From Strigops habroptila (lineage: Eukaryota > Chordata > Aves > Psittaciformes > Psittacidae), in assembly GCF_004027225.2 (NCBI RefSeq), contig NC_044282.2, positions 61,734,725-61,798,724 of the forward strand: a DNA stretch of 64,000 nucleotides. The letters are read 5' to 3'. Positions 1-64,000 of the stretch are shown here, in pieces. The notes under the pieces were generated by a model. That model saw only the letters and a program-made list of their open reading frames with translations, was not told where the DNA came from and searched no databases. How positions within the stretch are numbered: position 1 is the stretch's first letter; each line of letters opens with the position of its first letter. Position numbers and translations under genes: made by a program.

Positions 1-78
1 CCTGCCTGTGGCAGAGGGTTGTGACTGGATGAACTTCAAGGTTCCTTCCCACCCAGACCAACCTGTGATTCTATGAAA
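1..78 (+). repeat. CR1 LINE 3' end fragment
   Basis: The segment carries the familiar avian CR1 3' end, running through 'ttcaaggttccttcccaccca' and ending in GTGATTCTATGA. The element is in plus orientation and is cut by the window edge. Confidence 0.8.
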
Positions 79-3000
79 AATCAACACTGTCAGAGCCCCA
101 AGAGCCAGGTGCCAAGACACCACCTTGCAGCCCTGTAGCCCTGTGATGCACCTGACAGCACTGTTCTCTTCCTCAGATGTGAAGCCACACAAGCAGTTAT
201 CACAGGCAGACACCTTCCTCCAGCCACCAAAGCAGCAGTTTTCACCCAGACCCAGCTATGTCACGAGGACAGGAGCACTGGGCAGCAATATTCAGGGTTC
301 AACACATTAGGGTGAGACAGAGGACAGCAGCAACACCATCTCCCCAAGGAGCTGGATGAAATAAAACTGTCTAAAAACAAAGCACAACAGAGAGTAGCTC
401 CACGAGCAGCTCAACAGCAGTTCAGGAACAACATGAACCGAAGGCTGCTCTAAATGACTGTTCAGTAACCACTCATAGATTTAAACCCTCTGACCCTTCT
501 ATTACCGTGGAGTGATTCATCAGGGAGTTCAGCAATTCACCTATGGTGTGCTGCGTGAAACCTGTGCATCTCCTGGGCACCCCCTCGATTCTCACAGAAT
601 TAACGGAGCATCCACTCCATAAGGAGAAGTGTATTTTCTCCACAACATCCAGAATTTAACAAAGTTCCCATCCCCCATTCCCAAATTGTAGGACTCTGAC
701 AAACCTCTCTGTATTTTTCTTTCTTCTTGCTCAGCTATATAATTATTAATGAGCTCCATACAGCTTTTGAAATGGGAGAATACCATGGATCCATGTTATT
801 CTGTTCCTTTCCTGGCTACAGACATTACATTTAGCCTTTAGATCACTGCTGAATACTGAGCTTGTTTTCAGAGCGTTACACACAGCAGCGCCAGGATTCT
901 CCCTCACGCCCCTTTCACTAAGAAGCAGTCACTTAAATTAGAGGCTGTCATTGCAGATGTTCATTTACCAATTCTCTAGGTATTGGAGTAAGACTTACTA
1001 ACTCGTGGTACCTTAAAGAAAAAGAAGTTTCACATTATTCTGAAGAGATGCTCAGTATTACCACACTTTTTTTAACACATTAGTAAAAACCCACAGCATT
1101 TTATTAATTTATAAAGCACAGAGTTTGAAGTGATTAAAGCCTAAGTAAACTAGCTAAAAATATCCAGCAGCTGTGAGAAGACTCACTTAGCATGGCAAAA
1201 CAAGGAAGAAAAGGAGTAAAGGGCCATTTCTGTGCCCTGCAATTGTCTCATGTGTTGCACAGGTGTGACAGACCTATCTGGAGGCCAGAAAAATGGGGCT
1301 GGATCAACTAAAGAGCCCTGGAAGACCACCAGTGTGCTTGGAGGAGAGGTGGCAGAAAGCGGTGTAGCAGCAGAGGCAGGATGAGGACAGGAAGGATGAA
1401 GAAACCTTACTTCAGAATAGCAGCTCTGCAAAGCAGAAGAGTATTTCCAACTGAAAGCTGCAGACAGGTAAGCCCAGCCTGCAGTCCTGATTCCCCAGGA
1501 CTCTTAAGATGAGTTCAAATCAAGGCAACAACTAGAATGAGGTAAGGCTGAGCTGTACTGAAGGCGTAGAGCTGCAAAGCCAGACCTATCTGCTGCAAGA
1601 AGGCAGAAGTGCTCTCCAGAACAGGGTGACTGTGGCCCACAAAGGGTCCAGACCCCATTTTAAGATCATTTCCAGTCACCATTGCTCTGTCTGCACAGAG
1701 GTGTCAAGAGCTGAATGAGCTTCAAAGCAACTGTGTCTGTCATTGCTGCACAGGCTTCATATGCCAGAGTGCTATCAGACTAGGGATTCCCTAAATTCAA
1801 AGGTAAAGCTTAATTTAACCATTCAAATTAACTTTTTACATATTTTTGGGGACCACTCCTATGGGTAGTCCATTTGTTATCTCTTCTGGGGACAGAGGTC
1901 AATTAACACTGGTTTGTGCATGATAAATGTGTTTTACAGCCCAGAGGAGCAGGTGATAAAGTGTTACACTTCCCCACGCAAGGCCAATGGAGCTTCTGGA
2001 TAAAGTCATGGCAGGAAGAAAGATCCTCTCCATGAATCACACTTATAACACACAATACTGGTCTTCTGTGCTGCAGTCACAATCTTAGAGTAGGACAGGG
2101 GGAACAATATATCTATTTCTAAAAGAAATAAATACATGTATTTCTGACCTCTGTGTGGCATCGGTGGCGGAGGGCTCACCAAGCAATGTCCGTTTTGGCA
2201 GCTCGTTCTTTTCCTGCCAAAGGAAGCTGTCCCTGAAGGACATTATTTCACCTCCACACAACAACAGAGCACAGGAGGAACCTGCTCCAGGAGCTCCCAG
2301 CTCCTAAAGAAAAGCAAAGATCAGCGGTAGTTTACAGATACATTAAAATATTTTTCAAACAGGGTGTAAATTAGACTCCCCATTTACCTGCCAAGATTCC
2401 AGTTCAGTCCTTTTCATTCCCCTTGTAAGAACAGCTGGCACAAGCAGCTAACACAGCAGGAAGCATGATTCCTTAAACTACTTTAAGTGTTAGTGACGCA
2501 TATGTTCTAATCAAGAGTTGGCATCTTTAACATTCTTTGTATTTATTTTAAGAAAGCATTTTAGTTAATCTAAGCAAGAATATTCAAAAGCTACTGTGAA
2601 GAAAATACATTTTTGTTTCTGCTCATAGTTTGCAGAACAGACACTGAACACTTTGCCAGCTCATTCAGCAGACATCACTCGCTTACATGGCCAAGCAACA
2701 CGGAGAGAAGAATTACACACAAAAAAAGCTCCAATTAAACCTCCTAAAGACCAACTTGTGTGCCAAGGACATGCGACACAGCCTTGTCAGGGAGAAGCCA
2801 GGGCTGGAGGGGCAGTCAGCATGCAGTAGGGCAGAGAAGCCTGTCTCAAGGCAGTTTCCACATGTTTCTTTGCCATCCTTTGAACGTATAGCCACAGGAC
2901 AGCAGTAAAACATTGCTATATAAAGAGCAAGTTGAGAAATTCCTCTGTGACTGTGCTGAGTGTGGCCGGGCAGACAAGACCACCTCAGCCAAGATCTCAC

Positions 3001-3400
3001 CTGTGCTACCCGCTGCATAAAAGAACATAAAGTTAAACACTGAAGGTTTGGATAAAAATAGATATTTTGTAGTTCTCCTCTTAAAATTACTGTACAAATA
3101 AATAAAAATGCTGTCCATTTAAATAGAACCGTTTGGGAAAACTGGACACCAGCAACGGTCTTCTGATGGACCCACTCACTCCAAAGGAAGGCAGAGTTAT
3201 TCACCATCTCCAAGGTCTCCAGATTACAGCGGGACACAATACCTGCAAAGGAAACACACCAAAGTTGCATGGCAAGAGCACTGGCCCAAACATGAGGTCC
3301 CCTGGCCCCCTGCTCTGCCTTGGGAACACTGATGGCATACACTAGGGAAAAGCACAGGGCAGGTACACAAGCAGGCTTTTCTCAGTAAAAAAAAAAAAAA
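79..3400. other. Non-genic stretch downstream of the kinase gene
   Basis: I find no supportable exon here on either strand. The open frames are short, lack splice-site support and have ordinary noncoding composition. The stretch is moderately AT-rich with scattered A and T runs. Confidence 0.5.
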
Positions 3401-4135
3401 TCACAGAATGGTGTTGGTTGGAAGGGACCTTAAAGCTCATCTAGTTCCAACCCCCTGCCATGGGCAGGGACACCTTCCACTGAGCAGGTTGCTCCAAGCC
3501 CCGTCCAACCTAGCCTTGAACTCTGCCAGGGATGGGGCAGCCACAGCTTCTCTGGGCACCCTGTGCCAGGGCCTCAGCACCCTCACAGGGAACAACTTCT
3601 GCCTAAGATCTCATCTCAATCTCCCCTCTGTCAGTTTAAAGCCATTCCCCCTTGTCCTGTCCCTACAGGCCCTTGTCAAAAGCCCCTCTCCAGCTTTCTT
3701 GTCAGCCCCTTTAGGCACTGGAAGCTGCTCTAAGGTCTCCCCAGAGCCTTCTCTTCTCCAGGCTGAACAAGCCCAGCTCTCTCAGCCTGTCTCTCATGCT
3801 GCTCAGGACACAGTTAGTTTCTGAGCTGCAAGCGCACACTGAAGCTGGGTCACATTGAGCTTTTCACTGATGAACACCCCCAAGCCCCTCTTCTCAGGGC
3901 TGCTCTCCATCCAGCCTTTGCCCAGGCTGTATTTGTGTTTGGGATTGCCCCAACACAGGCGCAGGACCTTGCCCTTGGCCTTGTTGATCTTCCTGATGTT
4001 CACACATGTCCACCTTTCCAGCATGTCCAGGTCCCTCTGGATGACATCCCTTCCCTGCAGGATGTCAACTGCACCACACAGCTCAGTGTCATTCTGAGCA
4101 ATGTTGAATTGAAGGACTTCCTGAATCACAGGTTA
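3401..4135 (-). repeat. CR1 LINE, reverse orientation, about 730 bp
   Basis: It begins at 3401 with the reverse complement of the CR1 3' end (tcacagaatggtgttggttgg) and runs upstream into the end of ORF2. On the minus strand between 4129 and 3803 a decayed ORF2 C-terminal segment can be read, with recognisable pieces such as AVDILQGRDVIQRDLD and QCALAAQKL. The frame is interrupted, so this is a dead 5'-truncated copy. Confidence 0.9.
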
Positions 4136-6349
4136 TATCCCTATCCTTGTCTTTAAACTCATGAAAAAAAACTCATTTAGATGTTTTTTACACTGTTCTG
4201 AGGAGATTTAGCATTTGGCTGCTTTACACTGTAGAGTTCGTTGCCCTGTGATAACAAAGCATTATGGAAAAAGTAGTATCTCCTGAGTCAAACTTGCTAT
4301 TGGAGAGTTTCTACCAAAGCTCCTAGATTTAGCATTGTGAGAATCAGAGAATCTCAGCTTCCATCCTACTCCTGATTTTAGATTAGCAAAGTTGGATATG
4401 AAATTGGACCGTTTTATGGACTGAAGCATCCATAAATTAGAGTTTAAGACAACCCCTTTTTCAAAAGGCAAGTTGGGTTCCATTCCCATCCATGCTAACA
4501 CAGCTGCTGACAGCATTTTCATCAGCACATCATGGCATGAAGCGCTGTGCCACAGGTCACTTGCATCAACTCCAATTCCATGCCAAAATCAAGCGTAATG
4601 AGTATTCAGCTGGCTTCCTCCAGACCAGGAAAACACAATACATGAAGAGGACTGAGACAGACAGGGTTTTCAGGGATACGTCCTGGCTGTGCTAGTGTTT
4701 TTTCATCTGAGCCTAGCCTGCAAACCTGTTTACCATTATGGTTTTATATGAAAAGGAAAGTCAACAGTAGTAAGCCTGACATTGTGCTGCTAGAGCCTTT
4801 TTTTCTTTATCCTTGCAAATTCCTCTGGAGCAGGCTAACCACTTCAGGGCTGGCCTGCCAACTAGTGGCACTGTTGCTATTACAGTACGCCAGGCCTCCA
4901 GTTCCAGGTGGTAGCCCCCAGAACTGACTCAATTACTCTGGTAGGATTTGCATTTTCAGCTATAAAACTGACTTTTCTAGATAAAAAGCAGCCTTGATTT
5001 TGTCCACTGAGATTTTAGTGAAGCAATTGGTATACCACACAAGAAAGTGTTAGATAGTCAGAAGACTGGGATTAGTCAAAAAGGAAGATGTTAAGGCAGT
5101 TAACCTGTCCCAAGGGGAAACTGAAACCGGTAATTTGGAAATGAAGAGGCTAAAGTGGAGTTTTATCAAGATTGGCACCGGCAACAGACTTGTTTAATTA
5201 CTGTTTTAACTAACAGCCTTGGCACAATTAGAAGTGTGCTGATGACAAAGCTGGAGGTATTATGGTTATGAAAAAGGATGAGGAAATATTCAGTCATTCA
5301 TTGCTTCTAACCGACAGGATGAAACTTGGTAATAGAAAACATAAGGTCATGCATCTGCGAGCAAAAGTAACTGCTCTAACCCAGAATGTTATTTATTTGA
5401 AGCAACTCAAGTCAAAAAAGGCTTCAGGATACAAAGTAATTATGAGAGGATTAAGTGATATAGATATGAAAGGAAAGATGCTATCCTGGCACACATCAGA
5501 AGGAGTATTTCCAGACTGGTTAGTAAATCCTAGCACTTTAGAAGGACCTGAAGATAGCACTCATCTAGACCTGCACTCATCTAGACCTGCACTCATCTAA
5601 AGTGCAGGAATTATTTGTAAATGGAGGACATGGAGGAGCCAACCTCAATGGAACCAACCAACCAACCTTGAGCAGGAAGAAATGCTGCTGAGGTTACAAC
5701 TGTTCTCTATAAATAGTTCAGAATGGGCAAACACCCGGGACAAAGAATGTTTTAAGCTAAAGGACAAGTCTGTCACAAGATCAAGAGTATTAAACAGATC
5801 AGAAAGGCATTTGTGTTGCAAAGGACAATGTCCTTAGCTACAAGGACAGCCAGATGCTCACTCTCAATGACAGTGTTGGACAAAACCTTTATTTCTACGA
5901 TGCATTTATCAAATTCTAGGACATGAGGCCCATGATAGCAGAAGACAGGATTTGAAAACCCTGGAAACTCCCTTCTGTATTTTTATTGCTCTACTGAAAG
6001 ACAAGGAATCTGAGAGACTGACTTGTATTTTCTGTTGGACATTCAAACTTCCATCAAGGCATAATTAGGATATATTTTTTTTTTCCCCACATGGGCACAA
6101 AAACCCAGCAGCCTCACTGTGGGACTTGGCAATGCCACCAGACTTCCAGTCCAGCCTTTTCCAAGACTGTCATCAAGGCCTTTACCTGCCATACAGGACA
6201 GGAAGCTCCTCTATCATCTGGGGCATCCAGCTCTGATACCCTCTGAGCATTAGCAGTGTGTTAATCAAAAAAATAAATCTGTCTTTAATCTAACAGCTAC
6301 TATCATACCTGACTGCCATATTTAAGATGCACTCACACAAATATTCAGT
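4136..6349. other. Non-genic stretch
   Basis: I see no gene. A small imperfect tandem duplication of about 15 bp (CATCTAGACCTGCACT-like) lies at 5564-5600. The rest is AT-rich intergenic DNA past the kinase gene's likely poly(A) site. Confidence 0.5.
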
Positions 6350-6368
6350 AACTTTGCCTAATTCAGCT

Positions 6369-6374
6369 TTTATT
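6369..6374 (-). terminator. Candidate poly(A) signal AATAAA of the STK35-like kinase
   Basis: AATAAA on the minus strand lies about 395 bases past the kinase stop codon. It is a canonical AATAAA in a suitable position, so the 3' UTR may run from about 6769 to about 6350. No transcript evidence is available. Confidence 0.45.
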
Positions 6375-6769
6375 TAGTTAGCAAATCTGTAAAAGCAACA
6401 AACAAGCAGAGGTAAACTGAAGTGATGGCCGAAACCTGCCCACATTTGTGGAAGTAGAAGAGGTTTAAGGTAAAGGACAGGTTGGCAATTCCAGGCAGCA
6501 CAGCCAATTCCCTGAACAAACACTATTAAGGGAGCAAAAGCTTCTTTTTTAGAAGTACTTCAAACAAATTCCTTTTCCTACATGCTTATTGAAGTCTTGT
6601 CTTCTTCATGTTTGACTGCATATTCCTATCACTGATTTTTTAGAATTCCTACAGGTCACATTTGATTCAGAGGGCTTTGGCCTTGAAGTCACTAACAGAA
6701 AATCCCCCATAAGCTCCGAGTAAACAGAGAGTAGCCTGGCAGAGGCACTAACCTGAATGTCCTTCATCT

Positions 6770-11473
<4,704 letters not shown>

Positions 11474-11551
11474 CCCTCACTTCAGCCCAGCAAACAGCAA
11501 ATCAGAGGAAAATATTTGAACTCATGGCAATCAGTCACCTGCAGTAAAACC
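11474..11551 (-). other. Candidate 5' UTR part of kinase exon 2
   Basis: Upstream of the ATG a strong acceptor (CTTCTCTTTCAG) ends at 11552 on the minus strand, so about 78 bases of 5' UTR probably precede the start in this exon. A second AG (TGCAG, 11540) is possible. The real first exon would then lie in the CpG island near 13.1 kb. Confidence 0.45.
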
Positions 11552-12009
11552 CTGAAAGAGAAGGGGATAAAAAGCTTAAAACTCCCCCAAACAAAGCAGC
11601 TTATCAATGATCAACTGCAAATACTTCCAAGTGGTATCAATTTTAGCAGTATATGCATTGGTTTATGATGCAACTGCATGAGGACCAACAGCTAAAACAG
11701 GGTTCTAAGAGAAAGTCTATATCCATGGTAACTTTGAGACATTATCGAGTACAATCCTGACTGCACAGTGGGATAGAACCACCCGGGAAGTGACATCGAT
11801 TCGTCCACAGCAGACAAAGTCTAGAGAGAAAGAAAAAGAAGTGTGCAGACACGTTTCCTAAGCAGGGCTGGGAAGGAAAGACAAGACCTCCTGGGTAACA
11901 ACTGAACTTACTTTTACCAGAATTGACTTTGGAAGAAATTAAGTTAGCCAGAAGTGCCTGTTTGGCACTAAATCTTTCACCCTCACTCCCGCTCCAGTAA
12001 ATTTATTTA

Positions 12010-13080
12010 TCTATCAATGGCTACATCATGTCCCTGCATTTCAACTACCAATTTTCTACCAGTCCATGCCCTGATGCTCACTCCCTTTCTCCAGCTCACT
12101 CTCTTCCAATCCCTTTGCAAGACTTACACTGCACTTTGCCCTCTGCCACAAGCTCCCTGTCCCAATCCCAGGGCCCCCATCCCAGGTCATTCATCACTTC
12201 ACTGTCTACTACAGGTTCCTGATGCAATTCCCATGGACCCTCATTCAATTCCTCCCCCATCCCCCAATAACCCTCTCCCTTTTAAACCTCTCATTCCACC
12301 CCTCTCCCTGTGCCAGTGCTCTCCAACACCATCCTGTTTAGCTCCCTAATAACACATTAATCATTCTCTCCTTCCATGCCCCATGTTCCTTCCCCAATCC
12401 CCTTAACAATTCCCCCTTCTCCCTATCCCACCTGCTTCAAAGCCTTCACTTCCCCTCAAATTCTCCCTTCCCAAACCCTCAGTCCAGCTCCCCCAACATA
12501 ACCCCCTTCTTCCCAGCCAGCCACAGCTTCCTCCTCCACTCCATCCCTGCTTCAGCTCCACCCCCCAGCTGTGTTCTCTTCCCAAATCTCACCCTTTCCC
12601 CCAGTCCCCTGTCTCCTCTCCAAAGAAGGTTTGGGGGGAGCCCAAACCCTTCCCCCAAACCTACTCCCACCGTACCCTGGCCCTTCCCCTGAAATAACCA
12701 CGCACCCTTAGGGCCCAGCCCCCCACCTCCACTCGCCCCTGCCTCACCTCAGCCCCTTCCCCACACCCCGTCTCCACCAGCCCCACAGTCCCAGCTCTTC
12801 CCAGCATCCCACCTAAACCCCCTTCCCCTTCCCTCAGACCGCACTCCCTACCCCCCAAGCCCCGGTTCCTTCCCTGCCTCAGCCCCTTTCCCCCTCCCTC
12901 CCCGGCCCACCTCTTCCCCACTTCCCGCCTAACACCCCTGCCCCACCTCAAGCCCCTTTCCCACCTCCCCAGCCCCTGCCTCCTGCCCCAGCTCCACCAT
13001 ACCCTCAGGACCAGCTCTTCCCAGCGTCTCAAGCAAGACCCCGTTGCTCTACCTCAAGGTCACTTCCCCCCCAGCTGCTT
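12010..13080. repeat. About 1 kb pyrimidine-rich (C/T) low-complexity tract
   Basis: The plus strand is dominated by CCCC, CCTT and TCC runs for about 1 kb and the minus strand is correspondingly purine-rich with many G runs. The long G/R/E-rich open frames on the minus strand here follow from composition and are not genes. It lies in the putative first intron of the kinase, just downstream of its CpG-island promoter. Confidence 0.8.
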
Positions 13081-13480
13081 CCCCACCTCAGACCCCTGCC
13101 CCGCTCCCCGCCGCCATCCTCCTCACCACAGGCACCCGCCGCAGCCGCAATTCCCGCCGCCGCCACGGAGCCCCACCCACTGTCCTCAGCCTGCCAACCA
13201 GAAAGAAGGAGGCGCGGCCAAACCAATCAAAAGACAGGGATAGGGAGGTGGGGCCGCCGCCGGACCAATCGGCGAACGCTTCTCCTTCCCCCCTGCTCAA
13301 GCAGCCCAAGCGGGGAAGTTGTGCGCCTGCGTGAAGGTGGCAGTAAGTGAGAACTACAAATCCCAGCAGTCTCTGCGGCGGACGACGGGTGCTGGCTGAG
13401 GCCAAACCTCAGCACGGCGCCGCGGTGCTGGAGCTGATGCGTGCGAGGGGCGCGGCGGGGCAGGCGGTGACCCCCCATCC
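13040..13480. promoter_or_regulatory. CpG-island promoter of the kinase gene, possibly bidirectional
   Basis: The segment is CpG- and GC-rich, with CCAAT boxes at 13223-13227 and 13265-13269. A ZNF143-type motif lies at 13353-13369 and an NRF1-like TGCGCCTGCGT at 13322-13332. On the minus strand a consensus donor (TGTG|GTGAGG) at 13127 would end a non-coding first exon starting near 13.2 kb and spliced to the exon at 11551. Promoter function is inferred. Confidence 0.6.
13353..13369 (+). promoter_or_regulatory. ZNF143/Staf-type binding motif
   Basis: ACTACAAATCCCAGCAG closely matches the known ZNF143/Staf core (ACTACAAnTCCCAG). This motif is typical of CpG-island and bidirectional promoters. 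Confidence 0.65.
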
Positions 13481-13483
13481 GTC

Positions 13484-13536
13484 CATCCCTCTGTCCGTCT
13501 GTCTGTCTGTCCGTCTGTCTGTCTCTCCGTCCCCCT
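13484..13536. repeat. CTGT/CCGT tetranucleotide microsatellite
   Basis: Imperfect tandem CTGT/CCGT units, followed by a CTCTCCGTCC run, at the edge of the CpG island. Confidence 0.85.
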
Positions 13537-13559
13537 GGCCCGGCGGTCGGTAGCCAGGC

Positions 13560-16500
13560 AACTGTATAATTGTCCGCCTGGCTACATTTCCAAACTAAAA
13601 TACGATTTTAGGAGGTGTCTTTGGGGTGTGTGGTTGAACCGCTGGAGAGATCTGTGTCCTAAATACACCCCTAACTGATGGGGATGGGAAGAAGGACCAG
13701 CAAGAAGCAGCTGGGAGCATCTCCATCCCAGCAGAAGAGAGCAAGTAAACACATGGAGCATCCACCCTGGTTGCACTTGCATTGGGAAAGGCAACCAAAT
13801 ATGATCCCACATGTCATCCCGGAGGACAGTGATGGGGATCCAGGGGTTGTAGCTGGGATTCAGCCTGAGGACTGGAGCATCCTGGTCTTCTGGCATTAAT
13901 CAGGAAGGCTGGGGAGGTTTCCCCCATGGCCAACCTCTGTGTGGCCACCATATACCCTCAATATTGGTTTTAATAACAGCCAGTGCTCCTGATATGAAAT
14001 AAAATCACTGCGTTAGACCGAAATGTTTCCTTGCATTTTAAAAACAAGGAGCCAGACCCAGGGATGCTGTATCACACCCCCAGGGGCACATCAGCCCCAA
14101 ATCCTGGCTCCACTTGGGGATTCTACGGGGAGGATGAGCCCGGTGGGATGTCGGGTACCACCCCATCGCCTTCATATCTGGCTGGCAGGGAGGGTTTTAA
14201 TTGTCTCTGCTGGATTCTTATTCTTTTATTATCATGGCAGCATCTTTCAGCCGTGGCAATGTCCTGCAGCAAGGAACCCACAGCTCATCCCTCCCGTCTC
14301 CCCTTCCAGCTGCCCATGTTGGAGTGTTGGGGGGGAATATTTTAATGGAGCAATCTAAATTAATAAAGATAAAATAAATCAAAATCCCTGAATGTTAAAC
14401 ATTGGGCCTGCTGGGACAGTTTGGACTCTATTAAAAAGCACTGCACATTCCTCCGGTGACTCAGAGGTTTTATGTGCTAAAGACGACAGTGATGTAGCAG
14501 TTTTTCTTTCGCAAAGCACGAAATACTGGGGTTTGGGGGTTATTTTTTGGTGCATCGTGGTTTAGTGGATACCAGCCCAGGCTCCTTGCTGGGAGGATGC
14601 TGGGACCTGCACTGGGAGCAATGGGGAGGGCGGAGGGTACAAGCCTGGTCATCTGGGCAGGGCTGGCGGGTGAGAGGAGAGATTTAGTTACTGCTGAGCA
14701 AAGAAATCCCTTATTGTTATTTTTTTTTTTTTATTGATTGCTGATCCTGTTTCATTAAACTTCAAGCTCTGGAGGCAGAGTGAGCGTTTGGGGCTGCACA
14801 AGGATGGATGTGTGCTGGTGTTTTGGGCCCAGAGCCATCCTCTGCTCTCAGATGGGATCATTGGCACATTGAAACCCAAATCCTGCCCCAAACCGCCCCC
14901 CCCAGGGCATGTGTGCTGGTATTTCTGGGTTGGTATCAGTTCCATGTCAGCGCCTATAGACATTGTGGTATCTGTAAGATATGGCAATCTCCTAGGGAAG
15001 CTGATTGCTAATTGTCTCCCCCCCGGCCCAGGTAAAGCTGCTCCATCGCAGCCAAATGTCACTCATCAACAGTGGGGGGGACACAGAGGGTCCGGGTACC
15101 AGCAGGGATGAAGCTGCATCCTCATCCCGTGTCCAGCAGAGGACGGCAAGGGGTGGGGATGCAAGAACAGAAAGAAAAAGATCCAATTAGGGTGAAAACT
15201 CATTTGCCCGCCCCGCGGCAGAGTGGTGGGTGCTGGAGGTGGCTGCGGGGACTTTCCGGCCACCTGATGGATGTTGGAGGAGTCTTCTCCCCTGAAATAG
15301 CCGCCGGTGGGAAATGAGTCACTGGTTTCAATCTGGTTTCTCGCCAGCCCGTCCCTGCCTCCATCCATCAGGTGGGGCTGAGCCGAGCAGATTTCTTCCC
15401 CCAGGGAAGATTTTTTTCATGGCAAAGAAGGAGACAGGGGGTGCTGTGGCCCCAAAGGAAGAAGCGAGTGAATGGTTGGAACATCATCCTGCCCATCTTT
15501 CATGTGCTGGCCCCAGGGGTTGTACATAAATATAACAGTCAAGAGGTAACAGCATCTTTGCTCCTGGATAATCTGGGAGGCAGAGAGCCTTGGACAGCAA
15601 TTTTTCAGCCAGCCCCAAGGCGGTGTTCAGAGCCCTAAACCCATGCACACGTATATCAACATGCCCACACTTCCCACGCTGTGGGTTGAAATCTTTTCCC
15701 TACAAAGCTCTTTCTCTGCCCTGGCATGTGTTTTTGGGATTTGCCTAAAGCCAAGAGCCTTGCCCTGAAAAATCAGCCTGTGGTAGTAATCAGGTGAGTT
15801 TCCCACACTGGAATCAAGCTCATTTCCAGCAGGACCCCCTCCTTGCAGTGTGAAGGGGACATACAAGGGATCATACACCATATGTCGGAGCATATTTGGG
15901 GTCAGATCTACCATTTTTCCCCTCCATGCAAACAAAATATTACTCCACAGCCTTGTTAACGGCTCCTCCAACATCCTGTCTTCCATCCGCCAGCCATCCC
16001 CATGGCCTCCCGGTCCCTGCATTGCTCCTCAGAGCCAAGCATCCCATGCAACACTCCAGATGTGGCTCCACGGGAGATGAATAAAGAAGGATAATGGCTT
16101 GGGGCATTTCTTCTGAAATTCAGATATTCTCTCAGCTTTCAGGCGCCGTCATCTCAACGGCCTTAATTCATCAGTAAGAGGTAATTTGTGAAAGGATGGG
16201 TGATCTTCAGCAAAGTCTTATTGCTCCCTGCTCCACTGCTAGTAAGTGGCTGCAGAAGGGTTTGAGCGACAGCTAAATGAGCACAATCGGGTTTTCAATA
16301 AAACTGCAATTTCTAACGAGATGACACAAATACTTGGCAGGGCCCCACTGAGCCCCCACCGCTCGCTGAGGCTGAGCTCTTGTGTTGCTGGCAGTATCTC
16401 CCATCGGTTTTATTTCTTGATGAACCTATTCATGGCTCTGCTTGGAGAAGGCTGCAGACTGTTGTCAAGCTGTGCTCTGCTTTGTGGGTTCACACCAAGG

Positions 16501-19500
16501 TGGGTACATGGTGATGGTGGTGGCAGCTAACACTAACATCCATGTGTTCCATGGGGGAACAGAGCTGAGCAGGGTAGAGACATAGGGACATTTGGGGATG
16601 GCATGTCCCAGCATGGGGTAAGCAGGAGGATGGTCTGGGATGTTGGCACAAAGAGATTTTGGGGCAAAAATTGCCTTGAATGGCAAATTTGGAGATGCTT
16701 GAAGAAAAGACATCACCTATCTTTATTCTTTGCATAGGTTTGGTGTGACAGGACCCCCAAAACCAACACCAGAGGAAAGGTGGGGTCTCCAGGTCCACCT
16801 GCAAGCAAAGCAGGGGCCTGTTGAAGATTTCTGATCTGGCTATGGCAGTTTGGTCCCACAAATTCATTCAAAAAACACCAAGATGGAGAGTCCATCACCT
16901 TGCTGTGGGCCAATGCTGCTCCCCAGCTACCTCAGCTCTCCAAGAGCTGCCCCATTGCCACTGGGACCAGCTCAGAGATGGAGATGGGTGAAGATGGCCA
17001 CGTCCTGTAACTCCTGGGGTCACTCCAGGCAGAGGGGAGAAACACCCCTGCCCTTATTACTTTTAATAAAGGCCCTCCTGGTCCATTTTTGGTCCCTATC
17101 TTTCATCACCTTTGGGTCAGAAAGTCCCAGAAAGGCAGAATAGGACCTCCAGAGGGCTCTAGTCCCACCCCTGCTCAAAGTAGGGCCAGCCTCTGGTACT
17201 GAGCTCATGGTGCTCAGTACCCATTCAGACATGGTTCCAGCACCTCCAAAGATGAAACCTTGAGGCTGTGCCACATCCCTTGGGCCCTGGAGGTAAAATC
17301 TCTCTTTCCCAATGCAAAATGGAGCTTCCATGTCCAAATTGACCCTTCCCAGCAGCAAGGATGAAGGGCACCAAGCAGAAATTATGATCTTCTTAGATGT
17401 TGCATCAAGCTGAATTGCTCTAGTCTCTCTATTGTAGGAATATCATCTTTGCTTCTTTCCTGCTTGATGTAAAGTGCAGGGAGGGATTGGTCTCCCTTTC
17501 CTTTCATGGGTTTTTCTTTTCCTTAATGTTTTTCCCAGTCCCTCAACTCATCCATTCATGACCTCAGCCTTATTTCAGCCAGGCTCTGGTGGAGACCCAG
17601 CAGTGAAGTCATCATTGCCCACATTACAATGGAGACCAGACAGGGGATTATGCGCTGCTTTGCCCATGAAGAGCTGCATCCGCATGGGTTTCTACCCCAC
17701 CAGGTCCTCCTGCTGCCCATCAAGCCCCTTCCTGACCACATCCAACCTGCTAAAGTGGTGGAAAACCAACCTGAGGGAGAATTAGTGTATTTTCCCACCC
17801 AGTCAACTCAATCAGCTCCAGCCCAGTTGCAATGGAACCCACAGCACCCTTCGCCTCAATGGTGATAAGACCAGAGGGTAGGGTGGGCACCCCATCCCTC
17901 TTGGAAAGGAGCTGGTTTTCCCCCTTGCATTCCATTTTGGGGTTCACTGCCCCCACCTCTGCTCAGAGCATCTGCCTCCTGCTGGGTGCAGGCAGGTCTC
18001 CAGGCAACCCTCAGCATCCTCTGCAAGGCTGCCAGTGGTCCCCACACATGGCCCAGAGCCAGGTGCCTCTGTTAAGGTTTATCAACAGCAAAGGATGCAA
18101 ACGGGTTCCTGTTGTGCCCAGCAAGTCTTTGCCTGCCACGCAGCAGGACTCAGCTGGCTGCAGTGCTCGGCGGCTGTGCAAGCCCCAGCTTGGTGAGGAG
18201 ACATAGTGTGCCAGCCCCGCTCCCCTGCCCAGCCCTGAGCTGCTTGCTGGGGAGCAGAAATGGCTTGAACCTTCATCATGCTCATCCTCGCCCTGCCAGG
18301 GCAGAACTCAAAGCCCCCCATCATTGCCAATGGGAGTAAATCAGCAGCACTGGTCTGTACCCCACAGTTGGCATTTATCAACTCCAAACCGGTACAGTGA
18401 GGCCCTTTAAACTGCTCCTTCATCTTATGAAAGCATCTCACTGAGGCTGCCCATGAGCAGGATGTGGCCCTGGCATCGAATGCCTGATTCTTGAAAAGCT
18501 CCTGGAAAATCACCTCCTGGGCACTAGTACCCAAGCAGGGGCCGGGAGAGGAGGTGATGATCAGGGGAATGTTTTTCCTGATGGAGAGGATGGCTGTCCT
18601 ATAAACACCAGGAGTTAATCAGGAAAATAATCAGGCAGCATCCCAAAGTGAACATGGGAGGCATCACACAGGCTTGGGTATGTCCTCGGCCCCTCCAGCT
18701 GTTGGAGGATCCATGAGACCTGGGGAACAACAAAAATTCCCAGCTCCTGAGTTTTCCAGCTCCTGCATCCTCCAGGCAGCTTTTGAATCCTCTCCATGTT
18801 TCCCTTGTGCCAGATCCCATCTGCTTTATGTCCTCTTTCTGAAAAGGATCGTTGCTTTTCGCTGCTAATTGCCTGTCACTTCGAATCCTCCTGCTCCGCC
18901 TCACCAGAGATGTTCTTCCCCTCCCCTGCCCCAAACCGAGGAGGAAAGCACTCTGTCGGACCTAACTTTAAAACAGAAATGCCCCAAAACCTTAAAAAAA
19001 AAAAAGCATTTGTATTTTCTATCCTAATTTTACAAGGGGCCAGTCGTCTCCTGATCCCAAACCTGTTCCCTCCCCAGTATTGCTGATGGGAGTTTAGCTG
19101 GACCTGGAAAAACCTGGAAATGCTGCAAAACTGGGTGTTTCTCCTGCCTAGCACGCCGGGTTTGGGCACCTCAGCTGTCAATCACCCCCCTCTACCCCTT
19201 TGTTAATTAACAAGACTGTAAACGACATCACCCCGATGTCATTTGCTGTCTCCTGCTCCTGCCAGCTCAACAGCATCATTATCAGTGGCTCAAACAAGGA
19301 GACATGGAGGCAACCCCATTTGGCCAGATTAGGGAAGAAAAGGCTTTGGCACTTCAATAAACGCTGAGAAATGAATATCTGGGGGGGCTGTGAAGGAAGC
19401 AGCAGCACCAAGAGCTTGTGAAATTACCCCAGGAGAGGACAAAAGAAGCATGAAGCCTTCTCACTCCAGCTCAGCTGCCACTCGGCTTTGCATAAGAGGC

Positions 19501-20880
19501 AGGGAATATGTCCTTAATGACAAAAACAAGCGGTTAAGGAAGGACTGAAGCAACACATATATTTAAATAAAAATATATATATAATAAATACATATTTTTA
19601 AATTTTAAAAATAAGTATTATATATATATGTCTTTAAAAAAGCAGAGAGCCTATCTCCAGCACTCACCTGGGAGTGGGGAGATGGGGAACCGCTTCACCC
19701 CAGGCTGGCCATGGGACTGACATGGCATTGTTCACCAGCCTAAATTTTCCCCTATAACACCCCAAATTCAAACTCACATCTTGCTCCCAGCACCAGGCAG
19801 GTCCCCTCCAATCACTCCTATGATGCTGTTTTACCACTTTTGGTCATTTTCGTCAATTTCTGGATTTTTTCATGCCAGCACATCTGAAGTCTCACCCAGG
19901 GGGCGTTAAATGCAACTATTTAATAGCTGTATCTGAACCAAAAGGCGTTTTGCTCTGATCTCCAGCCCGTCCTAGGGAGTCATTACAAGAAATTACCAAG
20001 ATAAGATCACAGCATGGAGGCAGATTTTATTATTTAATTACTGAGGTGGGGCAGAGAAAGATGCTTGGGGGGGGGTTCTGGCTCCGTGCCGACACCAGCA
20101 GGGACAAGCGTTATCGCTGCAGGTCACTTAAATGGGGAGAAAAATGGGGTGATGCTGGTTTGCAGGAGAAACCATTGAAGGTCAAGACAGATTTGGCCTT
20201 TCCAAACCAAAGGCAGCATCTATCCCTGATGATGGAGTGGCCAAATCCAGCTCTCTGCTTCGCGAGGTGCTGGCATGCGGCTGCGTCTGGCTCGCTGGGC
20301 GTTTCCATCATCCGTGAAATGTAAAGTTGGAATTTTCTGCTCCCCCCCTCCATCATCCACTGAGCCTGAAATCAATTATTCCCACCCGCACGCTTGCCAT
20401 CGATGCACGACGTGCTCGGTAGCCGCACGGTGTTGCCGCAGCTGTGCCAGAGCGGGTTGGTAACTGGGTTGGGGACCCCCCTTTGCCTCTTTCCGGGGTC
20501 TGAGGGGGAGAAAAGACCTCCCTAGGAAGAGCTGAGGGCTGATTTTGGGGGCGATTTGAGGGCTCACTCAGCTGCTGATGCCTTCAGTCCTTGTAACCCC
20601 CCAGGTCTGGACCGGGGCACACTGGGGCTACTGAGCAGCACCAGCTTTGCACACCCCCCAGCTTCCATCCCAACCCCATCATCCCTGGGCTGCTCAGAGA
20701 CACCACACCTTTGGATAAGTACAAGGCCAGCATCCCTCACCTCTTTCGAGGCTGCCCCCCCAGATTTGGGGAGGAGGAGGAGGGATGAAGGCTGCAGGAG
20801 GAGTGGAAGGATGCACATCCTTGGTCCCCAGCTGCTGGCTGGCGCATCCCTCCGCTGGCAGCCCCCGGGGGTGGGCTCAG
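13560..20880. other. Intergenic region between the divergent kinase and PNOC genes
   Basis: I find no supportable coding exon. There are short homopolymer runs (T at 14719-14732) and an AT-rich simple-sequence patch at 19555-19630. A few blocks resemble conserved regulatory DNA by motif content only, for example 16110-16330 and 19168-19290. Confidence 0.5.
19555..19632. repeat. AT-rich simple sequence
   Basis: Nearly pure A/T with (AT)n runs of 4-5 units at both ends. Confidence 0.85.
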
Positions 20881-20885
20881 CAACG

Positions 20886-20938
20886 CACGTGTTCGGGGAG
20901 GGAGGTGTGGGGATGCGTGTGTACACCGTCTATATATA
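20886..20938 (+). promoter_or_regulatory. PNOC: PNOC core promoter: E-box and TATA box
   Basis: A palindromic CACGTG E-box is at 20886-20891 and TATATATA at 20931-20938. A start site about 25-30 bases on, near 20962, would give a short leader exon ending at the donor at 21005. A focused TATA promoter suits a cell-type-restricted neuropeptide gene. Assignment to PNOC rests on position and strand. Confidence 0.55.
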
Positions 20939-20961
20939 CCACCGTGGCACAGGCACCGGGG

Positions 20962-21005
20962 AAGTCACAGATCAGAGGAGCCGGCAGCCGACAGCACACC
21001 CGCAG
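20962..21005 (+). other. PNOC: Candidate non-coding exon 1 of PNOC
   Basis: It begins about 25-30 bases after the TATA box and ends at the donor CGCAG|GTAGGA. Mammalian PNOC also has an untranslated first exon. The start is approximate and there is no transcript support. Confidence 0.45.
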
Positions 21006-22879
21006 GTAGGAAATCCGCTTTAATTTTCCATCCTGGGGGGGACTTGGCTGGGGATTTTTTTGCCTGAGGATTATTTGTCCGGCTTCAATTCACCAAGAGA
21101 TATTCCCCTCTCTGCTAAGGGTTAAATGAAATATCTTCCCAGAGGGAGAAATCCATCCCCTCTATCCCACAAGAGGAAAAGTTTCAGCTTCACCATCTAG
21201 CCCCAAAATCAACCGGAGTGGAGCCGGAGGGATGCAACAAGAGTCGGCATGGGCCACTTGCCCGAAGCTAGGGGGAAGCCCACGGGGTGATGGTGGGTTC
21301 CTCTGGGATGAGCAGGATTTTTTACAGGATTTTTTTGGGGAGCTGCCGTGCCACGACATTCCCCATTCAATATCTTTGCCCCTTTTTTTTCTAGCCAGGA
21401 CTTCACTGGGGCCACCGCGGGATGCTCCGGGAGATGCCCAGCTTGTGAGCAATCCCTTTTTTCCTCCTGAAAAAGCACAGAAAAGAGGAAAATGGTTTAT
21501 TTGTTGCTTTGATTTTTTTTTTAATCTCCCTCAAAAAAGCAGGAATGAATGGCTGAGACATGGGGACGCAGGGAGAAATGTTCTTCCTGAGCTTTTTTAC
21601 CTCTAAACAGCTTTTCTCAGCCTCTTGAGCCCACATCTGTGTTTATAGTCACGCCGCGGCATCTAATTTTGGCCAATTATGGCCAATTACCTGATTGAGG
21701 GGCTTCGAAAAAAGAAAATGCTTATTTTTCTGGCGTGCGCTGGGCATCTGTAGCCAACCCTCCCCCCGGCTCCAAATCTCACTGGTTCTCCCTAAAAACC
21801 CCCCAAAACCTGCCTGCACAAAGCCAAGTGGCATCGCCAGGGTTTGGGGGAGCTGGGGAAGTATTTTAGCCGGTGCCAGTGGGGGACACTGTTGGACAGT
21901 ATTGTGCTTTTTCAGCTGGAAAAAGCTTTGACTCCTTCAATGCTGGGTCCCAGCGGGGCTGGATCCTGCCCCATCACATCTCTCTTGCCCTCTGGGTCAG
22001 GCCTTGTCTTTGGGCAGTGTGGGAATTAGCACGGAAAACATGAATTTGGGATGGTTTCGCTCCAGGAGTGGGAAGCGAGGAGCTCTTAAATGTGCTCCTC
22101 ACGTGGCGGGACTGATCCTGACCTGGGAAAGCGAGAGCTTCGCTGTGTTTAAACCCTTGCAAAGGTGTTTGGGGAAGGATGTCGATCCTATCGCTTGGAT
22201 AATCCCTACTGTTAGTATCTCCCATGGGAAAAGGGGCTGCACAATCCCTGGGGAGAGGCAGGAAGCAGCTCCCCAGCACTGCCCGTAAGCTCCTACCCCA
22301 AATCGCATCAAATCAAGCGAATAAAACCCATCTTAGCAAGCACCTGCTTCCCCTTCCACCTCTTCTCCTTGGGTTATTCACGTTCCACATCCTTCCCACT
22401 GCCCCCCACATCAGCCCTTTCATGTGGCTGTGTCTCCCACATCATCCCACCCGGAGCAATAAATAAAACCTCTTGTCCTGATGGATAACCAGACCTTGCT
22501 GTTATCTGAACTGCAGGCTGCATTTCTAAATAAACCATCTTTTTTTCCCAAAAAATATTAATAAGGGTAATTCCACTGGATTGAAAACTCCAGAGGATGC
22601 ACCCTGGGGGCAGCCTGTAGCAGTGGGGGGGTCCCAAAGCTGTTTTGCGAGATGAAGTGGCTATATCCTGACACCCCCTCCCGGGATGGGTAGGTTTAGT
22701 TTTCAGGGAGGAAGAGGAAGGTTCATGCCCAGGATCAGTGTCAGTGACCGAAGAGCTATGGGGGTGGCTGTGGTATGACACTGGGGCTGTCACAGCCTGT
22801 GCCAGGGTTGATAGCATCCCCAGATATGAGGGCAGTGGGACCGGGTGGTGAATCCCTTAGGAAATAGGGCCCAGGTTTG

Positions 22880-23020
22880 GTTTTCCCAGAGAAAAAATGG
22901 AGCAAAATACAGAGAAAGGGAAATAATGGGGGGAGATGAGGAAAAAATGGGGGGAAATGAGGAAAAAATGGGGGGAAATGGGGAAAAGGGGAAAAAATGG
23001 GGAAAATAGGAAGAAAAGGC
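22880..23020. repeat. Purine-rich short tandem array (GGAAAAAATGGGG-like)
   Basis: Several imperfect copies of a 17-19 bp unit made of ATGGGG(G)AAA and GAGGAAAA segments, in PNOC intron 1. Confidence 0.75.
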
Positions 23021-24743
23021 ATCCCTTTTTTTCACATGGGTCTGTGGATGTAAAACTCAGGAAGGGGCTTCATGCCATCAACACCCCACAACACTGCAAC
23101 CCCCCTCACCCCAAAAACCCAAGGGCAGAACCAAGAAAAAACCCACCACACTCGGTCCTTCCCTTTTAACGGGCTAGTTGAATTTGGGAGGGACACACCG
23201 ATGTACAAAAGAGGGATTGTTTCCCTCTTTCCCACCCCTGCCCTGGCCAGTGATGCTGGCAGGGTACCGCATCCCACCCGCTCGATAGCATCTTTCAATT
23301 AACCGGGAAGAAAAGCCGAGCCGTAATCTCAGAGCCTCCTCCGCAGCCAGATGTGACCTGCTTAGCCCAGGACATTGGACTTGATGTCTCTTGGGGACAT
23401 GGGCACAGGGCTGGGGGGTGAGTTGCAGCCCCCTTCCTGGCTCTACCAAACCCCATTTTGGGCTTGAGTGATTTTTTGGGGGGGCTTGCCCTCTCCTGGG
23501 AGCTTTCTGCCAAGCTCTGACTCACACCGCCAGCCAGTTTTAATGAGACTCAATGAAGATTAAGCCTCAATTCCTGCTCTTATCAGCTTCCCCTTGTACC
23601 GTCCAGTAAATGACAATCAGGAGCTGCGAGGCTCTGTGTCACCGCCTGGCTGGCAGGGATGAAAGGTGACCATGATGCTGGTTGGAGACCCCAGCAGGTG
23701 CTCTGCCTCCATTGCAAAGAGCGGGGTTGTCCCTCTCGCCTTGTCAGGGTGGGAAACGAACGGGAACCCCCTGTCCAAGTGCTAAACTCCCCCCATAAGC
23801 AGCCTGAAACCCCCCCCACTGGAGCAGCACAGTGGTTGCTAAGCCACTGTCACCGAGGTCTTCCTCACTTCTGAGCATCCCAGTATGGGGGTTTCTGGGT
23901 GCTGCTCCAGTGTGGTGGGACCTCAGTGCCACCAAGTGTAGCACCAACCTTCACCTCCCCATCCTGCTCCTCTCCATCACCTCCATCTCCTGCCCTTGCT
24001 GGCTTATAAACCTAGTGCCATGCAGCACCAGGACCCGATCCCAAGGACTGTGGGGTTGTCAGATCCCTTTTCCCAGAGGCATAAGGGCGAGGTGGGGGGG
24101 CAGGAGGACCAACCTACCTGCTTGCAGATGGCCATGGGAATGCATTGGGCTAAATCTCTAGGAACTGGGAGGGAAGCACACAACCTTGGTCATGTCTCTA
24201 AATCGCCACCTGTCAGTGATATCGGCAAAGCCAGACAGGACACATGGGGCTTCTTTGGGAATTGGCTTTGCTGATCCACACTGGGTGGGCTCAAACCCCA
24301 GCAATCCCTGCTGGCAGCAATGGCTTAACCCTCCAGAGATAGGTGTGGCACTAACCCCAGAAACAACCAGGAGGGGAAATTGGAGCGGGACATCCTCACC
24401 CAGCTCCAGTGATGCTGGGATAAGGAGCGCCCTGTTCAGGGAACAGCCAGGGACGTGCTTCCCCAACACGTCCACCTGCTAAAATAAGCCCTGTACGGGA
24501 CTTGTGCCATGAGATAGGCTGGAAAAAATCAAGCTGGGGCACACCGGATCTGTTTTTGAGAACGAGGAGGCAGCCGGGCTCCTTTCCTGAAAGGATAATT
24601 TTGTCAGGGAGACTGGGAACACGCGTGTCTGTGTTGGGGTGAGGGAGGACGGGCTGAGAACAGGCACTTTTCGGTGCAGGTGCAGGGCTCAGTGGTGCTG
24701 GTGCTGCCCTGGCTTGATGGGTTTTCCCTCTCCCGCACTGCAG

Positions 24744-24760
24744 CCGGTGCCGGTGCCGCC
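24744..24760 (+). other. PNOC: 5' UTR start of PNOC exon 2
   Basis: The acceptor CTCCCGCACTGCAG ends at 24743 and leaves 17 bases before the ATG. This supports the chosen start and an upstream untranslated exon. Confidence 0.75.
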
Positions 24761-27700
24761 ATGAGGGCTGTGCTCTGGGACCTGCTGCTGCTCTGCCTCT
24801 TCGCCCGGGCACGGGGCGACTGCCGGGGGGACTGCCTGCGCTGCGACCGCCACCTCTACCGGGACAGCTTCGACGTCCTCGTAAGTCCCTCTGCCTGCTG
24901 GTTTGTCCCCTTCCATGGGCAGCACCCACAGGGGTAGCAGCCCCTGTACCCTGCTGCACTGGGTGGGCACCTTCCTCTCTGTGCTGGGTTGGGGTTTGGG
25001 GTCTGGGGAGGCTTTGGCTGCTGGTCAGTGCCAAACCTCGAGGGGAAGTTGCCATATGCCATCATTGTCCTTCCTCCTTGGGCACCCCCCAGGGACACCA
25101 TCCAGAAAGGTGTAGACCCCAAATCAGCTTCTGGGAGTGATGGGGACAAGGCTGTGATGGCTCAAGGAGGGTCCCAAGAGGGTTGCCAAGACCCTGAGCA
25201 TCCCCAGCTTTCCTGCCCCATGGCTTGCAACATCACTCTCCCCACTGTACACCAACCCTTGACCCCCGCCAACCATCACCCCCTCCTCCAAGAAGCCACC
25301 AAAATCCCCCTCTGAGCCCCATCAGGATGGGACTGGCTTTGCAGATGGCTGGTGAAGCAGAGTGTTTTGGGGGGCCGGGCATCAAGCACCCCGCAGACCC
25401 TCTCACCGTCTTGATTTGCCTGCAACACTGGATGGAAAGAGCTATTAAAGAGCATTTTTGTTTGGTTTTTTATTTCAGCCCCTAATCCTTTCTTTTGCCC
25501 CCTGCTGAGCTGTGGCTGTGCCCTAGCCAGCAGCGTTTCTTTCCCTCCCGCTGCCCCTCCACTCCTGTGGGATCATCCATTGCTTCCTCCCTGCCTGCTC
25601 ACCAGTTTATAAGCAATGATAAATCATGGCAGGTTGAGACGTCCACCCAAAAGGAGCTGGCAGATCAGGAAGCCCCCAGGGCTGGCAAATATCCCTGAAA
25701 AATCAGGAGGGACCAGAGAGTTCCAGGGCTCTGTGGAGATGGTGGAGCCACTCCAGTGCCACCTCGTTGCTGGCAAAGCCTACTGCATTCCCATGTCACT
25801 GCTACCAAGTTTTGGGGGGTGATTGCCCTGGTTTTGCACCAAAATGTTGTTTTGCAGTCTGAAGGCACCAGTGTCTCTGCAGCCCCCGCCTTCCTGCCTG
25901 GTCCTGCTTCTGGAGCTGCATTTTGCTCTGTTTTCCCTGGCCAGCAAGATGGAGAGATGGGAATGTTGGTGGTTCATGGGTCCATGCAAGGTTGTACCTC
26001 AAAGCAGGAGTGGTTTGAACCAGAAGCAGAGGAACCGGGGGTCTTTCGAGGCTCAGTTTGAGCTGGAAGAAGCATCGTGGTGGGATTTGATACAATCGTC
26101 CACCATTTCCAAAGCAATAGCCAAGGAAGTCCCATCAGTGATGTGGCTGATCCATCCTTCAGAGGTAGAAATAGGAGATCCCCCTGAAGTTGCAGGCATG
26201 TCTGCACCAGCATCACAGCTGCCAGGGCAGAACAGGGACAGCTGGTGGAGCTAGTCTTCAAGATATGGATGAATCACCTACGTCCTGGTACCCCAGAGTC
26301 ATCTAGGGACGGTGTAAACCCATGGTGGCACCACTAATGCCAACTGAAGATTGGAAGGAGCATCCCCAGGTAGTTTCATCTCTGGACACGGAGGAGCACT
26401 GGCTGGTGTTTGCTGAGGATTCCCAAAACTCTGTGAGCTGGCCTGGTGGCAAAAGCCATTTCCATGTGAATGAAGACCACAACACAATGGCCAAGGACCC
26501 TGGGATGTTTATGGTGCTGCTTTTTGGATGGGTGACAGGACCACTGATGGTCCTCAGCCTGATGCCTGAGGTAATTCCTCTTGAAGCCTATCAGCTGGTG
26601 CTCATCAGAGCTGTTACCTGAGTGTGATCCATCACCTCTCATCTCCAACGTGGGGCACTGCCAGGGCACTGCCCAGCAGCCGTAGACCTTGCCAAAGCCT
26701 TGGAGATCCCAGGACAGGATCTTGGCTCAGCAAAGCATACACTTGGTGTGTCCACAAGGACCCTTATCACCACCTCACTTTAGGACAACTGTTTTTCTTT
26801 TGCCTGTCTGAAGAGCCTGGCTGCCCTCAGGAGTGGAAATAACCAATTGCTGCAGAGCCACGTGCTTGAGCTGCAGCCCTGAGACACTGCACTGGGACTT
26901 GTAGCACCCCCCGCTTGCCAAAGCTAATGAACCCATGGTGAGGAGAGTCTTTGCAAAGGTTCTGGTGTTGGTGATGGTCTGCAGCAATAAGACACAGTGA
27001 TGTGCTTCAGCATGGGCTCCCCCAGTTGGTATTAAGCTCACCATGAAGCTAATACTAGGATTGAGACACTTCAACAGGAGGGAGGACAACCCTTCCCTTC
27101 CAGGCCCTCCAGCCCTGGTTTCTTTGGGTATTTTTTAGTTTGGTTCTTCTACGTTCTTCTCCTGGATGGTTTCCCCTGGGTGCTGGGTTTAGTGGTACCA
27201 GCCCACCCGGGGCTATCATGCCACAGTGGCGTTGGGTCTGTGGCCTGCCTTGGTGGATGAGGCCTCTTAGAAAGGGATAAGACACGAACATGGAGGAAGC
27301 CAAAGAGCATCTTTTGATGAGGCTGCTCTTGATGGCCTTTGAAGGGATGTGGTGATTGGGGTGGGTTTCTGAGGGCTGGGAGGGGGCAGATGTCACATGT
27401 GTCTTTGAGGAAGATATGGAGGAAGATCTGGGAAGCTACAGGCTGGTCAGCTTCACCTCAGCCCTTGAGGAGGTGGTGGAGCACATCATCCTGCAAAGCA
27501 TTTCTGAATGTATGAAAGACAAGGAGGTCATCAGGAGTAGCCAGCAAGGATTTATGAAGGATTTATTTACAACCAAGCTGACAGCTTTTTGCAGTGAGAC
27601 AACCAGCTTGTCTTGGCTTTCATCAGACTTTGGCATTGTCTCCCATGACATCCTCATAGGCAAGCTGCTGAAGCAGAAGATAGATAAACAGGCAGTGAGG

Positions 27701-28839
27701 TGGACTGAAACATGGAGGACCTTGACATCTTCGTTAATGACTGAGATGATGTGGCAGATGCACCCTCAGCAATTAGCAGATGATGCAGAGCTGGGAGGTG
27801 CAAATGGTAGACCACAGGGTCATGCTGCCATCCAGAGGCACCTTGCCAGGCTGGACAAGTGGGCTAATAGGAACCTCATGAAATTCAACAGGGAGAAGAG
27901 CAAAGTCCTGTCCCTGAGCAATGCCAGAAGTCCCTTCCCACCTCTGCCATCCCATCGCTGAGTGATTTTCTGGCCTTGTGCCCAGCTAAAGGTCCAGCAG
28001 TGTGGAGCGTGGGGTGGTGGAATGGGAGCATGAATATCAACAGAGAAGTATGGAGCATATCCAGGAAGCAGCAGAGCATCTGGAGAGGAATGGTGAGCAG
28101 CTGCCATGGCTCCCCAGCATCTCCACCGCCACCATCTCTGGGAGCCCAGGAGAAGGATTTAGAAGGCCACTGCATGAGGCCAGGCAAGGGCTGATGAGCT
28201 GCTGGCACCTTTCGATGGGTGTCTTCCAACACATTGCATCACTGGACAGGCTGGAATTGGGGGGAGGCCAGAGCACCTAGCATTGGGGTACACCACTGCC
28301 CAGTGCCCCATAGTTCTGGGAGGACCAAACCTCATCTGACACCCATCCCCATGTCTCCTGTGCAGGTCTGCATCCTGGAGTGCGAAGGCGAAGCTGTGCC
28401 ACGGGCCACCTGGGAGCTGTGTGCCGCTGCCGCTGGCCACCCTGCCCCGCGGCCCCGCGAACTCCAGGACGCTGGCGATCCCTGGCATGATGCGGTGGCA
28501 GCAGTGCCGGTGAGCCCGCTGCAGGTAAGCGAGCTGCTGCGGCGCCAGGAGGCCGAAGATGAAGGTGTCGAAACGGCGCCGGGAGCCTTCCTGCAGCCAC
28601 CGGAGGACATTTCCCAACGACTCAGCAGTTTCCCACGGGGGATACGTGGCTCGTGGCCGGCACCGACGGCCAGGGGGGTGCAGAAGCGGTACGGGGGCTT
28701 CATCGGGGTCCGCAAGTCGGCGAGGAAGTGGAACAACCAGAAGAGGTTTAGCGAGTTCCTGAAGCAGTACCTGGGCATGTCGCCCCGCTCCAGTGAGTAC
28801 GACATTGCCGGCGGCATCAGCGAGCACAACGAGATCTAA
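24761..28839 (+). CDS. PNOC: Prepronociceptin (nociceptin/orphanin FQ precursor)
   Basis: Two coding exons (24761-24880 and 28366-28839) join in phase 0 via GTAAGT and TGTGCAG to give 197 residues; human PNOC has 176. The ATG has a strong Kozak context (GCCGCC). Residues 1-19 form a hydrophobic signal peptide. The opioid-precursor cysteine pattern follows, with six Cys at 21, 25, 28, 42, 46 and 59 and the family block VCILECE. QKR precedes the peptide at 149-165, YGGFIGVRKSARKWNNQ, which is followed by KR and FSEFLKQYLG. Human nociceptin differs at positions 1, 5, 7, 14 and 15. The mature peptide should act on the nociceptin receptor OPRL1 after prohormone-convertase cleavage. The C-terminal 30-residue segment has no further dibasic site. 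The nocistatin region is not recognisably conserved. It converges with ZNF395, as in human. Confidence 0.94.
27400..27960 (+). repeat. Degenerate CR1 LINE ORF2 fragment in PNOC intron 2
   Basis: In plus orientation, the translated frame shows reverse-transcriptase remnants such as LGSYRLVSFTSALEEVVEHI, VIRSSQQGFMK and DDAELGGANGRPQG, followed by KWANRNLMKFNREKSKVL. The frame lacks the usual YLDFSKAFDTVSH block except for a decayed piece, so it is a dead, internally deleted copy. Confidence 0.85.
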
Positions 28840-28924
28840 CGGAGACCCGCGCCGCCCGGCTAGGTCCGCCATGGCCAAAAAAGTCAACCCTCTACCCCCC
28901 TCCTCCACATGTCCATGGGTGCAA

Positions 28925-28930
28925 ATTAAA
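28925..28930 (+). terminator. PNOC: Candidate PNOC poly(A) signal ATTAAA
   Basis: ATTAAA lies 86 bases after the PNOC stop. Canonical AATAAA copies also occur within the AT-rich block from about 29190 and at 30890, so the true 3' end is uncertain. Confidence 0.3.
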
Positions 28931-29159
28931 AAGGGAGCCAAACAAAATTAATTTGTAAATGGCAAAATAGAGACCAGGGAGGGATGCTGAGGGCGGCTGT
29001 CGGCATCTCGGCATCCGGAGGGTGCGCGGGGAAAGGTCCTTTGCTGTCAGCTTCCCCCCCGGCTGGGGAGGATGGGCAGAAGGGTGTTGTCCTCCACACC
29101 AAGTAGGTTTGAAGGGTGGTTCAGCGCCCCCCCTCCAAAGCATGTACAAATCCCCTAAA

Positions 29160-29602
29160 CCAAATTAAGATTTATTTTAATTGAAAAATTAAAATAAATT
29201 TTAAAAATGAAAAATTAAAAGAACTTTTAAAAATTCAAAACTAAAACAAATTTTTAAAACGTGAACAAATAAATCATTTTTTAAAGAAAAAAGTGAAATT
29301 GTTTTTTTAAAATGGAAAAATAAAATAAAATCTAAATATAAAAAATCAAAATAAATTTCAAAAAGTGAAAAATTAAAATAATTTTAAAAACACAGTTAAA
29401 TTTAAAAAAATAAATATTTTAAAATAAAAAGTAAACTAAATTTAAAAAATCTGGAAAATTAAAATAAATCTGAAAAATGAAAAAAATTTTGGATTTTTTA
29501 ATAAATTATTTAAATGGTTTAAATTAAAAAAATAAATATGAAATTAAAATAAATATAAATTAAAATAATAAATTCATATAAATTAAAATAAAGTGGAACC
29601 TC
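29160..29602. repeat. AT-rich low-complexity block (AAATTAAAATAAATTTT-like)
   Basis: About 440 bases are almost entirely A and T, with recurring AAATTAAAATAAA and TTTTAAAAA words. It stands out sharply against GC-rich surroundings. It resembles an expanded, decayed A-rich repeat. Confidence 0.9.
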
Positions 29603-29794
29603 TTCCATTTAGACACTAAATAATCCTCCCCAAACGCTCCAGCTCCACGTTCCCAAACTGAGCAGTGGGTTGACCCTCTGCCCCTGGGAGCAGCATGTTC
29701 TCCCATCCCTCTCGGGGTGCTCACAGCCCCCTGCCCCTCCAGCTGCCGAGACCACCCATCCCCATCCCCACCCCCCAAATTGTGAATTTGGGAG

Positions 29795-30040
29795 AATTTT
29801 ATTTTTTCCCCCTTTTTTTATTTCTTTTTCCTTTTTTCCCCTCCCCTGGGTGGCATCTCCCTAAATTAGGGGATGCACCCTTACTCCGCAGCCCCTGGGG
29901 AGCCCCTGCTCCCTCCACGCGGCTCAGCTCCTTTTTTTTCCCTTTTTTCTTTCCCCATTATTTTTCCTTTTTTTTTTTTTTTCCTCCCCCTTTTTTTTTT
30001 CCCTTTCCTTTCTCTATTTTTTTTATTTTTTATAGCGTTC
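29795..30040. repeat. T/C-rich low-complexity tract
   Basis: Runs of T up to about 16 are mixed with CCCC, giving F/P-rich spurious frames on the plus strand. Confidence 0.85.
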
Positions 30041-30044
30041 CGGC

Positions 30045-32040
30045 ACCGCATCCCAGCACCTTCCGCCAGGCACAGGCAAAACTAACCCTGCTCCTGTCCA
30101 CCCCAGCAGCCTCCATCCTCCCTCTGACGGACCCCAAAGCGCTTCAGGCTCGCACGCGGGCAGAAAAATCACTTTGCTCTTCACTCACTAAAGCCAGATT
30201 TAAGCCGGGACCCAACGAATTTCGGCCTCCACCGGTGACGGGAGTGAGATGCCGCGGGGAGGGCGGGAGAAGAGCATGGGGGAACGGGCGGGAATTTGAG
30301 CAAAATAAGGAAAAAAGGTGAATTTTGCAAAAAAAAAAATATCTGGATTTTGGGGTTTTTTTTGGTTTTCTTTTTGCGTTGGCCACTGTCAAAAAGCCAT
30401 GCTGGATCCAGTGAAAACCATCCCATCCCACACTCCTGGTGCCTTCCCAGCAGTGCTGGCATTCCCTGGTTGGGGCTTTCTGCTTCCCACAGGATTTCTT
30501 CCCAACTTTTTGGATGGGGAATGCCAAGGGGTCACGTCCCATTGGGCTCCATCCCCGCACGCCCAACCTGATGGCCACCACAGCAGTGACCAGCTCCAAC
30601 CCCTGCACCCAGAAACCACCTGGAAATGTCTCATTTGTTTTTCATTTTTCCCCTTTTTAATTTCCCCCCATTTTTTAAAGTGTTTTCCTTGCTTTTTAAT
30701 GCCTCTGGGGTTGACTTCTTTGCTCAGCACCACCAACCGTGCGCGCATCCTCCTCGTGTCCTCCCCTTGGCATGCATAGTGTCCCAGTCCCCGCGCCAGG
30801 ACGCGGTTTTTCCGTGTCGCTCCCAGGAGAATCGTGGGAGCTGATCGGTTCTCCTGCCTAATTTGCTCCCCCCCTAAAACAAACTAAGACAATAAAAGCA
30901 TATCCCGGGAGCGACTTCACCCGGGTCTCACCCGCAGCGCTGCCCTTCACTGTTTGTACAAAACAAATAGAATATAATAATCCCTATGGAAAAGGAAAAA
31001 AAAAAAAATGGAAAAAAAAAGTAATCCCAAGATCTTGTTCTTTTTAATTGTTTCATACAAAGATTTCTCCATTAAACTTGTACATAGCAAAAGGATTAAT
31101 AAATTAGTTTACTGTTTCTACGATATTATTGCGACTGGCGACCGTCAATGCCTGTGGAGCAGGTCCCTGCTGTGCCCCCCCCCCCCTCCCAGCCATGGGG
31201 GATGTTGGATCACCCTGCTCTGCTGCATCACCCTGCTCTGCTGCGGAATAATTTAGGTTTAGAGGGGAAAAAAAAAGGGAGATTTTGGTACGTTTGTGTT
31301 ATTTGCGGAACAGGATGGTGGAATCGGCACTTAGAGGGTGGTGGTGTCACACACACGCCCCTTAACCAAAAATGGGATGGATTGGGGAGTTATTGGGAGT
31401 GATTTTAGGGTTTTAGAAAGGGAATTCCTGCCTGGCTCCATCCCACCCACAACCCTTTTCCATAGGGATAATGAGGGCACCAGCACCCAGAGCCCCCAGC
31501 ATCCCTGGCCCAACTGGAAATCAGACAGGTTCTGCTCTCAGAAGCCCCCAGATGTGGAGAGAGGAGCGACATCGCCACAGTCCCCAGCCCCTTCCTCTCT
31601 CTACTTTATTTCCCCTTTTCCCGTTCCTCTTTCACCTCCACACGCATTAAAAAACCCCGATAAAATCAAGTTATCAAAGGGGTTTTGCATCAAAAAGCAA
31701 CTTAGCTCAACGTCGGGAGGCCCCAAGACTCCGCTGAGCCCCCCCTGCGCATAAACCACACGGGTCTAGCACATATCGGGTTCAAAACTTGCTGGATTTG
31801 GTCTATTTGGGGGAAAAAGCACAACAAAAGAAGGATGCGCAGCACCTGCTGCCGCAGGAGGAGCGGGCAGACACTGCTATCTAGTGGTGCCACGAAGGCT
31901 TGTGCCACAAGAATTCTCCGGCTGAGGCTGAGCAGCCGTGGTAGTGCTGCCACCGCCGTATGGGGGGGACACGGGAGCACCCCCGGACACTGGGAGTGAC
32001 ACTGGGGCTGCAAAGACAAGGCAGAGCCAGCGAGGCATCA
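30045..32040. other. Region between convergent PNOC and ZNF395 3' ends
   Basis: No coding exon is supportable. AATAAA on the plus strand at 30890-30895 could end a long PNOC transcript. A moderately AT-rich patch at 31020-31140 looks like UTR sequence but its owner is unclear. Confidence 0.4.
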
Positions 32041-32053
32041 GGCAACTTTTCTT

Positions 32054-32059
32054 TTTATT
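32054..32059 (-). terminator. ZNF395: Candidate ZNF395 poly(A) signal AATAAA
   Basis: In my reading this is the first plausible AATAAA on the minus strand after the ZNF395 stop codon, and it implies a 3' UTR of about 3 kb. No transcript evidence is available. Confidence 0.4.
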
Positions 32060-35000
32060 TCTTATAAAATATATTTCATATTGCTGCTGTAAAAATTACA
32101 TTTCACATTCTTATTTTTTTAACTTTTTTTTCCCCTCTTTTCTCTTTTGTGGGGTTTTTTTTTGGGGTTGTTTTTTTTTTTTTTTACAATAAAAATAATA
32201 CTCGGAAGACAGCTAAAAAAGCTCCAAGACGACAGAAAATTCACTCGACCCAGCATCGTCCCCGCTTGGCCGGTGGCACGGCCACAAGGCCAAGTTCCCC
32301 TGTGACAGCACCCTGCAGTCCCCACTGATGGCAGCGGTCACAACGTGGTGTCACCCTGCACTGAACACACTCACTTTGCCAGTCGGGGTCCAGCTACCCC
32401 CACCAGCCATGTGTCCTGGCAGAGAAGGGGGAGCAGCCTCTAATTAGTGCCCAATTAAGAGGTTCCTATGTACATACATATACATGCGCTGGGAGACGGT
32501 CACAGGGATGAGGGAAAACTCTCCACACGGGATTTATGTGTCACGGCTGGGGCTGAAGAGGAGTTTTCTTGAGACCAGCGAGACTCAAGTGTCGGGAGGA
32601 AAAGTCCAACAGTTGGGAGGTGGCTGGAAGCGAGTTAAAAAATAAAAGGAAAGGGAAATAATAAAGAGGAAAAAATATTTATAAAAATATCTATCCAATG
32701 CTAACCATCCCGGTGGAAGCCTGCTGTCATTTCTGCAAAAATACGAGAAGGTTTTTCTGCTTTAAAGTGTAAAAATTCCAAAATACTCCCAAACCAGAAG
32801 GAAAAAAAACTAAAATCAACCCACCCTGCACCAGTTTCTCCATTAAAAATAAAAACCCAACTGAAAAGCGCCATGAGCATTAGGGACAACCCTGCTCAGC
32901 TCTGTCCGTACCGCAGCAGCCCTCGGAAAAGCAGCTGTACCTGCACCCCTGATAGAACGGCACCAAGCTGAACTGCTCCGATGCCAGGTCAGCACCGCTG
33001 CTGGGCAGTAAGTGCTGTGTGCGGCGGGAAGAGGTGGTGCTGCACCCTGATGGCTTGGTTTCATGATTCCCAGAGTGACTGAGCTGGGAGCAGCGGGAGC
33101 TGAGCCATGCTTGGCCAGTGCCACCAGAGATCTGGCTCTGTCCCATCTCATTTGGGGTGGAAAGGGCATAAAAAGCAAGGAATAGAATCTCCAGTCCTGT
33201 CTGGTCTCTGTGTTGTGGAGGCAAAGGTGGCCTGAGGAATGCACAAATCCACCTTTTTTTCTTTTCTTCCGCTGCTTCAAGTCCAATTTTTAAAAATATT
33301 TGAAAAATAGTAACACAGCGAGGCGCTGCGTGCACTTCCCAAAGCACCGGCTCGCTTCTCCAGAGCCACCGGCATCACCAAAACCCTGTGCCCCAACATT
33401 CCAGCGCCCTTCCTGAAAGGCTCGGCACACATGCTGACAGAAGTGGGAATGGCTTTTCCTGACATTTCACTCCTAACACTGCACTCCAGCAGGAATGGGA
33501 GCCTGAACAAGCGGCCAAAGGAGCCAAACCGCTTCTCTTCCTGGGATTTGAGCCAGTGTGCCCAGATACACCCAGGGATGAAACCCCGCGGGGTCACTCC
33601 CTGCCTGGGGTGTTTCCCTCTGGCTTTCCAGTGGCCAAATTTTGCATTGGCCAGTTGGATACCAGAGAGATCAGGCTGCAGGATAATACACTGTTTACAT
33701 GTACAGAAGTAGAAACGAACACAAACTACCCAAACACATTGACAAGCACCAGGAATACGTATAAATGGATCTCAACCCGCCTCGCCTGCCCACCTGATCC
33801 CTACAGCAGCAGGGTTCATGGCGATCTGGGAGCAATACCAGACTCTCTCAGCCACTTGATTTGCTTCTATAAGAAAAGCTGGGTTGTGGCGCAGTCCTTA
33901 AAACCACCCCCGGCTCAAGCTGAGTGCGGGGACCGCTCTCGGCTCGATGGCTGCAGGTTATAGACTGTGATTATCAAAAACGCAGCAAAAAAGTACTACA
34001 AATGCAAAGAGCTGCCTGCCCCAGCGAGGGGAGAAAATCAGCGGCAGGGAATCTGGCTCCGGGGCCACATGCATCCTAGTCTGACACCAAGCACAATGCC
34101 CTGCCAGTGCTGCTGGTGGAGCAGAGACAGCAGAGACAGTAACAGGAAAGCACCAGCAATTTCAACTGGGTAAATATAGATTTTAAAGGATGGAAGTCAG
34201 AAAACTGACTGCCACCAGGCTCGATGGGATTCAAAAACCAATATTGAAGTATTTGGCCTTCCCAGGCCTCCCAGCTGCCTTTACTGGTGGAATCATTAAT
34301 TTACAAAAGAGTAAAATTGCTCAGCCTCATTTTGAAAGACACCGCGAGCACCACAACCTGGTTTTGTCATGGAGCTAAGCAGACTTACAAAGCCTAAAAT
34401 GTAGGTTTTGCCTTAAAAATTCTCATAGTTTTCCCGATTAAAGTGTTTTGGATGTTTCCCCCCTCCCAAGACATCTCCAAAAACGACACGGTGGAACTGA
34501 CTGGAGGCATGTGCAGGCTCAAGCCACCGGTGTGATGTGACCTGAGCAAAGACTACATGCACAGGGGGAGAGAACCCTCCAACCCTGTCCCGAGAACGGC
34601 TCCCGCCTGGTTTGCAGCAACCCAATGGCATTTTCTTTCTTAAAGCTAGAATTGTTACAGACCCCCTCCCTTAAAGGGTACAAGGGATTTGCACTTTCAT
34701 AGGTAGTCAAAGGACATGGGAAGCTGCCTTGACGCCTCACCCCAGCCATGCTGTGGCAGTTTGGGAGATTTTAGGGCTGATCTGGGAAATGCAAGAAGCT
34801 CTTTGGTCCCCAAATCACCTACAATCTCCTGTGAACCCTGAGGAACCAGCTTCCTTCCCTCCCAGCCCCAGCTTTTACCGTACAAAGGGAGATATTCTCC
34901 AGGTTTAAAAAAAAAGAAAGAAGTTGGAAAAGGTTTTTTAAAAACAGAGCAAACCCAGCAGATGTACAATATACAGGAGGAGGAATTTACACGCAGCTCT

Positions 35001-35115
35001 GGAGGCATCTTCTGGGGTTGCAGGAGGTACCTCCAAGGTCCCTGGTTGCAGCAGTGAGGGACTCCGGTGCTCCCGGGTAGGAGCAGGGGAGGGACGCGGC
35101 ACGGCAGTGCTGCGC
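32060..35115 (-). other. ZNF395: Probable ZNF395 3' UTR
   Basis: The stretch between the stop codon and the first good poly(A) signal carries no other gene. It includes T-rich tracts at its 3' end (32106-32186) and a Pumilio-like TGTACATA on the minus strand near 32470. Confidence 0.45.
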
Positions 35116-38100
35116 TCAGTCCAGAAAGCGCTGGCAGGCTTTTTTCCACCGGCAGGCTGTGCACCACTGGTCCCGGTGCTCGATGCCATAAACCTTACGG
35201 CACTTTTTGGCTTCACCGCGGACTTTCCTGTAAAAGGGGGAAAACAAGAAATGACATTTATCGACTTGTTGCAGAACTTGGGTCATGCATCAAAGGGGTA
35301 AGGCCCTGGAACAGCAGCTGAGCATCGCTCCAGTACACCTTAGCAGAGCTGCATGAGAAGATCCCTTTGCTGATGGGCTCCACCTCTGCTCCCCTGTGGC
35401 CAGAGGGACCCTCACCTGGTGCCGATGGACACCCTGGGTGGTGAGGCGACGATCAGGTGGGACTTGAGCATTGGCGTCGGTGGCTGGGGTTCACTGAAGC
35501 TGAGTGACCGGCTCCGCACCTGTGGGAAATCAGGTGTTGAAGGGCATGCAGGATGATGCAGTCCCCCTGCTGTGCAGCCCCTGGGTGCTGCAACAGGGCA
35601 GTGGGAGACATGTCCCCGGTCCCCAAATCTGGATGCTTTAAGTAGGGAGCAATAAAGCAAAGACAAGGTCCCCCTTCAGCTCCCAGCCCAACCTTGCCGC
35701 CCGAAAGGATGAAAGGGAAACACATGCAGGACTCACCGGTGACAGGGACGGAAGGGTTGAGGTGGCAGTGGCCCAGCTGATGCTGGTGAAGATGTGGGGG
35801 GACACTGGAATTTGGATTGAGGGCAATGCCTGTGGGGGAAAAGAGGGATCAGCATTTGCCTCAGGGGCCCCCACTTCCTGTGTGTGGCCCACAGGCATTC
35901 ATCTCCCTGCAAAGACCAGCCTACAGCACCCACAAACTGCAAGCCCTGGGGCAGGATGGAAAGCCCCATGCAAGCTCCCCTCCAGTGCTGGATCCTGCTA
36001 ACATGGGGCACATCATATCCTTTCCCCGGGACAGGAATGGATATACCTGCAGCTTATGGATCTATATACCCTGTCCCTGCACTAGCTGGCAGCTCCAGAA
36101 AAGCACTCTGCTCTCAAGAAGCCCCTGCGACGAGGACCACTGGCCCACAGTGCCCACAGGGCCACCACTCCAGGTGCCCAGATTTCCTGTGCCTCACAGC
36201 TTGTGCCCTCTGCAACAAGCGTGCAGCAGAGACATGCATGATCCGGCGCGGCTGCATTCCAGTGCCGGTTATCTGCCGGCAGAAGGGCGTGTTGCATACC
36301 AGCACGGGGTAACTGCACGGGAACAGAGGCCAGCAGCTTCACCCCAGCCAAGGAGCTGTGGCAGGAGCACATAAACCACTCAACCAGGCGTTAATGAAGC
36401 TGGTTACTCAAGGGCTGAAGGACAGCCAGGCAGGGGATAGTGTTACACTGGCACCAAAGCCCCTCCAATGTGGGAGTGGCAATGAAATGTCCCTGCTGCA
36501 GCAGGGACTTGCAGCAAAACCAGGATCACAACCTGCCCTTTGCCGAGATTTCAGGAGATGACCCATCCCCAGGAGATGCCACCAGCTCACCTGGTAGGCG
36601 TGATCCGCCTGGATGTGCCAGAAGGAGCTGGGGGCAGACTGGCTTAGGGCACTGCTGGCCAGGGCGGGCTCCAGCACTGGCTGCTCCACCAGCAGCGCCT
36701 CTGGCTTCGCCAGGGCTTGCTGGATGATGATGGGGGCAGATGTGGATATAGGGCTGGTGGTGGCAGCCACCTCTGGTGCTGGCTCTTCCTTCACCTGCAC
36801 TTCAGTGTAGTAGAAATCCTCCTCTCGCTTCCGCTGGTCGGAGTCTGCGCTGTCCCTGCCGGGAGGAAAGGGGAACATCAGTGAAAAGGCAGCCCTGCTT
36901 CCATCAAGGTGAGTGGCCCCTGACTTCGCAGGGGAAGAGCGATCTTGTCTTCCCAGCTCCACTCTCAGACTCCAAAGCAACACATCAGCTGTGATCAGCA
37001 ACAGCCACTGCCTCTGCAGCAGCACTTCACGTTTCCAAGGAAGATCAATACGTCTTCCCGGGCCTTTAAAAAAAACTGGCATATTGACCAGGCACCACTG
37101 AGAATCCCCTGCTCATTTCTAATCAAGTTCACTTAGCACAGCTGCAGATGACGCCCTGCGCTTCACCCAGCAGGAAACAGCCCTGAAGTCCTGTTGATTA
37201 TTTTCCCAGCATGTTTATCCAGCCGGCACTGGATGGCAGTCCAGCGCTGCCCACTGCATCACAGCCCTTCTATCCTGGCACTTCCCAGTGTTCATGTTTG
37301 CAAGGCAGGAGAGAAAAAACCCCACACTGGAGAACATAGACAAAAGCATGAGAAAACTGAGGTTGCAGTGCGAAGTGCCACAGGCCCACAGTAGCAAAGC
37401 ACAGCAAAGTGACCCCCACACCCTCGCCACCTCGTATTTTGGGGGAATTCAGAGATCAGGACAAAGCAAAACAAAATGCCAAAGGGGCAGCCACCACCGC
37501 AATGGCATGTGGGTGCCCATGCCAGACACAACGGCCGCAGGAGGCACAGCTTTCTGGCCAGCATCCCTTGTGAAACCCAGTGGGGCTGGCGCCTGTCTGC
37601 ATGTGCCCAGAGCTCACAAGTGATCCAAACTATCCCAGTAAAAAATGCACACCCAAGCTGGGCAATCCCAAAGCCCAAATGGGGCTCCTGCACCTCCCAG
37701 AGAGCCCTGGGCTCCCTGAAGGTGGAGACACATACAAAAGTGGTTCTTGCAACATGGCTGAGAACTGCCAAACTCAGTGCAGAGAGGCCAGTATATCTGA
37801 CACTGGGAATATTTGCTGCAGGAATTACGGATTACAACATCAGCAGGACACAAGGCTTCGGTGATCAGGGAGGGATTAAGAAGGTGAAATCTTTGTCTTA
37901 CCCAAGGTGCTGGGTCTTGACGTGCCGCTTGATGCCGACAATGGAGCGCAGGACCTTGCCACAGCTTGGCCAGAGGCACTTGTACATCACCTTCACCGAG
38001 TTCTGGTGGAGAGATAGCCTATGTCGCTCCCTGCCCGGTAGCAGCACCCCCTCTAACAGGATGCCGGCTCAGCTCGAGCCACCCTACCGGTGTTGGGACA

Positions 38101-41100
38101 CCCTGCCACGGCAGCAGTACCTTTCTCTTGCGTGGAGCAGGTTCATCGAGGAGAAAGGGGTCAGAGTCGGTCTCAAAGCCATCATCCACCTGGGGAGAGC
38201 TCATGCTCTCGCTGGAGTACTTGGGGCTTCCAGCAGGGTAGGGAGGTGAAGGGGTGGAGATATCGCTGCCCCCACTCCAGTGCCCACTGGTCGTGCTGCT
38301 GCCGCTGTCTGAGACATCGCCACTCTCCTTCCATGGATCACACACTGCCCGTGAGGCTGCAGGGAGGGGACACATGTGCCATCGTCACCTCAGGGCCAAC
38401 CAACCCCCCGCCCCAGGCCAGAGACCAGCCCTGAGACTGGATCACTCACAACAACAGTTCACCTAAATCAATTTATTTTGTTAAAACCTGGCAAGGTGAA
38501 GCCTTCGCACCTTTGCTCAGTGTCAGCTCCCAATTATTAGTTGTTTATCCCTTGCTTCCCCTCCCCATGCTCCTTGGCATCAGTGCAATCCTGCAGGCAC
38601 AGCCAGCACACAGCGAGCAGCCAGCACCAGGGCACGCACATTTCCCACAGCTCCAAACAGCTATTTTTATCCCTCCGGCTGCATTTGACCCCTTGGGAAT
38701 GAAACTGCCTCTAAAAAAAGGAGCGACCGGGCGGTGCTCCCCAGTCTGGGACTCCTGCACGGGGCTCCCTGGCCCCCCAGGACGGCTGCGAAGAGCAGGG
38801 TAACCCACACCACGCTGCCAGGGGCATCACAGCTCGCTCAGCCCCAACTGGTGCTGACACCTGTGGGCTCTGCTGTGACCCTGGTGCTGCTCCCCGGCCA
38901 CCTCCAGCCCAGCAGCATCCCTGTGCCGGCAACTCTTCAACAACAGGAACAAAAAAAATGAATGCAGCCGGCAAGAGCCCCAGCAGTGAGATCCAAAGGG
39001 CTCAGCACATTTTTCCACGTCTCCTTTTCTTTCAGATGTTTTTTCTTTTTTATATATGTGTATTTTTAAAAGCATACTCACGGGGGATGCCGCTCTCGCC
39101 GGCGGGAGGGCTCTGCACCACAGGGCTGCAGGAGAGGCTCGTCAGCACCATGGCTGCCACCATCTCATCCATTTCCACAGCAGCATCAGCTTTCCTGCAC
39201 CAAGAGGGGAGAGATGCGACACATGCAGAGGAAAAGGCAGAGAAACAGTCCAGGTATGACCCACAGGGCACCCATAGGGCAACACAACCTGCAGTAGCAG
39301 CACAGGTTCACTCCCACCGCCTCCCTCCATAGACGGACTCATTTTCAAGTCACTGGGAAGGATGTTTTCTTCCCATTTGGAGGAAAAAAAAATTTAAAAT
39401 CCCCTTAATCCTAAATTTAACCATGCTCTGGATAATCCCATGGTGGGAAGGCAGATATATCCCCAGCATCACCACTCGCTCTGTTGGCATAAAACCAAGC
39501 ATGAGCGCTGCCACAGTCGCCCAGAGCCCCTCTCCCACCTAAGTGAAATCCCACCAGCCAAAGGCACGAACCTCTTGGGCACATCGATGTTGCTGGACAC
39601 GGATCTCTGCAGCAGCTCAGCAGGGGTGGGACCACCAGCTGCAGGCAGGGTAGGGGGCTGGAGCGCGGCCGGCGGCACATCCTGCACCCTCCAGCACGCC
39701 TGCAAGCCCTGCTCTGGCATCAGCACCTTCATCTTGTCGCTCAGCGTGTTGTGCTGTTCCACAAAGCCGGTGCACTCCTGCCCATTGTAGGTGATGAGGA
39801 CCTGAAAATGACATGAGGGGCGGTTTGTTGGTGCCACCCGTTGCCCTGCTGCTGCTGGGGGATGTCCTGCCATAGCACAAGCAAGCCTTTGCCAGCTGCC
39901 TGCTGCCCCTCCTCCTCCTTCTCCAGCAGAAGGGGTCACAGAAGGCTTCAGGGTGAAGCCAGAGCCTGTCATGAAAAGCTTGGACTTCAGACTGCTCTCA
40001 CAGGAAACCAAAGGGCTGGCCAGGGTTCATCCCAACCCCACCACCAAGAGATCTGCTCTTCCCAGACACAAGGTCCCTGACTCTGGCAATCCCAAGTTGA
40101 GGGATTTCCTGAGCCAGTATCAGCCACCTCTGAGTGTCAACACTCTGGGTGGACTTTTCTCCAATGAATTTGTTTGCTTTGGCTATGTTCTCATGCCATC
40201 CTACTGCAAGGAGTCCCTCAATTATTACATGCCCCGGCAAAGTACGTAGATTAAAAGCCATAGAGGGCAGGGGAACAGAGGTTTCCTGGCTGAAGTGATC
40301 CTGAATGCACACCTTGGATCCTCCAGTTCCAACTCCTCAGACACAGGAAGGACATGTGCAAACCTCACCTCGCGTCCCTCTTCAGAGTCCCAAACTCCTC
40401 CTGATGGGCAGCTTCCCACCACTACCACCCATGAACCTATTTCTGTTAGTGGAAATGTACCTGGCTGAAAGACACTACATGTGTCTCTGGCTATTCATAG
40501 GAACACGAACATCTCTTTATGGAAGTACCATGGGTGTTGTACCAAGGAGCCAACACGGGATGGACACACACCCCCATACCCTGACTGGGGAGGAGCACGC
40601 GAGACGATCTCAGGTGGGACCTCCAGCAGAAGTACCAGGGTGGAAAAAGCCACCTGCAGTGGGACCAGGGTTACAGTGATCAGCGCAAAGATCAAGACAC
40701 AGAAGACCCTGACCCTGCTTTCTGAGAACAAGGAGCAAGACTTCTCCATGAACCACACACAGCACAAGGAGCCAACATCTCCTTCAGCTTTACAGCCACT
40801 GGCACAGGTACCCCATTGCTATTTTTATGCCGTTCGCAGCAGCAAAGCAAGCAAACAAAATCCTCACAGCAGAGCACGTAGGAGAGAACAGCTCTCACTG
40901 TCCTGTGGTTAATGAACACGGGGCATGAGGAGCCAGAAAACCAAACAGGGACCTTTATTTACAATCCATTTCATGAGCTCTGCCCAGAAAAGGTTTTACA
41001 GTTCTGCAGGTAGCAGCCAAGAAACAGGCTCTATGTCAGCAGCTCATGGCTCTCCTCAAAAACTGCTGCTTGGCCAGGGATTAGCAGGAACTGTTCTGGT

Positions 41101-41962
41101 GGGATCAAGAATGAGTGCTGCTTCCTGTCCCAGGCAGCACCCTGGCCAAGGCACGGCCCTCAAGAGCCCAGGGCACAAGCAGTGTTGAGATCCAGCAGGA
41201 CTACATGTTCTTTCTGGATGAGCCATCGCACCTCAGTCTTACCTAAGCTTCTTCACCACAGACATCCCACACCATCAACCCTCAACCCTGCAGCAAAAGG
41301 GGGGGCTCCTTGCCGCTTCACTTCAGATGTAAACATGGGTTATGGGGAGATAGAACACATTCACAAAAGAGAAATCCCCTCGGAGTCACTAAACATATAG
41401 AAACCATCTCTCTTTGCCTCAGACATTTGGAAAATGCTGAGGGAAGCATGAGGTCTTATCACCTTCTTCTCTGGAGACCCACTTTTGCCTAGGATTGGAG
41501 ACATCTCCGGGAGGAGGTGGGTTTGGACCATACCAGCTCAACCAGAGATCCACCAGGTGTGGCTAGGGACACGAGCACTAACGCCAACATCCATTAATGA
41601 CTCTCAGTAACGGCAGATCCCCACTGCACTGTGCATCTGGAGAGCCCCAAGAATTCTCTCCCCCACCAGAGCACATCCCACCAGCCAAGGACACCGAGAG
41701 CCTCCTTACGTACTTGCTGCCCAGCGCAGAGCTGCTGGCAGCTGGGGCTGGGGAGCCTGGGTGTCTGGCTGCAATCCTCCGCCAACAGTGCACAGGATCC
41801 ATCCTCTTGAGGTGCCGCACAGGCGGACACCCGGCCAAGGTCGGTCTGCAAGCCAGGGATCTGGGTGGCCACCAGCACCCCATCGGCCAAGGCACCAGGG
41901 GTGGAGACGCGGGTGCCTAGCAGGGAGCGCTTCCCCAGACGCCTGGACAGCACGCTCGCCAT
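35116..41962 (-). CDS. ZNF395: Zinc finger protein 395
   Basis: Nine coding exons on the minus strand join in frame: 41962-41714, 39801-39572, 39194-39082, 38356-38121, 38002-37902, 36855-36591, 35829-35737, 35519-35416 and 35227-35116. They give 500 residues; human ZNF395 has 513. The start [16 protein letters not shown] matches human. A conserved YNGQECTG block follows residue 84, then [20 protein letters not shown]. The C2H2 finger uses C285, C290, H303 and H308. [10 protein letters not shown] at 431-440 matches the human phospho/14-3-3 site. The C-terminal C-clamp (KKCRKVYG...[11 protein letters not shown]) uses C473, C486, C489 and C495. It is a DNA-binding regulator thought to act in hypoxia and interferon-linked transcription. 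All junctions are GT-AG; one donor, GTTCGT at 39571, is weak. I prefer ZNF395 over SLC2A4RG or ZNF704 because of the N-terminal match and PNOC adjacency. Confidence 0.95.
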
Positions 41963-41972
41963 CTCGGACACC
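41963..41972 (-). other. ZNF395: 5' UTR part of ZNF395 exon 2
   Basis: The acceptor CTCTTCCACAG ends at 41973, leaving 10 bases before the ATG. An upstream GTG in the same frame is within this exon but ATG matches the human start. Confidence 0.75.
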
Positions 41973-44900
41973 CTGTGGAAGAGAAAGGCATAGGGATGTT
42001 AGGTGTACGACCTGGTGTACGACCATGAAGCTCAACCAGTGTCTTCCCACCACCACCACCCCAGGAGCCGAGAAAGCAGCTCTCTGCTGCTCCAGCATTC
42101 CCATGTGCCGAGACCCCTTGGGGACACAGGGACAGCAGCATGCCTGAACACCTCACCCCACACCCTCAACTCTTGTCTTTACAGTCATTTCTAAACTCCT
42201 CTGGAGAAAAAAAAAAAAGGACGAACCAGCTCCAAGGAAACCCCACGGACATAGTCAGGACAGCCCCTTGAGCCAACACTGGCACACACTCCGGAGGCCA
42301 TCGCAGCTATACCCTTCCACCACGCTAAAACCGGCCGTTGGTGCTCTTCAACCTTGACCTCTAGACTTGGGCCTGTGCCCAGCGCAGTGCTGCAACTCCC
42401 CTGCCTGCGCCCCGGCAGGGGACAAAAGCCCTCCAGCAGCAAAAGGCAGTGCCCTTTCTCAGCTGGTATTCCCATGGCCCCCTTTTCTGGAGCTCTCGTA
42501 CTTTTGGGAAAGGTTTCTCCACGCTTGCAGCTCATGCCCAGCCAGGGTTTGTCTGGCGACAAAACAGGAGCATCCTCCTGCCTTGCTTTATTAGAAAAGG
42601 AACTATTTGGAGCATTTTTATCCTAAACTGTCCCTCTGTAACTCTGTAAACTATTTTTCCCCCCCTTTCCCCCTGACATAGATTTTCCTCCTGTTAGTGC
42701 AGCTCTGCAAGCAAGCCTATCCAGAGCCTGGCTCATTTCTTTGGGTCAGGAGATTTTACTATTGTTTTAGAAAAAACAAGTGTTTACAAGTTTCCCTAAA
42801 AGCAAGGGACATCCAGGCCTGGGGAGAGATGTTTCATCCCGCCCTGATAAATCCAATGGCCCTAGCAGCACACACTGTCCTGCTCTGTCCCATCCTCCTC
42901 CCAGTGTCTCCTCCACTGCAATACCAAGGAGCACAGGAAGTGAGGATCCACACTGCAGCGAGGCCAAAGAGGATGGTGCCTGGGGATTGGGAGGAGGGTG
43001 AAGAGGGAGAGGAGGCAAGAGGCTTGGTGCAGCCCTGTGTCTTAGGGTGAACCGTAAAAGCCACACGCTTTTGTACCACAACAAACCCACCACCTTTGTC
43101 ACCCTGCCTGGGCTTGTGAGCGAGTGCCACCCAACCAGCCAGGGACCGCGGGTGTCTGGTTGGAGAGTAACCTGGGATACCGGGAATCCAAGTCTGAGGA
43201 GCTGCTGCTTGTGCAAGAGGGAGGATCGACCCTGAGCTGCCAGGCCCTTGTACCCAGGCCCTCTCCTCCTTGAACAGGATCACTGTCACGAAGCGACAGT
43301 GTTTTAATAGCAAATGCCACATTATTTTGTGTTTACTCAGTGAGGTTTTTTGGTTTACGCAGCACTCTCTTGCACGCTATCTTGGATGAGAAAAGTTTCC
43401 TGACAAGGGAAGGGGAGCTTGTTGCTCCTCTTGATCTCCAGCCATCCCAGGAAGGGTTACTTACTCCAAGCCATGTCCCACTTCAAAGGACACCCAAGAT
43501 TTACAAGCAGTGGTATGAATGACCGTATGTTATTCAGCTCAGCTCGCTTTGTCCTCCCCCAAAATCCCACTGTCCCCAAGTAGAAAATTAACAGCTATTT
43601 AGGAGCCAAAAGAATAGAGCAGGGAGAGAGGGAGAGGGTGTGAAACGGATGGAGGTTTGTTGGGGAGAGCACCTCATGCCAGGGCTGCCCAGCCCACAGT
43701 GCACAGGGACTTCACCACTGCCATATTCCCACCGGAACAGGACAGGAGGCCGCGGCAGCCGGCCAAGCAGAGCCACTCCCTGGGCTTCCCTCTCATCTCA
43801 CCCTGTCTGAGGAACATGCCAGATTTTGCAGCACACAGGCATCACTGGAGGATGCTCCTGGGACCACTCTGTCTGATAAGGTCTTTTTTTTTTTCCACGG
43901 TACATGTGTTGTGATGAACATGGGTGACCTGGCCAAGCAGCTCTGCTCCCAGATCTACACGCCCAATTTGGACTTTCCAATCCAAAAGGAGACCAAAAGG
44001 GCTGACAGGCGGACACAACAGTTTGTCTCAAATCCCAGAGTGAAGCTGCAGCAAAGCCCCTCCATGGGCATTAACCACCAGACCACATTTCCTCCCACAT
44101 CACCTTAAACCCTCGCTCTCAGATACCCTAGGCACTGGGAACTGCCCCTCCAAGGGCTCAGGGAGTCAACACGGCAACGTCGGTGCCACCACTACATGAA
44201 AAACAGCGCCGAACCTCCACCGCCTCCCCGATGGTCAGCGCACACCGGTTTGAAGGCAGCACTTGGCCAGTGGCCAGATGTGGGGAGGGCAACACCAAAG
44301 GTGGGAAGCTGCTTCTCATTTCCTTCGTGGTTTCATATCGCCTTCCCTTTCCTTCCTCCCCCAGTCCACGGGGGGGGGAGTGGAAAGGAGGAAAGAGGCG
44401 CGCTTGCAGCCAGGGGGGAAGAAAACCTTCCCAAAAGCCGCTCAACAGTCACATCTGCTTCCAGCAGACCTTTGAATGCCAGACCCATTTTGACACTCAG
44501 CCCATAGCCGAGGGTGACAATACCAATGCCAAAAAATCCTTCTCCCTCCCTACCCATGCCCCAAAACACAAAGCAAGAGGAGCAAGAGTGGGGAGGGGAT
44601 CAGCGGCGCAGGCGGAGCCAGGAGGCCACGCTGCTGCCGCCGCCGCAAGCCCTCCCAGCTGTTAGCAATCACGCGCCGCAGGGGTCAGAGCCGGCACAGA
44701 TCCCAAATTATTTCTTGCTTCAATGCCGGGCGTGTATTTTGGACGGCGTTTTTCCAGCTCTTGCCGGGGGAAAACGTCAGCCCCTGTTCCTACCGGTGTT
44801 GCTGCCGCTAGCAGAGCAAAGCCTGGGTGGAGGTTTTGGGAAAGCGGGTGTCCCGTTTGGCAAATGAGGAATGCTCCGCTTAGCAAGCAGGAAGGTCAGG

Positions 44901-46258
44901 GGGCCGTGACAAAGCGGGGAGGGTGCCCCGGCGCTCACCCTGGTTGCTGTTTGTCCAGGGTTTGCTGAGAGAAACACAACTCCTGCACCCATGGTGCTGC
45001 ACAAATCAGGACCACCAGCACAAATCCCCTCTCCAAAGAATGTGCAGTTACAGCACACCCCATTTTTTTTTAGGGATAAATGCTAGTAGGTTCCCTCAAA
45101 TCCGGCCTAACTTCTGCCACAGATCAGCAACCTGGACCACAAAGTCCACCCTGGAAGAGACCGCAAACGCTGCAATAACCAATAATAAACCTCAGGTTTT
45201 CATCCTCTCTTGCAGCCCATGGTTTCCAAAAAGCCACTTCTCACTCCAAAATGTCCCAAAGCCCTTTACAAACCGCACTCCGGCCCCACGCCTGTTGGCA
45301 CTTGTGACAAGATATCTGCACGGAGTGGTTTGTAAAGTTTGGGCCTTTATTAAAAATAATAAGTAACAGGATCTACTGACCCCGAGACAGAGCCAAACCC
45401 ACCCGCGACCTAACCCTCACAGACGGTAATACAAAACAGGCGCTTTCCCAGAGAGTTTCCTCCTAATCCCGCCTCAGTGCTCATCACAGCTTGGGTTACG
45501 CCCGCGGACGTGTCACCCCGGGCTGCACCGTATCCCCGTCGGCAGCACCAGGACGGGCTCCCCGACCCTCACCCATGCCGGGGGATTCAGGAGGAAAACG
45601 CTTTCGGAGAACGCCCTCCTGCCTAAAAATGTTTTTTTCTGGTGCAGGCAGGAATGCCGGTGCAGGCAAAGCGACTTCCCCAGGCACTGGCGGGACGGTG
45701 TGTGCCGGCAGCGAGGGCAGCCAGGAAGGAAAGGGCGGGAGTTTGCAGCTTTCTGGGAGCGGTGCCGGCGGAGTGTGACTTGAAGCCATCGCACGGGGAC
45801 CGGGACGAGCGCGCAGGAGGAGACAGGGCATGCACGGCATGTGTGCGTGCATGCGTGTGCAGGGCCCGCGGCCGTGCGGGCTGGCAGGGCACGTGGGGAA
45901 GATGGCAGGGCCAGAGGCAGGGGAGGAGGAGGGGTGTGCCCGGGCCTGCCGCGGAGGGCGGCACCGGGCAGGGCACGTGTGCGCGGGGCGGGCTGCGGCG
46001 GGCACGCACGGGGAGAGGCGAGGGGGTGCACACCGGGCAGGCCGGGGGGCGGGGCATGCACCGGGCCGGGGGGGGTACAGACACCGGGGAGGGTGTGCAT
46101 GCACCGTGCCGGCTCGGGGAGGGGGGGCAGGCACGCACCAAGCAGGGCTCGGCGGGGTGCTCGCACCGGCGGACGGCAGAGACGCGGCGCGGAGAGAGGG
46201 TGGCAGAGCCGGCTGCCTCCCGGAGGGGGGAGCGGGCGCGGCGCGGCTCAGCGCTTAC
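41973..46258 (-). other. ZNF395: ZNF395 intron 1
   Basis: About 4.3 kb without a supportable coding exon. A possible alternative leader exon is hinted at by a consensus donor (CAGG|GTGAGC) on the minus strand ending at 44939. Confidence 0.5.
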
Positions 46259-46960
46259 CTCCGTCGCGGCTCCCGCCCTCCTCCCCCGCCGCAGCTTGTT
46301 TTGAAATCCGTGTCCCCGCCGCAGCCGGCTCACGTACGCGGCGGCCCCAGGCTGGAGCCCCGCCGGGCGGGGCGGGGAGGAGCCGGGGCCGGGGGAGGCG
46401 CGGCCGGGCCCGGCCGGGCGGGAACCGCAGCTCCCGCGCGCGGGTTTTTTATTATTATTATTATTTGGCCTTTTTTCCCTTTTTTTCCCCCCGGTAATAC
46501 CGGGCGGGGTGCAGGGAGAGGGAAGAAGGGAGGGGGGTCCGGCCGTGCAGGGGATGCCCGGTGCCGCCACCCCGCTACTCACAGCGTCCGGGGAGCCCCG
46601 CTCCGTGCCTCGCCGCCGGCCGGGTTAAAGCTCCCGGGGCCGGGCTGGTGTAAACAACCTCCCCACATGCTCGGCCCCTTCCTGCGCATTGGCTCCGCGG
46701 CTCCCTTTAAATGCACGCCCCCGCCGCCCAGCCCCAGCCCGGCCCGGGGGATGCCGGCGCTGCCCGTGCGCTGCAGGGGAAAGGCGGGCGAGGGTGGGCG
46801 CATCCCCTCCCGGCTTCCCTTCGAGCCGGGCCGGCTCCCGGCGGGTAGGGGGAGGCGCCGCTGCTCCCTGGGGCTCCGCCGTTTACCGCAGGTCTGCGGC
46901 CGGGGCCTCGCGGTTTACATTTAACGGGCCCTACAGCTAATTTCTCCTCATTAGGAGGGG
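45500..46960. promoter_or_regulatory. ZNF395: CpG-island promoter of ZNF395
   Basis: A long CpG-dense block. Two minus-strand donors could end alternative untranslated first exons: GGAG|GTAAGC at 46259 and CGCT|GTGAGT at 46583. Either could splice to the exon at 41972. The block also contains degenerate G-rich tandem sequence at 45950-46150. The long G/R/P-rich open frames in this segment are composition artefacts. Confidence 0.65.
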
Positions 46961-46999
46961 ACGTTACCATGATCCCGGCTCCAGTCCCCGCCACTGCGT

Positions 47000-48110
47000 G
47001 ACCGCAGACAAACCTCGACGGTTTCTGTTCCACCGGAGCAGCTTCACCGATCTCACCGGGTCTGTTTAGTAATAAGGGAGAATTAAATTAATACCGGTGG
47101 TGCTCCTTCTGGGGTTTGTTTCGGGTGCTGAATTTCCCTCTTCCACCCCCCCCACCCCTGAAAGCCTCGACTTCTGGGTTCCCCATGACAAAAATTCCCA
47201 CTTTTGCTGCTTGTTCATTTACAGCTAATTATAAAATTAATGGACAAACACAGCGGCCAACACACTTTTGGGCTTTACTTGGGACCCCCGCGGCCAAATA
47301 CCGATTCATACCTCCTGGGATAAAAAGCACTTCCCCCTGTTGAAGGGCTGCTCACAACCAGCCTGTTCACCTTTAAAACCTCGGTACAGCCAAGGCGATT
47401 TGTTTTAGTGTGTGTCAGCCAGCAGAGACAAATGCTGGGCCTATTGCCAGCTTAAAAAAGAAGTGTATTTTTACCACCAACTAATATTCAGAACGCAGCT
47501 GCGTTTTTACTACGGTTGTCCAAGGTAAATTGTTGGGACAGGATGGGGTTATCATCTACTCGTTGTTTAAAAACTGAAACCTGTCTTGTCTGTATAAGGT
47601 CTCTAGTATTCCTAGTATTTTTTTGTCCAGTATAAATAAGGTGCCTTCTCCAAAGCACCCAAACAGGAGCCAAAATCATCTGTGTCCAGCAATGCTCCTA
47701 TAAATTTCCTCCCAAGCTCCTCAGACTTGGATTTCTAAGCCACCTCGATACCTGTTAAAATGAAAAGTGAGTTATTACATATGCAGATGAGGGCAGGTGC
47801 CTACGAAATCCCTTGCCCGGCAGTCTCACGCACGTTAGGAGGCAGCTTGCTCCACAGAGACGTGCTGCTACAACACACGAGTCGAGGCGTTTCAAAGCAG
47901 CCGGGACTGGGGGCCAGGAGGGCACTGCACACCCCACCAGCCACAGCAGAGGCCAGGAGGTGCAGCGGGAGGACAGGAGCAGGGCTGGCCATGGGCAGCA
48001 CCCCCGTGGCCAGTGGGCACTGGCTGCCCTGGGGAAAGGAGCTGGTGGGTGGTGGTGGGGTGCCTGGGCCCTGTTCCTCAGAGGGAGGTGGTATCAGTCA
48101 TTTTCTGCTG
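47000..48110. other. Region upstream of the ZNF395 promoter
   Basis: No exon or clear repeat is supported. Composition falls from CpG-rich to average within a few hundred bases. Confidence 0.45.
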
Positions 48111-48840
48111 GCCTCACAAGCAGCCACGGCTGCCCCTCATCTCCATGGCCACCCTCTCCCCCCCGAGTGGTCTCACACTACATCGACACCCCTCATCTCC
48201 TGCCATGGTGGCCCCCTAACGCCCTGTGGCCATTATGTCTCACCCCTACCCTTCATCTCCTGTCATGGCCACCACCCCTCAACTGTCATGCCACCCCTCA
48301 TGATCTCCACTCACAGCCATCCCCATCTCATAGAATCAATGCAGGTTGGTAAAGACCTTTAAGATCATCAAGTCCAACCATTACCCCAGGACTGCCAAGT
48401 CCACCAGTAAACCATGTCACTAGCGGCAAACTGATCTCCCCTCAAGATCTCCTGTCATGGCTGCCCCTCATGATCTATACTCACCGCCACCCCTCTTCTT
48501 CCCCCCATAGCAGCCCACACTGTATAGCTGCCACCTCTACCCCTCACGACTACACCTTATCTCCCCTCACAATCTCACGACTGCCCCTACCCCTCACCTC
48601 CCCTTACGGTGTCCCCTTATGGCCACCTCTCATCTCTCCTCAAGATCTCCCCTCATAGCCACCCCTCATGCCCTACAGCTGCCCCTCACACCTCATGGCT
48701 GCCCCTCCCCTTACGGCTACCCCTTACCACTCATGGCCGCCCCTCCTCTCCCCTCACACCCCATGGCCGCCCCTCCTCTCCCCTCACGACTGCCCCTCAC
48801 CCCTCATGGCCGCCCCCCCCCTCCCCGCTCCCCCTCCCGC
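48110..48840. repeat. Degenerate CCCCTCATGGCC-type tandem sequence
   Basis: Words such as CCCCTCATGGCCGCC, CTCCCCTCA and TCATCTCC recur across the segment, interrupted by the CR1 piece at 48328-48425. This looks like a decayed minisatellite next to the CpG island. Confidence 0.65.
48328..48425 (-). repeat. CR1 3' fragment, reverse orientation
   Basis: The segment contains TAGAATCAATGCAGGTTGG and CTTTAAGATCATCAAGTCC, the typical reverse-complement 3' end of another CR1 subfamily. Confidence 0.85.
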
Positions 48841-49620
48841 CGACTGACGTCCCTGACGCGCCCCCGGCGCTGGCGGGAACGGCGCGTGCCCTGCCCGGCC
48901 CCCCCCCCCGCCCGCGCTGACTACGTGCAGTTCCCCACGAGACGGCCGCGCGCGCCCCCCGGCCAGGGAACAGCCCGCCCGGCACGTTCGCGCCCCCGTT
49001 CGCGGAGGGGGGTTGTGGAGCCAATCGGCGAGCGGCAGGCGAGCCGGAACGAACCAATGAGAGGAGGCGGCGCCGCTCGGAGGCCAATACGCGATGGGTT
49101 GTGGGGAGAGACCCCGCCCCTCCCCGGCACCCCTCAGCGGCGCTGCGGCGGAGCGCGGCGCCAGCTCAGGGCCGTTGTGGCGGTGCGGGCAGCGCCGCTC
49201 GCCTTCCCCGGCCCGCGGGGTGGTGCCCGGAGCTGGCCTTCTTCCCGGCAGCCGGCGGGGCTGTGGCTCGGTGCCGGTGGCCCTCCCTTCTTCCCTCCGC
49301 CGGTCGCCCAGGCCAGCGCCTGAGCTGGGGCGGGGGGCGTGGCGGAGGCACCGCTTGGGCCTGGGCGAGCCTCCGAGCCGGGGAGTGTCGGCCATGGGGG
49401 GCCCCTCGGGCGGCGCGCTCCGGCCGGCGTCCGTGAGGGCCCGGCGCGGCCCTGGGCCGCGTTCGCCGCGTTGGAGGGGTGTGCACTCCCTCAGAGGGAT
49501 GGCGGAGCGCTGCCTTCAGCCCGGCGCGGCCGCAGCACAGGCGAGGTGTGGGCGCTCTTCAGAGCGGTGCAGCCCGGCGAACCGGGGAATAAAGAGGGAG
49601 GGAATAAACGTGGTGGCTCA
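48830..49620. promoter_or_regulatory. Orphan CpG-island promoter with three CCAAT boxes
   Basis: A second CpG-dense island with CCAAT boxes at 49021-49025, 49054-49058 and 49084-49088. The boxes are 30-33 bases apart, an NF-Y-type spacing. A transcript on the plus strand could end its first exon at the strong donor 49765|GTAAGTGAG. I recognise no protein. It could drive a lncRNA or an unidentified gene, possibly in both directions. Confidence 0.6.
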
Positions 49621-49765
49621 GCTTCGAGTTGGCGTGTGGGAGCCACAGCTCGTTTTATTTCATGAACAGAGGAGAAAGTTCGGTTAAAGTTTAGGGAAAG
49701 TGATCCTGTGTTTTCATTGTGGTGTTCTCAGTGCAAGAAGCAAGGAGTTAGTGAGCAGCAGCACT

Positions 49766-49774
49766 GTAAGTGAG
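49766..49774 (+). other. Strong splice donor of a putative plus-strand transcript
   Basis: CACT|GTAAGTGAG lies about 0.7 kb downstream of the CCAAT cluster. It is the only sign of transcript structure I can see from this island. Confidence 0.35.
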
Positions 49775-50539
49775 CCTTGCCATGTCTGGGCTGAATACTC
49801 TGCCCAGGCGCACGGTATGGCCACAGCAGCATGGACAGACACTTCCAAAGGCATTTCTTCACCCCTGTGCTTTAGAAAAATCCTTTAAAGCCCACTAAAA
49901 CCTCCATAAATTAGTAGGGGTGATTAAATAATTGCAAAGATCAACTGCCCTAAATACTGCAAAATTCACCAAGACTCTCACCTTAGGACATTTATTTGAT
50001 TAGTTCCTCCCCATCTTTTTATTGTTTCTCATTACACTAATATATTGTCTAGAGTTTGGGGTTGATGTCAGATTACAGTTTAGCTGAAAGTAAACTAAAC
50101 GTTAAATGCAAGGAGAATAAGTACTAATGGTGCCTGTATATAGTCCAGATTTAGAGACTAAGTACAGGTGTAGTATTACATGGAGTGTTTAACAATATAG
50201 TTAAAACAGTGTGTGCATGATCCACTGCTTAAATATCCCAGGTACTTCCTGGGCAGCTTATTCCTTTGTATACCAATAAAACTCACCATGATCGATACTA
50301 GTGAGTAAAGCACATTGACATGTGGGTGAACCTGACCCCCAGACAAGCAGGTCTGTGGCTGGATTTGGAGCTGATGTCCTGTGTGTGGCATCTCTGCCCG
50401 GGTTGTGAGCCAGCGTGGCAGCACTGGTGATGAGCACAGGAACAGCCTTTGAAATCTCGCATGGAGATCGTTTTGTGTAGGGTAGAAGGCTTTTCTGTGG
50501 TTAATAGTCCACTTTTAATCTGGAGAGCATCCGCCTATC

Positions 50540-51570
50540 GTGTTTAATAGCACTAATGACCCTCTAATCCATTAATTTCTTTAGTCCCTTTTTGAACCCT
50601 TTTAATTCGCCCAATCTCCTCCACATCCTGCCCCTGCAGCTTCACCAGGGGCCGATGTGTTACGTGAAAAACTTCCTTTTCTTTGCCTAGGACTTTCTTC
50701 AGTGTCTCAAGCTTTTGTCTTGGGTGTTTACTGCCTAATTAGTCCTTCATCATCCCTGCAGTATTTGTGACTCAGGAGCCCTATCACCTTCTCCCTCCCA
50801 GCCCCACCAGTCACGTCCTTCGCAGACTTTTTTGCTCTTCCCTTACGCAGAAGGTCATTTCTTCCTCTGATTAACCACTATAGCCCTTCTCTGTAACTTT
50901 AGCAGTCTTACCATGTACTTTCAGAGATGGGGTGGATGGATCAGCATCACTCATCAAAATGTGGTATTTTAACCCCCAGCATAATGATGTTTTCTATTTT
51001 GGTTTATATTACTTTTCTAACAGCTGCCAATGTTTGACTTGACTCCTGCTGAGCTGATCTTCTCAGACAACTACCAACAATGACCCCCAAATGTCTTTAT
51101 TTGTGAGCGGTAATAGCTGATTTAGAGCTCATGGCTGTATACGTACAGTTAGCATCATTTTTCCAAGATGTGTTTCTTACTGACACTAAATCACATCTCC
51201 CATTGTATCTCATCACACCGTGCTGTGAGATCTTTCCCTGGTTTCAGGCATGGCCGTTTGGGATAATTTTGCCTGTAAACATTGTCACCTCACTACTCAC
51301 TCCCTGGTTAGATTTTGTAATGATGTGTTGAACAACAGATCACCTGGCCCAGATCCATGAGGGATTCCATCTGTTATCCTCTTGCCTTGGGGAATGGACA
51401 TGAAACTGTTTATTCCTACCCTTGGTTTCTCAAAATGTTTAAGCCAGTTATCTACAGCAGAGGTTTGCTTTCCTATCCCATGAAACCATGGTCACTCAGA
51501 ATTTGATAGGGAATCTCGGTGAATCCCCATGAACTCATAAGGGAAAAATCCCAATTAATATTTAGTGATG
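50540..51570 (-). repeat. Ancient, diverged CR1-family LINE (ancestral amniote type)
   Basis: The order of phrases follows the reverse complement of the old CR1 type common in turtles and crocodilians: 'ccctttttgaaccc', then a 'tactttcagagatggggtgg'-like block, 'ataatgatgttttct', 'acaatgacccccaaatgtct', 'gtaatagctgatttagagct', 'ttgaacaacagatcacctgg' and 'ctgtttattcctacccttgg'. It is much more diverged than the young avian CR1 copies here. Confidence 0.75.
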
Positions 51571-54500
51571 GGTTAGCCTGTTTTATGTAAGTAAAACTAA
51601 GATATGCTTACTTCTGGTGTTTTTTTTTCCTTTTTACTCTTTTTTTATATAGTAGTGTTCCCAATATTGCTATGTATGCTATGTGAGCAACACATCCGAT
51701 TTGTTAATTAATTGTGCAACATTTTAAAACAGAAGGTGGGGAGGAAACACAATGGAAAAAAATGCCATACGTAAAAGAACCATGTCCACAGGATGACTAC
51801 TACAGTTTTAATTTCAAGTAATATTAAATGTTAGTTTGAGTCCCACAATGCTGAGCAGTTGAGGTTTGGCTTGGTTCTACCCACCCATTGCTGCGCCTGG
51901 CATTTTACTTTGGCCTCTGTCCCTCGACCTCAAGAGATTATGACTTTCTGAATACACGAGCTCAGGGTAAACTGCTTAACTGACATTTTGAATCTATTAA
52001 TATCATTAATTTTGTTTTGATAGGAGGTGAATCAGAGCCAAGCCACTGATACCAAATTAACCAAATAAACTGGAGGGGTTTTACTATATTTTCCTGCATG
52101 CTGAGGCTGTTACAGAGGACCGACACATACTGTGATCTGGGCAACTGCAGGCTGGGAAAATCTGGGTCTCAGTCTTAAAAGTTGCTAATTCTTGCAGTCT
52201 TTGGAACGTGATGCTGTTAAAATCTTCATCTCATGGGATCAAGACATTTGAGGAAGAAATGTGGGGAGGGGAGGAGAAAAATAAGTAAATTTGAAGAAAA
52301 AGATGGTGAAGTCGAAGTATGAAAATTTCCTTAAAAGCATCCTCCATGAGTTTGGATGCTGTCTTTTCGGTTTCCTGAGAACAGAAGCTCATCTTCCTGA
52401 TGGCTGCAGTTGCGCTGACTTATGCAAGTCAACCAGTGCATCATTGCTCATCATCCTCTTTCAACCCAAATTGAGCATCCACTGCTGAGACCAGCAGAAG
52501 AGCTAAAAGCCCTCCCAGACTCAAGGCACAGGCACTCACTGAAGTTGCATCTCGTCAGGGCCATCCGTTTGGGAAAACAGACTTCTCCCCTTGTCAGCAT
52601 GGTTAGGTTGGCCACCAGAAGTGAGGAGTCGCTTCTGTGGGACATGGTATCCACCTAAAATGGAGGCTACATCATCTAAAATGATTGCCTTCAACCCTTC
52701 ATTCTTGTGCAACACCTGAACACTTGCTGTATTGTCACACGCAGAGAATATTTGCCTAAAATCCTGCCCTTACCAAAAGCCAGCTGGATTTGGGAGAGTT
52801 TCTTTTGTCTTTTTTCCCCAGTTTCATCTTCAATGGCAACAACAATACTGCTGAATTCAGCAACAGGCCTTGAGGAACACTCACGAAGTCTGGCCACATC
52901 CCCACCACTGAACTCTCCTAGCCCCAGGAGAAGAGTCACTTTATCCCAGCTGCCTCCTAGAAATCATCCCTGGCCCATGCTAACTCTTCACCCATGCCTG
53001 GAAATTGTTTGGAGGCAAGCAAGTTGACCCATGGCAAAGTTATGCTGAGGAATCCCTCACAGTTAGTTTGAGGGATTCCATTGATTTGAAGTTAATCACA
53101 TCTCAACAGGACTTTGATTACTTCATACGCTGCAAGCAATTAATTACCTTCTTAAAGCAAGGCTCGCAAAATCATGCCTTGCAAGGTGGGAGAGACCATG
53201 CAAAATGGTTCATCTCCTCCCGGCTACTTCTGGTGAGCTGAGAACTGTGAGAGGAAGCCCTGGCCGAGCATCGTCTCTTGCAAGAAGCCAATTGCTGGGA
53301 TTCAGGGCACCTGTCTTGCTCATCTCTGTTTTGTAGAGTGTAATTTCTTCCACCATACAGGAAAAGCTGGAGTTGGGCTCTTAGGAGGAGATGTAGTTCT
53401 TGCACGCTGTGGTGAGCAGGCGGTTGGTGGGCTGGAGTGTGTGTCTCTGCGCAGCCTCTGGTTGGGAGCAGGTTGTGTGACCTTCCCAGTGCTGATGCTC
53501 TCAACAAAGTGGAGGGGGAAAAGCCTCCCACATTTACAAGCAGCTACAAACCCTCGCCAGATCCAGAGCCGCTGTGGTAAACATTGTGTGGTTAGAGGCT
53601 GGTCTGGGGAGAGGGGAAGTAGATATCCGCGAAGAATAATTGACGTGCTTATTGGTTTTAAGTGAAATGACCCCATTTTATTTTCTTTTATATTTTCACC
53701 GAGCTGGTTATTGCAACGTGCCTGTTCCAGTCGCTGACACAAAAGCTGGTGCTCTGATCCTAATGCCCTTTTAATGCAATTTTGCCAACTCTCCCATGCG
53801 GAAGCGTATGGGATGCTGAACAGGACATTGGGAGGTGCTTGAAAAGATTATCCGCAAAGCCGTGTACAGCAAAGGGAAACGTGATGTTGGGGGAAGCTTT
53901 CTGCAACACAGTTATCCGCAGCATCTCACATGAGCGGGGGGACCCAGGAAAGCTCCATGGAGGCGGTGGGGTTCATCACGTCAGCATCCACAGAGGAAGC
54001 TTTGACCCACGCACGTCCTGCAGCCTTCAGCCGCTGCTGCGTCGTTTCTGAGTTGCAAGGAGGATGGTGATGTGCCACCGTAATTCCTGGTTATGCAATT
54101 CAGCCAATTGCAATTTTGCTTCCATCCAAACGCCCTCCAGGCTCTTTTCCATGTTATAAACCAAACAGCCTGCAACGTCTCATGTAGAAGGCAGAAACCG
54201 GTGCCCTGGACGCTCGCTTAGTGCTGCGCTCCTGCTTTTTGTTTGTCGGGAATGCTTTTCAGCAGAGCAATCTCAGATGAAACAAAATGCAAGGAGTAAG
54301 CACGTTTTAAAAAGAAATCACTTTTTTTTTTTTGGGGGGGGTGTAATTTCAAAATGAAGAAGGAAGTTTGGCTCCCTGTCCATATATAATACAATAAAGG
54401 GCTCCTGGCTGTTTATGCTTCGTGGCACGGCTGCAAGGAGCGCTCAGCAGCAGCCTGGACGCACTCGGGATTTCCAACTGTAATACAAAAAAGGAAACAG

Positions 54501-57500
54501 GAAAGAACGATGCAAACGTGTAACGAAGCCCGTGCTTGTGGTGGGCTGCAAGCGGCACCGCCAGTGCCCCAGCCTGCTCCTCCTCTCCCCACGCTTTTTG
54601 GAGTGGGCCATGGAAGGAGGAGAGGCGGGTGCTGGTGGAGGTTGCAGAGCCCTTGGCTGGGTTGCAAGTCTCCCGATTGCCTCTGCTGCCTCTCTTGCTT
54701 CCAGCTGTTGGCCCTCAGCCCCTACTTGATGCAACAAGTTCTTAGGGGGGAAGAAAGGGGGGAAATGATTTTTTTTTTTATGATACATCACTATTAGCTG
54801 AAAAATCAACATCAGGGTGCATTTATCAGGCGCCGTGTAAGGCCCAATGAGACACCCCACTCACATGTTAGAAAATTGTTTTTCTAATGCAAATAGGAAA
54901 ATGTTTGTAAATGTGATGTGAGTGCTCCCTGATAGTCTGAAAATACAGTGTTTGAGGGGCACTGGATGGGCCACGTCAAAGCAAAACCCCCAAAGCCAGC
55001 ACCTGCTCTGGCAAGGGAGCTCTTCTCTTGCAGGTCATCAACGAAGCACCACTGGCAAAAGCTCCTTTGGGGAGCAATCACCTTAAAATCATCCAGGGGC
55101 CCCTGGGCTTCCCCTTCTCTTTCTTTCCAGTTTTCTGTAACCATGTAATTTTTTTTTTATATGGTAGTAGGACTGTGCCTTGTTATCCTTCATCTTCCAG
55201 GTGCTGCATATTGGCTGTGCCTACACACAGCGTGCCTGCATCGCTGCGGTTCCTCCTTGTTCCCCAAATTACAAGCGTATTTTATCCCAAATCTGCCGTG
55301 CACGACCCAGGGAACTCGCCCAGCCAAACCCGGGCACGGCTCCCCGCGCCCTCCCTGCCAAGCGTGCAGCAGCCAGCGCCGGCTCGTCTCAACAAGCTGC
55401 TGATGGAGCCGGAAAGGGGGAAGGGAGCAAAGCCGCTTGGCTCCTGGCTCCCGGCTCCCGGTTCCCGCTCCAGCGGCTGCTGGGACACCCGCAGGGAGCA
55501 TCCCAAACCCCGCAGTTCCGAATCGCGGGCTGCCAGGCGGTGTAAGCACCCCAGCGTGTTTCGCCGGAGGAAGTGGTGCTTTGAGCCGCCCACTGCAGCT
55601 CCTGGCTTTTGTGGAAATGTCGAAACCCAGCGATTACCAGCTTTTTGCAGTGCGTACGCTTCTTAAGGGGGTTTAGGAAACACGGGGATACATTGAGGAG
55701 CTCGCAGTCCCTCTCCTGCTCCTGTCCGGGAAGAGATTTGCTTTGTGCTGGAGTCGTAGGGACTTCTCTGGCAGATGAGACCATCTGTGGGCTCCAGCCT
55801 CCCCTCCTGTTCGCGGTCTGAGCGAGGAGAAGCCGAGAGGGGCAGGGACACTCATGGGTTTCCTTTTCTGTTCCTCGCTGCCTTCTACTTTTTTTTTTTT
55901 TTTTTTTTTAATAAACTCTGGCCTCTTTGCTTTTTTTCCCTTTCTTTTCTCTCTCCCCCCACCCCCCCCTTTTTTTTTTTCCCCTCCTTTCCCTTGGCTT
56001 GCTCATTTTTAACTCTTTGCTTTCACTCCCAGCACTGCTCTTGCCTTGCAGTCCCCACAGTTTCAGGAATCTCCAGGTCCACACAAAGTACTCGGTCAAG
56101 TGCACCAGGCACGGACTGTGTCTTATATCTGAACTTGGTTTATTTTGGAAGCTGAGTGGATCTAAGCCAGTGAGATATGGAGCTCCTAGGAAAAAAAGCC
56201 AGGGCACTCACGCTAGGAAGCCTGGCTCTTCATCGTGGGTCAGACCACTGGGCACAAGCCAGAGCTTCTCCACTGCATCTCAGTGGGCAGCGCAGTGTGG
56301 CAGTTTGGGGGAAAATTGTCTTGTTAGAAGAATGTGATGAAGATGTTGAGAGGTTTGGAGGAACTGCTCTGCAAGGAAAAGCTCTTTCAGCTCTGAGATA
56401 AGGGGGAAATAGTCGTCTGTGCGGACTGTGTCTGTGGTGAGGAGGAAGGAGGCCAAGGAGGAGTGTGACATAGGTCTGTAAGATGGAGAGTGGCTTGGAG
56501 ACAGTGTATTTTCCTTTATTAGATGGGATAATGAGTGAAACCAGTTTGCAACAAGTCCAAAACCACATGGAGCCTTCCATCTCAGTCTCCTGTGGAGCTG
56601 TGAGGCTACTTGTCGCAGGATGCTCTGGGTGCTAAAGGTGTGCATGGCTCCAGAAGCTTGTGTGACATACAGATGGGAGTCCACCAAAGGCTCTTAAATA
56701 CAAAGATGTCACTGAAGAAGTTACTGACCTGCAGGTTGCTGAAAGCTTCAAGACCCTTCACAGGGATGTCAGGCTTGTTCTATCCTGGATCTCCCTTCCC
56801 AAAGGTCTCAGGGCTGGGAGTACTGGGAGCACCCTGCAGAGATCTTCCACCTGAGCTAGGGGAGAAGGGTTGGAGGCCTCTGGCTGGATGCACATGGCAC
56901 GGGCAGGATTTGTCTTCTCCCGAGGCTTGCTGGCAGCAGATGTTATCTTGGCGCCGCTCCCCGAGTGGGCTTTTAGGATCACAGTTATTTCTTCTTGGTC
57001 TTGCCTGTGTTGATCTCCACCTCCCTGCAGTCCTGGGCTTCTCACGCAGCCAACGCTCCTTATTTAACTCTGCTTCATTTAAAATAGAAAATTAATAATT
57101 AACTGGCCTGTCCTTTGAGCGGCACGTAAAGAAAATCCCTAACACCCGCCGTACCGGTTGTCTGTTGCCCTGGAGTCTGTTTGTTTTTCCAGCGAGCTGC
57201 TCTCCTGCTGCTGGTGTTTTGGGGTGGCCTCCTGACCGCCTCAGGGCTTTCCTCCACCAGCCAGAGCCACCTCTCTTTGCAACCAGCCTGTCCTACTGCA
57301 ATGCATCTCTTGGCCATGATATCTGTGAAATGTTGTGAATATTTCAGAAGCTGCTCACCTTTTTTATCTGCAAGGGCCCAGGTGTACCAGTGGGTCACCA
57401 ACCTGCAGCAGCATCTCACCACCTTCTCTGACCTCCATCTTCTTGTATCCATCTTGAAGCACACGTCAGCGTACTCCAGTCATTGAAGGTGAAACGGGAG

Positions 57501-57515
57501 ACGACTTTACCCTAG
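51571..57515. other. Non-genic stretch
   Basis: No supportable exon on either strand. T-rich low-complexity runs occur at 55889-55912 and 55960-55985. The GC-rich patch at 55260-55560 has open frames but no family similarity that I recognise and no convincing exon boundaries. Confidence 0.45.
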
Positions 57516-57708
57516 TCTGGTAAGACACTGGCACAGGGTGCCCAGAGAAGCTGTGGCTGCCCCATCCCTGGCAGTGTTCAAGGTCAGGCTGAACGGGGCT
57601 TGGAGCAACCTGCTCTAGTGGAAGGTGTCCCTGCCCATGGCAGGGGATTTGGAACTAGATGAGCTTTAAGGTCCCTTCCAACCTAAACTATTCTGTGATT
57701 CTATGATA
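57516..57708 (+). repeat. CR1 LINE 3' end, plus orientation
   Basis: Well conserved relative to the other CR1 pieces here. It runs from the ACACTGGCACAGGGTGCCCA region to the terminal GTGATTCTATGATAGG. Confidence 0.95.
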
Positions 57709-58758
57709 GGAAGGGAGGTAGGAGTTGGTTGTTTTTCACTTAATTAATGTATTACCCCTTTCTTAATGAAAGATGCTTTGGTTGGCTGGAGAAAGGAGGT
57801 TGGCTTTCTCCTTTTCCAGTGGAGAAAGAAAGTTCTTGAGTTATTTTCCATCCAACTACAGACCAGGAACATCACCACCCTCTTCTCTGGGGCTTCAAGG
57901 ATAACTCCAACAATGCCCAGAGACATGTCTTTTAGGTACATTAAATCTAAACCCAAATAATTCTGGAAGAACTGGATGAAAGGAATACTCCTTCACAGAG
58001 GTTTACCCTTGTGATTGATTGGTGGACGAGCTTGCAAATGCTCTAACCCCACTCCCTTATTTTTACGACACTCATAAAGCTGTTAGTGTTAAATCTCCAT
58101 CTCAGTGCAAATCAACGAGTGGGTTAATACTTACTGAGGGACAGGGAGATGCCAACACACTCCTTCTGAGGTACCAGGGCAAACTAGGCTCAAAACAAGA
58201 AAATCTTCAGTCTTTTCAAATCTTCATGCGTCACCCTCCTAAAAATCTAGTGTTTTCCCTTATGCCACTAAAGTTACTTGCAGCAGCGCAGATGTGAGGG
58301 GTTTGGTCAGACCCGACCCAACACTGGGGCAGCAGCCAGGGACATTTATGCATCCCTTGGCCCCAGTTGTTTTATTTTCTCTTTATTAAAATGGTGTTTC
58401 CCAGAGAATTCCACCAGCAGCACCAGATCTCATCTCCTTTAGGGGCATTTCAAGCAATTCCAGCCCCCACACTCTCCTCACAGGGCAATGAACTGTCACC
58501 TTTCTCCTTCCTGGCAGTGCTGGGATAGAGCTTGGAACCTTTGTCCCTGTGTGGAGGAGCAGGGCGGGTGCTGTGAGGAGGGAAACCTGCTGGGGAAGAC
58601 AATATTTTTCCCTTTAATATCAGTTTTTAATGTTTCTCTGTAGGGTTGCAGGTGGTGTGGAGTGGTACATGGCTGCCCTGCTGCATGCCTGTGGAGACAC
58701 TGCTCCAGCTCAGGGGATACTACCAACCGCCCCTGTGGATAGGACAACAGGACTGTAC
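57709..58758. other. Non-genic stretch
   Basis: No gene or repeat that I can support. Confidence 0.45.
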
Positions 58759-59298
58759 GGGAAGACAGATGAGTGTGCAGGAAGGAGAATGAGTGTACAG
58801 GAAGGCAGGTGAGCATATAGGGAGGCAGATGAGTGTGCTGGAAGGCAGGTGAGCATATAGAAAGGTGGATGGGCATATAGGAAAGCAGGTGAGCATATAT
58901 GAAGGAACATGAGCATATAGGAAGGTGGATGAGTGTGTAGGAAGACAAGTGAGTGTATAGGAAGGCAGGTGAGTGTATAGGAGACAGATGAGCATACAGG
59001 AAGACACATGAGCATATAGGAAGACAGATGAGCATATGGGAAGGCAGGTGAGTGTGTAGGAAGGTGGATGAGTGTATAGGAAAGCAGGTGAGTTTATAGG
59101 AGGGCAGATGAGTGTATAGGAGACAGATTAGCATATAGGAAGTCAGTTGAGCATATGGGAAGGCAGGTGGGTGTGTAGGAAGATGTGTGAGTGTATAGAG
59201 AGGTAGGTGAGTGTATAGGAAGGCATATGACCATGTAGGAACACAGATGAGCATATAGGAAGGCAGGTGAGTGTGCAGGAAGGTAGGTGAGCATATAG
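58759..59298. repeat. 20-bp minisatellite, about 27 imperfect copies
   Basis: The unit is close to GGAAGGCAGGTGAGCATATA. Because 20 is not a multiple of 3, the minus strand reads as a 20-residue repeating FLYAHLP-like pattern with no stop; this is a by-product of the repeat and not a gene. Confidence 0.95.
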
Positions 59299-60636
59299 AC
59301 CTCGGCATCCCTAACCATGCCAGGGGGTCAGTTACCTGTAGCTCCTGAGTGGCAGCCCCTCTCTCCACCAGTGTCAGCTGGTGCTATAGGGGGACGGTGG
59401 GTCTGTAGGGCAGGGGTGAGACCCAGGCGAGCAGAAACCTCTAACTGTCCATGGCCCTGAGCCACCCAAACCTCGCCTCACCCAACGTGGTCGCGCCAGC
59501 ACAGTCGTGCTGGACCCAGCGTTCCAGGGCTGTACCGAGGTGACTCACCCCACTGCTTGCAGCAGCACACTGCCGTCCAGTAACAAGTGAAAATAGAAAC
59601 ATCCCCAGTTCCTGGGCCAGGAATAACGTTGCAGGGTGAGTTTTTGGTTGGGTGTTTTTTTTTTTTTTTTGTGGTGTGGGTTTTTTTTTTCCCTTTAAAG
59701 TGAAATTCTTTTTTTTTTTTCCATTCTCTCTGACTCAGCCTCAGGAAAGCCACCACGCTGTGGCAAAATCCCCTCCCAGCTTCTCCGCTGTGGCCTGCGG
59801 CACGTCGGCCACCAGTGTCAGTGCTGGTGGGGACAGATGCAGGAGGGGAGAAGCACAGTCTGGTAGGATGATGCCACATCCTGGTGGAACATGGCTTGTG
59901 TTTTGCCAGGATGCAGAGCTCAGGAGCAAAAAGGGGATGAGGAGGAGTGCTTGGAGTTGTAGCCCAGTGCTTTGGAGGTTTATATGATGAGAGGAGGGAG
60001 GAGAGGATGGGCAACTGCTGGGATGGAGAGCTGGGAGATGGGAACAGCCAGTCTCTCCTGCCTCAGTGGGACATGGGTGACGGGTCTCCTCAGGTCTGCC
60101 CGCTTTGGGATGAGCATCTGCTGGTGGCTGCCATCAAATGGCAAATGAGAGGTGATGGGAAGTGGGAAAGAGGGGGAGATGAGGCCATGCTGGTCTCCAT
60201 GAACCTGCCTGGGGCTGGTGGGTGGTTGCATCCGTAGCGGAGGTATAGGGACATCCCGGGAAGGGGAGCAGGCACAACAATGTTATCGCAGCCACCCCAC
60301 GTAACCGCTGCTCCCATTGTACACTGCCCTCCAGGCCTCCCTGGGGCTCTGCCAGCCTTTTGAGGGGGGAGATAAGCCAAGTCCCACCGTTCTATCAGGC
60401 CAGCCCACACCTAGGATCCAGCAAAACACAGCTGCTGTCCGCACCCCTGCCCGAGCCCTCATGGCAGGGTGCTTGTCCCCCTAGCAGAACCCATCCAAAC
60501 TGCCCCAGGGATTAAGCAGAGTGCAGCATGCCCATTAAAAATGATTAAAACAGCAATTAAGGACTATTTAAACAGCCCTCCATCCATGTAAGCAACAGCA
60601 TGCTACAGGTGATTTTTCACAGGGAGGCTGAACTAG
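59299..60636. other. Non-genic stretch with poly(T) tracts
   Basis: T runs occur at 59657-59671, 59682-59691 and 59709-59720. No exon is supportable. Confidence 0.45.
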
Positions 60637-61275
60637 ATAGAATCGCAGAATCATTCAGGTTGGAAAAGACCTTTAAGATCATCGAGTCCAACCTTTAACC
60701 CAGCACTGCCAAGGCCACCGCTAAACCGTGTCTCTGAGCACCACATCTACATGTCTTCTAAATCCCTCCAGGGATGGTGACTCCACCACAGCCCCGAGCA
60801 GCCTTTTTCAGCACTTTACAAGCCTTTAAGGGAAGAACTTTTTCCTCATATATATAATGTAAACCCTCCCCTAGTGCAACTTAAGGCTGTTTCCTCTTGT
60901 CCATTGCTTGTTACTCAGGAGAAAAGACTGACCCCTACCTTGCTACAGCCTCCTTTCAGGTAGCTGTAGACAGTGATAAGGTCCCCCCTTGAGCCTACAC
61001 TTCTCCAGGCTAAAAAACCCCATTTCCCTCAACTGTTCCTCATCAGACTTGTGCTCCAGACCTTTCACCAGCTTCATTGCCCTTCTCTGGACCCATTCGA
61101 GCACCTCAATGTCTTTCTTGTAGTGAGGGGCCCAGAAGAGAACATAAGATTTGAGGTGCAGCCACACCAGTGCCCAGTACAGGGGAACAGTCACTGCCCT
61201 TGTCACATTGGCCACACTATTGCTGACACAAGCCAGGATGCCATTGCTGGGCACGCTGCTGGCTCAGATTTGATC
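60637..61275 (-). repeat. CR1 LINE, reverse orientation
   Basis: It begins ATAGAATCGCAGAATCATTC, then GGTTGGAAAAGACCTTTAAG. The minus strand between 61254 and 60943 retains decayed ORF2 C-terminal sequence, including [16 protein letters not shown] and [17 protein letters not shown]. It lies downstream of the PAG-like gene's stop. Confidence 0.9.
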
Positions 61276-61616
61276 AACACCCCCAAACATGGTAGTCATT
61301 TTTGGATTCTTTTCAGACCTTCTCCAAAAATAATCACATATTTTCCTTCTGTGGTTTTTCTTCAGTCAACCCCATGTGGGGATCACCCACCACCCACTCC
61401 CCGTGAGCCCACTGTCAATGGGGGTGTCCTGAAGGGATGCTCAGGGACCCCCATGCTGGATGCCAGGGGATAACCTGGGCCTCCTATGCTTAATGTCAGA
61501 TTTGGGGAGGGAGCAGGCAGCTCTCCATGGCTGCTGTCTGCAGCCGGGAAAACCCTCCATCAAGCTTGCACGAACAGGCTGGGCTTGTGGCAGCTCCAAA
61601 CCATATCCGGGGTATC

Positions 61617-62092
61617 CTATCCCACATCAAAGCGCTTTTCTGGCAGTGATGGAGCTTCTTCTTCTTCCTGGGGCTCAGGGGGCCCAGCAGGCTGCCGGCG
61701 CTGTTTGCACACCTGGGCATACACAGGAACGGGGCTCCCCTCACTGCCCGGCTGCTCCTGGGTGATGATCTCCTGCACGGAGATGCTCAGCTCATCCCCA
61801 GTGGTCAGGGATGGGGAGTCCCCCTGGACGCTGCCAGCATCCCCAGGCTTTTTCTGCGTCCCAGATTTGTACCGGATGCTTTCATAGATTCGTCCATCGG
61901 GATCTGGCATAGGGTCCACCATAGATGTGCTGGTGTCCCCGGGCAGAACTGGCAACTCCCGGTGCCGCAGAAACTCTGGAGTCCTCAAGACTGGTTCGGA
62001 GGGTGTGTGGGAATTGGGTATGCAGCCTGGCACGTGCAGCCTGGGGTCCCCTGCTGTGGGGTTATCCTGGAGCTCACCAGGAGAGGGGGTGC
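61617..62092 (-). CDS. Terminal coding exon of a PAG1/LIME1-like transmembrane adaptor
   Basis: The exon opens at a good acceptor (TTTTCCTTCCCTGCAG) in phase 1 and runs 157 codons to TAG. It encodes an acidic, Pro/Ser-rich cytoplasmic-tail-like sequence with two tyrosine motifs. GRIYESIRYKSG resembles the VYESIREL site of LIME1 and YESI of PAG1. PVYAQVCKQRR resembles LYSRVCKPKRR of LIME1. RHRELPVLP matches the RELPxxP block of PAG1. In this family such tyrosines are phosphorylated by Src kinases and bind SH2 proteins such as CSK. A following EEEEAPSLPEKR segment closes the tail. N-terminal and membrane exons are not identified and may lie at or beyond 62.5-64 kb. It lies upstream of ZNF395 in the same orientation, as PAG1 does to ZNF704. 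The family call is a judgement from motifs. Confidence 0.6.
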
Positions 62093-62117
62093 CTGCAGGG
62101 AAGGAAAATTGGGGGTT

Positions 62118-62222
62118 ATAGAATCATAGAACCATAGAATGGTTTGGGTTGGAAGGGAACTTAAAGCTCATCCAGTTCTAACCCCCTGCCATGAGCAGGG
62201 ACACCTTCCACTGGACTGGAGA
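62118..62222 (-). repeat. CR1 3' fragment just upstream of the PAG-like exon
   Basis: It starts TAGAATCATAGAACCATAGA on the plus strand and is in sense orientation relative to the PAG-like gene. Its 3' tail ends about 25 bases from the splice acceptor at 62093, so the branch-point region may come from the element. Confidence 0.93.
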
Positions 62223-62553
62223 GTCATCACACTGGGGAGCATCCATGGGTGATGGCAAGGGTAAAGTAGCACCCAGTAAAGAGGATTAAATGGGTCCCGC
62301 TCCCACTTCCATCTCCACTCTTAGCAAGCAAGATAATAAAAAGCATAGAACAACCAAAGCAAGCATCCCGGGTTGCTGGTGAGGCCATGCTCGCTGCTGC
62401 AGGGCCAGTGTGACGTTGGGAACTGCCACCCTCTTTCCTGCACAGTGGCTCATGCCTTCGGTCAAATATTTATCTAAGAAGGAGGTTCTGCCCTGTGCAG
62501 GGTCTGTCAACACGGGGAGCTGGCGGGGCAGGACGCTCAGCCGGTTTGCTTAC

Positions 62554-62605
62554 TCCAAAGGCAAAGGAGACACTGGAAAAGCCGTGTAACCTGGGTGTTC
62601 TCCTC
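62554..62605 (-). other. Candidate 52-base upstream exon of the PAG-like gene
   Basis: An acceptor (TTTACTGCAG) and consensus donor (TTTGGA|GTAAGC) flank 52 bases that stay open on the minus strand. Joining to the exon at 62092 keeps frame and gives a short Cys/Leu-rich stretch (RLFQCLLCLW). There is no homology that I can recognise, so this is only a candidate. Confidence 0.2.
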
Positions 62606-62795
62606 CTGCAGTAAATACGCAGGGATATGGTGGTCCTATGTGGTTTGGGGTGCCCCAGCTGTGGTTGGGGTGTGTGTGTGCAGCATGGAGGTGGGGGCAT
62701 GGGCTGCTGGGTCAGATCTGGGCCAGAGCCCCTCAGGGCCAGTGCAGTTTCCCCTACCCAACGTCTCTGTCCTGGCAGTAAGCAGCACCTGCCCC

Positions 62796-63308
62796 CTGAG
62801 CACCCCAACATGAGCGCTCCAGCATGAGCATTCCAGCATGAGCACCCCCATGTGAGCACACAAACATGAGCATTCAAACGTGAGACCCCAATATGAACAC
62901 CCCAATGTGAGCATCCCCAGCATGAGCACCCCAGAATGAGCACCCCAGTGTGAGCACCCAAACATAAGCATTCAAATGTGAGCACCCCCAGCATGAGCAC
63001 CCCAACACATGCACCCCAGCATGAGCACCCTAATGTGAGCACCCCCCAGTGTGAGCACCCCAACATGAGCACCTCAGTATGAGCACCCCAGTGTGAGCAC
63101 TGCTTGCATCCTGTGAGCGCTCCAACACGAGCACTCCAACATGAGCACCCCCGCATGACCATCCCAAAGCGAACATCCCAACCCGACCACCCCAGTGTGA
63201 GCACCCCAACACAAGCACCCGGTGTGAGCACCCAGATGCGAGCATCCCAATGCGAGCATCCCAATATGGGCACCCCACTGTGAGCCCCCCACTGTGAGCC
63301 CCTTTACG
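62796..63308. repeat. About 15-bp minisatellite (CCAACATGAGCACCC-like), about 30 copies
   Basis: Imperfect copies of a CCAGCATGAGCACCC unit, with length variants of 10-17 bp, run without a break. The minus-strand translation reads as G/C/L-rich repeating residues, a by-product of the repeat. Confidence 0.95.
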
Positions 63309-64000
63309 GGAGCACCGTGGTGCACCCCAGCACCCTGCCTGTGCACCCCAAGGTGCCAAGGCTTCACTGTCAGGGGTCTCTTCCCTGCCCTGCTGCAGAA
63401 AAGCAGGAGAGGGCTAGAGATGCCTTGCCAGGGGAGCCCCAGGAACAGGGTTTGGGGGTGGTCTGGTGGGGCCACCCTGTGAAATACTCCAGAGCCCCCC
63501 ACTACAGTGCAAGGAGGAGCAGGAGTTTCGCTTGAGCATCCCAAAGCTCAGCTGCAGCGTGGCAAAAAGGGGAAATTAGTACATGGGGTGTAATCCTCCT
63601 CGTTACCCAGCGTGCTAACTAAACGGTTCCTGGAGTAAATGGGAAGAGAAACTCATCCCAGCTCCATGGAAAAGCAAATGGCTGAATGTTTAATCCAGTG
63701 GGAAGGTTTGGAGCATTAAAACATCTTTTTTAAAGCTTTTCCCAGGCGATTCCCTTCCTGCCGGCACAGAGGAGGCCACAGAGGAGGCCAAGGGAGTGTT
63801 TTGAAATAGCTGACACGATCCTGCCAGAGGAACTGGGACTTGCAGTAGGTTTTACTGGGATACTTTGCTGTTATTGGGAATTTTAGGAGCTTCTTTTGGA
63901 CCATGCAGCCTCCTGCAAGACCCTTCACCATGGCCACGGGGCATCCCCATCTCCATGTCAGGGAACTGAAATTAGCTGCTTGTTGCTAACGAGCTTCACT
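63309..64000. other. Non-genic right edge
   Basis: No exon or repeat is supported. If the PAG-like gene extends upstream, its first exons could lie here or beyond the edge. Confidence 0.35.

Follow-up and report, generated by a model that had tools for sequence, protein, structure and literature searches.

PAG1 (also named Cbp; Pfam PF15347) and LIME1 (PF15332) are well-known transmembrane recruiters of Csk and take part in shutting down Src-family kinases. A single membrane span followed by cytoplasmic tyrosine motifs is likewise found in LAT, NTAL, SIT, PRR7 and SCIMP, for which we know of no synteny with the ZNF395 family. Motifs are discussed below with reference to the general consensus for class-I SH3 ligands, [RK]xxPxxP, and to that for SH2 sites. 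As described in PMC3167820, Src-family kinases (SFKs) phosphorylate PAG at Y314 (mouse) or Y317 (human), Csk docks there by SH2, and PAG harbors likely Fyn SH3 and SH2 sites. Passages from other reports state that Cbp is bound by Fyn and Lyn via SH2 and SH3 (PMC3968143), that LIME is another Csk adaptor (PMC9792154), and that a CxxC motif is the palmitoylation site of both PAG and LIME (PMC7655920). A PAG mutated in the palmitoylation motif is reported in the same paper to recruit Csk still, to have left the rafts and to inhibit proximal TCR signalling no longer (PMC7655920).

In the genome of Strigops habroptila, PAG1 was located with the Pfam PAG profile (seven places, four of them above the cut-off) at C1:29112767-29126848 (+); its exon phases are 2, 0, 1, 0, 0. 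The Pfam LIME1 profile matched two places, both on C13 (-), the better one with 29.1 bits and E 3.9e-4; among 14 control genomes, E. coli alone was matched as well, under the cut-off. The Strigops LIME1 gene is found at approximately 15.0105-15.0130 Mb of C13 (-), where the N-terminal part matches Pfam LIME1 with E 5.6e-18 and the last exon matches no Pfam model; the phases are 2, 0, 1 and, when exon 4 is read in the frame of its last part, 0. Within this exon (C13 ~15.0119-15.0123 Mb) YSNLL, YECV and YACV are located in three different reading frames, i.e., there are frameshifts, which reflect either real decay or a faulty assembly of the GC-rich sequence. The juxtamembrane motif is CSSC in PAG1 and CAAC in LIME1. 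Furthermore, PAG1 exon 6 starts with ISAMYSSVSK and LIME1 exon 5 with LEEMYSTVCK, and the C-terminal ends are FTRL and ITNL, respectively; the similar starts and ends of the last exons speak for a kinship of the two genes.

The locus described here was analyzed in a stretch of 64,000 nucleotides (the window; C6:61734725-61798724, contig NC_044282.2), in which positions are counted from the first letter, and a further 40 kb of the same contig beyond the window end was examined for additional exons. The gene model and its motifs are as follows.

Exon A, C6:61804959-61804853, minus strand, ~6 kb past the window end: ATG and leucine-rich membrane span, MAPVLVEGSAATVAWGLATTGLLLLLLLLLCSFFQ+AG; donor gtatgt, phase 2.
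Exon B, C6:61804513-61804456, minus strand: juxtamembrane stretch, (R)ANRPSSQETKQNPEPVQG; donor gtgagt, phase 0.
Candidate exon C, window 62605-62554, minus strand: 52 nt, EENTQVTRLFQCLLCLW; open, phase 0 in and 1 out.
Exon D, window 62092-61617, minus strand: terminal coding exon including the stop codon; 158 residues counting the split codon, phase 1 in.
RELPVLP, window 61941-61961, minus strand: resembles a class-I SH3 ligand; compared with SRELPSIP of Strigops PAG1 and HRELPQIP of LIME1.
YESI, window 61875-61886, minus strand: first candidate phosphotyrosine motif, from motif reading.
YAQV followed by CKQRR, window 61710-61721, minus strand: candidate Csk-SH2 site; position matches that of PAG1 YASV and LIME1 YACV.

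Exon D is the part of the gene that was noticed in the first-pass annotation, which had claimed a minus-strand exon with YESIR, YAQVCKQRR and RELPxxP motifs. The exon is confirmed as real and coding-like, and the motifs are present: the list of window ORFs includes a minus-strand ORF (62123-61617) that contains RELPVLP, YESI and YAQVCKQRR, in this order, followed by a stop codon. A strong acceptor (...ttttccttccctgcag; score 12.76, second among the four acceptors of the gene) has its final base at 62093, so that exon D begins at 62092. Naive translation from this position meets three stops, while the phase-1 frame, in which the first codon is split over the intron, is open. The length of the ORF by itself proves nothing, because stop-to-stop ORFs of 100 aa or longer number 208 in the window; a 159-residue ORF on the plus strand overlaps exon D. 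In terms of codon preference (statistics trained on 648 codons, taken from PAG1 and LIME1 and from two other window exons) the exon D frame scores 0.287 bits/codon, as compared to -0.344 to 0.017 for the other five frames, and the ORF is ranked fifth among the 208. The four ORFs ranked higher are a kinase exon from the training set, a frame overlapping the kinase exon and two that look by eye like retroelement remnants. A genome-wide protein search (1.15 Gb, 89 contigs; E up to 0.001) with the exon D protein yielded one place, i.e., exon D itself.

By eye, a CR1-like 3' tail in the orientation of the gene is found at 62115-62200 (-) and stops ~25 bases short of the exon D acceptor. Degenerate minisatellites flank the exon at 62797-63291 (14/28-base period), immediately upstream of candidate exon C in the direction of the gene, and at 58760-59298 (20/139-base period).

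As in PAG1 and LIME1, the first coding exon, exon A, holds a short N-terminus and one membrane span that finishes near the exon border. The Cys-rich N-terminal membrane exons anticipated in the first-pass annotation did not materialize; exon A is instead leucine-rich and has one cysteine, at the inner end of the span, giving CSFF where CxxC was expected. Candidate exon C is the sole acceptor/donor pair of 24-200 nt across 1907 bases (four acceptors, three donors) in a search that is partly circular, the splice-site thresholds having been taken from its own scores. The phases of this exon equal those of exon 3 of PAG1 and LIME1. It is referred to as no more than a candidate because its donor is the weakest (4.88 versus 6.87-11.33 for eight others scored) and because it displays no similarity to its PAG1 and LIME1 counterparts; the identity may be wrong also because ~7 kb separate it from exon B and ~5 kb of this, between exon B and the window end, is masked. 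Irrespective of exon C, the phase at the start of exon D is 1. The intron phases of the new gene are then 2 after exon A, 0 after exon B and 1 after exon C, and this series of 2, 0, 1, the third member of which depends on candidate exon C, is common to PAG1, LIME1 and the new gene.

The product is predicted to be a small single-pass membrane adaptor of ~229 residues, or 212 if candidate exon C is omitted. The predicted order of domains is a short N-terminus, the leucine-rich span and one cysteine; a juxtamembrane stretch then leads on to the tail, which bears RELPVLP and the two tyrosine motifs. In this tail YAQV follows RELPVLP, i.e., by motif reading a Csk-SH2-like motif comes after an SH3-ligand-like motif, which is the order seen in PAG1. 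The new gene terminates within its counterpart of PAG1 and LIME1 exon 4, at an in-frame stop in exon D ahead of C-terminal exons of the PAG1/LIME1 type, and several YxxI/V motifs as well as the hydrophobic PDZ-like end are absent. Read from its sequence, the gene is thus divergent in the parts that bear function, with one membrane-proximal cysteine and a stop before the C-terminal exons.

The main rival explanation starts from the same descent and takes the gene for a decaying relic, which lost the palmitoylation pair and the C-terminal exons and no longer works as an adaptor. The CSFF sequence in place of CxxC and the early stop in exon D are in line with such decay, as are the weak donor of candidate exon C, the CR1 tail that comes shortly before the acceptor of exon D (by eye) and the nearby minisatellite. 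The same holds for the search for a C-terminal exon: there is no convincing one among the 748 window ORFs of 50+ aa (best profile match E 0.71, on the plus strand), and the two minus-strand matches between ZNF395 and exon D among ORFs of this size reach only E 9.2 and 9.3. However, the frame is open, the splice sites are consistent in phase across four exons, codon use is coding-like, and the SH3-ligand and tyrosine motifs are intact; we therefore consider a relic unlikely.

A comparison with each of the two known adaptors reveals a shared plan with different losses. Together with PAG1, the new gene has the phases 2-0-1, a ZNF395-family gene head-to-tail downstream, a first exon that encodes the membrane span and has a WG pair, the RELPxxP motif, and a YASV-like site behind which come basic residues and, after these, an acidic stretch bearing proline. 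Unlike PAG1, it does not have CxxC, most of the tyrosines, the last two exons or the C-terminal FTRL end of Strigops PAG1, and there is no significant full-length match between the two; human PAG1 has 432 residues and ends with ITRL, as compared to ~229 residues for the new gene. With LIME1 it has in common the phases, HRELP and the PTAG/DP/H stretch ahead of it, Y-x-x-V followed by basic residues, and the ZNF395-family gene located head-to-tail downstream. In contrast to LIME1, in which the motif is CAAC in Strigops, CxxC is missing, as is the last LIME1 exon, which carries YESI, YEAV, YESV and the ITNL end, and the juxtamembrane region is unalignable.

Similarity at the level of individual exons was evaluated using three scoring schemes with 2000 shuffles each, where the figures given are the numbers of shuffles that equal or beat the score. 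For exon A these numbers are 12, 1 and 2 against PAG1 exon 1, and 840, 277 and 276 against LIME1 exon 1. Exon D gave 152, 44 and 18 against Strigops PAG1 exon 4 and 332, 147 and 51 against Strigops LIME1; with human sequences, the numbers are 1306, 37 and 11 (PAG1) and 76, 264 and 318 (LIME1). Control comparisons of PAG1 with LIME1 yielded 88, 35 and 24 in Strigops and 53, 100 and 203 in human. By these alignments exon D and LIME1 would be about equally near to PAG1, with no strong similarity in any of these comparisons. Exon B was no better than shuffles against PAG1 (1745, 1949, 1635) or LIME1 (1301, 962, 1155), nor was exon C (1162, 543, 570 and 583, 1860, 1867, respectively). In local alignments with whole human proteins, the score of exon D was reached by 276 and 604 of 1000 shuffles for PAG1 and by 109 and 213 for LIME1; human PAG1 against LIME1 was likewise not significant (52 and 246 of 1000).

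Profile methods gave a similar picture. A home-made HMM of exon 4 from PAG1 and LIME1 jointly placed the exon D ORF first among the 748 window ORFs, at 6.8 bits and E 0.24, with none of 2000 shuffles above it (top shuffle 5.8 bits). An HMM from PAG alone gave -0.2 bits for this ORF. With LIME alone, the ORF scored 5.9 bits and was third, after two alternative frames of this stretch (8.6 and 6.4 bits), and at least five shuffles were above it (the five best at 6.5 to 10.7 bits). A Pfam scan of exon D, of three pieces of this exon and of the spliced protein, whether exon C was included or not, gave no PAG or LIME1 match. The profile search proposed in the first-pass annotation thus returned no significant match to either family, but of human PAG1 and LIME1, too, neither is recognized by the Pfam model of the other. 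A sequence search of the PDB returned 0 matches, and among viral and prokaryote contigs there were 16 and 115 pattern matches, respectively, none of them confirmed, which is what an animal gene would give.

The phylogeny that had also been proposed, an unrooted tree of five sequences, sets the new gene on a separate long branch, outside the pair formed by the PAG1 sequences (support 84) and outside that of LIME1 (100); with 49 informative sites, a poor alignment and LIME1 HRELP misplaced, it is given little weight. A recent, lineage-specific duplication of PAG1 or LIME1, instead of an ohnologue, has nothing in its favor beyond the family resemblance and is hardly credible in view of the deep divergence, the branching outside both pairs, read with the caution due to that alignment, and a location where the ohnologue paired with ZNF395 is expected.

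The claim that the new gene belongs to this family is carried by gene structure and synteny; sequence alone would not suffice. Two exons of the downstream partner gene are found in the window.

ZNF395 exon, ORF at window 38022-38384, minus strand: named by comparison with the human sequence.
ZNF395 ATG exon, within the ORF at window 41594-41998, minus strand: start recognized against human ZNF395.

Judged by the human start, we take both ORFs to be ZNF395. A genome search with the ZNF395 ORF returned seven places, the best three of which are on C6 (the ORF itself), on C1 (E 7.0e-9) and on C13 (E 0.0017), followed by one at E 0.13. The paralogue at C1:29223436 (+) is located ~97 kb downstream of PAG1 and that at C13:15002987 (-) ~7 kb downstream of LIME1, in both cases on the same strand as the adaptor; going by the human gene order, they are presumably ZNF704 and SLC2A4RG. 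An adaptor head-to-tail upstream of a ZNF395-family gene is therefore found three times, i.e., PAG1 on C1 (+), LIME1 on C13 (-) and the new gene on C6 (-). Stathmin genes at C1:29.62, C13:15.12 and C6:62.14 Mb are each within at most 0.5 Mb of such a pair; a fourth is found at C12:1.40 Mb. From the repeated adaptor/ZNF395-family pairing and the stathmin genes in all three regions it follows that the three adaptor/zinc-finger pairs are parts of one paralogon. In view of what is known of these families, the natural reading is that the pairs originate from the early vertebrate genome duplications.

On the other side of ZNF395, FBXO16, the neighbor of human ZNF395, is located at C6:61604720-61606217 (+), ~130 kb before the window start, and in Strigops neither adjoins ZNF395 nor resides upstream of it as in human; we attribute the difference in position to a local rearrangement in one lineage. 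FBXO16 was ruled out as the owner of exon D, its best matches being elsewhere and on the opposite strand. A protein kinase gene (ORF at window 10916-11476, minus strand, Pkinase E 3.5e-26; additional exons, read by eye, are placed at 6770-7114 and 8901-9209) looks by eye like PDIK1L/STK35 and resides between FBXO16 and a PNOC-like gene, for which the opioid-peptide Pfam match is under its cut-off.

The synteny bears also on the explanation that the gene is not related to PAG, but encodes a disordered or transmembrane protein of another family, or joins exons of two genes, with Yxx[IV] and RELPxxP having converged by chance. The insignificant pairwise and Pfam similarity of exon D and the distance of ~7 kb from exon B to exon C, of which 5 kb is masked, would fit this view, but it leaves the threefold synteny with matching orientation and the resemblance of membrane exon A to PAG1 exon 1 to coincidence. 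So, too, the three matching phases, expected blindly in 1 of 27 cases, or nearer 1 in 9 to 1 in 27 since exon C was partly selected by phase. We consider such convergence very improbable.

From the threefold pairing, the phases 2-0-1 and the stathmin genes we conclude that the new gene is very probably a third ohnologue of the PAG1/LIME1 family by descent, the partner of the ZNF395 copy, in support of the first-pass suggestion that it is the missing adaptor partner in the ZNF395 family. The best explanation as a whole, i.e., a third family gene on the ZNF395 side of a three-way paralogon that encodes a small single-pass adaptor, is probably correct. A search of the open-access literature found no title on a third PAG/LIME gene; an automatic annotation of the locus may already exist.

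The motifs suggest a mechanism for the new gene, towards which we lean slightly. An SFK would dock through its SH3 domain on RELPVLP and phosphorylate YESI and YAQV; phosphorylated YAQV would recruit Csk, which in turn would phosphorylate the inhibitory tail tyrosine of the kinase. Because CSFF replaces the CxxC pair and the PDZ-like end is absent, the protein would be held less in rafts and would have no link to PDZ scaffolds, and may act as a stripped-down Csk recruiter or as a competitor of PAG1.

A third relative beside ZNF395 places PAG1 and LIME1 in one paralogon with a common gene plan. According to an unpublished remark in PMC3167820, mice without both PAG1 and LIME1 are viable and fertile. 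Tentatively, vertebrates after the duplications may have had three Csk-recruiting adaptors of the PAG type, the third of which was lost in mammals, while the present lineage may keep it as a trimmed, weakly raft-anchored protein that either recruits Csk outside rafts or competes naturally with PAG1 and LIME1. The new gene offers an outgroup for asking which of the adaptor motifs are ancestral, and a natural experiment in which an adaptor of this kind lacks both the raft anchor CxxC and a PDZ-like end.
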